Positions 1 to 64,000 of a stretch of 64,000 nt of DNA are shown one piece after another. The stretch lies in assembly GCA_003116975.1 (NCBI GenBank), contig BGKB01000024.1, forward strand, positions 459,678 through 523,677, in the 5' to 3' direction. Position 1 is the stretch's first letter, and each line of letters begins with the position of its first letter. This stretch comes from Aurantiochytrium sp. KH105. Its lineage: Eukaryota > Sar > Bigyra > Thraustochytrida > Thraustochytriidae. A program made the translations under genes and the position numbers. Under the pieces are notes generated by a model that saw only the letters and a program-made list of their open reading frames with translations, made no database searches and had not been told where the DNA came from.

Positions 1-1302
1 GACTTGCGCGCAATTCGGGCTGAAGAGGAGCAGCTTTCTCCAAGGCAAACGGAGAATGCTGATACAAAAGAGACACAACCTCAAACACTCTTTGCTCGAC
101 CTCAAACGCCAAAGGTGACAGGCAATCCGCTTGTAGACGCTGACGAAGAACTTCGCACGTCAATGCAAAGTCTTATCGCATCAGGTGCAGAAAGCGAGGA
201 TGGCCTTGTGGACGCGTTGGTGCGTCACGAAGAGTCTTTGGCCAAGGAACTCGATCTTTTAAGACGGCGAGATCATCTCGGCGCGGTTGCTGCAGCCGCA
301 AAGCTTCAAAAACAGTGGAGCAAACCTCTTCGGCGCAAGGCAGAGCTCCTTCGCCTTGGCCGAGCAACGCAACCGGTTCCGCGGCCCGAATGGTCCCTTC
401 GCCATTTAGGAGCGCTTGGAAACCAGCGCACCGATCCTCGTTCATCCAAGAAGGAGCTACAGCAGCAAAAAGCAAAGGTGGATCGAGCCAGAGCAAGCTT
501 GCAGAGAGACCTCGGCCTTGATGCCAAGGCAGAGCTAGCGAGTACCGTGCCATCTGCATCGACCGCGGCACATCATGAAGACGTGCCGCTCAATGTAAGA
601 CTCCGTCAAGAAAGACTTCACGACCAAGTGCAGCGCAAGCTGCAAACAGCCATCAAGCGTGCCATTTTGTACACTCGTCTCGTTGATGCCCTCAAGGCAG
701 TATCCCAGGCCAACGCACTTCGCTATCGTAACGCCGAGACACACGCAGCGCGAAACCACGCTTTTGATCAGACAACCAAGCTTGTTGTTGAGATTCGTCT
801 TGCTACGTGCTCACTTCTCGAAGGCATAACGCAATGGAGACAGGCGCGAAACGAGCTCGCACAAAGCACTGACGCATCGCACGTTCCACAAATGTATCCC
901 TTTATTTGGGACGGAGGCAATCTTATTGTGCGCATGCAGAGACGACTTGATTTCTTGCGCGAAAATAAAGAGCTGTCGCATTGGTACGGAGACGCTATGC
1001 CACTCGAGGAGAACCCCTTTATGCTTGCCGTACCGATCCGGGAACGTCCCGAGTCTCCTCGACAGGCAACCCGTCGCGTGTTAGTGGACGGCAAGCAGGT
1101 TTTACGTGTTTCTGAGAAGCTTGCTGCGCTTCGCGAGCAGGATGTGGCTCGAATGAACGCAGCCTGGGCTCGCGTCAGTGGCGGCCCGCTCTGGTGGCCA
1201 CGCTGCAGCAATGACGAATGGATCCGCGTTCGCGCTGCTGAAAAAGTGATTCGTTCCGAAACGGAGAGGCACGATCAATCACGTGCAAAGCTTTGTGGAT
1301 GA
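1..1302 (+). CDS. Hypothetical coiled-coil protein, 3' part only
   Basis: The reading frame is open from the first base of the window, so the gene starts upstream; 433 codons and a TGA stop are visible. I do not recognise a family. The protein is rich in Lys, Arg, Glu, Ala and Gln, with long charged helical stretches around residues 60-115 and 140-165 that suggest coiled coil. A more globular C-terminal third (from about residue 285) contains Trp-rich patches such as WDGG and GGPLWWPR. No signal peptide or membrane segment is visible in the part present. It converges on the FYVE-SYLF gene, with 262 bases between the two stops. A cytoskeletal or ciliary structural role would fit the composition, but that is only a guess. 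Confidence 0.75.
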   Translation, partial: DLRAIRAEEEQLSPRQTENADTKETQPQTLFARPQTPKVTGNPLVDADEELRTSMQSLIASGAESEDGLVDALVRHEESLAKELDLLRRRDHLGAVAAAAKLQKQWSKPLRRKAELLRLGRATQPVPRPEWSLRHLGALGNQRTDPRSSKKELQQQKAKVDRARASLQRDLGLDAKAELASTVPSASTAAHHEDVPLNVRLRQERLHDQVQRKLQTAIKRAILYTRLVDALKAVSQANALRYRNAETHAARNHAFDQTTKLVVEIRLATCSLLEGITQWRQARNELAQSTDASHVPQMYPFIWDGGNLIVRMQRRLDFLRENKELSHWYGDAMPLEENPFMLAVPIRERPESPRQATRRVLVDGKQVLRVSEKLAALREQDVARMNAAWARVSGGPLWWPRCSNDEWIRVRAAEKVIRSETERHDQSRAKLCG

Positions 1303-1564
1303 ATGGGGGGAAGAAGATAAAAGTTATAGCCTACAAGAAAGACTGCCTGCGATCCGTCACATCGCGCTTCATTTTCAAAATTATCACATGAAGAACAGAA
1401 TTGCCCAAAGGCTTCATCTCATGGAGTCGGGTCCAGGGATGGGCCCCCATCATCCTCTTGGGTGAGCAAGGTTCTTTCATTATCATAAAAAGGAAAATAA
1501 TCAGTTGTTGAGTCAGATTGTCTTGCAGACAAAATCGCTTCGATGTGCTCCGGCGAGAGAAGCA

Positions 1565-4129
1565 CTAGATCTCGTCAACCAAAGGCGCCCGCGAAATGCC
1601 CATCGGCGAGGCATTTCCTGCCGACACATCACGTTCGCAAGCGCGCTGCAGCGCATCGTAGAGAGGCTGCGCAGCCTTGGGCCGAGGAACGCGGCAGGCC
1701 AAAATCTCCTTCGGGTCGTGAGGGCGACCGTAGAATCGCTCATTTACGTCAGCGCGTTCACGAATGACGGCGCCCTCGAGGCTGATGCCAACAAAGAGGC
1801 CCTTGGACTGGGAGTATGTGTACGAGGGCGCAAAACGGGCTTCGGTACCTACGCTCACGTTGACCGAGGCCTCGCCCGTGCGCCCAAGCGGCCCGGCAGC
1901 CAGGCTCAGTTGCGAGCCGAGGGCCACTTGATTCTTCCCGCTAAAGGCATCCACAGCGCTTTCGGTGTTGAGAATGATGACAAAGTCGGTGACCTCGCCT
2001 CCCATTTGCGCGCCCCATCCCAAGCCAGCAAGACCGATGGCAGTGGGAGCGGTCCACGAACCTTGTCGATCGCGTCCGACCACGATGCCGGTTCCGAATC
2101 GTGTCGTCACGACGAAGCCTACCTTGATCACGGTGAGGAATGCAATGCCTTTGGCTTGCTTGAGGAGCATGGCAGGAATATACTCGTCGCGAATCACCGA
2201 CTGATGCGAGGTGCCGAAAAAATTGTCCACGGCCGCAGCTGCCTTGAGAATCTCCGCCGACATGGAGAAGCTGACCGGAGACGAAATGTTGACGCGCGCT
2301 GCCAGCGGCCCGGCAAACGATGAAACGACCGACGCCGCACCCGTCTGCGCGCTTGCGAGCGGGCTCGCAGTGGGGGATGCGCTTCCATCACCGCCAATGC
2401 TGCTATAAGTGCTTGCAAAGTTGCTGGATGTATCGCTGCCACCACCGCTGCTGCCATCGTTGCCGGGACCGAGCTCGCGGGTGGCGTTGCTGATGGTCGC
2501 AGCCAGTTCGTCCTGCATTGGGTCCAACGTCACACAGCATTTCTTGCATACTCGCTGTGGCTCGCGCACGCCAAACTGAGCGGGCAAAAGACGGAACTCG
2601 TTGCAGCATGTTTTGCAGTAAATCTTGCCGTCCATTCGGCAATGATGACGTCTCCGGAAAAAGTCAAACTTGTTGTGGCACAACGTGCACTCGGACTTTG
2701 ACGCGTCTGGCTCCCACGCAGGAGCTCCAGACGCTCCTGTGGTATCTACAGTTCCGCGACCGAACATGTACCACGGCTTGGCGGAATCAAACTGGAAGTG
2801 CAGAGATGACGAGGGTGCCGTCGTTGAGGATGCCACAGCCTCTGAGGCGGATTCGCGGCTTGGCGCAGATTCTGTCGCAGCTGTCATCGCAGATGTCGTC
2901 ACGGTCGCCGTAGCACCAGTAACAGGTGCCACTGGAGCCGCAAGAGGTGCCGCAAGCGGTGCCGCAAGAGGAGATGTCGAGTGCACAGAAGTTTTTGCTT
3001 CTGCTACGCTTTTGCCATTGTCGTCGTTTTCGGATTCTGTACACTTTGATTCCGACGCAAATGGCTGCGCTTCGTCCGATGCAGAGGTCTCGGTTGTCTC
3101 ACGGTCGTTGAACAAACCCATTTGAGCGTCAGGGTCCAGTGTTGCGTCCTTTGGTACGTCCTGCGTCTTGAAGTCTTCCTGATCATTTTCGGCGGAGACA
3201 GCATTTGATTCATCGCGTGCTCGCGCCCCCGGGACGTCGCCGGGAGCAGGGGACGCGGGCAGCACGGGGGCCGCCTTTGCGTCCATGTCGGCGTCAGCAT
3301 CGCCCTGGGCGCCGACGGAGTCGATATCGCGGTAGTCGTCGTGGCTGCGTTCCGAGGATCCAGAGGGTGAGTCTAGCTGCATGGTGACTAGGCCGTCTGC
3401 GAGGTCCTCTTCTTGACCGTCGCAGGCGTTCACATTGTTTTCTTCAATATCAATGCGAACCTTTGGCGAGACTCGCGGCGAGTTCCTCGGCGACGGCGAA
3501 CCCGACGAAATCGCCTCGTCTTGGGCATCATGGAACTGAGAAAAGTCGCCATCGTCGTTTGCATCGGCGGAGCTTTCGCTTGCATTGTCCACTCCGCCTT
3601 TATCCGTCGTATCCTCTTCGCTCCCCTCGTTGTCCTCGTTCCCATTCTCATTTTCATTTTCATTCTCATTCTCATTTTCGCCCTGGTCCAGGCCTGCTTC
3701 TTCGTCGCTCGCCGTGTTTTGGAAGATCTGGGCTGCGAGGTCCTGAGCTCGATCTTTCCCGCCAATCTCTTCGTCGGCTTCGTCTTCTGCCTCTTCATCC
3801 CGGCCCTCCTCGGCTCGGTCTTGGGCTTCTTCTTCGTCTTGCCGGTTATCTTCTCCGCGGACATTTCCCGCGTTCTCGACGTCTTTCGCGGAGCCGCTCT
3901 CCGTTTGCACCTCGCGGGCGTCCGGCTCGCGGCCGCGCTCTCGCTGCGCCTGGCCTTGCGCCGCCGCCGGCCCCCGGCCCTCCTCCTCCTGCTGCTGCTG
4001 CTGCTGCTCCACGTCGCCGTCCTCGCCGCGGTCCTCGGCGGCGCCGTGGACGTCGGTCTCGCGCTGCTCCATGTCGCCCATCATCCCGCGCATCGCCCCG
4101 CCCTCGCTCCCGGCCGCGGCGCGCTCCAT
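1565..4129 (-). CDS. FYVE and SYLF domain protein
   Basis: A single-exon gene of 854 residues. The first about 450 residues are acidic low-complexity sequence with a Gln run near residue 43, Glu-Asn dipeptide repeats and a repeated PLAA motif. A FYVE zinc finger follows at about 475-535, with CTLC at 481, the basic RRRHHCR motif, YCKTCC and VCKKC, so all zinc-ligand pairs appear present. A SYLF (DUF500, Ysc84-type) domain covers about 640-800, with the typical LLKQAKGIAFLT start, the glycine-rich WGAQMGGEVTDF core and the ERADVNERFYG end. In known families FYVE binds PI3P on endosomes and SYLF binds phosphoinositides and actin, so the protein probably links endosomal membrane to actin. The ATG at 4129 was chosen as the first in frame. 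It is divergent from the LRR-NEL gene. Confidence 0.9.
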   Translation of the reverse strand: MERAAAGSEGGAMRGMMGDMEQRETDVHGAAEDRGEDGDVEQQQQQQEEEGRGPAAAQGQAQRERGREPDAREVQTESGSAKDVENAGNVRGEDNRQDEEEAQDRAEEGRDEEAEDEADEEIGGKDRAQDLAAQIFQNTASDEEAGLDQGENENENENENENGNEDNEGSEEDTTDKGGVDNASESSADANDDGDFSQFHDAQDEAISSGSPSPRNSPRVSPKVRIDIEENNVNACDGQEEDLADGLVTMQLDSPSGSSERSHDDYRDIDSVGAQGDADADMDAKAAPVLPASPAPGDVPGARARDESNAVSAENDQEDFKTQDVPKDATLDPDAQMGLFNDRETTETSASDEAQPFASESKCTESENDDNGKSVAEAKTSVHSTSPLAAPLAAPLAAPVAPVTGATATVTTSAMTAATESAPSRESASEAVASSTTAPSSSLHFQFDSAKPWYMFGRGTVDTTGASGAPAWEPDASKSECTLCHNKFDFFRRRHHCRMDGKIYCKTCCNEFRLLPAQFGVREPQRVCKKCCVTLDPMQDELAATISNATRELGPGNDGSSGGGSDTSSNFASTYSSIGGDGSASPTASPLASAQTGAASVVSSFAGPLAARVNISSPVSFSMSAEILKAAAAVDNFFGTSHQSVIRDEYIPAMLLKQAKGIAFLTVIKVGFVVTTRFGTGIVVGRDRQGSWTAPTAIGLAGLGWGAQMGGEVTDFVIILNTESAVDAFSGKNQVALGSQLSLAAGPLGRTGEASVNVSVGTEARFAPSYTYSQSKGLFVGISLEGAVIRERADVNERFYGRPHDPKEILACRVPRPKAAQPLYDALQRACERDVSAGNASPMGISRAPLVDEI

Positions 4130-5831
4130 GGCTCCCGCGGGCGTGCGGCCGCGCGCGGGCGCGTGCGCGGTCTGCCTCGCGTGCGCGTGCGCGTGCGCGG
4201 TCTGCCTCGCGGCGCGGCGGCTCGCGTGGCCTCGCCGGCCTGGCCTCGGGGGAGGTTTCTTTCTTTCTCGCTCTGCCTGCTTCTACTGCCTGCTTCTACT
4301 GCCTGCCTTGCCTGCTCTGCTCTGCTCTTCCCGCCTCCGTCGCCGGCGCGGCGCGCGTCTGCTACGAGAGGCCGGGCCCGCGCAGCTTGGGTTGTAGTCG
4401 GCGGGCCCGCGCAGGGCCAACAGACAGGCGCAGAGGTGGAGAGGCGGAGTTTCTGAGATCGCGGAGATGGAGTTGGAGATGGGGAGGGGGATGGGGACCT
4501 AACAGCATGGTGCCGGGGAAGGACGTGGCGATGGTGAACAAAATGCACGGGGAGGCTGGAAGCCGGAGGAGTTGATGGATGGGAAACGACGACTTGGAGC
4601 GGAAACTGTTTGCGGTGGGATGGGAGCGAGGCACGATCGGTAGATGCGCTGAGCGTGACAAGTTGCAGGGCTGATTGCAAGGTAGTAGGCCTACGTGAGC
4701 TGCACTTCATTTTTTTTGGAAATATAGACGATGTGTATCACATGAGAGCGGGTGCAAGCTTGGAGAATTTTCGGGTCGAGGCGGCCAGCGAAACTCAAGC
4801 GGTTGAATAAAATATTGATCTTTCGCTTGTCAAGGATCGCGCAAGAGTCATATTTGACTAAAAGATCTCAATTTCAATCTCAATGTGCTCTCTCAATTTG
4901 GAAAACGTCGCTCATACGTGACGAAGATCACCGTTATGTGCAAAGATAAAGATGGCCAAGGCAAACATTTTCCACCTGGCTCCAAAACGTCCGCACAGCG
5001 CAAGAAGAGCCAACTCCGGTCCCCGCCCGCCAGCGCGGTCTCCCACGTCAGCGCGGTCTTCCTCGTCCAAGCTCGCCCTCTGTCCTCCTCAGCCCCGTCC
5101 TCGTGCCATCGTTCCGCCTCCGTTCCGCCTCCGTTCCGCCTCCGTTCTCCCCTTCGTAACATCGTCGTCGCGCTCCGACGGTCCTCGCTCCCAAACACGC
5201 CTTCACCTCCAAGCAAGCCAGCCAGCGCGCGAGCAAACCCGGCGGCCGGCCAGCGCGCGGGCCTCCCGCCTCGCGCCGGGCCCTGCCCGCGCCCCGCCCG
5301 CCCTGCGCGGCGCGGACGCGGCGGCGCGAGGCCGGGCGCCGCGGTGTGCGCCGCGCTCGATCGCGGCACGTGCAGGCGTGACAGGCGTGCAGAGAGGGGA
5401 GAAAAGCGACAGACAGACAGACGAGCAGCAGACGCGCAGACAGCAGCGCAGACCCCGAACGAGCGAGGGCGCGGCGCTGCGAGCGGGCGTGCGTGCGGGC
5501 GGGCGGGCGCGGCGCGGGAGCGGGCGGGCGAGAGGCCGGGCCTGCGCTCGCGGGCGAGCTCGGGGCGAGCCGGCGAAGGGGCTGCGAGGGGAAATCGCGT
5601 CGAGCGAGATTGAGCGAGTGATTGTTGATCGAACGACCCGCCGGCACGTGCACGCGACGCGACGCGAGGCGGGGAGGGACGCGGAAGAGGGGAGAGGAGG
5701 ACCTGCGCGCGGAGCAGGGCGGGGATTGGGGAGAGGAGCTGCGCGCGACGCGACTCGTGCTCTTGCGCGGAGAGTCGAGCTCGCGCGGGGAAGAAATTCG
5801 CTCCTGAGAGAAGAAGAAGTTGCGGGAGAAG
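4130..5831. other. Divergent intergenic region
   Basis: This 1.7 kb lies between the starts of the FYVE-SYLF gene (-) and the LRR-NEL gene (+). It is very GC-rich with long G/C tracts around 5220-5600 and an AT-richer patch at 4700-4960. The open frames here are GC-driven on both strands and resemble no family. It presumably holds both promoters and 5' leaders. An in-frame TGA at 5805 fixes the downstream gene's start. Confidence 0.6.
5111..5143. repeat. Three tandem copies of an 11-bp repeat
   Basis: The unit GTTCCGCCTCC occurs three times head to tail without mismatch, inside the divergent promoter region. It could be a protein binding site array or simple slippage. Confidence 0.9.
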
Positions 5832-8800
5832 ATGGTCGTTCGCAAGCTTCTGTGCGCAGCGAACCTGCTGCATCGTCGGGGCTCCCAGGAGGAAGAGGGC
5901 TTCGAAGGCAGTAGTGCCGGAAATCAGAGACTTCAAGTTGCCGTTCGCGAGGCTCGGACCTCGAGGGCAAGATCCGCATCATCACGCAGATCGTCGGCTT
6001 CACGTCGGTCGCGAGCTTCGTCCTCACGTCGATCCTCCAGACTTCGGAATGCAGACAGCACGCAGCATGTAGACGCTCTCGACCAGGATGATGTAGACGC
6101 TCTCGACCAAAATGATATGGATGATCACAATGACGCGATCAATAACGAAGATGCCACTCAGGAGGAGGCTAATCTTGCAGCGACAGCAGTAGAAGAAGAA
6201 GAAGAAGAAGAAGATTTTCTGGAAGGTCTGGTGGAGGACCAAGACCAACACGAAGAGGAAGAAGAAGAAGAAGAAGAAGAAGACAATAATGTCGCGGAGG
6301 AGCTGGCAAACTTGCTCGACAGAAATGCGGCAAACGTCTCCGGAGGAACGATCGGAGACTTGGAGGCGCAGATCCGAGCCCTTGCGGAAATCCAGAGCGC
6401 GCAGGCCGGGGAAGCGAGTCGTCTCGAGGAACAATTTGACCTTCTCGAAGGGGGTATAGACCCTGAGGAGATGGACCACCTCCTCGCCCTGAGTCTGGAG
6501 TACGACATGGAACAGGCAATGAACCAAGAAAGACTTGCGCTCGACAACGAGCAAGAGTCCGAAAACCTTGACCTTGGCCTGCGCATGTCCAACGAGCTGC
6601 AAGTATACCTTGAAAATTGGGCTAGCAGCGTAGCGACGGGCGACCTCTACACGATGGAGCGGATCTTTCACGAATTTGGTCAGCAAAATGCGCGCCTGGT
6701 GGAGGCGGAAGACGGCACGCAGTCAATTGCCGTGGAGGGCAATCTATCCTTCCAAGATCTCACCATTCCCGCGCTTCCACCTCGGGTCATCATCAGCGGA
6801 AACCTCTCCTTTCGCTCCTGCTCGCTTCCCGACGACGACACAGCGCACTGGACATGCAGCCGTCTTGCACTTGTGAATTGTCATGGGGATGCGCGCACTC
6901 TCATGGAAAACATCGAGTCTGCGCACAAATCCGCGAGCGGCGTGCTCGGCCTTCAGGGCCTTGCGCTGGACGCCATGTCCTCGAGCGAGAAGCCTCTCTC
7001 GCTTGAACTTGACAATTGCCAAGATCTATCGCACTTGGAAACTGCAGGCGACGAAGTCGTCGTCATGAACAAACTCAAAGTCAAGAGCTGCCCCGCTTTG
7101 GTGACCGGGCCGGCAAAGCTCAAGGTACTTCAAACCATGGAACTCTCGAACCTGCCGCGCTTAGAGTCCATTGGGCGCTCCAACCTGCATCTTGGCGAGC
7201 TGACGCGTATTCATCGCTGTCCGTCTCTCAACACTCTCTGTGACGATGATCTTCTCATCGCCGGCGTGCTCAGAATTGAAGATGGGAAAATTGAGCGTAT
7301 CTGCGAGGGCGCTCTCCGCTATGTGCCGGTGATCGAAAACGATGCGGCGAGTGGAGGCGAGACCTCTCCGAGCGTGACCATCGAGTGCATTGAGACGGAT
7401 ACACCACTTGCGGCCCGCATCGATAGTCCTGGAATGGACGTGCATTTCGCTGGCAACAAACTCCCAGCCAAACTCTGCGAAGGTTCCATTATCGTGCGTT
7501 CCTTCTCTGTGAGCGGACCCTGGTCATTTCACCAGCGACTCATGGAGCAATATGGCACCGAAGCCGAGCAATCCGGGACCGGCCGAGGTTCGCGCAGATC
7601 GCACCGGGGCCCTAGCAGAGATGCTGGCCCTCTTGGCATCGTCGTGGACGAACTTGAATCAGAGGAGCGTTTTCACGACGAGGATTCGGGGCAATCGTCG
7701 CGAGCTTCGCAACAAGCAGCAGCGCCAACAGCGTCTCCGGAACCACTGGGGCTGCGCAACTGGCTCGACGATGTACAAGCAACGATGTCGATTCACGTGA
7801 AGCGCCTTCCCGTGAAGGATTTCCGAGGCAAACTTTCCTCGCCCTTGCTTCATTTGGAGAGCCTTCCGATGGAGGACTTTCCCGATTGGAAGTGCGAGGC
7901 GGAAAAGGGTTCGCTCCAGCTGGTGCACTGCCCGTTGCTGGAGGTGGTTTGGCCGGATGACGCACCGTCGGTTCCAATCTCCATTAATGTAGAAGACTGC
8001 GCAGCCTTGGAGAGACTTTCGGACCAAGAAGTGCAACTGGGAAGCTTTCGCATCTCGCGAGCTCAACAGATGCAGCGGCTGGCGCGATCCATCGTGTTTA
8101 CCGGACAGGAGTCAATCTCCATTGTTGATTTGCCGTCGCTGACGAGGCTTTCCGACGATCTGGCATTCTTCAAAGATGATATTACACCGCAACTGTTCTT
8201 GCGCAGTGTCGGCATCAAAAGCCTTTCGGATATCGAAGGCAGCGGGTTCACTCAGCTTCGTGTGGAATCCTGCAACGAGCTCGAGGATGCGAGTCTTCGG
8301 GGCTTGTGGCAATCTGTGGAAGTCGTGTCTTGCGACAAGGTAGCACGCGTCGAGGTTGGCCTGACAACTCGCGGTGGTTCTGGCGAGCTCACACTGAAAA
8401 AGCTCCCTCTCTTGCAAGACATCAAGCTTCGCACGGGATGTCTCAGGCTCAACATATCTGACTGTCCCGAGTTCGTTGGTGAGACGATCACAGGTGACCA
8501 TGATAGCGATGCCGGAGGCGACAGTGGGAGTTATAGTGGATCGTCAATGAGAAAGCCTCTGGACATTGGTCTGCTGTCAGGTTTACGCTTTTTATCGTTG
8601 GCCGGAAGTTCGGGGCTCCGCACGATTCCCGGTCCCTTGCCGCATACTTTACGGAACCTCGACCTCTCGAACTGCCCCAACCTGGTTCACATCCCAGACG
8701 ATGTGTTCAACGCCGCCCCCGGACGTGTCATACTCCGATTAGATCGCTGCGCATCGTTGCAAGGCATTCCTCCAATTCACGTTGCGTCGCTAAGCGCCGA

Positions 8801-11800
8801 GGGCTGCGTGGGCCTGCGCGAGGTTGGCGCTGGGTTCCGGGCGGGTTTGGTGTCTCGCGTCCGTGAAGATGGCTACATTGTGCGACTTTCTAGCGCACTG
8901 GGCGATGTCAACCTTCGCGGATGCGTGGCTTTAGAAAAGTTCGAGATGAAATTTGTTTTGGGTGATCTCGACCTTTCTGGAACTGCCGTACGGGAACTAC
9001 AGGCGATGCGCGTTTTGGGAAACCTGAGTTGCACGCACATGGGCAACTTGGAGATTGTCCACGCGGGATCTTTGGTTGGTCAGCAACAGCCAGGAATTCG
9101 GCGTTTGCCAATCAATGCGGAGGTGCGCTTTCGGTACTGCCCTCGTCTGAAGTCGATCTCCATGGAGCGCGTCTTTGGCATGCTTGACATTTCGCACTGC
9201 ATGAGTCTTGAAGAGCTCGCGGGCCCGCGCATGGAGGTCGGCGTCGACTTGCCGCTGGTAACAACATGGGACAGCAAGCCACTGTTGGACTCCTCGTACG
9301 ACATGCTCAAGCCTGGGATGCTGCGGCTGCGCAACTGTCCATCGCTCCGCAAGCTACCGAGCCATTTGATTTGCAGAGGCGGACTCGATGTGCGCTATTG
9401 CATGGGCTTGGAAGATATGTCAGGAGTCAAGCTGGAAGTTGGTTTTCCGGCGCTCGGGTCTCTCAGTCGCTCGCGGCAGAACGACACTACCCGCGCGGAG
9501 GCGTTTGCGTCGACAACGATTATCGGGTGTCCGATGCTCGAGGCTCTTCCATCTCGGATGGTCACTTACGGAGACTGCATCTTTGCCTTTCTCGATGGTC
9601 TCAAGGGTCTTCCCTCGGAGGCACTTTATTATGGCCACCTTATTGTGTCGTCGTGCCGTGGGTTCACAACTGTTCCGTCGCGTATGCGCGTTCGAGACAC
9701 TTTTGCAATTCATAGCTGTGAAACCTTCGAGGGCGTTCCGGCAGGATGGCACCATGAAAATCCTCCGGCGCTCCTGACGATTGCCGCGGCGCGTCGTCTT
9801 TTACGCAGACGCAAGAGCGTGCAGCAGGCGGAGAGACGTTTGGACCGTACGGTTCCGTCGCAATGGCGTGCCAATTCAGCTCAGCTTGAGATGTGTTTGC
9901 TCGAGCATGCGGCCGAGCAGCTGCGGCAGCGGCAACGTGCGTGGACGGCTAATTCCAAGCCGGTGGACTACCAATGGCTCCGAAGGAACACCTTTTTGGG
10001 CGGGGCGCGACGCTCGATCACTCGCCTGCGGGACCGACGGCTTGGGTCGACTTCAGGAGCCCGGTCGGCGCGAGAGGGATCGTTTTCGTCGTCGGACGAT
10101 CTGGACGTGGCAGCTTCCTCCTCGATGGTCTTGCTTCCTCGCGAACAGGAGGAGTTGGCGCGGCTTGAAGAGGAGACTCTGCGCGAGGAGGCTAATACAA
10201 GCAGGAGTTATCACACAGAAGGAGACAGCGACAACGCGGGACAAGACGAAGACGGTGACGGCGGCAACGACGATGAAGTATACATGCGTGAGTTCACATC
10301 AGAATCCAACCTCTTCCGGGAGGACGACGAGTCTAGTCAAGAACTTGCAGCGCAAGACCTCGCAGACGAGGACTACAATTCAGACGACGCTGAAGAGCTT
10401 CGCGAAGACGACGAAGTCGCCACTACTGATCCGTGGAGCGGCAATGTTTCCAAGTGGGAGCGAACGCGGCTATTACATCGAACTGTAATTTCCTTGTGCC
10501 CTGGCGTGAAGCGTATTCCCGAAGGCGTCGAGGCGCAGTCCCTTGCGTTGGTGAATCTTACTGAGCTAGTGGATGTGAGTGAAGATCTCCGGGTCGAGGT
10601 CAATCTTTGGGTCAATTCGGCGCCGAAGCTAGAGCAATTCCCGGTGACGGTCATTGCACGCCTCGCACAGTTTGGTGCCGAGGCTCGGCTCCAAATGGCG
10701 AGGTTCAACGAGTACTGCAGCTCGAATCCGGAAGCGGTCGTGCGACGGCCGTCGAACTGGCTTGCACGCGTGCGAAGACGCACGGGTGTCCCTCCAGAGC
10801 GACCGATCACATCGCGTGCTACGATGATGCTGAACGCGACGGGCATTGACGCGGAGGAGCTTCGTTCGATGCGCGAAGTGTCTCTGCAGGATGCCGGCGA
10901 TGCGCTGGAGTGGGTCACGTGGATGGCTGACGATCTCTTTCAAGGTGACCTCGGGACTTCAGATGCACTGTTTGATCGCGAGGAGGAGGAAGAGGAGGAT
11001 TTAGCGGAGGATGACTGGGATGGGGGCGACGCAGATGCGCTCAACGGCAATGGCAACGGGAGCCTGGGCGGCGAGTTCGAGGACTTTCGCACGGCCGTGT
11101 TGTTTTGGAAGGCTGCTGCGACGGGTCGCCCGCCGCGTCTGATGCGCATGCTCTTCGAGTCGGAAGACGACTATGAGGTGCTTTCGTGTCTTGACCGCGT
11201 CGTGGACGCGGCGTATCGGGGCAGCGTGCTGACATTTCTGGACATGCTGCGCAGATCGCGTGAGTACCGCAACCCTACGACACGACGCGGGCTTGCCGAG
11301 CGTGTCGTGGAGGTCCTGCATAATGTTTCGCAGGACGAGGAGGCTCGCGATGAGCTTTCTGCCCGCATGGCGGATGCGATTGACGCTTGCGAGGACAAAC
11401 CGATTTGGGCGTTAAATCAGATGGAGGTGGTGGGGCTGATTGCACATGCACGGGGAGATCGCGAGGCGTTGCGAGCGCTGGGGAGGCGCCTGGTGAATCT
11501 TGACATTGTGCACGAGGCGGCACGGAAACGCATTGAGCAACGAGGCGGTTTTCTTGATGTCGACGATGTTTGCGTGTATTTGCAGTACGAGATCCAGTTC
11601 CGACTTCCGCTGAACCTCCCTGTATCATCACATTTCATGGTGTATGGCAGCACGATTCCCGGCGAAGAGGTCATTCGCGTGTCGCGTGCAGCCTTGAATT
11701 TGTCTGACGAAGACTTTGAGGCATGGCTTTCTCGATGGCCCGAGTGGACGCGTCAGGATCGTTTTGAGTATGCTCGTTCTTTACAGTGGGAAGACCTGCC

Positions 11801-12041
11801 ACGGAATGGGAAGCGTGTGAGCCTTGGTCGCTCGACCCTGCTTGGTGATGATATTCCAGATCCTGTTCGGTTGAGTGGGGCGACCTACTCGATGGAGGAG
11901 TTGCTCACGCATTGGGTGCGCACAGGCATGGACTTTAGCAACGTTCGGCACTCGGTGCAAGAGATGGCCAAAGGTTTGTCGCGATGTGACATTGTGTTTG
12001 AGGATGACGAAGATGTGGTCGTTCCAGAGGGCAAAAGATAA
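5832..12041 (+). CDS. LRR protein with C-terminal NEL-type E3 ubiquitin ligase domain
   Basis: A single-exon gene of 2069 residues. The start is the first ATG (5832) after an in-frame stop at 5805. Residues 1-80 are basic and Arg/Ser-rich, followed by two poly-Glu stretches and a helix resembling a ubiquitin-interacting motif (about 211-228). About residues 300-1310 are irregular leucine-rich repeats of the form LxLxxCPxLxxLP. An acidic linker and a short second LRR-like stretch (about 1537-1603) follow. The C-terminus (about 1690-1980) closely resembles the NEL domain of bacterial LRR effector ligases: a Trp-containing entry helix, helices leading to DACEDK with the catalytic-type Cys1853-x-Asp1855 pair, the following ALNQM segment, and a distal helical lobe ending LSRWPEW. 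In that family the Cys forms the ubiquitin thioester and the LRRs bind substrate. Activity here is inferred. Bacterial origin by transfer is possible, but codon use and acidic linkers look native. Confidence 0.85.
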   Translation: MVVRKLLCAANLLHRRGSQEEEGFEGSSAGNQRLQVAVREARTSRARSASSRRSSASRRSRASSSRRSSRLRNADSTQHVDALDQDDVDALDQNDMDDHNDAINNEDATQEEANLAATAVEEEEEEEDFLEGLVEDQDQHEEEEEEEEEEDNNVAEELANLLDRNAANVSGGTIGDLEAQIRALAEIQSAQAGEASRLEEQFDLLEGGIDPEEMDHLLALSLEYDMEQAMNQERLALDNEQESENLDLGLRMSNELQVYLENWASSVATGDLYTMERIFHEFGQQNARLVEAEDGTQSIAVEGNLSFQDLTIPALPPRVIISGNLSFRSCSLPDDDTAHWTCSRLALVNCHGDARTLMENIESAHKSASGVLGLQGLALDAMSSSEKPLSLELDNCQDLSHLETAGDEVVVMNKLKVKSCPALVTGPAKLKVLQTMELSNLPRLESIGRSNLHLGELTRIHRCPSLNTLCDDDLLIAGVLRIEDGKIERICEGALRYVPVIENDAASGGETSPSVTIECIETDTPLAARIDSPGMDVHFAGNKLPAKLCEGSIIVRSFSVSGPWSFHQRLMEQYGTEAEQSGTGRGSRRSHRGPSRDAGPLGIVVDELESEERFHDEDSGQSSRASQQAAAPTASPEPLGLRNWLDDVQATMSIHVKRLPVKDFRGKLSSPLLHLESLPMEDFPDWKCEAEKGSLQLVHCPLLEVVWPDDAPSVPISINVEDCAALERLSDQEVQLGSFRISRAQQMQRLARSIVFTGQESISIVDLPSLTRLSDDLAFFKDDITPQLFLRSVGIKSLSDIEGSGFTQLRVESCNELEDASLRGLWQSVEVVSCDKVARVEVGLTTRGGSGELTLKKLPLLQDIKLRTGCLRLNISDCPEFVGETITGDHDSDAGGDSGSYSGSSMRKPLDIGLLSGLRFLSLAGSSGLRTIPGPLPHTLRNLDLSNCPNLVHIPDDVFNAAPGRVILRLDRCASLQGIPPIHVASLSAEGCVGLREVGAGFRAGLVSRVREDGYIVRLSSALGDVNLRGCVALEKFEMKFVLGDLDLSGTAVRELQAMRVLGNLSCTHMGNLEIVHAGSLVGQQQPGIRRLPINAEVRFRYCPRLKSISMERVFGMLDISHCMSLEELAGPRMEVGVDLPLVTTWDSKPLLDSSYDMLKPGMLRLRNCPSLRKLPSHLICRGGLDVRYCMGLEDMSGVKLEVGFPALGSLSRSRQNDTTRAEAFASTTIIGCPMLEALPSRMVTYGDCIFAFLDGLKGLPSEALYYGHLIVSSCRGFTTVPSRMRVRDTFAIHSCETFEGVPAGWHHENPPALLTIAAARRLLRRRKSVQQAERRLDRTVPSQWRANSAQLEMCLLEHAAEQLRQRQRAWTANSKPVDYQWLRRNTFLGGARRSITRLRDRRLGSTSGARSAREGSFSSSDDLDVAASSSMVLLPREQEELARLEEETLREEANTSRSYHTEGDSDNAGQDEDGDGGNDDEVYMREFTSESNLFREDDESSQELAAQDLADEDYNSDDAEELREDDEVATTDPWSGNVSKWERTRLLHRTVISLCPGVKRIPEGVEAQSLALVNLTELVDVSEDLRVEVNLWVNSAPKLEQFPVTVIARLAQFGAEARLQMARFNEYCSSNPEAVVRRPSNWLARVRRRTGVPPERPITSRATMMLNATGIDAEELRSMREVSLQDAGDALEWVTWMADDLFQGDLGTSDALFDREEEEEEDLAEDDWDGGDADALNGNGNGSLGGEFEDFRTAVLFWKAAATGRPPRLMRMLFESEDDYEVLSCLDRVVDAAYRGSVLTFLDMLRRSREYRNPTTRRGLAERVVEVLHNVSQDEEARDELSARMADAIDACEDKPIWALNQMEVVGLIAHARGDREALRALGRRLVNLDIVHEAARKRIEQRGGFLDVDDVCVYLQYEIQFRLPLNLPVSSHFMVYGSTIPGEEVIRVSRAALNLSDEDFEAWLSRWPEWTRQDRFEYARSLQWEDLPRNGKRVSLGRSTLLGDDIPDPVRLSGATYSMEELLTHWVRTGMDFSNVRHSVQEMAKGLSRCDIVFEDDEDVVVPEGKR
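6190..6292 (+). repeat. Two GAA-rich microsatellites encoding poly-Glu
   Basis: Two runs of GAA/GAG codons (around 6190-6220 and 6255-6283) lie inside the LRR-NEL gene and encode acidic tracts of seven to ten Glu residues. Confidence 0.9.
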
Positions 12042-12832
12042 ACTAACTTCCGGGATCACCCGAGCAGCTTTGCATCTTTGTCTTTTGTGAATGAAGACAT
12101 TCGATGTGAAGCGAAGCTGTTGATAGCGTATATATGATGAAGAAAATCTTGTTTTGATGATGAGCAGAGCGCCCGCAAGAGCAGAACCTTGTTTGTAAAC
12201 GAAGGCAATCGCTTACGTAAAGAATATTTTCGAGGTGGAATTGCGTTCTTTTTTTCGGTTCCGCCGGGACTTTGCAGTATGCAGTGAAAATGTCTTTTTT
12301 GCCTCTCAAACTTCGCGTCTTTGTCAGAAAACGCAGATCTATTGCGCACGTTTCAATATTTCCGCAATAGGCCCATCTACCTGTGCAGTTTTCAAAGTGC
12401 ATTGTCTTCTGAAGCCAAAAGCTAAACGATGGAGGAAGTGAGTGATATTGGAAAGCAAGGACAGAAAAAGCGTAAGACGTCTGTAGTCGGGGTCAGAACC
12501 CCAAAAAGAGGATGTTTGCAACAGGGCGCAGTCAACCATTTCTCATCAATCAAAGCAAAGAACAAATGATGCATGAAGCGAGGCTTTGAAAAACAAGGGA
12601 GGTTTGCAACCAGAAGCAAGCGACACAGAGAAACGTAGAACGGAAAGAGACGTTTGGTTTGTATGCAAACAGAGGAAACAGGATTTGCTGGATTACTAGG
12701 AGAGGAATGACGCGGGCTGCACGCAGGAACACAAGCGCATGGGCATTATTGTGAAATTGAGGAAATACCGCTTGTACAGATCACATCGGTGATACTTATA
12801 CGCTTCGGGATTTATAAAAATCAGACTGATTT
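12042..12832. other. Convergent intergenic region
   Basis: About 790 bases lie between the stop of the LRR-NEL gene and the stop of the NDPK-like gene. It is noticeably AT-richer than the coding DNA, as expected for two 3' UTRs. No gene is supported. Confidence 0.6.
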
Positions 12833-13906
12833 TTAAAGTTTGGCAGCCTTGGAAGCCTGAACAGCGAGCTGGATGCCAGTGCTTGAGTCGATTTCCTCGA
12901 GAAGATCGAATGCGTGATCTGTTTCACCATCAATGTCAACAATTTCGTTGTTGAGCCAGGAGTCGAGGATGGACCGCTTGACGCCAGCCTCGAGAAGGGA
13001 TTTTCCAAAGGCGTCAGTCTCTACCTTGGCGCCCGTCCAGACCATGCGCTCCTTGAGACCCTCGAAGGGGCCAGCGCTGGCGTGGACGCCATTCTCGCTG
13101 ACATTTGGTGCCTTTCCAAGGTCCAGAGACTTGTACTCGGTGTACATGGCAGCGCGGAGCGAACCAGGCGCAGCCTTTGTTGGGTCGGTGGCTCCGATGA
13201 CTTTTGTCCGAAAATCCTTCCACGAGATCTGCTCCTCCGGGAAACGAACCACGTAATAGGTAACGCGAGCATCGGAAGAGGTGTACACGGCCCGCATGCT
13301 GGCGTAAAAAGGGTTCATGACGAAGCGGTCTTGGTCGGGAAAGTAGCCGACGTAGGTGCCGGGGGCGAGTTTGAGCTTGACGAGGTCAGCGCTTTGCCAC
13401 ATGCGGTCAATGTCGGCAAGAGAGATTTCGTCAAAGTCCTCCTCGAAGGTCTTGAGGTTGACGAGTTTGCCATCCTCGACGGCTTCCTCCCACGACTCGC
13501 CAAAGGTTGATGTAAATGCGTCCTTTTTGTCGTCGCTGATGGGAAGGTCCGCAGGTGCAAGGCGCAAGGCGACCTTGGCGATGTGAGCGTAGTGTTCGTC
13601 AATGATGCCGCGCTTGTCAATTTCGCTGCCGGTGAGGTCACCCTCTGAGAGGATCTCAATGTTCTTTTCGGCGAGAAAGTCCTCTACAAAGACTTTGGCC
13701 TTGGGGGTGTCGGCGTGCGGCTTGATGAAGATAAGCGCCTCGTTGAACTGCGTGGCGGTGTCGTCCTCTGCGACCTCTGTTTCGTGCGCGGCGGTCTTCA
13801 TTATGGGCTCGGGGCCACCCTCCTCGGCGACACCCTCTGGGTCTTGGTCGTCAACGTGCTTGGCCGTAAGCGCGCCGGCCTGGCCCTTGCTCACGACGCA
13901 GCCCAT
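12833..13906 (-). CDS. Acylated nucleoside diphosphate kinase-like protein
   Basis: The protein has 357 residues. The start was placed at the ATG giving MGCVVSKGQ, a strong N-myristoylation signal (Gly2, Ser6) with Cys3 available for palmitoylation; the frame stays open upstream but that part is low-complexity. From about residue 60 the sequence follows the NDP kinase fold: ALIFIKPHA as the first strand, a helix, then late motifs VIGATDP, PGSLR and NGVHASAG, the last carrying a His (275) where NDP kinases have their phosphorylated His. About 100 extra residues separate the first helix from the late motifs, making the domain much longer than the usual 150 residues. Predicted role: a membrane-anchored NDPK-like protein. 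Whether it transfers phosphate is unknown, because the segment after the His differs from the usual HGSD. Confidence 0.8.
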   Translation of the reverse strand: MGCVVSKGQAGALTAKHVDDQDPEGVAEEGGPEPIMKTAAHETEVAEDDTATQFNEALIFIKPHADTPKAKVFVEDFLAEKNIEILSEGDLTGSEIDKRGIIDEHYAHIAKVALRLAPADLPISDDKKDAFTSTFGESWEEAVEDGKLVNLKTFEEDFDEISLADIDRMWQSADLVKLKLAPGTYVGYFPDQDRFVMNPFYASMRAVYTSSDARVTYYVVRFPEEQISWKDFRTKVIGATDPTKAAPGSLRAAMYTEYKSLDLGKAPNVSENGVHASAGPFEGLKERMVWTGAKVETDAFGKSLLEAGVKRSILDSWLNNEIVDIDGETDHAFDLLEEIDSSTGIQLAVQASKAAKL

Positions 13907-14430
13907 TGGGGACGGAGATGAACGAACGGAGGTGACGCGGCTCGGTCCAGGAAGGAAGACGATATGGATGGGGCTGCGCGCGCGTGCGCGGGCCGCGAGT
14001 GAGGTTGCTCTGCTCGGTCGGCCTCTGTGCTGCGAGAGGCGTCGCGAGGGGGGGAGGGAAGGAGGAGGGCAGGTCAGGCCGGAGGGCGTACGAACGTGAG
14101 CACGTGCGTGCGAGGGCTCAAAGCTGGTTTGCTTGCCGAGCCGCAATTCCTGGATGCATGCACGCTGGGCGTAAGGTACGCCAGCAAGCGATAAAGGGTG
14201 CACACGCGCCTTTCGCAAGCCCGACCAACACGTGCCGAGCCGAACGCATCACTAGTTTGGAGAACTAGTATCACGAGTACAAACTGCAACTACTTTATCA
14301 CTAGTTTTATCTAGTTTTGCACTGTTCCACGTGAGAATATACACCTCCGACGCGTGGGGTAAACAAAGTCTCACCTAGACCCATTTTCCTGTAGATGACA
14401 GGTTCAATTGAAATGCTCGCGGCAGCTGTC

Positions 14431-14457
14431 GCTCGACTCGACTCGACTCGACTCGAC
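14431..14457. repeat. (ACTCG)n pentanucleotide repeat, copy 1
   Basis: About five tandem ACTCG units. The same pentamer recurs at 16627 and 17476. Confidence 0.95.
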
Positions 14458-14510
14458 AGCGACAGCGACTCGCGCGGCGGCAGGCCGCTTCCGTCACGCG
14501 GCCAAGGTCC

Positions 14511-14542
14511 GCCCTTGCGCGCGCGCGCGCGCGCGCAAGGGC
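14511..14542. repeat. 32-bp perfect palindrome with alternating GC core
   Basis: The left arm begins GCCCTTGCGC and the right arm ends GCGCAAGGGC, with uninterrupted alternating GC between. The whole 32 bp equals its own reverse complement. It could form a cruciform or Z-DNA. Confidence 0.95.
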
Positions 14543-15402
14543 GAGGGAGCTTCATGGCGCGCGCGCGCGCGTGCGCGAAGTCCGTGCAGCCGGCAGCGGG
14601 GAGCTCGCAGTCTCGCCGTGTCAGCGCGCAGTCGACTTGATAGGCGGCAAGAGCCGGAGAGCAGGGTCAGCGCAAGCTCGCGCCGCAAAAGCCGGAGCGC
14701 TCTCGCGGTGTACAGCCGTTGCGAGGGCGGTACAAGCTGTGAAGGAAGCTGCTTGCTTTCGTTTGATGCAGCTGCGCCGAAACACTGGCTTTTTTTGGTT
14801 CCAAATTGGAGCAGTCTAGCTTTCGGGACATTGCAAGCCGCGATGCTACAGGTTCTACCTGCGAGCGCCTGCCGCTGACTGCCGTGCACGGCTTCGCGGG
14901 GCGAGGCACAAGGCGCGCGCGCGCGCGGCGGCTCGAGCCCGTGTCTGCCCAGGGCGCGCGCGACTCGTGGCTCGCTCGCGCGCGCGGCCTCTGGGGCCGT
15001 CCGTTTGGATTTTTTTTTTGCGGCCGATCGCTCTTCCGACTGGCTGATCGATCGATCAATCGATTGCACGGTGGTTGGTCTTGGGGGGTCAGAACTCGAC
15101 ATCTTCCCCAGTAGTACTGTGCCACTGTTGCTGCGCTGACAGCGGCTTTTCGTTTCGGCTGGTTCCCGCACTCGCCTTGGAGGTTGCTTCTCCTGTGCTA
15201 GCTAAGCGGGCTCAGCGCACTAGGCACGAGTGGCCACTGTGGCGCTGCTGGCGGCAACTTCGCATCAAAACTGAAAGCAGAGAAAAGAACCAGCAACTAC
15301 CAAAATTAACTGCCTGGCTGGCTGAAAATATATTTTTCTTTCAAGCACCCACCTCCAGTGAAATAAAAAGGGAAAAGAAAAAAGAAAAAGAGGAAAAGAA
15401 AC

Positions 15403-15437
15403 CAAATCAAATCAAATCAAATCAAATCAAATCAAAC
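15403..15437. repeat. (AAATC)n pentanucleotide repeat
   Basis: Six near-perfect AAATC units follow an A-rich purine stretch. Related AATC-rich DNA occurs again at 18717-18800. Confidence 0.95.
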
Positions 15438-15519
15438 GAAATCGAAGTGCTGAGAACGATCGCTTCGCTCGGACGCCCGTATGCCGGCCGGGCGATAACA
15501 GGAAGCTCGTGCGGTATAT

Positions 15520-15556
15520 CGCGCGCGCGCGCGCTTGCGCGCGCTTGCGCGCGCTG
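15520..15556. repeat. Alternating GC tract with TTGC interruptions
   Basis: A GCGC tract interrupted twice by CTTGC, next to short poly-T and AATC tracts. It is a second candidate Z-DNA element. Confidence 0.9.
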
Positions 15557-16278
15557 CAATGCCAGTACCAAAGGGTGGGCCGAATCGTGATTTTTCCAGC
15601 GCGCACGGAAGTCTTCCACCCCTTCCGATCCATTCCGCCAATGCATTCCACGGGTCTAGCTAGGAGGCGTATTGTAACAGACAGTATAGAAAAAACTTTT
15701 CACCTCCATTTTTCCCTCTACAATAAAAGTTTTTTTACTTTCAGAAAAAGATTTTTTTTATATAATATTTTGTCTTGCCCGCCTTTCGCGTGCGCCGCGC
15801 GCGCCGTGGCGCCATTTCCAACAAGATACAAGGAAAGGCAATCGATTTCTTCCCGGCTCCACCTAGCTTGGCTTGATTCCTTCCCGAGCGCTCGCTCGCC
15901 GGCCGCCTCGCGCGCCAGCGCCTCTGCCGGGGGTCGCACGACGGACGGCTCCGGCTCTTGCGGCCGGCCAGTTCTAGTTCCAGAGAGATCCCCCTTTCGT
16001 TCAAGTCGCACTGAAGGCCCCAGCTTCCCGCAGCGGTAGCTTTAGCGCGCAAGCGGTAGTTTCGTCTGCGGGGTCAGATGAGGGTCCAGAGGGTTTCAAG
16101 CTGCGGGTGATCGACCGCAATTCTGAAACCAGACCCGACCTGACCCGGCAGACATGTGTGGCGCTGTGGGAAAGGATTAAAAGCTCCGTATTTTTGCTAT
16201 CTTTCGTTTTACACACTCGTGCCGAGGCAGCGCTACGCCAACTTGAACCAAGGCAGCGGACGGAAGCCTCGACAGCCA

Positions 16279-16346
16279 GGTGGATGGACGGATGCATGGA
16301 CGAATAGATGGATAGACGGATGGATGGATCGACGAATCGATCGGTG
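16279..16346. repeat. Degenerate (GGAT)n repeat
   Basis: Imperfect tetranucleotide repeat of GGAT and GACG units. A purer copy lies at 20767-20804. Confidence 0.85.
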
Positions 16347-16626
16347 GACGCAGGTCGCTGTCGCCAAGGCGCGACGCATGGCAGGGCATGGCCCCGAACG
16401 TGCGACGCGTAAGCGCCTGGCGCGCTGGATTTACGCGTTCGTTGTGTTTGCGGCCCGTTTGTACGAGGTGGCATGGCTGCTCGTTGCGCGTACCGGATAG
16501 ATGGGAGGATACGCGGGAGGGAGGGTGTGCGCAAGGTTTTGTTCTTGCTGTCGCTTGGTTGCTGTCGCTTTCTTCGCCTGGCCAGCCAGCCTCCAAAGCG
16601 GGCCAGGAGGCGAAAGGAGCGATACG

Positions 16627-16682
16627 CGACTCGCTCGACTCGACTCGACTCGACTCGACTCGACTCGACGCGACTCGACTCG
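16627..16682. repeat. (ACTCG)n pentanucleotide repeat, copy 2
   Basis: Longest of three ACTCG tracts: about ten units with one ACGCG variant. Confidence 0.95.
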
Positions 16683-16711
16683 GGCCAATCACCCTCCGAC
16701 CCAACCACACA

Positions 16712-16737
16712 GGCAGCCAGCCAGCCAGCCAGCCAGA
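16712..16737. repeat. (CCAG)n repeat
   Basis: Five to six CCAG units. The complementary-sense TGGC repeat occurs at 20672-20702. Confidence 0.9.
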
Positions 16738-17149
16738 ACCTTGGCATGGCCTGTGTACGTACGTATACGCGTATTGCGCTCCCTGCCTTCTTTATCAAGT
16801 TGCCCCCGGCATTTTGCTCCCCCGCGTTCTTTGCTTGCTGCGGCCGGCCCACGCGATCGAGTCCCGTCGTGCGGCTTCGCGCGGGCCTCGCCCGATCTTG
16901 GCCTCTTTCTTGTCTTTTCCGGGGCGTAGAAAGCAGGCAGGGAGGGAGGGTTGCAAGGAAGGGCGACTTTTACTGACGGTTGGAAGCGAGTTCTCATTCA
17001 TCCGTGTCGTGAACGCGTGTCAGTCAGCCAGGAGGGCACGATGACTGACTGGCGCGTTGCAGCTTTGCTCGGCGCGCTGGCGGTGGCTGGCTGGTTGTCC
17101 GGCTGGCAGTGGATCGTTGGTTTTTGCTTGGTTGGTTGATCGATTAGAC

Positions 17150-17192
17150 TTGTTTTATTGTTTGTTTGTTGGTTGGTTGGTTTGTTGGTTGA
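17150..17192. repeat. TTTG/TTGG repeat
   Basis: T/G-only tract of TTTG changing to TTGG units. Confidence 0.85.
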
Positions 17193-17255
17193 CTCATCCA
17201 ACGTGCCAGCTGCGCCATGTCATGTCACGACTGAGGAGGGTTAAAAAGGCCACAA

Positions 17256-17305
17256 GCTGCTGCTGCACTGCTGCTGCTGCTGTTGCTGCTACTGCTGCTT
17301 CTGCC
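17256..17305. repeat. (CTG)n trinucleotide repeat
   Basis: Interrupted CTG/CTT repeat. It is not part of a supportable coding frame. Confidence 0.85.
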
Positions 17306-17475
17306 TGTTTCGTACCACGAAGCGCTGCATGTGATTTCAACGAGCATTGGCATCATCACGCCCACCTGCACCGGTGATCACGTGGGGGCGACAAGGCGTT
17401 GGAACCGCGTGATGGTAGGCTGTGCGTGGAGTTTCCAGCAGCGGGAACGGACGCACGGAGCCTCGGATGCACCCG

Positions 17476-17497
17476 CGTCGACTCGACTCGACTCGAG
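17476..17497. repeat. (ACTCG)n pentanucleotide repeat, copy 3
   Basis: Four ACTCG/GTCGA units, the third tract of this pentamer within 3.1 kb. Confidence 0.9.
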
Positions 17498-18665
17498 CCT
17501 TGAAAAAAAATCGAGCCTTTGCCAATTTATTTTGTCTCTGTACATCGTGGCTTCTCGGGCCCAACTTCGACGACACTTAAGCGAGCTTGGCAAGGACGAG
17601 CTAGCAAGAGCAAGCACACGACGGCCCACCGATCTCAGTTGTCTGCGCGTCGCTGCCGCAGACGCGCGCATAATTTTCACACCTTTTCCATGAATTCTAC
17701 AAGGATCTTCACTCGTCAAAAATTTCAGTGCTGCGGCACATTCTTTCGTTGCCCAGGCGCACGTGAAGCGAGGTCAGAGCAGCAGCCAGCCGCGCAGAGC
17801 GTCCACCCGCACCCGCGCGGTCGCCCACCGTGCCGGCGACTGCATTGATTGAGCCCGGCGCGCCAGCAGGGGGCAGTAGCTGCAGGGCAGGCAGCCGGAC
17901 CAAGCGCTCCAACGAGATTTTCGCACACCTGCCTCCACCAGTGGGGGTTTCTGGTTCAGAGCGCGGCGGGCGGTCCTTCAATCATTTCCTTCAAATCGTT
18001 CGTCCAACCGTTCATCGCCTCGGATTTCCATTCGCCACGGCAGTAAAAGTGTTGTTTGCAGCACAGCTGCTTGCTCGGGCCGCCAGCCGGGTGCGGGCGC
18101 AGCGCGGTCAGCCTCGCTAGATTGATCGATCGGATCGATTCCTTTCGAGCAAGCTTTAGCTTTTTTCGATCGCTGGTGCTGGTCGCCAGCTGCGGTTCAT
18201 TGCGGCAGCCAACGACGCAAGCCGCCGCGGCGTCGTGTCGTGACGGTGACGTTTTCCTCTTCCTCGAAGCGCGGCGACGACGAACTCACTCGTGCGGAAC
18301 CGGCGTCGAACGAGCGTGCCCTAACGCTCGACGGTGAGGCGGTCGTGCAACCAACAGCAAGCAGGCAAGCAGGCAAGCAAGCAGTTGGATCGCAGTCGGT
18401 CGGCATGGGAGGCGCAGCGAACAATCTCGGATTCCGAGTAGCCCGTGGCGCTTTTCTCGAGACGATTTTCGCCTTTTCTCGAGACGAATTTTGCAAACGC
18501 CAGCAGCCAGCAGGCCGTCTGCACTGCGCGCACCCACTCGCTCTACGCTGCCGCCGCGACCAGGCCCCCGAGGCGCTTATGGGGCTCGCCCATCTCGGCC
18601 CTTCCCCCGCGTGGCGGGGGTGCAGGCAGTTAGCTGCAGGCAGCACAGCTAGCGGGCCAGCCAGG

Positions 18666-18690
18666 TGAAAGAAAGAAAGAAAGAAAGATC
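18666..18690. repeat. (GAAA)n repeat
   Basis: Five to six GAAA units. Confidence 0.9.
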
Positions 18691-18716
18691 GAAAGGCGCG
18701 GGTCAATCAGTCATGT

Positions 18717-18806
18717 CAAACAAATTCACAAAAATCGACTCACAAAAATCAATTCAAATCAGTTCAAACCAATTCAAACCAATCAAAAAATCAGAACAAA
18801 TCAAAT
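18717..18806. repeat. Degenerate AATC/AATTC-rich repeat
   Basis: A roughly 90-bp AT-rich island of imperfect AAATC, AATTC and ACAAA units, similar in composition to 15403-15437. Confidence 0.75.
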
Positions 18807-19238
18807 TTTTGGAGCCATCCTCGATGCACGAAACATGCACAGAAACACACACAGCGGGGCAGGGTCTCCTCGAGCTTTCTCAAGCGAAGCGAGCCTTCTT
18901 GAGAACGCTCGCGCCCGCCAGCTTCGCAGCTAGCTCGCTGCAGCTGGCGAGGCCGCGCGGCTTTGCTTGCAACGCCCTCGCCTGCCTCCAGCAGCAGCTG
19001 CAGCTGCCTGCCTCTCTGCCTGGCACAGTCCGCAGCCGCTGCACTCGAACGCGCAGAACGAATGGGCTGAGGAATGCGTGGCGGCCGTGCCGTGCTGTGC
19101 TGTGATGCGCTGCGCTGCGCACGTTCGCGACGACGCCGACGCATGCGGCTTCGCGGTGCGGGTGCGGGTGCCGGAGCGGAACGGGGCCGCGCAGGACAGG
19201 GAGGGCGTCATGACGCAGGCATTGGGAATGGAGCAGGG

Positions 19239-19260
19239 CCAAGGCAAGGCAAGGCAAGGC
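19239..19260. repeat. (AAGGC)n repeat
   Basis: Four AAGGC units. Confidence 0.9.
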
Positions 19261-19913
19261 GATAGAGCAAGGGAAAAAGCAGCAGCTGCAGCTACAGCGC
19301 CCGGCCCCAAGAAAGCGTGCAAACAACTTGTGGCGACACGCCGAACGAGCAAATCAGGAAAGGAATAAGGCAGGAAAGAAGAACGGCAGCGGCGTCGTGA
19401 TCTCGTCCCCCGCGCCTCTGCAGGCGTCCCAGGAGGGGCGGGAGGCGGAGGAGGGGTCCCGGGGAGGCGGCGCGAGTTACTTTACCTCATCCCTCGCGAT
19501 CGAGTCCCGCGGGCCGAAGAATGGCGGTGCCGGTGCCGGTGCCAGGTAGGGCGAAGTAACAGGAGTCAGCGGGGCAGGGGGGAGAGGGGGAGAGAAAGAA
19601 ACAGAGAAGGAAACGGAGGGTGAGTGAAAGAAACGGGGCAGGCAGAGTGGCCCCGTCCGAAACGCGGAGCGCCGGAAACAGGTGTGGGGCCGCCCCGTGC
19701 AAGCGAGTGCGCTCGCGGCCTGGCTCGGCGCGGCCCGCGTCTGCGTCGACTGCTCCTTTCTTTCCTTGCTTTCTTGCTTCACTGTCAAGAAAGTTTCTGC
19801 CTTCCAAAGTTGTTCATTTTGTTCATTTCGTTCATTCCCTGACCATTTCATTGCTGCGCTGCTGGGCTTCTGCGTTGCATTTGTCTGTCTGTCGGCGAGC
19901 TAGCGACCTTACT

Positions 19914-19970
19914 TTGCTCTGCTCTGCTCTGCTTCGCTCGGCTCGGCGCGGCTCGGCGCGGCTCCGCTTT
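19914..19970. repeat. CTCTG changing to CGGCT pentanucleotide repeat
   Basis: Pentanucleotide tract that drifts from GCTCT units to GGCTC/GGCGC units. Confidence 0.8.
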
Positions 19971-20457
19971 GTTTTCTCTCCACCCCAACATGGCCGCGGT
20001 GCTAGACAGGCACAGCGGTGCGGATTGATCGCTGTCACTGACCATGATGATTGGGTAAAGGCCTATAGTAGGCTTCCTCGTCTGTGAGTATAATGAATAC
20101 TCGCTATTCACTTGTCGGACCAATGGCGCCGGAGTTTTGGCCTGCCCTGGCACGCCGCCGCTGCGGAGGTTGCTGATTTTTATCTCACCCATCTGCCCTG
20201 CTCAGGCCCCTTGCGCTCAGGCTGCGGCGGCGCGGCTGCGGGGCGCTGCATGAGCTGCCTAAGAGCTGTCGCAGATCTCCGCAGCGGCTGCGGGGCTTCC
20301 CGGCCTCGCCCGGCCCGCCTCCCTCCCTTCCTCCCCGCTCGGCATTTGTCTCCCGGAGATTTGGGCTCCCTCACGCGCCTAGTTATCAACCAGCCAACGA
20401 ACCTGAAGCAGACGCGAAGACGCGGTCTGGCCGCCCGCCGCCCGCCCGGGCCAGCGA

Positions 20458-20552
20458 GCAAGCAAGCACGCACGCACGCACGCTCGCACGCACGCACGCA
20501 ACCAGCCAGGCAGACAGGCAGGCAGGCAAGTAGGCAGGCAGGCAAGTAGGCA
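20458..20552. repeat. GCAC and GGCA tetranucleotide tracts
   Basis: CGCA units switch to CAGG and GGCA units over about 95 bases. Confidence 0.85.
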
Positions 20553-20671
20553 GGCAGGCCAACGCCCGCCCCAACGCCCGCCCGCCCGCCCGCCCTGCCT
20601 ACCGCGGCGAGGCGGGGCGAGGCGGCGAGCGAGACGAATGTGCTGGGCTGAGCTGGCCTCGTGGCCGGCCA

Positions 20672-20702
20672 GCTGGCTGGCTGGCTGGCTGGCTGGCTGG
20701 CG
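20672..20702. repeat. (TGGC)n repeat
   Basis: Seven TGGC units. Confidence 0.95.
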
Positions 20703-20766
20703 CCTGGCGGCCTGACCCTGCCTGCGGTGCCAGGGCCTGGCTAGGGGATTGACGGGTGCGATGCAT

Positions 20767-20806
20767 GATGGATGGATGGATGGATGGAGAGATGGATGGA
20801 TGGATC
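20767..20806. repeat. (GGAT)n repeat
   Basis: GGAT units with one GAGA interruption. Confidence 0.9.
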
Positions 20807-21297
20807 GAGGGATGCGGGGAGGGAGGAGAAGAACGGCGCGAGGCTAACCCAGGGTCGAGGCCCCGCCGCGGGCGGCAAGGTGCTTCCAGAAGGCACCCGC
20901 CACAGCCGACGCGCTGCGGGATGCGGGGCGGGGCGGGTAGGCCGCAGCGAACAAGTCGAACAAGGCGGTGGCCGCGGGAGAGAGAGAGAGGAAAAGAGAC
21001 GAATAGGAAAAAGAAAGAGCGGGGGTACAGAAACGAGCGCTCAGTGCCCCAGATAGATAGGTATAGATGGATGAATGGATAGATACGAGCAGTGCGTGCA
21101 ACAGCAAGCAAGGCCAATGCCGATGCCGATGTCCATGTCCATGTTTGCCTTTCCCTTTGCGCGCGCGCGATCGGTCTGATCTGGGCTGCGCTGTGCTCGC
21201 TCGCGTGCCTGTCGCGCGCTGCGCTCGCTGCGTGCGGCGCCACGTGCTTGTTTGCCAGTCAGCCGGCACGCGACGAGAGCCAGCCGGCCTGCCCTGC

Positions 21298-21358
21298 CCT
21301 TTTTCTTTCCCCTTTCTTTCCCCTTTCTTTTCTTTTCTTTTCTTTTTCTTTTTCTTTT
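21298..21358. repeat. Polypyrimidine CTTT tract
   Basis: About 60 bases of C/T only, built of TTTCCCC and CTTTT units, followed by CTTT/CTCT units near 21400. Confidence 0.9.
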
Positions 21359-21883
21359 AGCTTTGGTTTTCCTCATGGTTTCCTGATAATTTCCTTCTTT
21401 CATTCTTTCTTTCTCTCTCTCTCCCCCGCGCGAGGCTCCGCCTGGCCGCTTTTATCCAGTGCTATCCGCCGGTCAAGCGCGCTGTGGAGCAGACACAGAC
21501 AGGCTGGGCACGCAGAGGGGTGAGAGAGACAGGCGGAAAAGCCGGCCGGGCAGCCAGTCCTACGCCCTCCATGCCTGCCTTCCTCCCTCCCTCCCTTCGC
21601 CCCGCGTGTCTACGTCTGCCTTGAGGGGCCGCCGCGCGTGTTCCCGGGCGCGCAAAGGGACGCCTGCGGCGGCCCGCGCGGCGGCAGCGGTACGTACGCG
21701 CGAGAGGAGCATCCCGTCCGCAGACGACGGATACGTATTTACTGTTAGATGTATTGTGCGTGCGTGCATGCACAATGCATGCATAGACTTTTGCGAGGAA
21801 ACCAACTGGACAAGCAGCGCCCCGAGTCTTCCGCGTTTCCGCAGCAGGCAGGGCCTCCGCTTCTCGCTCTGCACTCTTGTCTG

Positions 21884-21896
21884 CATGTCTGTCTGC

Positions 21897-21935
<39 letters not shown>

Positions 21936-21956
21936 GGGTCTGTGTGTCTGTGTGTC
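21884..21956. repeat. (GTCT)n repeat
   Basis: About 17 GTCT-type units, drifting to GTGT at the end. A shorter copy sits at 22141-22184 after a purine-rich tract. Confidence 0.95.
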
Positions 21957-22303
21957 GCAGTCGAGCGATCACTGTCCGGGCGCGGCGGTTAGTCAGCGCG
22001 GGGAAGAAGACGCAGCGGCATCAGGGATGTCACGGCGAGACGGAAACGAAAGAAAAAAAAACGAAAATGGAAAAAAGAAAAAAGAAAAGAAAAAAGAAAA
22101 TCGGAAGGAAGGATAGAAAAAGAAAAAAAAAAAAGAAGAAGTTGTCTGTTTGTCTGTCAGTCGGTCTGTCTGTCTGTCTGTTCAAAAAAAGAAAACCAGG
22201 AAGAAGAGGGGGAACGATAAGCAGAAAGAGCGGGCGGGCGGAGACGGCGAATCGACCGCCGGCAGACACCCAACGTGAACGCCGCGCAAACAGCGCAGCG
22301 CAC

Positions 22304-22362
22304 CGCCCGCGCCCGCGCCCTCGCCCTCGCCCTCGCCCCGCCTCGCCCTCGCCCTCGCCCCA
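22304..22362. repeat. (GCCCTC)n hexanucleotide repeat
   Basis: GCCCGC units changing to GCCCTC units, about 60 bases. Confidence 0.9.
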
Positions 22363-22939
22363 ACCCGCAACGCCTCGAGCACGCACGCGCGCGCCGCGCC
22401 GCGCACCGCAGCGCCGCAGGCAAGCGCCGCGAGCTGAGCGGATTCGAGCCGGGGAAAGAAGGAGAAAAGGCGACGAGAGGTCGGCGAGGACGAAAGGGGG
22501 CGCAGACGGACCGCCCGTCGCGCACGCCTTCCGCGCACGCCTTCCACGCACGCGCGCAGGCGACAAGACAAGATAACCAGCTAACGAGCTCACCACCTGC
22601 TCGTGCCTGCACGAGCAATTTGGCAGGAGCCACAACTGGAAAGGTGAACGCCTAAGCAGGCGCGATCACCGGTACATTAGTCTGCGGAGCCCTCGCTCTC
22701 GCAGACACGTGCACTACCAACCCACCTTTTTTTCTACACTTCTTTTTCTTTTTTACCCAACCCAAGCCGCAGAATACTAGCCTCGCGCGATCTCCTCGCA
22801 ACGCACCGCCACGCAACGCGATATCTCCGTGAGTTTTCCCTTACCTGCGCGCATTTTACGGAGCTTTTTGCTCCATTACCCCCCATCCTCTTTTTTTTTT
22901 TTGGAACGCGCCGTCGCTCGTGACACACCGGTTGCACGC

Positions 22940-24589
22940 ATGCGTGTGGAGGTTCCCGCGAACATTTTTGACGCCGCCCCCGTCGGTGAGCCTGCCGGCC
23001 CCTTCTTCCACGAACAAGATTACTACGAGCACGATTTGGACACTGACGAGGACGAGGCTTGCTTCCCCATGATGCACTATGACGACAAACAGCAGCCCTA
23101 CTACTCTGACGTCACGCTCTCCGGCGCCCCCAGTGCTGCTGCCCACTCTGACTTTGCTGCCGCAAACCAGTACCACCACCAGCTCTACCACCAGCAACAT
23201 CTGCAACCTCAACCCCAAGCTCACCATGCGCAACATTTGCCGCCGCACTTTGCGCACGAGCATGGCCTCTACGCCCCTCCTCCCATGCCGACGGTGGCCC
23301 CCATGCATCACCAACTGCACGAGGGAAACATGCATCATCACGACCACTACGCACGGGCTCAGGCCCAAGCTCATTCGCAGGCGCCTCCACTCCCGCAGCT
23401 GCCCTTCATCCCCACGGCTGACGCTTACCCGCCCCCTGCAGGAGCTGCCGCAGCTGCAAACCCGCCCCATCCGGGCATGGAGGCAGTCCACGATGACTAC
23501 GTCGACGTGTGGGATGCCATGTCGGCCCCGACGCCGGCCATCAAAGCCAACCCGCCTCTTCCTGCCCATAACAACAATGTGTACGCGACCTCGCCCGCCA
23601 GCTCGGCCGCCTTCACACCCAACTCGTCCTCCTCGACATACACAACTGCGGCCCCCAGCCCCAACTGTGTACCTCCTCCTCCTCTCGCATACCACCCGGA
23701 CGGCGCCAAACTTCGCAAGTTTCCCGCTGACCAAGAGGTTGCTGGCCTCTTCATGAACGAGCCTTTTCACGAGGGCATGCCTGCCCACGAGGAAAAGAGT
23801 CTCCCTGCCACGCACACGGATCTCGCCGCCGCCGGTCCTCCTGCGCCCATGGCACCCAAGATGGTCACCGCCTCCCGGCACCGCGCCACCACCGCCGCTA
23901 GCAGCAGCAGCAGCAGCAGCAGCAAACCCGCCGTCGCAAAGACCGAGTCCAGGTCCAGAAAGCAAAAGGCCAATCCGAATTGGCAGCTTCCCGACATCTC
24001 GGCCAAGCGCGTCAAGGTCTCCAGCACCAAATCCTCCTCCGACCTCGAACGCTTTGCCTCAAACGGTTCGGGTGCCTCTTGCAACTCGGCCGCCAGCGGC
24101 GAGCTCAACAAAAAAATCTACTACCGCCGTAGCTGGACGCCCGAGGAGGACGAGCGCCTTCTCCAGCTCGTCAAGGAGCACGGGGCCATGCGCTGGGCTC
24201 GCATCGCCGAGCACATGCCCAACAAGACGGGCAACCAGTGCTCCCAGCGCTGGCACAAGGCTCTCGACCCCACCATTGTCAAGGGCAAGTGGTCCGATGC
24301 CGAGGACGACCTCCTCGTCAAGCTTGTCGAGCAGAAGGGGAAAAAATGGAAGGAAATCTCTTTTTCTATCCCCGGACGCACTGGTAAGCAGTGCCGCGAT
24401 CGCTACACGGCGCGCCTCAACCCCAATCTCCGCACTGGAAAGTGGTCCCACGAGGAAGAGCAAATCGCTCTCGAGGCTCACAAGCGTCTCGGCAACCGCT
24501 GGGCAGCCATTCAAAAGCTTCTCCCGCATCGTTCCTGGTACACAATCAAGTGGAAAATCGAGAGCTTTGCAAAGCAGTCTTCGGCCTAG
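22940..24589 (+). CDS. Three-repeat (R1R2R3) MYB transcription factor
   Basis: A single exon of 549 residues. ATG 22940 is the first ATG in the frame; the open frame continues upstream only with a GTG. The N-terminal two thirds is low-complexity, rich in His, Gln, Pro and Ala, as in activation domains. A basic Ser-rich stretch with RSRKQK (about 333-360) may be a nuclear signal. The last 155 residues hold three MYB repeats. R1 has the three spaced tryptophans (SWTPEEDE, RWARIAEHMP, QRWHK). R2 has Tyr in place of the third Trp (CRDRYTARLNP). R3 ends WKIESF. In this family the repeats bind DNA, and R1R2R3 proteins often regulate cell-cycle genes. The unusually long repeat-rich upstream region may hold its control elements. 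Confidence 0.93.
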   Translation: MRVEVPANIFDAAPVGEPAGPFFHEQDYYEHDLDTDEDEACFPMMHYDDKQQPYYSDVTLSGAPSAAAHSDFAAANQYHHQLYHQQHLQPQPQAHHAQHLPPHFAHEHGLYAPPPMPTVAPMHHQLHEGNMHHHDHYARAQAQAHSQAPPLPQLPFIPTADAYPPPAGAAAAANPPHPGMEAVHDDYVDVWDAMSAPTPAIKANPPLPAHNNNVYATSPASSAAFTPNSSSSTYTTAAPSPNCVPPPPLAYHPDGAKLRKFPADQEVAGLFMNEPFHEGMPAHEEKSLPATHTDLAAAGPPAPMAPKMVTASRHRATTAASSSSSSSSKPAVAKTESRSRKQKANPNWQLPDISAKRVKVSSTKSSSDLERFASNGSGASCNSAASGELNKKIYYRRSWTPEEDERLLQLVKEHGAMRWARIAEHMPNKTGNQCSQRWHKALDPTIVKGKWSDAEDDLLVKLVEQKGKKWKEISFSIPGRTGKQCRDRYTARLNPNLRTGKWSHEEEQIALEAHKRLGNRWAAIQKLLPHRSWYTIKWKIESFAKQSSA

Positions 24590-25358
24590 TAAATCTTCTC
24601 TTGACAGACACACAGCCAGCCAGCCAGCCAGCTAACCCTGGGCCTGAGTCACGAAGATCTCGCCTCTGCTGCTGCTGCTGCTGCTTCGTCGGATCTCCCT
24701 TTTTCCCTTTGGGGTTTCTCCCTTTGTCCATGCCCTTCCCTTTCTCATTTCGTCTGCGCCCTCCTCAGCTTTCTCCCTTTTCTTTTCGAGAGACTGATGC
24801 GATCGCAATTTTTGACAACTATTCAGTCGTGCCTCGACTGTTCTCCTTTTTTCTTCTCTTTTTTTTCACTAGCTTCTGCTGGCTGGGCTGCCGCCTTTCC
24901 ATGCAGTACCACTAAAATTCAAGACATTTGTCATTCCTTTACAACATTTCATCTTTTTCGTCATCATTCATTCATGCATGCATCTCTTTCTCCCCCATCT
25001 ATGTGCGAAATAGGAGCTTAAGATCCTTTTCGACCTTTTCTCAAGAAACCACAGGCCTCACAAAGCCCTCCTCGAATTGCTGCTTTCATGCTCGACCCAC
25101 ACACCACCTTCGTCGCGTCTTGTTTCGCTATTTGTTAGTTATGAGGAAATATCAATTATAAGGCTCGCTCGCGCGCCAGCCCACCCAATTGTTGGGTCAT
25201 CCCCAGCCAACCACAATCTCTCTTTGGACACACGCCAGCGCGCTCTTGCGCAGACTCGCGCAGAGGAGACTCGCGCAGAGGAGACTGGCGTTTTGGGAAC
25301 ACGAGCAGCCAACGCAAACGCTCCCAGTCCGCGAACGCGTGCGTGACTGCAGTCAGGC
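24590..25358. other. Intergenic region between MYB and TRM1
   Basis: The first half is pyrimidine-rich with CCAG and CTG microsatellites and looks like the MYB 3' UTR. The second half contains a direct repeat of GCGCAGAGGAGACT (around 25257-25287) just upstream of the TRM1 start. No gene is supported. Confidence 0.6.
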
Positions 25359-27539
25359 ATGCAAAGAGCCCTTGCACAGACTCTTGCAACATCGTTCTGT
25401 CCAAGACTTGCAGCAACTTGCCCACCTCGAGGCGCGCGTCACCTTCGAGCGCTGCATCGCCGCGACTTTGCGCGCTTTGCTAGCGGTTCCAAAGAGGAAA
25501 GGCTTTCAAAGGCAACCATGGCCGACGCAGCTCCCGGACAGGAGGCCAAGGCCACCTCCCCGGCCAAGAACAACGCTGCGCCCGCCCCTGCCGCTGATAA
25601 TGCTGATGCTAGCGCCATCAAGGCCGGCAAGGTCCCGGAAGGCTACACCACGGTCACCGAAGGGGCAGCAAGCATCCTCTTCAAGCGAGATGAGGTCTTT
25701 TACAATGAAGTCCAAATCAAGAACCGCGATCTCTCCGTGCTCGTGCTCAACGAGTTCGCCACGCAGCTCGAGCACGAAGCCAACGAACAATACTCTCGCA
25801 GATCGCAAAATCTCTCGTGGCGTAAACTCCCGCCCACGGAACAGACATGGGGGGCCGAGTTCGCGCGTGATGCCCCGGCTCTGGTCAACAACAAAGCGGC
25901 TCAGCGAGCAACCAAAGTCAAGGCCAACACTGACTCGCAAGCGGAAGCAGACACTGCAGCGACCGATGCCAAGGCCACAGAAACCAAAGACGCCGCGGAA
26001 GCCGTCAAGAACACGGCAAAGACCGAGGACCGCGGTTCCCTGACTGGCCTTCGCATCCTCGAGGCCCTCAGTGCCTCCGGACTTCGCAGCATTCGCTACG
26101 CCAAGGAAATCTCAGATGGCGTCGGCGTGGACAAGATCATCGCAAACGACCTTGAGACGCATGCCGTCAATGCCATCCGCCTCAATCTTTCCCTCAACGG
26201 CCTCCAAGACGGCGAAGTCGTCACGGCCAACGAGGCTGACGCGAACATGTACATGTACCACCATCGTACTGACGCAAAGTCCAGCACCGAACACACTCGC
26301 ATTGAAAAGTTCATTCCCAAGGCGAGCCGTCCATTTGACGCGGCAAAGGACCCATTCGACGTCATCGACCTTGATCCCTACGGACCTCCTACGCCCTTTC
26401 TCGATGCAAGCGTGCAGAGCGTGCGCGAGGGTGGTCTCCTCTGTATCACGGCCACTGACCTGCCCACGCTCTGCGGCAAGAGCTTTGAAACGTGCTTTTC
26501 GCGTTACAAGGCACAGCCTCTGCGCAGCGGCAACTACCCACACGAAATGGCACTCCGCATCCTCCTTGCATGCATCGAAATGACTGCCAATACACATGGC
26601 AAAAACATTGTGCCTCTTCTTTCTGTCCACATGGACTTTTACATTCGCGTCTTTGTCCGCGTCTATAGCAACAAGAATGAGGTCAAACAGGCCCCCACAA
26701 AGCTTGGCCTCGTGCTCCAGTCTCGTGGATGCGACAGCTTTTACATTCAGCCTTTTGCGTCTTCTTACACGTCCAAGTCCGGCAACTCCGAGACCGTGCG
26801 GCCCGCGGCGTTCAAGGCCCCCAATGTGTGCCCCGAGACGGGTGCCGACATGGCCATCGGTGGACCCATCTGGATCAAGCCAATGCACAATGCCGAGTTC
26901 GTCAAGAGCCTGCTCTCCCGATTCAGCAACCAATACACGCCCAAGTCCGCCTTTGACGCACGCGAGCTCGGTGGCGCCTCCCTTGTCCACCCTGTCGTCG
27001 CGAACGTGGCCGACGAACTCATCGACACACCTCTTCACTACTCTCTCCCGCACCTTTGCAGTAAGCTTCATTGCGAGGTCCCCACCACGGAAGTCTTCCA
27101 CTCCGCCTTGGCCAACGCTGGGTACAAGGTTTCCAAGACCCACTCGAGCCCTCAGCATGTCAAGACGAATGCCCCGCCCGAATTTATCTGGGATGTGCTT
27201 CGCGTCTGGGTCAAGGAGCGTAGTCCTGTGAATAGCAAGCATCTTCAAGACCCGGAATCGATTGCGTCCAAGATCCTCGCAAAAGAGCCGACGCACAAGG
27301 TCGACCTTTCCATCAATTCGGAAATCCGCAAGCGCGGCCATCGCGATCGCGCCATCTCTCGCTACAAGGGCAACCCCAAGCCCAACTGGGGACCCAAACC
27401 CGCTGCAGCAGGATCCAAGTCTCAGCAAACCCATCGCAGGAGGAACCGTGGTGCCAACGATCAGCCCGCAGGTGACAATTCCTTCCCAACCTCCAAGCGC
27501 TCGCGGCCCAATCCCGAGCCTGACTGGAAGTCGTTTTAA
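25359..27539 (+). CDS. TRM1: tRNA (guanine26-N2)-dimethyltransferase
   Basis: A single exon of 726 residues. The enzyme uses S-adenosylmethionine to dimethylate G26 of tRNAs. The methyltransferase motif I region is LEALSASGLRSIRYAKE (about 238-254), and the catalytic-type DLDPYGPP lies near 337, followed by GGLLCITATDLPTLCG. The C-terminus is basic and ends in a Lys/Arg-rich tail (KRSR) that could be a nuclear signal. The first ATG (25359) opens a 53-residue leader rich in Arg and Ala with almost no acidic residues, typical of a mitochondrial presequence. The second ATG (25518) has a near-ideal context (AACCATGG) and would give a 673-residue form without the leader. Two isoforms by leaky scanning are therefore likely. 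It is convergent with NOP14. Confidence 0.95.
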   Translation: MQRALAQTLATSFCPRLAATCPPRGARHLRALHRRDFARFASGSKEERLSKATMADAAPGQEAKATSPAKNNAAPAPAADNADASAIKAGKVPEGYTTVTEGAASILFKRDEVFYNEVQIKNRDLSVLVLNEFATQLEHEANEQYSRRSQNLSWRKLPPTEQTWGAEFARDAPALVNNKAAQRATKVKANTDSQAEADTAATDAKATETKDAAEAVKNTAKTEDRGSLTGLRILEALSASGLRSIRYAKEISDGVGVDKIIANDLETHAVNAIRLNLSLNGLQDGEVVTANEADANMYMYHHRTDAKSSTEHTRIEKFIPKASRPFDAAKDPFDVIDLDPYGPPTPFLDASVQSVREGGLLCITATDLPTLCGKSFETCFSRYKAQPLRSGNYPHEMALRILLACIEMTANTHGKNIVPLLSVHMDFYIRVFVRVYSNKNEVKQAPTKLGLVLQSRGCDSFYIQPFASSYTSKSGNSETVRPAAFKAPNVCPETGADMAIGGPIWIKPMHNAEFVKSLLSRFSNQYTPKSAFDARELGGASLVHPVVANVADELIDTPLHYSLPHLCSKLHCEVPTTEVFHSALANAGYKVSKTHSSPQHVKTNAPPEFIWDVLRVWVKERSPVNSKHLQDPESIASKILAKEPTHKVDLSINSEIRKRGHRDRAISRYKGNPKPNWGPKPAAAGSKSQQTHRRRNRGANDQPAGDNSFPTSKRSRPNPEPDWKSF

Positions 27540-28004
27540 TCGTCTCTGTCGCTCCGACATTTCATCTCATTCCCTTCAATCGCCTTCCCTGTGGATGCCT
27601 CGACTTTGCGTGTTTGTTTGATACATGCAAACCGAAAGTGCCAGTATCTATCTCGCTACTTTCCAGATAACATGATTTTTTTTGCGCTCCTGATGAATGA
27701 CACACGTCTTCATTGAAGTTGTACGTGCTCTGTGGTTCCCGTGCCAAAGATGTTCGGGATCATCTCTTTGTAGGCCTACACCCACTCATTTTGTTGCCAC
27801 ATACACAAACCTTACACACACTCTTGAATTCATTCTTTTTCCAAGTTCCGTGGTTCTTGGCAATAACTTTCCGGTGACACTTCATCATCTTTCGGTCTTT
27901 TCCAAATAACATAGGCCTGCTCGTTTCATTCGTTTCTAACATGTAATCAAGCGTTTCTTGCATGCATCCAAGCTATCTTTTTCTTGATCTTGTTTATAGT
28001 ACTT
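27540..28004. other. Convergent 3' flanks of TRM1 and NOP14
   Basis: 465 bases, AT-richer than coding DNA, with several short T-rich stretches. I see no gene. Confidence 0.6.
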
Positions 28005-29511
28005 TTAGTTGCGTGTCTGCCGCCTCCGGCCACGCATATCAACATTGCGCGAACCACCGCCCGTGGCCCCAAACGAGCGCACCGCCTTGTTCATCTCGCC
28101 AGCTTGCGTGTTGAGCTGCTCAAAGTTGCGATGCCGTGCCGCACGCAAAGCCGAGGACTTGGCCTGCTTCTCCATTTCACGCTGCTCCGCAAGAAATTGG
28201 GCATCCTTGCGCAGCTCGCGCGCCACACCCTTGCGTTCGCGATGCGCTTGTCGCTTGAGCTTCTTGAGCTCTGCCCGATCGCGATCCGGATCGTGACCAT
28301 CCTTGGTCCACTTGTAGTTCTCATTGTAAAGGGGTCGAATCGACTGAATCGCGCGCGCCTTAACGTCCAAGAGACGCATCGGCTTGCGCGCACGTTGCAC
28401 GCTCTCAATGCCACGCTGCACAACCTGCAGGGCAGACTTGCCAGCTGACGAGCTCGCACGTGCCAGAGCGCTCTCAATGCCTTGCAAGAGAACGTCTCCG
28501 CTCGGTGAGGAGGCCCCGACGTCGCCAAGCTGGGACGCCAGAGACAAAAGTGCAACAACGATGCCTTCGCAGTCCACATGAGAAACATCGTGTGTGTCCT
28601 CTTCCATGTAACGAAGGGATTGCAGCGAGAGCGTTGCTGACTCGCACGCTGTGCGAGCTTTGCGCAGCCACGCGAGATGCTTTACGCGCACGCCCATTCG
28701 ACCAGCACGCACCAGCTGCGGGCACACCCGCTTCTTGGCCAAGCTCGCCTCTTCGTCGTCTCCAAGCTCGGCATTCGCGCGCTTAGGAACAAACGTTTGG
28801 TTCAAGAGAGCATCCACGACGAGAAAGGCCTCTGCCGGAAGACGCTCTGCGCCCTTGCAAAAGTCTACCAATACCTGAGCCGTGCATACACACGCGGCCG
28901 CGTCCCTAGGGCCTCGCACAGGGCACTGCGCCAGGTACTGGCCCAAGAGAAGCTGCGTCGGTGAGACCACCCCATGTCGAAAGTCTGTCACAGGAAAGAC
29001 CGATTGAACGATACGGAAGAAGCCAAGATCGCCTGGGGATGGCCAGCACCTGCAATCACTTGCGCGAACTCCACCGCCAAAGAGAGCGAGCTCCTGCTCC
29101 AACTCGTCCTTTTCTTGTTCCATTGCAGCGCGACCTTTTGAACCCTGTGAAATTGGGCGCGTTAAACGAAGGTGGTTCAACCACACATAGAATGCGCGAC
29201 GATGTCAGTTTACTGATTTCTTCTCTTTTCAAGTGCCGACGACACCTTCGTTCCCCTCCTCTGTCCCTTCTCTTTCTTATTTCTTCTTCCTTTCCTTTCC
29301 TTTCCTTTGCGTGAGGATTTCGGCATGCTATTTGAGTGCGCTAGCTGCTAAAGAGCCTCTTCCGAAGAACAGGTTTGGTCAGCCCAATGGGACTGACCTG
29401 CAACAAGGACCTGGTAAACCGCCGTCGACCCCGAAAGATCGATCGCGTTTTCCAGCTCGTTGGCCCCTGGCAGTAGAGGAGTGAACTGCCTGGGAATTTG
29501 ACTGGAGCTGG

Positions 29512-29549
<38 letters not shown>

Positions 29550-31698
29550 TTCTCCAATTTTACGCTTCCCTTCACCCAATCCGGTAGCTCATCCGGTTCT
29601 GGCTCTTGTTCCTTGTGCCAGCGTTCGCCGGATAGTAGACAATTGCACTTACCTTGTGGCCTCCGCGCTTGCGTCGAAACAAAGAGCCTCCCTTAGTCAA
29701 ATGCGTGGATTCGCAACCATAGTCGCCACCGGCTGAAACACCGAAAGCAGCCGCATTTGCAAGTTGTTTACCGAGCGTCAATTGCATACGAGAAAGACGA
29801 TTGCAAAAGATCTGGCCTGCAGATTCCGGAATCTCGTGGCAAACCTCGTAAATGCCTGCCAGACAGGCATCGAGAACTTCCCTGTAGGTCTTGTTCCCTT
29901 CGATCCCGGCATCCTCGTCATCCTCTTCGCCAAAATCATTTGCCTGCGCAGCATGACGCTCAACAAGCCACACATAATGATCAATGAGAATCTCGAGAAA
30001 CATCCTCATCTTGCCGCGGTTTTCGGCCAAAAGGTGGATCGAGTTAGACTTGCGAATGCGAGTCACGACCTCTGCGATCTTGGTTGCACCTTGGTACTTG
30101 TCGAGAAACTCGAGGAAATCTGCGTGCGATTCCGGCGCCGCAATCACAAAAGGGAGCTCTTCCTTGGCCTCAGCAATCAGATCAGCGCGGCGGTCAATGC
30201 TCACGCCCTTGCGTGTACGCTGCTTTGCCTTATTTTTGCTCTCTTCTTCCTTCTTTCGACGTGCCATCTCCTCCAGGAGGTGCCTCTCCAGCTCATCGTC
30301 GGCGTCTTCGTCTTCGTCGTTGTCGTCGTCGTCGTCGTCATCATCATCTTCCTCGTCGACTTCATTCTCCTCCTCGTCGTCGTCCTCGTCATCATCCTCG
30401 TCCTCCTTGGCGCCTTCGGCACCTTCACCGAAAAAGGCATCTGCTGAACCCGCATTGCCCTTCTTCTTGCGCCGCGATTTCTTGCCGCGGCCCTCATCGA
30501 GGTCGTCGTCGGCGAGAGACTCTTCGTCAGAGAATTGACCCTTCATACGGCGTTCCAAAGCTTCTTGCTGTTCCTTTAGCTTTTCAAGCTCTCGCTTTGC
30601 CTTTTCCTCTGGTTTGAGTGAGCGGTCCGAAGCTGCTGCGCGCGCCTCAAAGACAAGACCGCGAACCGTCTTGTCGAACTCATCCTCTTCGTCGTCATCG
30701 TCGTCATTGTCTCCAGCGCCGTTGCTCTTGGTTTGCTTCTTGCCTTTTTTTTCTGCTGTAGTGTCGCCCTCAGCCGCACCTTCGTGCGTCTCCCCCTCCG
30801 CAGCAGCTGCCTTTGCTTGCTTTGCCTTTTGCAGACGCGCAAGCATGTCATCCATCTCCTTTTGCTGACGCTCCTTACGAGTTGGACGCATGTGAAAGAG
30901 CCCATCTTTCATGAGACCCTTGAAAGCGTCATCGAGTCGCTCGCGTTCCTCTTCGTCTCGCTCCTTTTCCTTTTGCCGGGTAAGTTTGAACATTTTCGCC
31001 TTGGCAATAACCTCTTGCATGACATCCTTTTTGCTCTTGGATCGATCGTCATTATTCGATGAAGCCTTGATCTGCTCCATGAGCGCATTAGCATCGAGCT
31101 TTTCGCGAGGATCGTCGTCCTCGTCCTCGTCGAGACCCTCGGCGCGCAGCATGCGTTGGAGCTCCTCCTCCATTTCCATGTCTGCACCATCGCCCTCGGC
31201 CAACGACTGACCAAGATGCGTGAGCTGCATGCGCGCGCGCTTACGAGCCTCAGCGGCGGCGTCTGTGTCACTCAGGTCATACAGCTGGCGCTTCGACCGC
31301 AACCTCTTGAAGCGCTCCAAGACCTTTTCCTCCTCGGTGAGACTTTCGTTTTGCTCGCCAAAGCGCCGATCCTGGAAAGAGTTCGCCTTTTGCATGTCCT
31401 TGAACTCTCCCAGAAGAGTACGCTTGCGCTTCTCGTGCGCCAGGCTGCGTGCCAGGGCCACGTTGCGCTTGGCGCCCTTGAGGTTGCGATTGAGCACATT
31501 GCGCTTTTGTCTGCGGTTGTCGCGCTCCTCAAACGGGTTGCTAAGCGCCGCGGCCTTGGCAGCCACCGCCTTGCCGGCCTTCTTGCCAAGCGCGGCCTTG
31601 CCGCTTTGTCGCATATTGTTTTTCTTGAGCTGGTTCTTGGCGTTGAAGGCGCCGCTCAGGTCCTTGCGGGCCTTGCCGCCGCGCCCTGCGCGTCCCAT
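28005..31698 (-). CDS. NOP14: Nucleolar protein NOP14 (SSU processome), two exons
   Basis: Exon 1 is 31698-29653 and exon 2 is 29144-28005; the joined protein has 1061 residues. The donor reads AAG|GTAAGT and the acceptor TTTCACAG|GGT, both phase 0. The start is ATG 31698 (MGRAGRGGK). Family features are the early NPFEERDNRRQKRNVLNR segment, the basic region through FQDRRFGEQNE, a long acidic Asp/Glu block in the middle third, and the C-terminal conserved part VFPVTDFRHGVVSPTQ followed by DPDRDRAELKKLKRQ and a Lys/Arg-rich end. NOP14 is needed for 18S rRNA maturation and 40S export in the nucleolus. The region around the splice junction (GGHK to GSKG) is poorly conserved and is the least certain part. 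It is divergent from the TM9SF gene. Confidence 0.92.
29145..29652 (-). other. Intron of NOP14
   Basis: 508 bases from GTAAGT to CACAG. It carries a long (GA)n tract on the coding strand (CT on the plus strand at about 29519-29546) and a TTTCC repeat near 29290. An open frame inside it shows no similarity I recognise. Confidence 0.85.
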
Positions 31699-32532
31699 GG
31701 TCGCTGCTGCCCGTGCCCTCGGCCTCTTGCCGTCGCTGGAAGAACGACTGCTGCGCCGCGACGCGACGCGGGTAAGATGCGATGCGAAGCGAAGCGATGT
31801 GCCGCCGCACCTCCGCCGCCGCCAATGGAGTCTGCTGCCTCTCTCTCGCCGCGCAAGCAAATGAAGCAAGCAAGCAAGCTAGCTTGCAAGCACGCAAAGC
31901 AAGCTCGCTCATCCACCACCCAATCAATGGCCGCCATGGAGGGCCACCCACTTCCCGGCGCGTCCCCGCGCGCACTGGGTGCGCACCCTTCGCGCACCCG
32001 GTGTGCGCTCCGCCCCCAGCAGTTACTCACTTTGCGACCGTGACGGGCGCAAAGGCCGGGGTGGAGCCGACCGTGTGCAGGCTGCTGCGCGGGGGGGGGG
32101 CGCGCTGCAAGTGAAGTATCCGCGGCGCAAGTGGCGCAAACAGTGTATGTTCCACTTGCGCGGGGCGCAGATCTTCCTGCCTGCCTTTCGACCCGCGGGA
32201 GGAAAGAGAGCGGGCAAGCAAGCAAGCAAGCAAGCAAGCGAACACGGCGGCTGACTGCATAACTCCTACCCGGCCGCCTGCCTCGCGCCCGCCTGGCCGC
32301 CCGGTCGCCGCGACCCGCGCACGTACGTTTCGCCCTCTTGCCCTCTCGCCCGCGACGCCGCCCGCGCGCGCGCGCGCCCGCGCGTCGCGCGAAGCGCGCA
32401 CGCGTAGGCCGCCGGGCTGGCCGCCTGTTGACGGCGGTTGACTGACACGTCACCTCTTCTCCCCTATCCATCGACAGGGACGATATCGAGCAGCAGCAGG
32501 AGCAGCTCGAGAGCAGCAGCAAAACCAAGACT

Positions 32533-32568
<36 letters not shown>

Positions 32569-32597
32569 TTGTTGCGTAAACAAGGACACGAAAGAAG
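31699..32597. other. Divergent promoter region of NOP14 and TM9SF
   Basis: About 900 bases with CAAG repeats (31865-31910, 32212-32240), a short poly-G run near 32090, an alternating CG tract near 32370 and a CAG tract (32536-32571) in the TM9SF 5' leader. No gene is supported. Confidence 0.6.
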
Positions 32598-34574
32598 ATG
32601 CAGCAGCATGTGATGCAGGCGGCTGTCGTGCTGGCCGCCGTGCTGGCCAGCGCCGAGGGCTTCTACCTGCCGGGAGTGGCCCCGCACGAGTACCAGGAAG
32701 GCGAAGCCGTGGCCGTCAAGGTGAATGCCATGACGAGCATGCGTACCCACCTCGACTACAGCTACTACTCGCTCCCGCACTGCGAACCCGAGGGCGGCGT
32801 CAAGGACGCACCAGAAAACCTCGGCGAGCACCTCACGGGCAACCTCGTGCAAAACTCCCCGTACGAGATTAAAATGTACGAGACCATCGAGTGCCCTCGC
32901 AAGCTCTGCGTCAAGGACTACACGCCCAAGGAAGTCGCTGCCTTTGTTGAAAAGATCGAGGAGCAATACCTTGTAAACTGGATCGTTGATAACCTCCCCG
33001 TCGCATACCGTACCCTCAACGAGGAACACACCAAGCAGCTCGACTACTTTTCGCACGGCTTTCCTCTGGGCGGCACCATGGTGTCCCCCAAGATGCCAAC
33101 GGTGCAAAAGTATTTTCTGCACAACCACGTCAAGATCGTCCTTCAGTACCACGTGCCCGAGTTCGAGCTCGCCTCCCAGAACACCGCGAGCTTCAACGAG
33201 CTTCCGGGTCGCATTGTCGGCGCTTTTGCAGAGCCGTACTCTGTGAACCATCAGCTCAAGGCGGATGGAAGCATCAAGGAGCAGTTCAACTGCGACTTTG
33301 CCAATGCGGAGCGCGCGGACACCAAGTTCGGTCTCATCCTCGATGAAAAGAAGAAGGGCAACACCCGCGTCGTTTGGTCCTACAGCGTCGCCTGGGAAGA
33401 GTCCAATGTCAAGTGGGCCTCCCGCTGGGACGTTTACCTTACTTCCAAGAACAAGCGCAGCGACGAGGTGCACTGGTTCTCCATCATCAACTCGCTCCTT
33501 ATCGACGTCTTCCTGACCGGCATGGTGGCGATGATTCTCATGCGTACCGTCTACCGCGATCTCAACCGCTACAACCGCGTCCCCACCGAGGAGGAGCGCA
33601 TGGAAGAGCGTGACGAGAGCGGCTGGAAGCTCGTGCACGGCGACGTCCTTCGCCCGCCCACGGCTCCCATGCTCTTTTCTGTCACTGTCGGCACGGGTGT
33701 CCAGGTGCTCGGCATGGCCATCGCCACTATTGTTTTTGCCGCTGTCGGATTCCTCAGCCCGGCGTACCGCGGTTCGCTCATGACCGGCCTGCTCCTGCTT
33801 TTTCTCTTCATGGGCATTGCGGCCGGCTACTTTTCGGCGCGCACCTACAAGGAGTTCGCCGGCGTCGAGTGGCAGCGCTGCACCCTTCTTACTGCCACGC
33901 TTTACCCGGGTATCATCAGCGCGGTTCTCTTCATCCTCAACCTCATTGTTTGGGCCGAGGGCTCCACGACGGCCATTCCCTTTGGCTCAATCATCGCCGT
34001 CCTCCTCCTCTACTTTTGCATCAGCGTGCCCCTCACCTTTTTTGGTGCCTACCTTGGATACAAGAAGGACCTCGAGAAGCCCCCGGTTGTTACCCAGGAC
34101 ATTCCCCGCGCCATTCCTGAGCAGCCATGGTTCATGCACCCTGTGCTCACCGTGCTCATTGGCGGTATTCTTCCCTTTGGTGCCATCTTCGTCGAGCTCT
34201 TCTTCGTCTTGTCTTCGCTCTGGCTTGACCAGTTCTTTAGCCTCTTTGGCTTCCTCTTTATCGTCTTTATGATTCTCATCGTCACCTGCGCCGAGATCAC
34301 CGTCGTGCTCACTTACTTTGCACTTTGCGGCGAGGACTACCGCTGGCGCTGGCGTGCCTTCTTCACTTCGGGTTCTTCCGCACTCTACCTTTTTCTCTAC
34401 AGCGTCTTTTACTTTTCGAGCCGCCTCAAGATGGACCTTCTTGCAAGTGCTGTCCTCTACTTTGGTTACATGGCCATCATCTCGCTCCTCTTCTTCCTTG
34501 CCACTGGTGTCGTCGGCTACTTTGCCTCGCGCAAGTTCATCTATAAGATTTACGAGCTCGTCAAGCTGGACTGA
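32598..34574 (+). CDS. TM9SF / nonaspanin family endomembrane protein
   Basis: A single exon of 658 residues, the usual length for the family. A signal peptide covers about residues 1-21 (hydrophobic core AVVLAAVLASAEG), with the mature end FYLPGVAPHEY as in other nonaspanins. A luminal domain of about 270 residues follows, then nine hydrophobic segments between about 300 and 650. The last residues, ELVKLD, contain a KxD motif of the type that binds COPI and keeps these proteins in the Golgi. Family members act in Golgi/endosome sorting of membrane proteins, phagocytosis and adhesion. The ATG follows a CAG-rich 5' leader directly. Confidence 0.95.
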   Translation: MQQHVMQAAVVLAAVLASAEGFYLPGVAPHEYQEGEAVAVKVNAMTSMRTHLDYSYYSLPHCEPEGGVKDAPENLGEHLTGNLVQNSPYEIKMYETIECPRKLCVKDYTPKEVAAFVEKIEEQYLVNWIVDNLPVAYRTLNEEHTKQLDYFSHGFPLGGTMVSPKMPTVQKYFLHNHVKIVLQYHVPEFELASQNTASFNELPGRIVGAFAEPYSVNHQLKADGSIKEQFNCDFANAERADTKFGLILDEKKKGNTRVVWSYSVAWEESNVKWASRWDVYLTSKNKRSDEVHWFSIINSLLIDVFLTGMVAMILMRTVYRDLNRYNRVPTEEERMEERDESGWKLVHGDVLRPPTAPMLFSVTVGTGVQVLGMAIATIVFAAVGFLSPAYRGSLMTGLLLLFLFMGIAAGYFSARTYKEFAGVEWQRCTLLTATLYPGIISAVLFILNLIVWAEGSTTAIPFGSIIAVLLLYFCISVPLTFFGAYLGYKKDLEKPPVVTQDIPRAIPEQPWFMHPVLTVLIGGILPFGAIFVELFFVLSSLWLDQFFSLFGFLFIVFMILIVTCAEITVVLTYFALCGEDYRWRWRAFFTSGSSALYLFLYSVFYFSSRLKMDLLASAVLYFGYMAIISLLFFLATGVVGYFASRKFIYKIYELVKLD

Positions 34575-35176
34575 TTTACGCATCGGTCTTGATATGCACC
34601 GCACGAGGCGACTTTACCATGAGCGCTGTCAACCTTGCGGACGCGCTGCTTGCATAGGATGCCATTATACTGACATGCCCAAGCAAGTGCGTTACAACTC
34701 TTTATAGGCAAGAATGAAAAATGTGCGCCTGGTCAATCATTTTGTTTTTCAAAGGAGAGGGGGGAGGGGGTGATAAGTCATCTTGTCAGGCTTTCGTGTA
34801 TACAATGTGCTGTTTAGCGTCGCCATCGAGCGCTGTAACATGACGAAGTTGCGCGTGGTCCGCTTCTGCCATCCCATTTCCCCTCTTCCTTTTCTCCCGA
34901 GACACGCGCAATCCCCATCCATGTTGTTCTTGGTCATTCTTCCCATTCCCTTGCCATCGTCTTTCGCACCCTCCCTCCTCCAGGCCTGTCTATGCACCGC
35001 ATTCGCGTTGGCGCGCTCTCTGTCACCCAGTCCAACTCAACTCACTGTCATCAATCTCTCTCTATCTTGGCAGTTGCCGGCGACGACGCGTCGCGGCGGC
35101 TCGAGGCTCGCGCAAGCAACGGGACGCGGGGTCGCGCGGGCCCCGCGAGGAGCACTCCTTCGTAGCGCGAGGAGGA
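34575..35176. other. Intergenic region between TM9SF and the RING gene
   Basis: 602 bases. The first part is AT-richer (3' UTR of TM9SF) and the last 100 bases are GC-rich and lead into the RING gene's start. No gene is seen. Confidence 0.55.
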
Positions 35177-35197
35177 ATGCTGCGCGGGGGCGAGAAC

Positions 35198-35236
<39 letters not shown>

Positions 35237-36637
35237 TCCTCGTCATCGAGCAGCAGCGCCACGCGTAGCAGCGGAGCTCCGTCCTCTGTGCAAAGAGACA
35301 GCAGCGGACGCCAACAGGGCGCAAGGGCGTCGCAGGGTGCACGCGAGGGTCGAGCGCCACCTCTGCTCAGACGATACCGCACGGATTCAGAAGAGGGCGA
35401 GTACGAGAAAGAAATTCGCGAGATGGAGCAGCAGCGGCAGGTCCACAAAGACTCGCTCCTGCGCTTTGACCCAATCAACCTGGAGGAAAAACCGAGGTGC
35501 CCAATCTGCCAGGACATGCCCGTGAGACCCGTCGTGCTACCATGTCGCTGCCGCATTCAATCTCCAATATGTTACAAGGAATGGCAAGACTATTATGAGC
35601 AATACGGGCGCAAATGCCCGATTTGCTCCACGAGCATTACTCGCGCCTTCATCCGTCGCGTAGGAGGCATGGAAGCCTTCATCCACGTTGAGCTTTGGAA
35701 TCACATTCAGAAAACATACCCACAAGATCTCCAAGCCAACATTGAAGATGACGCTGCCGATGCCGCCGCCATTGCATTAGCGCGTGAGTCAGGGCAGGTT
35801 GGCGGAGGAGAAGCTTCGCCACGTCGAATCATTGCACCAGAAAAAGGAGAACTTATCGCCGAGCTCGAAAAACTCGAGTCCTCGCGAGTCGCAGCCCGCA
35901 ACGCTGAAATCGCAGAGAATGAGCGCAAGCTTGAGGTTTTCTTGCGCGCCGCAGGAATGGACGAAGAAGCCGACCTCATCCGACAGCGCCTCATCGACGA
36001 GGAGCTTGCCAAAAAAATGCAATCAGAGATTGACGATACCGAAAACGAAGCTGCGGAATACCCCGGACGAAAACGCTCTACAAGGTCGTCGCCCCAAGGC
36101 CATTCCGTCAACCCCAAATCGACCAATATCAAAAAAGGGTCACGCAAAAGTACTTCGTCGCGCAAGCGTAGAAGTCAGAAAAAGGATACCATTGAGCCAA
36201 AGAATAGTGGAGCGGCCTCTTGTGAAGATTACGACGACAGCATTGACGATGATGAAGACGACGACGACGACGATGAAGACTTTGAGACGAGGGATTCCCG
36301 AAGACGAACGACTGCAAGTCATTCGAGAAATAGCCACAGTAGCGTGCGCCAAAGTCGTGGTGCGACATCATGTGCAAGAGGCCGAAGTGTGGCCACTTCA
36401 AGCGCAGGTAACACCGATCATAGAAGGCCGCAACGAATCGGATACCACGCACAAGGTATGCAAGAACGCATTATTCAGAGTGAAGCCGAGCTAGAGAACT
36501 CCGTGCAAGATCCACGCCCGCGAGCCAAGCGCCCCCGTATGGATTCAAACGAGAGCGATGTTTCAGAGAACTCAAGGTCATCATCAGAATCGTCATCATC
36601 AGCAACATCTTCAGCTTCATCTACATCATCGTCCTGA
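35177..36637 (+). CDS. RNF168-like RING-finger protein with MIU-type ubiquitin-binding helix
   Basis: A single exon of 486 residues. A poly-Ser N-terminus coded by a CAG/AGC repeat precedes a RING-like finger at about 108-153 (CPIC ... LPCRC ... CPICS). After it comes HVELWNHIQKTYP, then a PEKGELIAELEKLESS helix, then IDEELAKKMQSEID (about 272-285). This order and these motifs match animal RNF168, which ubiquitinates histone H2A at DNA breaks and reads ubiquitin with MIU helices. The C-terminus is basic, then acidic (DDDDDE) and Ser-rich. The finger is unusual: the ligand expected to be His is Cys, and the fifth expected Cys position is Gln with the next Cys shifted by one. A nuclear E3 role is inferred. 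Its end overlaps the amine oxidase gene. Confidence 0.8.
35199..35233 (+). repeat. CAG/AGC repeat encoding poly-Ser
   Basis: About eleven AGC codons in a row near the start of the RING gene, read as serine. Confidence 0.95.
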
Positions 36638-38233
36638 AATCTCAACCGCAGCGCGAACACCTGTGCGCATTGCCGCGTGCATGGTCATGTACGACTCACT
36701 CGCATCAGTAGCTTCGCCAGCAAAGTGGAGGCGTCCACCATATTCAGCACGCGCAATGAGACTTCGCGAGTCAACCTCTTCGTGAATGCTCGGAAACGAG
36801 TACCCTCCGCGAATGTAGGCCTCCTTCGACCAATCGAGCACAAAGCCGTTTTGAAAGTTCTGCGTTGCACAGCTTTGACCAAAAATCTCGTCCAGCTGCC
36901 GCACAAAAATTTCCAGGACCTGGGCTTCCTGGAAGCACGCTAGGTTCGCTGCTGCCCCGGCCATTGCAAAGCCAACGAGCACGTGGCACCCTTCGTTCTC
37001 GGCAGTCTGCGCAGCAACGTTATCTCGCGCGTCGCCGTCTGGGCCAACCAGAGCACCCGCCCCATGCACCCAAAGCTCGGGAACATGGCAGTCTGAGCAT
37101 ACCATGCCATGCATGTCATCCGGCCAGAACTTTTCACGAAAGCGGGCCACGATCTTCATGGCGCCGCGTACGCACAAGGCGTTGATTGCAGAGCGTTTCT
37201 CTTGTGGAAGCTCTGGAGCAAAGATAATACCTTCCCGCTCAATCTGGTTCTGTAAGATAGGAACCGGCACCGACACCACCACGTGCCGTGCTTCCACAAT
37301 TTTCTTCCTCATATTCTTTGTCTGTGTTTGCTTCTCTTCCCCCTCGTTCTTGCTGGTACCATCCTCGGACTCCATCATCGAATACTCGACGAAGAGATGA
37401 TCATCGTCGCCATGACTCTCGTCGTTGCTGGCGCTCGTCGTTCCAATCCGAGCTACGGGGCTCCCAAGTTGAATGGATACGCCTTCTTCCGCGCGCAAAC
37501 GCCTCGTAAGCCTTTCCAATAGACGCCGCGTTGATGGAACGATTCGAAAGTCGACGTCCCCGCCGTCGTTATCCCACAGGTGCTCGATGCGACGTGTCAG
37601 ACCGAGCGAGAGATGTTCCAAGGACGCGCCGAGCGTGTTGGCATATCCGGCTTCAGCCATTGCGATGGCTCGTCGTGATACGCCCTCGCTGAAGAGGTGC
37701 TCTTTCAAAGTTGTTCGCCGCTCGCTCACGCTCATGGATTTGCCGCCGTCAGCGGCGTGAGCTTCGCCATCCTCGCCGAGTTTATCGAGCACATCGGACA
37801 GATGCTCAAAGTCAGGATCGAGGGCGTCGAACCGCATGAGCTTTCGATCAAGACCAGCGTAATAATATCCTGCGCCGCCGTCAGGTGCTTCTTCTTCGGC
37901 GGGCCCGCCATCGCCGTGAGCCCAAATGAAGATCTGCCGCAGCGTCCAGTCTTCCTCGCGCGCGATCTTGTGCAGCACCGTGCCGTCCCCGTGCACAAAC
38001 TCTGCGCCAAGATCAAACTCTAGGTCTGCAGGGAATCCTGCCACGTCCTTGACCGATCGCACACGTCCTCCGACGCGGTCCTTGGCTTCGAGCACGAGCA
38101 CGCGCAGCTTGCCCTCGCCCGCCTCCACAAGCTTGTCGGCACAAGCGAGACCCGAGAGCCCGCCACCGACGATCACCACGTCAAAGATCTCCGCGTCCTT
38201 GCTGTCCGCGTCCTCTTCACGGAAACTCGCCAT
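36626..38233 (-). CDS. FAD-dependent amine oxidase (polyamine oxidase / LSD1-like)
   Basis: A single exon of 535 residues from ATG 38233 (MASFREED); ATG 38320 would add 29 residues. The N-terminal FAD-binding motif VVIVGGGLSGLACADKL is followed by an acidic-ended strand (LVLEAKDRVGGRVRS). The substrate-domain core RGAMKIVARFREKFWP carries a Lys at the position usually contacting the flavin through water. The C-terminal FAD motif is GRLHFAGEATDASESYMTMHAA. These are the hallmarks of flavin monoamine/polyamine oxidases. There is no SWIRM or tower domain, so a cytosolic or peroxisomal polyamine oxidase is more likely than a histone demethylase; the C-terminus (SGR) is not a clear peroxisomal signal. 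It shares a divergent promoter with BBS2. Confidence 0.9.
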   Translation of the reverse strand: MASFREEDADSKDAEIFDVVIVGGGLSGLACADKLVEAGEGKLRVLVLEAKDRVGGRVRSVKDVAGFPADLEFDLGAEFVHGDGTVLHKIAREEDWTLRQIFIWAHGDGGPAEEEAPDGGAGYYYAGLDRKLMRFDALDPDFEHLSDVLDKLGEDGEAHAADGGKSMSVSERRTTLKEHLFSEGVSRRAIAMAEAGYANTLGASLEHLSLGLTRRIEHLWDNDGGDVDFRIVPSTRRLLERLTRRLRAEEGVSIQLGSPVARIGTTSASNDESHGDDDHLFVEYSMMESEDGTSKNEGEEKQTQTKNMRKKIVEARHVVVSVPVPILQNQIEREGIIFAPELPQEKRSAINALCVRGAMKIVARFREKFWPDDMHGMVCSDCHVPELWVHGAGALVGPDGDARDNVAAQTAENEGCHVLVGFAMAGAAANLACFQEAQVLEIFVRQLDEIFGQSCATQNFQNGFVLDWSKEAYIRGGYSFPSIHEEVDSRSLIARAEYGGRLHFAGEATDASESYMTMHAAMRTGVRAAVEISGR

Positions 38234-38695
38234 CGTGCGCGCCCAGGCTTCGCCGCGCCGCTCCGTCCCGCCGCGTCGAGACTCCTCCCGCGCGCCAAAG
38301 CAGAATGCGTGCCATGCCATCCCTCTTGGCCGCGTCTCTCGCGTCGCTTGCGAGGCCAAATGGGCGGACGCCGCTGGCGGGGCTATCCCGGGACTTTCGC
38401 GCTGTTTCGCGCCCGGCGGGTCGCCTTGGGAGCGGCCCCGGCGAGTCCGGGTCGCACACCCTGCCCCCCCGGCGCCCCAACGGTCTTCTCGCAAAAGCTG
38501 CTCGGAGAGGAGCGCCACGACGGCGAGCAATCCCACTTCTGCCAGCCCCCGGCGCGCAGAGGCTCCGCGCGCGAGAGACCTGCGCGGGGCGGCCGCGGCT
38601 GCTGGCGGGAGGAGGGGACGCGAGGAAAACGGGCGCGTGGAAGTGAAGGGAGCGCGACGCGGCGCGAGGCAAGCGAGCAGCCCGAGCGCGACGCG
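38234..38695. other. Bidirectional promoter region of amine oxidase and BBS2
   Basis: Only 462 very GC-rich bases separate the two chosen start codons. Both frames stay open through it, which reflects composition. The amine oxidase could start 87 bases further into it (38320). Confidence 0.65.
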
Positions 38696-41098
38696 ATGCT
38701 GGCGCCCAGCTTTAGGACCAAGCTCAACACGCCGATACAGCCGGGCCTCGCGTGTCTTGGGCACTTTGAGGGCGACGCGGACGCCGTTCACAATGAGCAG
38801 GGGGGAGGGCGACGAAGGGGCGCGACGCTGGCCATTGCAACAAGTGGCAATCGCGTACTCCTGCACAGCTCCTCAGACACGGCCGCAGCACGAGGAGGGC
38901 ACGATGAAAGTGGCGGCGCAAGGTATCTGAACCTCAATCGTCAAGTGAGCGCACTCAGCTGCGGCCGCTTCAAAGGAGATTCGAGGGATACGTTGCTGGT
39001 TGGTTCGACGAGCAGTCTGCTCGCGTACGATGTGCACGATAATTCAGATAAGTTCTTCGCCGAGGTTCCCGAGGGTGTGAGATCGCTGCGCTTCGGAAAC
39101 CTGCATGGCATTGGAGAGCCCTTGATTTTTGTCGGAGGAGACTGCTCGCTGCAGGGCTTTGATCGTTCTGGCACCGAGCAATTTTGGACCGTTGTTGGTG
39201 GCTGCGCAACATCGATGATCCTCGCAGATGTCGATCGGGATGGCAAGGACGAGCTGGTCGTGGGCAGCGACGACTTTGAAATTCGTGCATTCCAAAATGA
39301 ACAGAGTCTCTTCGAGATCACGGAGACAGAAAGCGTGCAACACCTTTGCCCGCTGGAAACCAACGAGGCACACAGTTCGCGCTTTGCATATGGCTTGCGT
39401 AACGGGACCATTGGTGTGTACGATGGCAAGACGCGAGTCTGGCGCGTCAAAGCTAAAGATGATGTTCAGGCTATGGTTGCATACGATATCGATGGCGACG
39501 GCGTCCAGGAGATCATCTCAGGATGGTCAAACGGCAAACTTGAAGCCCGGCGTCACGAGGATGGAAGCGTCGTTTATCGCGAAACGCTCGACTCACCCAT
39601 CACCGCATTGTTTACAGGCGACTTTCGTGGCACTGGCAGCGAAGAGCTAATTTGCTGTACACTCAGCGGGGAGGTACGTGGCTACGATGGACATTCGCAG
39701 GACGCGGCCAACTTGAGGACATTTGCTGGCGCCGACGCCTACAACTTTGGCGAGACAACGTCGGGCATGGACGCTCTTGCAGCCGGGCGTTTTTCGGGTG
39801 ACGAAGTCATGCAAGCCTTGCGCGGAGATCTTGCGATAGAAAATGACGCTGGTGACCAAGCAATTGCGTCATCTTTGATGCATCAGCAGCAAGATCCACG
39901 CGCTCGCGTTAGTACGCACAATGCCGAGCTTGCGCAGTTGCAAGAGCAGTTGACCCTAAAAACCATGGAACTTCGCTCCCTGGAAGATAATCTGAAGCAT
40001 GCCGACGCCGGAAACATGCACGAGTCCCTTGGCTCGCTTCCCGCTCATGCAGGCGTGGACGTCACGCTTTTACAGAACTTGGAAGCGAGCTGTCTTGATC
40101 TCTGTGTGCAGGCTTCCGAGGGATGTCTTGTGCACAGCGTCTTAATTTTTTCGCTCGATGCGGGTCTCTTTACCGAGGGCGAATGCGTGGCCGGAATGAA
40201 TTCAGCGGGCACTGGCGCGGCAAGCGGAAGACTCGTTGTTTCTCTGCGGCCCTTAAAGAATGCAGCCACCAAGCTTCGCGTACAAGCCATGGTATCGGCT
40301 CGTGGTGCGTCAGAATTCTTGCACATTTTTGAACTGGAACAACCTCTGCGCAGGTTCTCTATGTTTGCACCGGCGCAGGATACCTCTGACCGCAACAGAT
40401 CTCTGGGGAATGCTTCGTTCTTCATGCCGAATCAGACCCTCGAAGCCGTTCGATCCGCGTCAGATAGACTTTTTGAAGAGAATACGGTACCCAAAGAGCA
40501 TGTTTCGCATGAGCTTTGCTTCGAACTGGCCAGCCTACGTGACGATTCTTTGTTACGAATTACTGCTGCCGAGGAACCTAACGGAGGGGTTCGGATGAAA
40601 GTAGAAAGCACGACTCTGGAAATTGTTTCCGAATTCGTCCAGGCCTTGGCTCGTGAGCTCGATCTGCAGCGTCTTGAGGCGTGTCTCGACTTTCCTACTG
40701 TACTCCATCACCTAGAGGGGCTTTTGGCGCGCGTCGCTGAGCTGCGAGGTCTCCGCCAACGTCTCAATGCCGAAATGGCAGACGAGTCAAATTACATCAA
40801 GAGTCTTGTGGTCCGCGCCGAGGATGCGCGGGTATTGCAAGATGTAACCAACTTGACGTCCACGTACGCGGACCTCACGTCGGTGAATTTGCAACTCATT
40901 GGCGAATACAACAAGCGATCCAACAATCAGGCTGAACTTCTCGCTGCCCTGCGCGAGGTCAATCAGATTATTCAACGTGCCTCACAAGTTCGTGTGGGCG
41001 CGCCGCAAGCCGCAGTGGTGTCAGCCTGCCGCAAGGCTCTCAAGTCGCAAAGCATACCCGCTCTATTTCACGCCATTACCTCCATGAAATCAAGCTAA
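38696..41098 (+). CDS. BBS2: BBSome subunit BBS2
   Basis: A single exon of 800 residues (human protein about 720). The start was placed at ATG 38696 because MLAPSFRTKLNTPIQPG matches the family's N-terminus; the open upstream frame is Arg/Gly-rich noise. A beta-propeller covers about residues 1-330, with family motifs LLVGSTSSLLAYDVHDNSD, FVGGDCSLQGFD, DGKDELVVGSDDFEIRAF, NGTIGVYD, GWSNGKLEAR and LICCTLSGEVRGY. A coiled coil (about 400-440) and the GAE/platform/helical C-terminus follow. BBS2 is part of the eight-subunit BBSome, which moves membrane proteins into and out of cilia. Its presence implies a flagellated stage (zoospores). It is convergent with the LRR-kinase-TIR gene, 161 bases apart. 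Confidence 0.96.
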   Translation: MLAPSFRTKLNTPIQPGLACLGHFEGDADAVHNEQGGGRRRGATLAIATSGNRVLLHSSSDTAAARGGHDESGGARYLNLNRQVSALSCGRFKGDSRDTLLVGSTSSLLAYDVHDNSDKFFAEVPEGVRSLRFGNLHGIGEPLIFVGGDCSLQGFDRSGTEQFWTVVGGCATSMILADVDRDGKDELVVGSDDFEIRAFQNEQSLFEITETESVQHLCPLETNEAHSSRFAYGLRNGTIGVYDGKTRVWRVKAKDDVQAMVAYDIDGDGVQEIISGWSNGKLEARRHEDGSVVYRETLDSPITALFTGDFRGTGSEELICCTLSGEVRGYDGHSQDAANLRTFAGADAYNFGETTSGMDALAAGRFSGDEVMQALRGDLAIENDAGDQAIASSLMHQQQDPRARVSTHNAELAQLQEQLTLKTMELRSLEDNLKHADAGNMHESLGSLPAHAGVDVTLLQNLEASCLDLCVQASEGCLVHSVLIFSLDAGLFTEGECVAGMNSAGTGAASGRLVVSLRPLKNAATKLRVQAMVSARGASEFLHIFELEQPLRRFSMFAPAQDTSDRNRSLGNASFFMPNQTLEAVRSASDRLFEENTVPKEHVSHELCFELASLRDDSLLRITAAEEPNGGVRMKVESTTLEIVSEFVQALARELDLQRLEACLDFPTVLHHLEGLLARVAELRGLRQRLNAEMADESNYIKSLVVRAEDARVLQDVTNLTSTYADLTSVNLQLIGEYNKRSNNQAELLAALREVNQIIQRASQVRVGAPQAAVVSACRKALKSQSIPALFHAITSMKSS

Positions 41099-41259
41099 TT
41101 TTATTCTTTGGCGCAAAAGACTTGAAAAGAAAGAGAAGAAGAAGAAGAAGCTCTTGTTCAAAGCGAGCGTAGTTGGCCAAGATGCAAGACGGGTCTCTTT
41201 GCTTTTACGAGTGAGAACATGATCAAACCTGCTCTATTTTTAAACCCCATTCTCGGGGA

Positions 41260-44200
41260 CTATTCATCTATCGAGGGCACAAGACTGTGGGCCCGTAGCT
41301 GAAGCTCGACAATGAGCGACTCGAGTTCGTGCTCTTTCATATAATTTCGTGGCGGGATCTCCTTGCCCTTATCAGTAAGTAACCTCGTCTGGGCCGACAA
41401 ATTTACTTCTCGCTTGCGCCATGAAAGAACTTCGAGGTGATCAAAGATCTTCCTCTGTAAGTCCTCATGGAAACGTTCCTTCTCTTTGCCTCGAAAGTTC
41501 CAGCCATTTTCCACCGCAAGGAAATGCTTGCCTTCCAGTAATTGATTGTCGCCATCGGCTATCGTCCCTGAGCCTTTATGATCAGCACTCTCTTCCAGTG
41601 AATTAGCGCCTTCGTCACCAGATGCGGGTTGTATTCCCAATGCTGCGTGCACCGCGGAGCAACAGCCAGGTTCCAGCACGACGATGATGACTCTGGCTTC
41701 CTCGATCGACGAGTCGCTGCCGAGCTGCCGCTTGAGCTCTGCTACTACCGAGGAGTCCTCCTTTCCGATAACGCACATGGAGGGAACTCGGCGCGGCTCC
41801 TCGGGTTCCCGGGTGTGGAAGCCCGCGAGCGTGGCTAGCTTACGAATCATGGCCTCTTCTTCAAAGTGACGACGGCGATACGGGATGATGCGGCAGACCT
41901 TGAGTGCCTCCTGGGCGGCTTCAAAATACTCTTTATAGTTGTCCGCATACTTGACTTCGGACTCCTCGTGCTCATCTGCGCCACCCACGCTAGTTCTGAA
42001 AAGGTGACCGGAGAGGTCTTTCTCAAGGTTGCGGCGAGCGATTCTGCACCTGTACTCTTTGGCTTTTTGCCTGACCTTGACTGCCTCGTCCTGGTAGATC
42101 TTCACAATTTTCACGTCATCAGTCTCGTTGGCCAGGTCTTGCAGCGTAGCCGCTTTGTCCGTTTCCGCTTTCGCTTGCATTTGAAGAGTCTTTACATCGC
42201 TGTTTCCTGTATCGTCCCACGTCCATGGCTCATCTTCAATCGCTTGCCACTTACTGAAGCGATCGTCTTCCTCGGCAAGGAAGAAAATATGCTTGTCGAG
42301 AGGTCGGTCCATGTCCTTGAATTGATTCACAGCAAACTTGAGTTCCGCGAGACAAAAAGGGCGAAAGAGAACATCCGTCGTCAGCACCATCACGAAGCAC
42401 TGCGAAGCCAAAACGCCCCGCTGCATCGTTTCCAAAGTGATCTCCGCTGCGCGCATGTCGACCCACGCCGTCATCTGATTGCGCTCGAGGCCAGCAGCCA
42501 GGTCTTTAACAATGCCCGCCGCCTGCTGCTGCATGTGCGAGAGGAAAAAGTGGTACGTTGGTAGCGCAGTGAGTTCGTTGCTCAAGGCAGGTTCGTGATA
42601 CCATTTCGGGTATTTCTCTTTGTCTCTTCGAGACAATCTCAGCGTACGTTCGATCGGCTCGAAACGCGGCTTCAATCCCTTGATACTTCTATGCAAGCTC
42701 AGGATGCGACCCTTCACATACAGGGACTTCCGCTTTGAGGAGCTTGAACGGTCACCACTGGACATGCGACTCGATTTGCGGCTCGACTTACGGCTCGATT
42801 TGCGGCTCGACCTACGCCTGTTTCCGGACTCTCGCGAACCGAGGTTCTCTTCAATTTGGCGCGAGGTCTCGCTTTCGGAAGCTAGGATCTCGTCGAAGAA
42901 CGGATGACGCAAAAGGTCGTCGAGGCTGATTCGCTCGTCGGGTTTGCCACGAAGACACAGGCGCACCAGATCGCGAGCAGCCTCAATATCATCTTCGCTT
43001 CCGCGCAGCCCGTCCTCCACTGTACCGACACGGCCATTTTCATTGACTGGCTCACCGCTCTCCGGTCTGAGCTTGATGCGGCCCATGCGTTCTTCATCCA
43101 GTGCAAGCCAATTCATGAGCTCCAACTTATCTTCGTTGTGCACCAGATTATCATCGGATTCGTCGACCATGAAGAGCTTGGTGCCCGAAAGTAGCTGGTA
43201 CAAGAGCGCGCCAAAACCCCAGATATCCTGGGAGGCGTGTCCCTCTGGTTTCTTCGCACCATCAAAGATCGATCGCGCTACTTCCGGTGCCACGTAGCCG
43301 GTACTTGCTTTCTCGCTCACCTCCGTCTCAAACTCCACAGAGGCATCGAGATCGATCAGCTTCCACTCCTCTTGTCGATTGAGGCCCTCTCCCGTCGGCG
43401 ATTCGCGCCAGTCTTCAGACACCGTTTGGCCTCCCTTGTCGTTGTCGATGAAGGTGTTTGCGCTCGACTTGCTCGTGCGGACTGCATTACGCGGCTTGAT
43501 GTCACCATGAATGCGTTTGCTTTCGTGAAGGCCCTGCAACGCCAGGGCGAGCTGATACGAGATCTCCCGAACTTTATCCAGATCGCGACCCGCGAATCGT
43601 TCGGTGTTGATGGCCTCAAATAGCGACCGAGAGCCTCGTGGCATGACCAGGCACTTCTGCTCGTCTAAAAGGCGACGGTCGGCCTCAGTCTCGCGATCCA
43701 ACAACTCCAAGCACCCGAGAAGGCTCTTCCCGTCATTGACCGTCCGCGCCTTGATTTCGCGGTCATATTGGTTTTTCTCACGCATGATCTTGAGCGCCAC
43801 AAGCGTATTGTTGCGGACGTCTGTTGCAAGATGCACAGCGCAGGTTTTAGACTCGTGCACTGGCGGCCCCTCAGCAATGTTGTAACGGTTGAGGTATGTA
43901 CCATAGGTCTTGGCCCAATTCTTGGTGTTCTTGTTTGCAAGCGCAAGTGAACGAGCGGAGCGCCCACTTTTGTCTTCCGTGCCCATCAAGAGCAGACCGT
44001 CGTTTAGAGGCAGCTTGCCATTGATAAATTCCTGGCAGAAGCGCTCGGGAAGCGCATACGTCCGGCCCGCTGGGCGACAATCCAGCAGAGCATGAAAAAT
44101 CTGGACTGCGTCTTCATCGCCTTCATCGCGGTCATACTGGAGCCAAAGATTATAATCGGTGAAAGGTGCTGCAGTCGGAGCATGCTTAGCGAGGATCGAC

Positions 44201-47200
44201 ACGAAAACCGCAAAGATGTGAGCCTGTTCGCTTGCAAGCTGGTGAGCAGCTGGCGTCCACGATGAACCGGAGGCATCGAGCAGGTACCTGCCGATGGCGT
44301 CAACGCGCTCCGAACATGACAGAGTCTTGAGAATTGGCATCCCTTTCTCATCTTTTCCAATCTGCTTGGACCACAGGCTCGAAAAACTGAGGGACCCTGG
44401 GATGTCCGGCATAGCTCTATGGAGGAGAGAGAGTTGTCAGCTTTTTGTCAACAAATGGCAACGGAGATGTGCAAATGTAAGCAAGTAGACTTACCTCACT
44501 GATGTCAGCGTAGTATTCGCGTCAAGTAGACGGGCAAGACGCTCGAAACTGGCCGCGTCGAGTCCATTGTTGATGATTCTGAGTATGTCGAGTCATGATT
44601 GAGCAGTTGAGTTTTCGAAGCGGGCCAGTGCGGCAAGCGTGAGATGATGTTCGTCAGCTGTGTTCGATCATTGGCAGGCAAGCACAATGATATGCTTTTG
44701 ATGCATGTATGATTGCACTTTCAAAGAATAGGAACCCCCGACTTACATGAGACTCTTTATGGACTTGTTGTCGGCCAGAAGTAAAGAGAGCGCTTCGGCG
44801 CCCTTCAGACCGAACGCGGTGTTGTCCAGACTATTTGCATGTCAATTTTCAGAGAATAAGCGATATTGAAATCGCAAGCGCGAGGAGAACCAATTAGCTT
44901 CAAGCTCATTTGCGTCGGACTTCGTGTCCTTCCTGGTCATATTACTTACTTGAGCGTTGCGAGTGTGCTGTTCGCAGCCAGCGAAGCACAAAGTGCTTCG
45001 ACACCGTCGTCCTTGATCGATGTATTGTCTTCTAAGCTTTACATGGTGAAATGATCAAAGCGTAACGAAAAGGAAAGAAAAGGAAACGTCGTGAATGTAG
45101 GCAAAGATCATCTTATGTCAGACATGACCGTCATTGCCAACACGAAAGAAAACATTCAAGAAAACTTCAAACTTACGAAAGCGTTGTGAGAGTCTCATTC
45201 TTGCTCAGACCATTGCCGAGACTCTTTGCGCCCGTAACTCCAATCTCGTTGCCTCTTAGACTGTGGATAATAGAAGGATTTGTACAATGGGAAAGAAGCG
45301 AAGATCATCGCCCATCAGTCATACATTCCATTCGAAAGATGTCGAGTCCTTCAAGACCACAGTACGAACGTCCGCTCACACACACACGAGCATATGCCTT
45401 CATGAAGTGTATGCAAAGACCTTCTCGGGAATCTCAAACTTACTTGAGCATCGTCAGCGACTTGTTGGCCGACAGCCCTTCACCCATCCATTTGGCTCCC
45501 TCATCACCAATGCCGTTGCCGCTGAGGCTGCGCGTATTGTGCCATCATCGCAAACGTATGAAAGGAAGTATGTATGTGCGAACGTTCATTCGTTAGCTGA
45601 GATCGTCAAGGACGCCATTTTGAGCCGAAGTGTCGCTACCATCATACAGACACACATTGACAATTGAATTTAACACAAAGACAGGCTTTACCGAGAAAAC
45701 CTTTAACTTACAAAAGTTCCACCAACGTGCTGCTGGCCGCCAGTCCATCACTCAGCGCCTTGGCACCCTCATCGCCAATGTTGTTTCCCCCAAGGCTGCG
45801 CGATATGTACCATCCACCATTGCGCAAAGCACACGAGCAAGCGCGAACATGCAGTTGTTTGTCAGTGGCGTCTGTTGATCTAGTCCAAGCAAGTCGAGGC
45901 ATCACTGCCACCACACCTTCATGCACAGCACAAGGTTGCATGCAGTACATGCGAGAGCCTTCCACAAGGATGATGAACTTACCTGAGCGTCGTCAGGGTG
46001 CTGCTGGCCGCCAGTCCATCACTCAGCGCCTTGGCACCCTCAGCGCCGATGCCGTTGTTTTCAAGGCTGCGCATTGTGTACCATCCACCATTGCGCAAAG
46101 CGCACGAGCAAGCGCGAACATGAAGTTGTTTGTCAGTGGCGTCTGTTGATCAAGTCCAGGCAAGTCGAGGCATCACTGCCACCACACCTTCATGCACAGC
46201 ACAAGTTTGCATGCAGTGCATGCGAGAGCCTTCCACGAGGATGATGTACTTACCTGAGCGTCGTCAGGGTGCTGCTGGCCGCCAGTCCATCACTCAGCGC
46301 CTTGGCACCCTCAGCGCCAATGTTGTTTCCCCCAAGGCTGCGCGATATGTACCATCCACCATTGCGCAAAGCACACGAGCAAGCGCGAACATGCAGTTGT
46401 TTGTCAGTGGCGTCTGTTGATCTAGTCCAGGTAAATCGAGGCATCGCTGCCACGATATCTTCATGCACAGCACAAGGTTGCATGCAGTGCATGCGAGGAT
46501 GTTGAACTTACTTAAGCGTCGTCAGGGTGCTGCTGGCCGCCAGTCCATCACCCAGCGCCTTGGCACCCTCATCGCCGATTTTGTTTTTTTCAAGGCTGCG
46601 CGATATGTACCATCCACCATTGCGCAAAGCACACGAGCAAGCGCGAACATGCAGTTGTTTGTCAGTGGCGTCTGTTGATCTAGTCCAGGTAAATCGAGGC
46701 ATCGCTGCCACGATATCTTCATGCACAGCACAAGGTTGCATGCAGTGCATGCGAGGATGTTGAACTTACTTAAGCGTCGTCAGGGTGCTGCTGGCCGCCA
46801 GTCCATCACCCAGCGCCTTGGCACCCTCATCGCCGATTTTGTTTTCTTCAAGGCTGCGCGTTGTGTACCATCCACCATTGCGCAAAGCACCAAATAAGGT
46901 TGTATGACAGAGCGGTAATTTGTAAATTGTTAGTAGAGTTGGATGATCAAATCAATGCAGCGTGCAAAACTTACGAGAGAGTCTCGAGCGCTTTGTTGGC
47001 CGCCAGCATGTCCCCGATTGTCTTTGCGCCAACGGCGTCAATGTTGTTTTCTCCAAGGCTAATTAGAACGTCAAAAGCAGCATCATTAGTTTGATCTGTG
47101 GCGCCAACGTTTCTTCAGCACAAGTACAGGAGCATTTTTGTGTGCTGCGCATGTGCAGCAGAAACTTACTTGAGGGACCTCAGCGTGCTGTTCTCGGAGA

Positions 47201-48288
47201 CGGCCGTTGTGATAGCTTCCAGGCCATCAAAGCCGAACTCGTTGTCGAGAAGACTGAATCGGGTCCACGTCAGCACATTCTCATTTTGCGGAGTATTGAA
47301 ACGAGACAATCTATTCGCAGCATGCTACGAACGCAATAAGTAAAACCTACTTCAACACAGTAATTGTGGTGTTCTTAGCAAGAACTTGAGCAAGCTCTTT
47401 CGCGGCTTTGTCTTCGATGTAGTTTACGGGAAGGCTATCTCGTGCTGTCAGTTTTCCCTCCTGAGCTTCGTATTGTGAAACCGTATGTGTACACTTACTT
47501 GAGTGTCGTGAGCGTCTTATTCGTGGCGACCGCATCGATTAGAGCTATAGCACCAGCATCGTGAATATCGTTCCCACTCAGACTATGGACATTTGGATAG
47601 TGTAGAAGAAAGGTCAGGCGTCCGCCCCACGGCTTGTTTTTTCATTTTCTATAAAAGTACATGTCTTGCCCCGAACTAAACTTACTTCAGAACCTCGAGC
47701 GTGCTACTTTGAGCAATTGCTTCCGCCAACACCTTGACGCCCGCATCGCGAATTCTGAAGTTACTCAGGCTTTAACAAGTGAATTGCGAGTCCATTGGCG
47801 CACTTAGTTAGCAATTCTTCTCGCGTTGCATGAGGTTTACCAATAACGTACTCGATCTCCTTTGCACCCTCAGCGATCTCGCGAAGTGCTTCGCGCAGTC
47901 TTCTTTTGGATTCAAAGTCAAGCTCGCTCAGCTCCTCGTCATCGTCATCATCTTCATCTTCTCCTTTTATGTCTCCGTCCTGTGCGCCTTCACTTCCGTC
48001 ATCGTCCTCTTCATCATCATGATCATCTTCACCACTGCCCCCTCCGCCATCATCGTCATCGTCAATCGCATCGTCCTCGATCTCGTCAAAATCTTCTTCG
48101 TCATCATCTTCATCGTACTCGTGCTGGTCATGCTCGTCTTCTGCAAGCACTTCTTCATCAAGGTCTTCATCCTCGAAACGATTTTCTTCATCAAGGAGTA
48201 CCTCCTCCTCGGCCACAAGCCCGAGCGCTGCCGAGGCTTTTCGTCCGGCCCTCGTGGCCTTCTTCATGCGCGCGGCGATCTTCCTCAT
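41260..48288 (-). CDS. LRR-kinase-TIR intracellular receptor-like protein, 17 exons
   Basis: Exons: 48288-47804, 47769-47686, 47582-47499, 47434-47351, 47253-47170, 47058-46975, 46853-46770, 46595-46512, 46337-46254, 46066-45983, 45795-45712, 45527-45444, 45260-45177, 45036-44950, 44830-44747, 44578-44495, 44416-41260; 1634 residues when joined. The order is an acidic N-terminus, 15 ribonuclease-inhibitor-type LRRs (about 162-583; consensus NxIGDEGAKAL), then a protein kinase with VALK (Lys792), HGDIKPRN (Asp888), DLD instead of DFG (Asp938) and an APE motif. A linker of RKSS repeats (about 1117-1132) and a TIR domain from about 1203 (FFLSH, TAWVDM, RPFCLAEL with Glu1274) follow, then a charged helical tail. 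No signal peptide or membrane segment is seen. The architecture suggests pattern sensing and TIR NADase or scaffold signalling. The first junction implies a 34-nt intron and is uncertain. The first exon's true start could lie upstream. Confidence 0.82.
42769..42816 (-). repeat. 12-bp tandem repeat encoding RKSS
   Basis: Four copies of a 12-bp unit between the kinase and TIR domains encode repeated Arg-Lys/Arg-Ser-Ser. It is a likely phosphorylated or protease-sensitive linker. Confidence 0.9.
45712..46853 (-). repeat. Five tandem exon-plus-intron units of LRR
   Basis: Exons starting at 46853, 46595, 46337, 46066 and 45795 are near-identical and recur every 258, 258, 271 and 271 bases. The introns between are as similar as the exons. 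The two at 46338-46511 and 46596-46769 appear identical over 174 bases. Exons 46853-46770 and 46595-46512 differ at one base (Glu to Lys). Confidence 0.95.
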
Positions 48289-50096
48289 CTCCTTGCCGAT
48301 CTTCTCCTTCACGCGTGTTCAAGTCCTTCCTTTAAAATTTTCCCTTTCGCAGTCTGTGTGCACGTGCCGCGTCTCCTCGCTCCGCGCGCGACCGAGTGCT
48401 CCAACTCGTCTTGGCCGCCCGCTCGCCTCTCCTCGTGCGCGCGTCCCCCCTCCTCTTCCCCCCCTCTCCTGCCGCTGCTCGCCCGCCGCTGCCGCTCGCA
48501 CGCCGCTGCCGCTCGCACGCAAAAGTCGTCGCGCGTCCACGAAGAGTTGCCGGTTTGGACCCCGAGCGCGTGCAACTTCTTTCTGGCTCCAAAAAAGGTC
48601 TAACAGTAAGACACCCACGACAACACCAGTGGCAGAAGGGGCCAGGCCTAGTCACGGTGGGTGTATCACGCGCCGCACGCTCGTTATAGTATGCTGGACA
48701 CAGCATAAGCTTGCCAGGCAGGAGAGTGCCTCTGATCACAGTCGGAGGACCCGATGTGGCTGAAAGGCTCCCTGCTTGTCTCGCGCGCCTCGCGCGCCTT
48801 GTCGTTCTGAGGGCCAGGGTGCCGCTGTTCGAAGGCTTTGTCTTCAGGAGTCTCGCGTTTCCCCGTTCCTGCGTGGAGCGCGTTGGCGTTGCGCCCCTCC
48901 ATCTGCAGCGTTGGGTCGATGCAGCTCACGCTGCAAGCAAGCAGAAAGGATTACGCTGGTTTGGCCTGCCCCCCCCCCCCCCTTCTGCTGCCGCCTGCTG
49001 CGCTGTTTCACCCGGTAAGGCGCAAAAACCGTAAAGAAGAAGAAGACTGGAAGGTAGTATACTACTACTACGTAGTAGATGCAAGGGGTTCCACGGTATA
49101 TACGTCTTGCGCGCCAAAAAGTATGTAAGAGAGCGTGAACGGTGAGCGCCTTAGCTGCTGCAGGTTGCAGAAGAGCTGACATGCATTTCTTCTGCGGCTC
49201 ATACAGTGAGATTTGCACGATCGGGATGTACTCTTAACACGCAAGGCAGCAGCAGCAGAAGGCTGCTCGCCGTCGGCCCACCTTTCAGCAACGGCGGCAC
49301 GAGGCGAAGAACGACAACGAAGAGAGCCCATTTATTATACTAGGGCATATTTCCGGGGCACTATAGCGCCGAAGTATGCATAACTATGTTAAAACAGTTT
49401 CATCCTTATCACCACTACAACCCAACCTCTGATAACTTTGCTGCAATAGTTACATACGAATGGGCGGTAGCGAGCGCGCGAGTTGCGCCTCTTAATCTCC
49501 TTGCGATGGGCTGCTGCTCTCGCTCGATCTAAGTCCTCGCCAGGTCTTTCTTTCTCTCTTGCGCGCGCCAAGCTCCGGCCTCGCTCTCGCCGCGACGCCG
49601 CAGCCCGCGCCGGCAGCGCGCGCAGGCTCCCTGCCTCCCCCCCCCTCCCTGCCTGCGCTGGCATGGATCGCTCGGTCGATTGATCGCTCGATCGACCAAT
49701 CGCGCTGGGAAAAGCAGTGGCTCCGAGGGGCGGTTTGCGGCACTGTGAGGCGGCGGTTTGCGGCACTTGCGGCGGCGGTTTGCGGCACTGTGGCCTGCGT
49801 TTCTGCACTTGCGCGGGCCCGCCTCTCTCTCTCTGCCTGTCTGTCTCTCTCTCTGTCTGTATGTCTGGCCGATGGCTGACGGCGGCAGAGCGAGACGCGG
49901 CGCAGACACGCGCGACGCAGACTCGCACGCAGACAGACGCGCACGCGAGCGGAGGACACGCGGACGGGAGAAGGCGCGAGGCAGGCCGGCGTAACGCGCC
50001 GTAGCGCGCCGCAGCGCGGCGAGCGAGCGAGCGAGCGAGCGAGCCGGAAGGAGAGCAGCGGCGACGCCCACGGACGGCGCCAACCACGAGGGGAAG
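48289..50096. other. Divergent intergenic region upstream of LRR-kinase-TIR and eIF3b
   Basis: 1.8 kb with a 16-base poly-C run near 48967-48982, a TAGTATACTACTACTACGTA inverted element near 49055-49077, an AT-richer stretch at 49040-49480 and strongly GC-rich DNA before eIF3b including GAGC repeats (50021-50044). The frames here are not convincing genes. Confidence 0.6.
49729..49795. repeat. Three imperfect 21-23 bp tandem repeats
   Basis: Three copies of a unit beginning GGCGGTTTGCGGCACT lie about 300 bases before the eIF3b start. They may be a binding-site array. Confidence 0.9.
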
Positions 50097-52192
50097 ATGC
50101 CCATCGACTTCGACTACTCGAACCTGGACGTGGACCTGGACGAGCTGGACCTCCTCGAGGAGTACATTAGCGACGGTGATGTAGACACCGACCGCGTCTT
50201 CGAAGAAGAGGAGGGCGAGGGCGCCGATCTCAAGAAGAACTTTGACAAGGTGGTCGTTGTGGACAACCTGCCCAAGGGCGTGCCCCAGGAGAAACATGAG
50301 AAGCTCCAGGCGGTGATTCGCAAGCTCTTCACCAGCAAGGTCGGCGACCTTCAGGAGGATGGCCTCTTCCTCCCCGCCGACGGCGATAACAAGACTCTTG
50401 GTTTCGCCTTTCTTGCGTATAAGACGGTGGACAGCGCTCTTCAGGCCATCAAGGTTCTTGACGGCATCAAGCTCGACTCCAAGCACACCTGCAAGGTCTT
50501 TCCCTACACGGACCTCGAAAAGTTCGCCACCTGGCCCGAGGAGTACCAGGAGCCCGAACTGCCCGAGTACAAGCCGATGCCCAACGTCAACGAATGGCTC
50601 ATGCACCCGGCTGTGCGGGACCAGTACCTGCTGCGCCACGGCAACAACACCGAGATTTACTGGTGCGAGAACGCCGTCATGAAGGCACAGGCTACCCTTG
50701 CTTATGACGGCGAGCGCGAGCGCCAGAACGGCAAGATTTGGTGCGAAATGTACACGGCATGGTCCCCGCAGGGCTCCTATCTTGCGACCTTTCACAGGCA
50801 AGGTATCGTCCTTTGGGGCGGCGACGACTTCCAGCGTATTCGCCGCTTCGCACACCCGGGCGTGCAGCACATTCTCTTTTCGCCCAACGAAAAGTATTTG
50901 CTCACGTGGAACGGTGTCGATGACAACATGAACGCTCGTGCGCTCATCCTCTGGGACCTCCGCACTGGCCGCGAGATCAAGTGCTTCAAGGTTGACAAGC
51001 AGCCGGACGGCGAGCCTGCCGTCTGGCCCGTCATGAAGTGGAGCCCCGATGACCAATTCTTTGCCCGCCAGATCCGCGACGGTATCAGTGTCTTTGACTC
51101 GTCCACCGGCCGTCTTTTGGAAAAGAAGCCCATCAAGGCCAAGTCCATTCGCGAGTTCCATTGGTCTCCGAGCGACAACATTATTGCCTACTGGGCCCCG
51201 GAGGCTGACAACTTTCCCGCGCGCGTCGTGCTTCTCGACCCCGAGACCCGCGAGGAGAGGAGATCGAAGAACCTCTTTAACGTGCGCGAGGTCAAGCTCC
51301 ACTGGCAAAACAGCGGTGACTTTCTTTGCGCCCAGGTCCTCCGCCACACCAAGAGCGGCAAGACCACCTTTACGAACTTTGAAATCTTCCGCATGCGTGA
51401 CGCCAACATTCCCAACGAGATGCTCTCCATGAAGGACATGGTCGAGCACTTTTCGTGGGAGCCTTCGCGCGAGCGCTTCGGTATCATTCATGGCGAGAAC
51501 CAGCACCGTCTCGGAATTTCCTTTTACTCTGCGGGCTCTGTTGAGGGAGGCAAGTCGATCGAGTTGCTCTACAACCTTCCCAACAAGGCCTTTAACAACC
51601 TGCACTGGTCTCCGGCGGGCAACAACGTTATCTTCGCTGGCAGTGCCATCTCCGGTGAAATTGAGTTCTGGGATGTCGACGAGGAGGTCATGACTGCTGC
51701 CGAGGAGCACTTTATGTGCAACGAAATCTCGTGGGACCCCTCGGGCCGCATGGTCGCCACCATTGTCACGCAGCCCATGTTTGGCTCCGTGGCCATGAAG
51801 TATCAGCTTGAGAACGGCTACAACATCTGGAGCTTCCAGGGTGATTCTCTTCGCAAGGAAAAGATGGAACACTTTTATCAGGTACGTGAATGCAATGCAA
51901 GGAGGGGGGAAAAGGGAGAGCGTTTTTGGAGCAAGGCTGCGGGCACAGCAGCAGCAGCAGCAGCAGCAACAAGTGTGTATCTCAACGGCTTGTGATGTAG
52001 TCTGCCACTCATCACGGGTATAGAAGGTCGCGTAGATTGATGGAGCGCCGCTTCGTTTTGCCGAACGGGTATTGTGCCTGTGGTTGCGACTCGATGTGCG
52101 CGTGGCCTGCGAAGCAAGGCATTAAGCCTTAGATTCCGTTGCCACGCGCACGCGGCAGGCGCCAACATCATGAGCAACTTTGTTATGATACC

Positions 52193-52223
<31 letters not shown>

Positions 52224-52613
52224 TGAGGGCATGGGAGGGCAAATCGAACTAACAAAACACACTGCCGGACGATTGATCCATACAAACAGTTTCTTTGGCG
52301 TCCTCGCCCCAAGTCGCTCCTCGACGAGTCCGAGAAGCAAAAGGTGGAGCGCTCGCTCAAGAACTACATGGCTCGCTACACCAAGGAGGACGAGGTGCGC
52401 CGCAAGCGCCTCGAAGCATCCGCGAACAAGGAGAAGATCAGCGCGCTGCAAGAGTTCCGCGATCTTTGCGCAGAGCGCCACGAGATCTTTGTGCAGCAGC
52501 AGCAGGAGCGCGAGCGCCTTGGTCTCGTTGTCCCGGACAACGACGAGGAGTTCGATGTCATGGATACCGAGGAGGAGGTCCTCGTCAGCGAAAAGGTCGA
52601 GCCCTACCCGTAA
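50097..52613 (+). CDS. EIF3B: Translation initiation factor eIF3 subunit b, two exons
   Basis: Exon 1 is 50097-51881 and exon 2 is 52290-52613; 702 residues. The splice is CAG|GTACGT to AACAG|TTT, phase 0, joining HFYQ to FLWRPRPKSLLD, a conserved family motif. An RRM covers about residues 46-130 (VVVVDNLPKG, LGFAFLAYKT). A nine-bladed WD-like propeller follows (about 180-590), with WCEMYTAWSPQGSYLATFH and HFSWEPSRERFG. The C-terminal helix (KNYMARYTKEDEV onward) is where eIF3b binds eIF3i/g in other species. It is a core scaffold of the eIF3 complex on the 40S subunit. It is slightly shorter than human eIF3b because the acidic N-terminus is short. It converges with the DysF-PH-PDZ gene. Confidence 0.96.
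51882..52289 (+). other. Intron of eIF3b
   Basis: 408 bases, GTACGT...CAG, containing a CAG repeat (51949-51968) and a GA repeat (52198-52222). Confidence 0.92.
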
Positions 52614-52809
52614 ACAACGAAACTTTGAACTCTTCAGACCTGTACGCGAGGCAAGCTTCACCTTTCACCTATTTCTCTTGATTCAACCTCATTTTCAAAA
52701 ACAGTCGCAAGGCATTCTTTTGGTTCTTACATGCTTGTATTCGTTGTGGCCATTTGCTCTTGTGGGCGACACTTCGAGCTCTCATGGGGTCAGTCATTGT
52801 GCGGACTTG

Positions 52810-55800
52810 TCATTGGCTTTCCTGTCTCACACGCACTACAGCAGACATGCTCGTCATGTCGACACCAACAATTTCGTACGCGTCCTGTGTCTCGGCGAAG
52901 AATCGATCAAGCTTGACGCGAAACCATCGTCGCCACACAGCAGTGTTCGACATTGTAACAGACACGTTAAGAGCCTCGCAGAGCCGCGCCTGGATCTCTG
53001 CGTACGTTCGTGTCACGCCCTCCCATTCATTGTTTACGGCATCGTGCCCAGAAGTCAAGCCAAAGAGAGAAGCAATCTCCTGCGCAAAAAGCTGGAAAAT
53101 CTCCTGCGTCTTGTCTTCCTCCGACATCGGGTCCAAACCGATCGGACCTTGCAGCCGGACGCGGACCCACACTCCCTCCGGAATGACTTGAATGGCTGCA
53201 ATGACGTCTTCAGGTCTTTGTACAGCATAGTCGCCCACGGAGAGAATGCGGTCGCCAATGCAAGGCGTCTCGCCGCCATCACGGAATCGCGCGTGCACAT
53301 CGACCTTGCTAAGGACGGTGTGTCCTGTTGCGGCATCCCGGCCAATGCAGAGCCCGAGGCCACTTGCTTGTCGCATGAAATACACAGAGCGCGTCGTCTT
53401 GGCCATTGGCGCTCGACTCCGAAAGGCAAGGTCGTTGTAGCTCTCGCTCAGACTTGCCTTGGAGGCGTCGGTGGCAGCAAGGCCTCCTGGGTCCGTCGTA
53501 CTCAGAGCATCGAACCGATGAGCTCTCAGAGATCCGTACATGGACCCAATGATACGCCCTTCTGCGCCATGCAAGGGGCTCGTCGTTCCCGAGCTCATGC
53601 TCTCTGCGTCCTGATCAAGGTCATCCCCACGCGACTCGCTACGTAACTCGATGCTTTGACGATCCTCAAAGGACGCGTCTTCATTGCTTCGAAATGAATA
53701 GGGCGAAGCGCGATCCGTCTGAAAGCGCCGCAACCGGAGCGCGTTCAGGTCGAGAGGCGGGAGCATTGGAAAAGCGCTCATGTCAGTTGCTGCAGAGGGT
53801 GAACCGCTCGACTTGGCCTCCGATTCGACCAGAGAAAAGGATCTCTGCAAGTGCGGATGTTTCGGAGACCAACGAAACGTGCTGCTCTCCGCAGCCGCAT
53901 ACTGGGCAGACACATCAATACATCTTCCCTCCGACCCAGGCTTGCGATGCAGCGCAGGTTGCGCTTTCTGTAGTGATGTTTTGATTTTGCGTCCAAAGGT
54001 CTTCATGCGCCCGCGCGTCTGCGCGTTGGACTGTAACGAATCGTCACTTGTTGGCAAGAGTGAGCTTGCCGTGGCGGAGGCGGAGTTGACAGTCGTACTG
54101 AGGGACCTTGTCAGAGCTTGGCCCATGTCCGAGGAGAGTTGTCGCGCAATTGCCTTGGTACCCGGCCCTGCAATTCTTGTCGGCTTGCTCGTTCCTCCAG
54201 CACTAAAGATCGCAGCAGAGGTGCTTCGCCGCATGCCCAAGGCTGGGCCTCCCGGCAAGAGCCCCGAAGTGGGCGACGATGACAATGGCGAGGATCCCGC
54301 GGTGGATTTGGAACGAAGCATTCTACGAGAAAACGACTTGGATGGTGGCTGCGCTTCGTTTTCAGTCGTCGACACCATCGACGATAAGCTCGTATTGCTT
54401 GCACTGCTTCTCATATGGAATCCCAAGGGCGGCGAGGCCGTCCCCGCAGGCCCACTTGGCAAGAGAGAGGGCTCAGGAAAATCGTGGCCCCCAGTTGGCG
54501 ATGCGTGCTGTGCATCCTCCTCTGTTGGGCTCGTCTCGGATGTGTCCACGCCAAGAATCAGAGGCGTTCTGGGCGCATGTTTGGCGACGGATGGATTAGA
54601 AGAGCGGAACGTTAGTGCATGTTTCGTCTGCGGGCGACGCACAACCGCTTTGGCGCTCGACGACGGATTCATTGCCGCAACCACTCGCTGCAAGGCATCA
54701 ACCCAGGCAAGCCGTTGGGCTGAAGTCCTTGCATTCAGCACATGGACATTTTTACGCGACAAGTGAACAGCAAAATACCCAGGATTCTCTGCCGAGGCAA
54801 TGGTATCATCAACGATGGAGGATGGACTGAGCGTGAACACGCGAGGATCGCAGCTCTGTTCCACACTTTCTGCCGGCGTCAATATCTGCGCGTCTCCATC
54901 TTCAACGCGCTGCGTGTTTGTGTTGCTCCTTCGCCGCGTGGTATTCTGTGAAGTCGTTGATTGCTGCTGCCGGCGCTGTTCGGTTTTGATCAGGTCCATT
55001 CGCGAGACCTCGCCGGCACGCTGCGGCGAAGAAAAATGAACCCAGAGGGGGTCATGGGCAATATTGCTCTCCTCCTGCGCAGCGTGCCTCGCCTTTGCGC
55101 GCTGAACAACCTTGTCGCGCTGGCGGCGGTACGTGCTCTTGAGACGGGGACGGAGGCCTGTTGTCGACAATGACCCAGTGTCTCCACTTTCGGTGCTCAC
55201 ATTCCACGCAAGGGTCGTTTGCGACTCAGAAGTGTTGGCAAAAGTGTTGTCTGTCTCCAAAGACTCGGCGGATCCCGATCCCAGTGTGGTCGCCTCGGTA
55301 TCCAGCTGCGGGTCCTCCAGATTCGCCTCACTGAGACCCTCCCTAGAATCGGCGCCATGCGTTGGGTCCGTCTCCGCGTTTGTTTGCGACGACCAAAGAA
55401 CACAGTAAAAGGACTTCCACTCGCTACGGCCAACGCGTTTTTTACTTGCGAGCTTCACGCCCAGCCATCCTTGGCAAAGTGGAGCTTCGGCGGCGTTTTG
55501 CGCGCTTTGCGCGCTTTCTCTTGTGGGCTCCTCCGTGGCGTTCTCTGGTGTTCGTTCAAGCTCGCGAACCCAGCGTCTCCTGCGGTACAATGAGCGGGCG
55601 CGCTCGTCGTACCGACATGTCCCGCGCGCGAAATCACTGTCAAGACCTGCAAAGGAGGTATTGTACGCCCAACCCTCGATCTTGGGATCGCGTGCAAGAT
55701 TGGTGTCGAAGTTTGTGTTTTCCTCGCCCCCGTCGCCTCCTTTGTCGAGGACGAATGGCCCGCACGCACGCCATCCGGGAGGCGGTGGCATTTCCTCTGG

Positions 55801-56034
55801 ATGCAGCAATGTTTCTTCGCCGAGACGATCCGAAAAGGCCGGTCGTTGGGGCGTGCTTGCAGTCCAAACCTTGCTGCCCGCCAGCGCCAATTCGTTCGCA
55901 TCGTTTTCACTGCTGGCAATGTCAGCAGCTGCATGCGCCCGCGAGCCGATTCCTGGCGTCGCGCCTGCGATCCCTCCGCTTTTCCGCTGCGCATTCGTCG
56001 TTTCTCGTTCGTTAGTGCATGTGTGCGTGCGCAT
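52810..56034 (-). CDS. DysF, split-PH and PDZ domain protein
   Basis: A single exon of 1074 residues from ATG 56034; an in-frame stop at 56064-56062 lies just upstream. A DysF (dysferlin/peroxin) module spans about 85-161: PGWRACGPFVLD, then GWAYNTSF, then YRRRRWVRELE. A PH domain seems split: the N-half LCQGWLGVKL...WKSFYCVLW is at about 185-213 and the C-half YFAVHLS...AWVDALQRVV at about 420-455, with about 200 low-complexity residues between. A long Ser/Thr-rich region follows, then a PDZ domain (about 878-968: GLGLCIG, CIGDRILSVGDYAV), and a helical C-terminus. DysF and PH modules act at membranes and PDZ domains bind protein tails, so a membrane-associated scaffold is inferred. The closest named family is unclear to me. 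Confidence 0.82.
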   Translation of the reverse strand: MRTHTCTNERETTNAQRKSGGIAGATPGIGSRAHAAADIASSENDANELALAGSKVWTASTPQRPAFSDRLGEETLLHPEEMPPPPGWRACGPFVLDKGGDGGEENTNFDTNLARDPKIEGWAYNTSFAGLDSDFARGTCRYDERARSLYRRRRWVRELERTPENATEEPTRESAQSAQNAAEAPLCQGWLGVKLASKKRVGRSEWKSFYCVLWSSQTNAETDPTHGADSREGLSEANLEDPQLDTEATTLGSGSAESLETDNTFANTSESQTTLAWNVSTESGDTGSLSTTGLRPRLKSTYRRQRDKVVQRAKARHAAQEESNIAHDPLWVHFSSPQRAGEVSRMDLIKTEQRRQQQSTTSQNTTRRRSNTNTQRVEDGDAQILTPAESVEQSCDPRVFTLSPSSIVDDTIASAENPGYFAVHLSRKNVHVLNARTSAQRLAWVDALQRVVAAMNPSSSAKAVVRRPQTKHALTFRSSNPSVAKHAPRTPLILGVDTSETSPTEEDAQHASPTGGHDFPEPSLLPSGPAGTASPPLGFHMRSSASNTSLSSMVSTTENEAQPPSKSFSRRMLRSKSTAGSSPLSSSPTSGLLPGGPALGMRRSTSAAIFSAGGTSKPTRIAGPGTKAIARQLSSDMGQALTRSLSTTVNSASATASSLLPTSDDSLQSNAQTRGRMKTFGRKIKTSLQKAQPALHRKPGSEGRCIDVSAQYAAAESSTFRWSPKHPHLQRSFSLVESEAKSSGSPSAATDMSAFPMLPPLDLNALRLRRFQTDRASPYSFRSNEDASFEDRQSIELRSESRGDDLDQDAESMSSGTTSPLHGAEGRIIGSMYGSLRAHRFDALSTTDPGGLAATDASKASLSESYNDLAFRSRAPMAKTTRSVYFMRQASGLGLCIGRDAATGHTVLSKVDVHARFRDGGETPCIGDRILSVGDYAVQRPEDVIAAIQVIPEGVWVRVRLQGPIGLDPMSEEDKTQEIFQLFAQEIASLFGLTSGHDAVNNEWEGVTRTYAEIQARLCEALNVSVTMSNTAVWRRWFRVKLDRFFAETQDAYEIVGVDMTSMSAVVRVRQESQ

Positions 56035-56454
56035 GTGTTTTCGTGGTCGGCCTCGGTGTCGTTATCCGAGCGAGGGACGCGCGCCCCGAGCTCTCCCTCC
56101 CGCCCGCCCGGAATCCAACCTACCGTCGCGACCTGGTTCTCCCAGACCTCCTGCTCCACGCGCGCATCTGCGCAGCGCAGCGCCGCGGCGGGCACGCCCG
56201 CGCCCGCGCCCGCGGCGCCCATCGCCGCCGCGGCCCGAGCTGCCGCTGCCGCTGCCGCCGCTGCTGGCGAGGTACGGGCCGCCGCCGCGCTCGCCGCCCC
56301 GCCGCGCTCCCGCCGCCCGCGGCGCCACGCGCGGCACCGCGCTCGGGGCCGCTCCCCGCCGGCCGCGTCCTCGCGCCGCGCAGCCTCGCCGCGCGCGATG
56401 ATGGTCTGGCGGGCGCCGCGCGAGTCAAGATGAGATGATGATGAGATGGGATGA

Positions 56455-56485
<31 letters not shown>

Positions 56486-57984
56486 GTGAGATGAGATGAG
56501 ATGAGTTGAGACGACGATGAGACGACGATGAGACGCCGCGCCAGGGCCCGAGGCCCGAGGCCTCCGCGCTGCGCTGCGCTGCGCGACGCCACGCTGCGCG
56601 ACGCTTGCGCCCGAGCAGACGAGCGTCTGGTCGCTGCAGAAGGCGCTCTGCACGCGCCGCGGCTTCGGGTCCGGGTCGGTTCAGGTGCACTCGTGCATGC
56701 GTCGAGTGGGCGAGCGAACGAATGAATGAATGCAGCGCGTGCACGGAGCACTCGACGGGACCGCGCCCTCGAGCGCAGGGCCCGGCCGCCGCGGGAGCGC
56801 GGGAGGCGCCGTCGCGGCGGCGGGCATGCAGGCCGTGTGGCGCGGGTCGGCGGCGGGTCGGCAGCGGCAGGAGGAGAAGGAGGGAGGCAGCCTGGGTTCG
56901 ATGGCTTGCATACACACGCGCGCACACCCGGACGCACGTTGTGCGTGACGGTCACTTGCAACTCCGCCCAAGGATGGGCCCGCTGCGTGACCTCGATCTT
57001 GATCTTGGCCATGATCTTGAACTGGGCCTTGGTTTTGTTGGACGCCAGTGGCGGCAGTGCGCGCTTTGCCAGGATGCGATGTCGAGGTTTCTTTGGCGAG
57101 GCGCGGAGTAGTATACGAACTGCGTGGAGTGCGGAGGGAGGAAAGGCAGGACGTCGCGAGGGGAGGGATGGAAGGGGAGAGCGGCTTCCTCGGGACGATT
57201 GCGTGAGAACGGGGAGCGAACTTGCTTGGAGCATCCTCGATGTAAAGAGAATAAGGAGAGAAGTAGAGAGACAATGAGCCGAGTTTCCAATAGAGCTCTC
57301 GAAGTTGTTGATCTTGGTTAAAAAAAAAGAAACCCTTCACTCATTAATGTTGAGGCTCCGATCCATCTCTTGATTCATTCTACTCATTGGATAGAGAAGC
57401 TCATCCCCCTTTTTTTAAAGTTATCTATGCGACATTCACCTCATGCATTGACACCTGCTCAGGAATCGTCTAATGTTGAATCTAGTAGAGACAACAAGGA
57501 AAGCTGAAGGTGGAAAGGAGAAAAAAAGTAGGCGTCTACACCAATCAGAGGCTTTCCTAGAGACAGTGGCGACATTCTCGTCTCGCGAGTCGCTTTTAGA
57601 CGACGGTTCGCGTGTAGTAAAGAATCATTCAAAACGCCTTTGCGAAATCCTTTTCATTTTTATTTATTTTTTTAAATTTTCGTTCGCATACTGCTTACTA
57701 CGACGTGCGAAGGTCACGCGGGTTGGCCGTTTATTGCGCGGCGAGAGGCTAGCGTACGCCTTGCCGCGCCTCCTCGCGTGGAGTTGAGTCGAACACCGAC
57801 CCACCCGCCGCGCAGAATCTGCGTCGACGTTCGTCCTTGCTAGTACAACAGTCCTTGTAGATAGAGACGCACGGAGAGTTCTGAATTGATCTCGTCAAAC
57901 CCCGACGCACGCCCGACGCGCGGCCAACGGGAAGCGAGCGAGTCCGCGACGCAAGCGGGCAGACATACATCTAAGCGTTGAGAC
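56035..57984. other. Divergent intergenic region upstream of DysF-PH-PDZ and Beclin
   Basis: 1.95 kb, GC-rich up to about 57000 and AT-richer from 57300 to 57700. It contains a GATG repeat (annotated) and a candidate short 5' exon on the minus strand (see findings). I do not support a full gene in it. Confidence 0.55.
56429..56510. repeat. GATG/GAT repeat
   Basis: About 80 bases of GATGA, GAT and GAGAT units, upstream of the DysF-PH-PDZ gene. Confidence 0.9.
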
Positions 57985-60066
57985 ATGTCGTCCCAGAAGT
58001 CGTCAGCCGGCCTTGAGTCCAGGGCGCCTGGCGAAGCTTGCGCGGCGTCAGTCTTCGCGCGGTCAAAGAACCCTTCACAAAGCAACACAACTCCGACTGC
58101 AACAGCAGTGGGCGGATCCGAACAGTCTCCTGAGCCGCCTGCACTCGCACTTCCAGACGTTTCTTGCGTCAAGTGTCGCAAAGTATTGGCGAATCCACCA
58201 CCCGTCAATGAACGACTCGAACGTGCCCACAGGCTCCAGGAGGAAGCGACGCGGCGACGACTCCGTATTGACGACTTTATTCTTCTCAATCGTGAAACGT
58301 CGATCCCAGAAGATTATGGTGTCCACGACGCGTCGCAACCACCAATCGCTGCGAACGCGCAGCATGTAGCGTCAGCAATATCATCGTCGTCATCCACTAC
58401 GGCAAAAGAGACGTCTTCAAATACCACAAAATCGACAGCAGCAGCAGCGACGGGGAAATCGACATCAAGACCGCATAGAGCAGCAGCTGATGCAACCGCA
58501 GCAAGGGCGGCAGCCGGGTCGACCGCAACGACATCACCAGCAACAGGAAAATCATCGAGTTCATCTTCTTCGTCTCCGTCTTCGTCGTCGTCGTCGTCTT
58601 CTCCATCATCTTTGTTGCCGCGAAAAACACCGGCTACGTCAACGACAACGGCAACTTCTTCATCCTCTTCGTCTCGGCGTGAGCACAAAGAAGACCTCGA
58701 CTACTTTGCTGCAGCATGCAAACGCGAACTGTATGCGATAGCCCTTGGCTCTGGAGATGCTGAAAGCGCGTACGATCAAGTCGACAGTGTTCTCGTGCGC
58801 CCGCGTGTTGCTCCTTTCGAAGAGCTGAACCGCTTGGCCCGCCAGGATAGCAGAGGGGCGGTGGGATCCATCCCGGAAGACTCGTTGTTGTGTGCAGACT
58901 GCTTCGACTTTTGTCAAAGCGTTCTCACCCGTGAAGCGCTCGAATCCGCAGAAGCCTTGCTGAAAATCCGATCCTTCGACCGGGAGCGTGCGTACGCTCA
59001 GGCGCAGGATACGAGTCCCACCCCACGTGATGAACAAAGCTTCGAGGACGAAGTAACGAGTCTTTTGCGCGAGCAAAACAAGCTCATGAGCGAAATCAGC
59101 GAGATTGAGAGCGCACGCGCCGGAGTCCGCATGGAACAGACCAAACTTGACAAAGCAGATGCGCTACTCACAGAGCAGGAACACAAATTTTGGGCAGAGT
59201 TCGGCTCCCTAAAAGAACTTCTCCAAGTCGTGGGCGAAAAGACCGATTCACTCACGGGCCGTATTTCCCGCACAATGGGCGTCCTGTCCCGACTCACCCC
59301 CATCCATCCCTTCAATGATGCTTTTTTCGTTTGGCGAGATGGCCATTACGGCATCATCGATGGTTTTCGTCTTGGGCATCTGGTTGGAACTGCTGCGCAA
59401 CAGGCAGCGGCCTCGCCCAAAATTCACCCATCGGCAACCAACAGACCTCCGCCTGATTGGGAGGAGATCAACACTGCATGGGGTCTGAGCGCCATGCTTC
59501 TCTCCGCGGTTGCACAGACCCGCAAAAAGGAATTCAAAGGGTTCAAGATCGAGCCCATGGGTTCACGGACGACGATTGTCAGTCTGAAATCTTCGCCATC
59601 AGCCCTGAACTTTCTCTCGGCTGGAAAGACCTCGTACCCGCTTTATTTGGACGTTAACAAGTCTGCCTCGATGCTTGACAGGCTCAAGGTCGTTGGCGGC
59701 GGCACGGCTGTGGACAGTTTTAACTATGCCATGCGCGCCTTTCTCATTTGCCTCAAACAGCTTTGCGATGAAGCCATGCTCACTAAAGTAGGCGCTAAGC
59801 TTGACCTCGCCACAAAAATGTTTGACATCATGGTGCCTGATGAGTCTGCACGGCAGCGTGGCATCCTTCCCAATTCGTGTCTCATCAATGGCATTCCCGT
59901 TGACATGACGCATGCACCCTTTTACAGTCCTGGCACAACTGCTCCTCAGATCGATGTACAGTATTCCTTAAGCTGGACCAAGGCCATGCGCCGCGTCGTG
60001 ACAAATCTGAAGTGGCTGCTTGTGTGGTGTATTTATGAAAAGGGATGTACAACATTCCGGGGGTAA
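57985..60066 (+). CDS. ATG6: Beclin / ATG6 (VPS30) autophagy protein
   Basis: A single exon of 693 residues from ATG 57985. Family features are two N-terminal CxxC motifs (CVKC near 59, CADC near 308), a coiled coil (about 350-430; EDEVTSLLREQNKLMSEI) and the evolutionarily conserved domain from about 435: FNDAFFVWRDGHYGIIDGFRLG, WEEINTAWG, LDRLKVVGG, FNYAMRAFL. About 170 residues of Ser/Thr/Ala-rich low-complexity sequence are inserted between the two CxxC motifs, making it longer than animal Beclin (about 450). The protein is the regulatory subunit of the class III PI3-kinase VPS34 complex. That complex makes PI3P, the lipid bound by FYVE domains such as the one encoded at 1565-4129. Confidence 0.95.
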   Translation: MSSQKSSAGLESRAPGEACAASVFARSKNPSQSNTTPTATAVGGSEQSPEPPALALPDVSCVKCRKVLANPPPVNERLERAHRLQEEATRRRLRIDDFILLNRETSIPEDYGVHDASQPPIAANAQHVASAISSSSSTTAKETSSNTTKSTAAAATGKSTSRPHRAAADATAARAAAGSTATTSPATGKSSSSSSSSPSSSSSSSSPSSLLPRKTPATSTTTATSSSSSSRREHKEDLDYFAAACKRELYAIALGSGDAESAYDQVDSVLVRPRVAPFEELNRLARQDSRGAVGSIPEDSLLCADCFDFCQSVLTREALESAEALLKIRSFDRERAYAQAQDTSPTPRDEQSFEDEVTSLLREQNKLMSEISEIESARAGVRMEQTKLDKADALLTEQEHKFWAEFGSLKELLQVVGEKTDSLTGRISRTMGVLSRLTPIHPFNDAFFVWRDGHYGIIDGFRLGHLVGTAAQQAAASPKIHPSATNRPPPDWEEINTAWGLSAMLLSAVAQTRKKEFKGFKIEPMGSRTTIVSLKSSPSALNFLSAGKTSYPLYLDVNKSASMLDRLKVVGGGTAVDSFNYAMRAFLICLKQLCDEAMLTKVGAKLDLATKMFDIMVPDESARQRGILPNSCLINGIPVDMTHAPFYSPGTTAPQIDVQYSLSWTKAMRRVVTNLKWLLVWCIYEKGCTTFRG

Positions 60067-60281
60067 CGTGTCTTCCCTGCTTTTCCTTGGTCGAAGTTTC
60101 TCCCTCGCATACCATTGCACAAATTCACGCCGGAAGATGGAAGGCATCGTCAAACAAGGCACGACACGGCACTGACTGCTTGCCCAAGGGTGTCGTTCCT
60201 TTTTTCCTTTCATTTTCATCTTTTTTAGAGGACGGACGTTGGAGGAAAAAGTTGATTTGTTCCTTTTCTTTCCTATCAAAA

Positions 60282-63200
60282 TTAAGTAAGTCCAAAACCA
60301 CCCTGCGCCGCATGCTCGAGTGCAAGCTCAAATTTCTCTTCGAGCTGAGCCAGCCCACCTTCATAATCTGGAATCACGAGCTGCTGGAAACATGTGTGCG
60401 AAGTGGGAAGCGCTTCTGACGGTTCTTGCGACTTCACAATCTGCAATGACAGCGGCTCCAGAGGCATTTTACTCGAACCTGTCGCAAAGGCAAGCAAAGC
60501 GGCTTGTCGGGATGGGCTAGCCTTTTCGAAAAAGGACCAAAAGTATTGCACCGTCTTGGAACGCGCGCTATATCCATTTGCGTACCGCGCAGCGGCGCGC
60601 AAGTCTGCTACGGGAATATCATCCGAACCATTGGCCAAGAGTTCGAGATCCTCTACCCTGAGATCTTCGAGCTCTGCGGGAGGCAGGAGTTCGTGAAAGC
60701 CCGCGCAAAGACGATCAAGTGGAACTTTCACAGACGTGGTCAGCCGCCACGCAACGACTCTATCCACGTACTCCCTTTTATTGTCCTCGGTGACGTCAAC
60801 ATGCTCGCCACCGGGGATCAAATCATGCTCAATTCCATCATCGTCTCGCAGAGACATGGTCTCAAAGATCATGTCGGTGATGTCATGGTGCAACATCCAC
60901 TCCAAGCTTTGATGAAAGACAGGGTCGACCTGTCGCAGGTCTTCCATATCCGGCTCACGCCCTAGCAAGTGCTTGTAAATATACGTACAGAATGGCGCAT
61001 TGACGACCCGCTTATCATAGACGGCCTTGGCCATGATACGCCCCAGCATAAAAAGCTGGTCTTCATGCCATCGCACGTCTTCAGTTGGCCCTCGAGGCAC
61101 ACGCTCGAGAGCGTACCTCTTGCTTGCCTCCCTACATTGCATCAAGCCAGCGCTCGGGGCAAAAAGAGCCCGCGTGAGCAACTGGTACCACTCTGTAGTG
61201 ATACCTCCGGAATCAATGCCGTCCTCGCCGTCGAAATGGACGTTAAATCTTGCGTTCAGTTGCTCTCTTTTCAGCAAACCTACTTCCCGGTACGAATCTT
61301 TGACAAGATTCTTACGGTCAAGATAGATTTTATGCGTCGCAACGTTCTGTGCTGGCGGAAGCCGTTCGTACAGTCTGTGTAAGAGCCGAAAGCGTATTTT
61401 ACGAAATCGCAAATCTGGATCGTCTGCATCAGCCCCTGCCGGATGTTCCCACTGGATTGCTCTCGTTTCAGTTTCGTGAAAGTAAATGTACTCCGAGACC
61501 GGATCCCACAATTCCACCCAGCCCGGTGGTAAGGTCAACCGCTCTGCGGCTACGCGTGCCGTGCTCGCACACGTGCGCGCAGATGGCGGACTCGCGCCAT
61601 ATGTTGTGCGCCGAGCCGTTATTGTCACGTAGAATTCATACTTTGTCGTCGGCTCCAAGCCTTTGAGACGGACATGTCGCTGAGGTCCACGATACATTTC
61701 CTTGAACGGGTGAATTATGTCTGGCGAAATAATCCTTCCCATGAGCGAAAAGTACGACACAGGCAAGTCTTCCGCAAAGGGACGAGTCACGCGCTCTTCA
61801 TGCGACAGACTCGATCTCCAATGGCCTGGATCAATCTCCACCCATCCATCTTTTCGTAAATCATCCGTTTCAGCCGCAGCATCCTCCTGCAGGCGCCCGA
61901 GCCCAGATTTCCAAAGATATGGATCTTTGCGCTTGCTTGTCAATCGCTTGACCTCCTTTGGCGAAGCAAGCAGAGCACGAACATCAACACCAAACCAGTC
62001 CGTCGCATCTCTACATGGGTACATGAGCGCGTATGTTAAAGTATCGTGCCCAGACCCATAGGTGCTTGATGAGGCGAGCCGCAAGCTGAGTTCACGGGCT
62101 TGAACAGAGCCATGGTAAGGCAAAATCTCCGGCGCGGGCGGGGCGTCCGGAATCGGATCGAGCGTGCGAGCAACTGTCGCAGGGCTGCAAACGTCGTTCT
62201 CATAGTACTCACCATGAAACCATGATCCCGTGTCCGCTTCAAGACGCAGAAATACAGGCCACGAGGAGGGTAGCAAGCCCTGCTCAATACCCAATGCGAG
62301 CAAATTTGATCCACGACTTGAAAGGATGGGGAGCACTACTTTATGAGCACGCTCCAGTTCGGCCTCTTTCGAGTCGTTTGGGTCGCGGACGTACTCCACG
62401 TCCTTCCCGTCATGGGTGTCTTGCGCCGCCGAAAGTGGTGGAAGTTGCCCAATCGTGAGCGTCTCGGCAAGTCCTTCATAGACAAGAACCCAGTTTACCT
62501 CCTCCGAAGTCTCGGCAATAATATCTTCATCGTCGGATTCATTCAGTGCTCGTAGTGTCTCGTCACAATAGTCTGCAAGGCCTTCATCGCCTCTACAGTG
62601 TTTACTTGCTGCGAGCGCGGCATACAGCCTGTAGCGTGCCACCTTGCCGTAGCTCGGTGCATATGGACGGCTCCAGCCAACTTGCAGAGAATGCGCAGAG
62701 GCGCGTACCAAGCGGGGCGTCAGCTCATCGCAAACGTGAGGAAGCGTCTGAATTGGCTCCGAGTCAGGACTCCACTGGCCCCAGCCCAAGTGACCGATCT
62801 TTGTCCGTACCCGGAAAATTAGCGGGGCGCATGCGCCGCCGAGCCCATGAATGCGTACCTCTCCCCTCAAGTCAATCTGACGCACTGCAGCACTTGGCAT
62901 CGTTGAAAATTGCCCATCACAGATCACCTCAACACGCGTTCCACCAGCGATCGCGGCAAGACCATGAGGGCTATTGCGTGCGTCACTACTATCGGTAGAA
63001 TGCCGCGATGCTGCAGGTTCGAGTTCGCCTGCGCCTCCACCTGCGCCGTCTGCATTGATTGAACTTTCTTCAGGGTTCAGAGCGTACACCTCGAGATATT
63101 CGCCGCTCCCGAGACCCACTTGGCGCCATTGCACTTCAAAGTGCGTGACGCGCTTGGCTTCTGGCCAACTTGCAACGTCCCAACGCACAACCACCATATT

Positions 63201-63812
63201 GGTGGTTGCGTGGCGCAAGGAAGGCTGCGAAGTGACGACCTGCTCAGAGAGTCCGCAAGGTTCTACAATGCGTTCTCGGACCTCGAAAACACGCCGCTTC
63301 AGTGCCCCACTCGTGCCGAATGGAATTTCCAAAAAGTGGCACCGACGCTGAGGATGGCACTTTGAGCCGTCGGCAAATCGTGGGATGGGCTTTCCATTGC
63401 ACATTTCATCGTCTTCGCCGTCAAGACTACTCTGTTTGGCGCTCAGTGCTTCGGTGGTAGGGCCATCTTCATCTTCTAAAGACGAAAGACTCTGCAGATC
63501 GTCAGATGTTTCCTCTGACAATTGTTGCTCCACTTCGAAAGTTTGCACGTTCGCTGATCTTCTGATCGCGAATTCGCCCTGGTCATTTTTCTTCTCCTCT
63601 GCCTTCTCCATCTCCCTTGATGTCTCCTGGGTGGCCACACCCTGTCTGTGGCTCCTTTCGCTGCTGTTTTCGCTAATCTGTGGCTTCATCTCCCCCGACA
63701 AGGTAGGGGCAGGCTGTTGCCCATTGCTAGATTCCGCGGCCTTTGCCAAGGCCTTGTCCAGTTCGTACTTGCGGCGCCGCGAGTGCACGGCCGACGAGAC
63801 TGCGCCGCCCAT
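60282..63812 (-). CDS. HECT E3 ubiquitin ligase with FN3-like and WW domains
   Basis: A single exon of 1176 residues. ATG 63812 gives MGGAVSSAV, a likely N-myristoylation signal. Residues about 200-400 and 560-750 look like fibronectin type III repeats (WPEAKRVTHFEVQWRQVG; PTTKYEFYVTITARRT). A WW domain covers about 755-792 (LPPGWVELWD...YIYFHE...IQWEHP). A complete HECT domain runs from about 820 to the end, with FNVHFDGEDGIDSGGITTEW, the N-lobe YIYKHLLGR, and the catalytic-type Cys1141 in SHTCFQQL, 35 residues from the C-terminus as usual. It should form a ubiquitin thioester and choose substrates through WW or FN3 contacts. The FN3-WW-HECT order differs from the NEDD4 pattern, which has a C2 domain first. 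It is convergent with Beclin. Confidence 0.93.
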   Translation of the reverse strand: MGGAVSSAVHSRRRKYELDKALAKAAESSNGQQPAPTLSGEMKPQISENSSERSHRQGVATQETSREMEKAEEKKNDQGEFAIRRSANVQTFEVEQQLSEETSDDLQSLSSLEDEDGPTTEALSAKQSSLDGEDDEMCNGKPIPRFADGSKCHPQRRCHFLEIPFGTSGALKRRVFEVRERIVEPCGLSEQVVTSQPSLRHATTNMVVVRWDVASWPEAKRVTHFEVQWRQVGLGSGEYLEVYALNPEESSINADGAGGGAGELEPAASRHSTDSSDARNSPHGLAAIAGGTRVEVICDGQFSTMPSAAVRQIDLRGEVRIHGLGGACAPLIFRVRTKIGHLGWGQWSPDSEPIQTLPHVCDELTPRLVRASAHSLQVGWSRPYAPSYGKVARYRLYAALAASKHCRGDEGLADYCDETLRALNESDDEDIIAETSEEVNWVLVYEGLAETLTIGQLPPLSAAQDTHDGKDVEYVRDPNDSKEAELERAHKVVLPILSSRGSNLLALGIEQGLLPSSWPVFLRLEADTGSWFHGEYYENDVCSPATVARTLDPIPDAPPAPEILPYHGSVQARELSLRLASSSTYGSGHDTLTYALMYPCRDATDWFGVDVRALLASPKEVKRLTSKRKDPYLWKSGLGRLQEDAAAETDDLRKDGWVEIDPGHWRSSLSHEERVTRPFAEDLPVSYFSLMGRIISPDIIHPFKEMYRGPQRHVRLKGLEPTTKYEFYVTITARRTTYGASPPSARTCASTARVAAERLTLPPGWVELWDPVSEYIYFHETETRAIQWEHPAGADADDPDLRFRKIRFRLLHRLYERLPPAQNVATHKIYLDRKNLVKDSYREVGLLKREQLNARFNVHFDGEDGIDSGGITTEWYQLLTRALFAPSAGLMQCREASKRYALERVPRGPTEDVRWHEDQLFMLGRIMAKAVYDKRVVNAPFCTYIYKHLLGREPDMEDLRQVDPVFHQSLEWMLHHDITDMIFETMSLRDDDGIEHDLIPGGEHVDVTEDNKREYVDRVVAWRLTTSVKVPLDRLCAGFHELLPPAELEDLRVEDLELLANGSDDIPVADLRAAARYANGYSARSKTVQYFWSFFEKASPSRQAALLAFATGSSKMPLEPLSLQIVKSQEPSEALPTSHTCFQQLVIPDYEGGLAQLEEKFELALEHAAQGGFGLT

Positions 63813-64000
63813 GGCGCGCCGCGTCGTGCCGTGCCGCACCGCACCACACCACACCGCCTTGCGGTCTTGCTCGCGCGTGTGGCCGTCGTCGTTGCCACTC
63901 TTGGTGCGCGGGCGGTCGGTCGGTCAAGAAAGAGAGAGATAGGTTCGCGCCTTATGTTCGCACGTTCGCAGCAACACGGTGTGTACCTCGCTTCTTGGTA

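What the first reader, a model, noticed from the sequence alone, without database searches (positions are those of the whole stretch)
5832..12041. NEL-type (bacterial effector-like) E3 ligase domain in a eukaryotic gene
The C-terminal 300 residues follow the NEL domain of bacterial LRR effector ligases (IpaH, SspH and SlrP type) from the Trp-rich entry helix through the Cys-x-Asp motif (Cys1853, Asp1855) to the distal helical lobe, and they sit behind LRRs as in those effectors. I know of no characterised eukaryotic member. The rest of the gene (poly-Glu microsatellites, Arg/Ser N-terminus, eukaryotic neighbours) looks native. It could be an old transfer repurposed as a host ligase or immune factor.
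Basis: partly seen in the sequence, partly recalled or inferred. Interest (0 to 1): 0.95.

Follow-up and report, generated by a model that had tools for sequence, protein, structure and literature searches.

The report
Bacterial-type ubiquitin ligases in a protist
A single-celled eukaryote carries a family of its own genes built around a ubiquitin-attaching enzyme domain that is known as a weapon injected by bacteria, which suggests that the domain also works, or even arose, inside eukaryotic cells.

Summary
The single ORF at 5832-12041 (2069 aa) ends in a NEL E3-ligase domain (Pfam PF14496, E 1.4e-24, 87 bits against a cut-off of 24) with C-x-D at Cys1853/Asp1855. It is not contamination: neighbours are eukaryotic, and the 76-Mb assembly holds 32 NEL copies on 29 contigs, which are 16 allelic pairs; 32 of 32 keep C-x-D without a stop. 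Two mitochondrial genes avoid TTA, as in the Thraustochytrium mitochondrial code, so the host is probably a labyrinthulomycete. The 16 form one group (support 100/99), nearest to three LRR-type bacterial NELs. Some carry SPRY+LRR, SAM or Arm-like modules in front. Between alleles NEL is the most constrained part (dN/dS 0.064 against 0.184 upstream). A family-specific ~70-aa tail follows, where bacterial NELs carry their E2-binding thumb. Its likeness to a U-box is weak and unproven, and its lack of likeness to bacterial thumbs is uninformative. Best reading: one old acquisition that expanded into an endogenous family of sensor-type ubiquitin ligases. Activity, targets and direction of transfer are untested.

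The parts
5832..12041 (+). single uninterrupted ORF, 2069 aa: Ser/Arg-rich and acidic N-terminus, LRR-like region, acidic linker, NEL domain, family tail
6190..6290 (+). two poly-Glu tracts (GAA/GAG runs)
   Evidence: read by eye
6699..9761 (+). LRR-like region (about residues 290-1310, limits by eye)
   Evidence: motif scan (24 loose matches in the whole protein); Pfam LRR_EndoS E 9.4e-5, below its cut-off; phmmer to PDB 7crb, a NAD+ hydrolase (a plant LRR immune receptor, recalled), residues 904-987, E 1.5e-5
10464..10631 (+). short LRR-like stretch ahead of NEL (about residues 1545-1600)
   Evidence: read by eye; no profile match
11076..11225 (+). N-terminal entry of the NEL domain (FEDFRTAVLFW..., residues 1749-1798)
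   Evidence: the 16-locus profile aligns this part to an IpaH chain; outside the Pfam match
11226..11753 (+). NEL domain, Pfam match, residues 1799-1974
   Evidence: PF14496 E 1.4e-24
11388..11390 (+). predicted catalytic cysteine codon, Cys1853 of C-E-D-K-P
   Evidence: C-x-D in 32 of 32 copies
11394..11396 (+). Asp1855 of C-x-D
11787..11990 (+). family-specific C-terminal module (residues 1986-2053), weakly U-box-like, at the place of the bacterial E2-binding thumb
   Evidence: alignment of 16 loci; a tail query finds 28 places, all in NEL ORFs; comparisons

Best explanation
The gene is one of 16 loci of an endogenous eukaryotic family of cysteine-type (NEL) ubiquitin ligases. Shown: the family is intact in its NEL part, native, diploid, one group in my sample, and under purifying selection between alleles. 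Inferred: the N-terminal repeats (LRR-like here; SPRY+LRR, SAM or Arm-like in paralogues) bind a target or signal; the NEL core takes ubiquitin from a host E2 onto Cys1853 with help from Asp1855 and passes it to the bound target; the conserved tail helps to recruit E2-ubiquitin, replacing or extending the bacterial thumb. The family probably arose from one old transfer of an LRR-NEL-like gene from bacteria, followed by duplication and exchange of front domains. A shared enzymatic C-terminus behind variable recognition modules recalls TRIM- or NLR-type sensors, so sensing of microbes or damaged proteins is a plausible role.
For: NEL profile on this protein and 32 of 32 genome matches above cut-off, best E 6.5e-30, control genomes 0 of 14. 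32 of 32 keep C-x-D, no stop in the domain; 16 allelic pairs at 90.6-99.8% identity over the parts held. Solved NEL chains match the 16-locus profile from 3.6e-30. Eukaryotic neighbours: FYVE+SYLF, EMP70, BBS2, Nop14, TRM1, eIF2A. Spacing kept between haplotypes: NEL to U-box gene 313 kb on C90 and 315 kb on C49; 95 and 99 kb on C4 and C55. One group, 100/99, joined at 99/96 to three bacterial NELs of 602-629 aa that carry L..LP repeats. Allelic dN/dS 0.064 in NEL, 0.136 in the tail, 0.184 upstream. Front domains: SPRY and LRR over cut-off in two loci, SAM in one, LRR_EndoS in one.
Against: The place of the E2-binding thumb holds a tail of unknown fold, so E2 recruitment is a guess. LRR matches in the window protein are below Pfam cut-offs; 10 of the 16 loci show NEL alone at E 0.01 (three of these ten are C-terminal pieces). 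The eukaryotic stem is long (1.49 changes per column), so its bacterial neighbour is uncertain. No other eukaryotic genome could be searched. No direct evidence of an immune role.
Confidence: 0.8

Rival explanations
1. Bacterial contamination, or a very recent single transfer that is not functional in the host.
For: The domain is described as bacterial in the passages read.
Against: 32 copies on 29 contigs, the longest 1.14 Mb; allelic pairs with kept spacing; eukaryotic neighbours; SPRY and SAM domains in the same ORFs; identity to bacterial NELs about 27-32% in the rows listed; allelic dN/dS 0.064.
Confidence: 0.01
2. The NEL domains are native but no longer ubiquitin ligases: a scaffold or pseudo-enzyme with the E2-binding part lost.
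For: The C-terminal part has no detectable likeness to bacterial thumbs; one allelic pair has CGDMI in place of C-x-D-K-P.
Against: C-x-D kept in 32 of 32; NEL is the most constrained part between alleles. Bacterial thumbs of the two types also fail to find each other by the same method, so lack of likeness is weak evidence.
Confidence: 0.12
3. The proteins are secreted effectors that the protist uses against prey or hosts, as bacteria do.
For: Bacterial NELs are injected effectors; a labyrinthulean, Aplanochytrium, feeds on living diatoms (start of the abstract of PMC6326421).
Against: Open frames of 635 to 3546 aa, some with SPRY, SAM or Arm-like modules, which are usually intracellular (general knowledge). 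No signal peptide was evident to the eye in the window protein; no program was run.
Confidence: 0.08
4. The family is originally eukaryotic, and bacteria captured the ligase from a eukaryote to use as an effector.
For: 16 divergent loci in one genome, while 9 of 398 sampled Pseudomonadota genomes, the centre genome included, have NEL; NEL works only with ubiquitin, which is eukaryotic (general knowledge).
Against: At the midpoint root, which is for drawing only, the group nests among bacterial NELs; no second eukaryotic lineage was available to search.
Confidence: 0.12

Closest known systems
LRR-type NEL effectors (IpaH, SspH1/2, SlrP; NopM of rhizobia)
   Same: NEL core with C-x-D and LRR ahead of NEL; profile E from 3.6e-30 against solved chains; three bacterial NELs of this type are the nearest rows in the tree
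   Different: Nuclear genes of a eukaryote, 16 loci; C-x-D-K-P in 30 of 32 copies where the three LRR-type bacterial rows have C-x-D-R; extra front domains in some; a family tail not matched to any bacterial thumb compared, which is weak evidence
Large Pseudomonas NEL proteins (frames of about 1.5-2.4 kaa)
   Same: NEL core; the only kind found by the genome-contig scan (11 loci, 28-32% identity)
   Different: Further away in the tree than the LRR-type NELs
TRIM and NLR sensor families (recalled)
   Same: Shared effector module behind variable recognition domains, SPRY or LRR among them
   Different: Ligase module is NEL instead of RING; no nucleotide-binding domain reported by Pfam in the ORFs scanned (three of them C-terminal pieces)
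U-box E3 ligases
   Same: The tail shows a DPV motif and a helix with W in a U-box-like order; hhalign score 24.6, 0 of 200 shuffles as high
   Different: No Pfam U-box match in 16 of 16 tails, no PDB U-box hit; a deeper U-box profile lowers the score to 21.3 against a shuffle maximum of 20.1
NEL-like claim for a green-alga NLR protein (PMC7145615, passage)
   Same: The passage calls the ODAL domain (SSF52075) of an algal NLR highly homologous to NEL
   Different: SSF52075 is an LRR-like superfamily (recalled); the passage reports no C-x-D motif and no Pfam NEL score

Membership tests
NEL E3 ligases (PF14496) | NEL domain profile above the curated cut-off | tested here: met
   87.2 bits against 24; 32 of 32 genome matches over cut-off
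NEL E3 ligases (PF14496) | catalytic Cys in a C-x-D motif | tested here: met
   32 of 32 copies
NEL E3 ligases (PF14496) | LRR domain ahead of NEL | tested here: met
   LRR-like units in the window protein, Pfam matches below cut-off; phmmer to an LRR receptor. In paralogues LRR over cut-off in two loci with SPRY and LRR_EndoS in one; no LRR match in the Arm-like one; other loci by eye only
NEL E3 ligases (PF14496) | C-terminal E2-Ub-binding helical thumb | tested here: inconclusive
   tail against bacterial thumbs scores 8.8 and 10.9, but 3 LRR-type against 33 other bacterial thumbs also fails, 12.4
NEL E3 ligases (PF14496) | Cys-dependent ubiquitin thioester and ligase activity | not testable with these tools
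   needs a bench assay
NEL type III effectors | gene of a bacterium that delivers the protein by a secretion system | tested here: not met
   gene with eukaryotic neighbours in one of 16 diploid loci; by homology a NEL ligase, not a bacterial effector
U-box E3 ligases | U-box profile in the tail | tested here: not met
   no Pfam U-box match at E up to 10 in 16 tails
U-box E3 ligases | remote profile similarity to U-box | tested here: inconclusive
   for; weak or against

The most novel reading that the evidence does not exclude
A eukaryotic class of sensor ligases in which a NEL cysteine core is coupled to a degenerate U-box-like E2-recruiting tail in place of the bacterial thumb, a division of labour like that of RBR ligases, serving cell-autonomous immunity; and such eukaryotic NELs may be the source from which bacterial IpaH-type effectors were taken.
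Probability: 0.12. Interest if true: 0.96.

Novelty: new variant of a known kind. Interest (0 to 1): 0.86.

Why it matters
Passages of two papers describe NEL ligases as having no structural homology to eukaryotic E3s in the catalytic domain (PMC12506513) and as unique to bacteria (PMC4822128). A native eukaryotic family of 16 loci would contradict the second statement, give a eukaryotic setting in which to study how NEL enzymes are regulated, bear on where the effectors came from, and matter for plans to inhibit NELs as bacteria-only targets.

Tried and rejected
Contamination: rejected. Viral carriage: the viral-contig scan with the 16-locus profile found 7 pattern matches and no relative. 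Host by PUFA-synthase carrier domains: the PP-binding search showed no long tandem array, at most two neighbours on C290, and its counts are lower bounds; this does not favour a typical thraustochytrid. Host by 18S: the Rfam search failed, and an exact pattern of mine found nothing. Host by mitochondrial code: in COX1 the only two TTA codons are adjacent, five codons before the next ordinary stop, and in the neighbouring ORF TTA occurs only ahead of its first Met. No RNA family and no tRNA in the window. Tail as thumb: no likeness, but the test is blind, since bacterial thumbs of different types do not find each other either; the first positive control (98%) held the same rows on both sides and is void. 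Tail as U-box: score 24.6 against at most 15.2 in 200 column shuffles and 7.7 reversed, at most 15.1 in 29 and 14.6 in 56 overlapping NEL windows set against the U-boxes, and at most 17.1 for the tail against the 56 bacterial windows; with three U-boxes from solved structures added 21.3 against a shuffle maximum of 20.1, against the UFD2-like row alone 13.8, against the other five 23.0; against the three solved ones alone 19.4. Left as a hypothesis. Gly+Pro content of tails and LRR-type thumbs was alike and not used.

Papers. Passages only, by 'find': PMC9320238, PMC7145615, PMC12506513, PMC4822128, PMC7029713, PMC6557245; in PMC13345962 the terms sought do not occur. Nothing was seen of PMC12258536 (one search failed) beyond its listing. 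'NEL domain' with 'protist' is in one paper, PMC7145615, which likens a domain of a green-alga NLR protein to NEL. PF14496 or IPR029487 is in 6 papers; passages of four were seen, of which PMC7029713 lists the profile among queries for Giardia; PMC7104275 and PMC9569774 were seen as listing only. PMC9320238 says that more than 900 species are predicted to encode NEL proteins, without naming groups in the passage seen. Other searches were capped lists: 30 of 84, 30 of 388, 15 of 114, 12 of 34, 2 of 2, 10 of 985, 10 of 6,501. 'Not in print' is claimed for these lists only. UniProt and InterPro could not be looked up; automatic annotation of eukaryotic NELs may exist there.
Full report
The observation. 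The ORF at 5832-12041 (+) is uninterrupted and encodes 2069 aa; the first ATG after the in-frame stop is at 5832. Pfam NEL matches residues 1799-1974 at E 1.4e-24, 87.2 bits, cut-off 24. Phmmer against solved structures finds IpaH chains from 2.7e-10, SspH1 at 2.7e-6 and SspH2 at 6.6e-6. A profile of 16 loci finds IpaH chains from 3.6e-30 and SlrP, SspH1 and SspH2 at 1.4e-25, 1.7e-25 and 1.4e-23; in the one alignment printed the C-x-D motifs coincide. Cys1853 and Asp1855 are as stated.

The surroundings are eukaryotic. Of the 40 ORFs listed in the window, ten were scanned with Pfam: nine gave matches at E 0.001 (one of them, a RING finger, just below its cut-off) and one, 12833-14218, gave none. 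The matches include FYVE+SYLF, three Myb repeats, TRM1, Nop14, EMP70, BBS2, a kinase-TIR protein and eIF2A. The window is part of a contig in an assembly of 76.03 Mb in 367 contigs. In the mitochondrial contig, the only two TTA codons of COX1 are adjacent and lie five codons before the next ordinary stop, and in the neighbouring ORF TTA occurs only ahead of its first Met. TTA as a stop is the rule of NCBI code 23, named for Thraustochytrium mitochondria (recalled). This supports a labyrinthulomycete, though no long carrier array of a PUFA synthase was seen, and the 18S gene was not obtained.

It is a family. The same genome has 32 NEL matches, 32 of 32 above the cut-off; the 14 control genomes have none. 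They lie on 29 contigs, keep C-x-D in 32 of 32 and C-x-D-K-P in 30 of 32, and have no stop inside the domain. They pair up as 16 allelic pairs at 90.6-99.8% protein identity over the parts held. For 11 of the 32 the 5' part of the frame lay outside the stretch fetched. Spacing is kept between haplotypes: the NEL gene and a U-box gene lie 313 kb apart on C90 and 315 kb on C49, and 95 and 99 kb apart on C4 and C55. For comparison, the U-box profile finds 11 matches in the genome.

Architecture. One allele of each of the 16 loci was scanned with Pfam. Two add SPRY and LRR over the cut-off; one adds SAM over the cut-off and LRR_EndoS below it; one has a sub-threshold Arm match; one has LRR_EndoS over its cut-off; the window protein has LRR matches below cut-off; the other ten show NEL alone at E 0.01, three of them scanned only as C-terminal pieces. 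L..L..C-type repeats are visible to the eye in several of these. So the NEL core has been joined to several recognition modules of eukaryotic kind.

Selection. Over the 16 allelic pairs, NG86 with Jukes-Cantor gives dN/dS 0.064 in the NEL match (154.5 synonymous and 33.5 non-synonymous differences), 0.136 in about the first 75 residues after it and 0.184 before it, leaving out the first 150 codons of each frame and anything ahead of the first Met; for pairs held in part only the shared part counts. The enzyme part is the most constrained.

Phylogeny. The tree holds 16 own loci and 36 bacterial NELs (25 of the 30 loci, and 11 named Pseudomonas loci, one of them identical to one of the 25), on 195 columns. 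Those three frames are 602-629 aa and hold 6-8 L..LP motifs, so they are LRR-type; that they are rhizobial is a guess from genome size. Relations within the 16 are mostly unresolved, and the tree has no outgroup. In a sample of 398 Pseudomonadota genomes, the centre included, 9 have NEL. The genome-contig scan returned 11 Pseudomonas loci at 28-32% identity. The viral scan returned none. Plasmid hits, 156 records, are mostly Shigella (130), all under 60% identity.

The tail. After NEL all 16 loci have an alignable stretch of about 70 residues with a D-P-V / W-S-x-x-[DE]-L-L-x-H-W-V-x-T-G-x-D pattern, only W and one G being invariant. A query with one tail finds 28 places in the genome; by position all are in NEL ORFs, and the tails of four of the 32 copies are missed. 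In SspH1 the E2-ubiquitin-binding thumb lies at residues 623-697, about 130 after Cys492 (PMC12506513, passage); the tail begins 133 residues after Cys1853. The tail does not resemble bacterial thumbs, but thumbs of the two bacterial types do not resemble each other either by the same method, so this does not prove replacement. Likeness to a U-box is above shuffles and above NEL windows but weakens with a deeper U-box profile, and Pfam and PDB searches do not see it. I hold it as a hypothesis at about one in three.

Mechanism. Known NELs take ubiquitin from E2 onto the active-site Cys and then pass it to a substrate bound by the LRR, with LRR-mediated autoinhibition (PMC12506513 and PMC4822128, passages). 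By homology the protist proteins should do the same, with the front domains choosing targets. That step, the E2 used and the biological role are inferred.

Literature. Passages of reviews and papers call NELs structurally distinct from other E3s or unique to bacteria. Searches for NEL with protist terms and for the family accessions found no report of a eukaryotic NEL family in the capped lists shown; the nearest is a sentence likening a domain of a green-alga NLR to NEL. Databases of eukaryotic proteins were out of reach, so automatic annotation may already mark such proteins.

Verdict. A real, native, expanded eukaryotic NEL family; a new variant of a known kind of enzyme, with high interest.

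Noticed in passing
window 41260-44412 (-): 1050-aa frame with a protein kinase domain (PF00069, E 3.4e-21) and a TIR domain (PF13676, E 9.8e-9); a possible second immune-type gene about 29 kb from the NEL gene.
   Followed up: no
L009 (C31:323992-329179) and L010 (C93:135042-140343): Two NEL genes lie side by side in divergent orientation, on both haplotypes.
   Followed up: partly
window 5832-5890 and N-termini in L011 and L026: Three NEL proteins begin with a similar short stretch, M..LLC....RRGS-like, perhaps a membrane anchor or lipidation site (by eye).
   Followed up: no
L061 (C366, mitochondrial): TTA is not used inside two mitochondrial genes, and COX1 ends near two adjacent TTA codons, as in NCBI code 23.
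   Followed up: yes
G000:C27 and C56, C44 and C141: Very long open frames (4476 to 5831 aa) with several carrier-protein domains, probably polyketide, peptide or fatty acid synthases.
   Followed up: no
window 4001-6000: G+C-rich stretch (0.66) just upstream of the NEL ORF.
   Followed up: no
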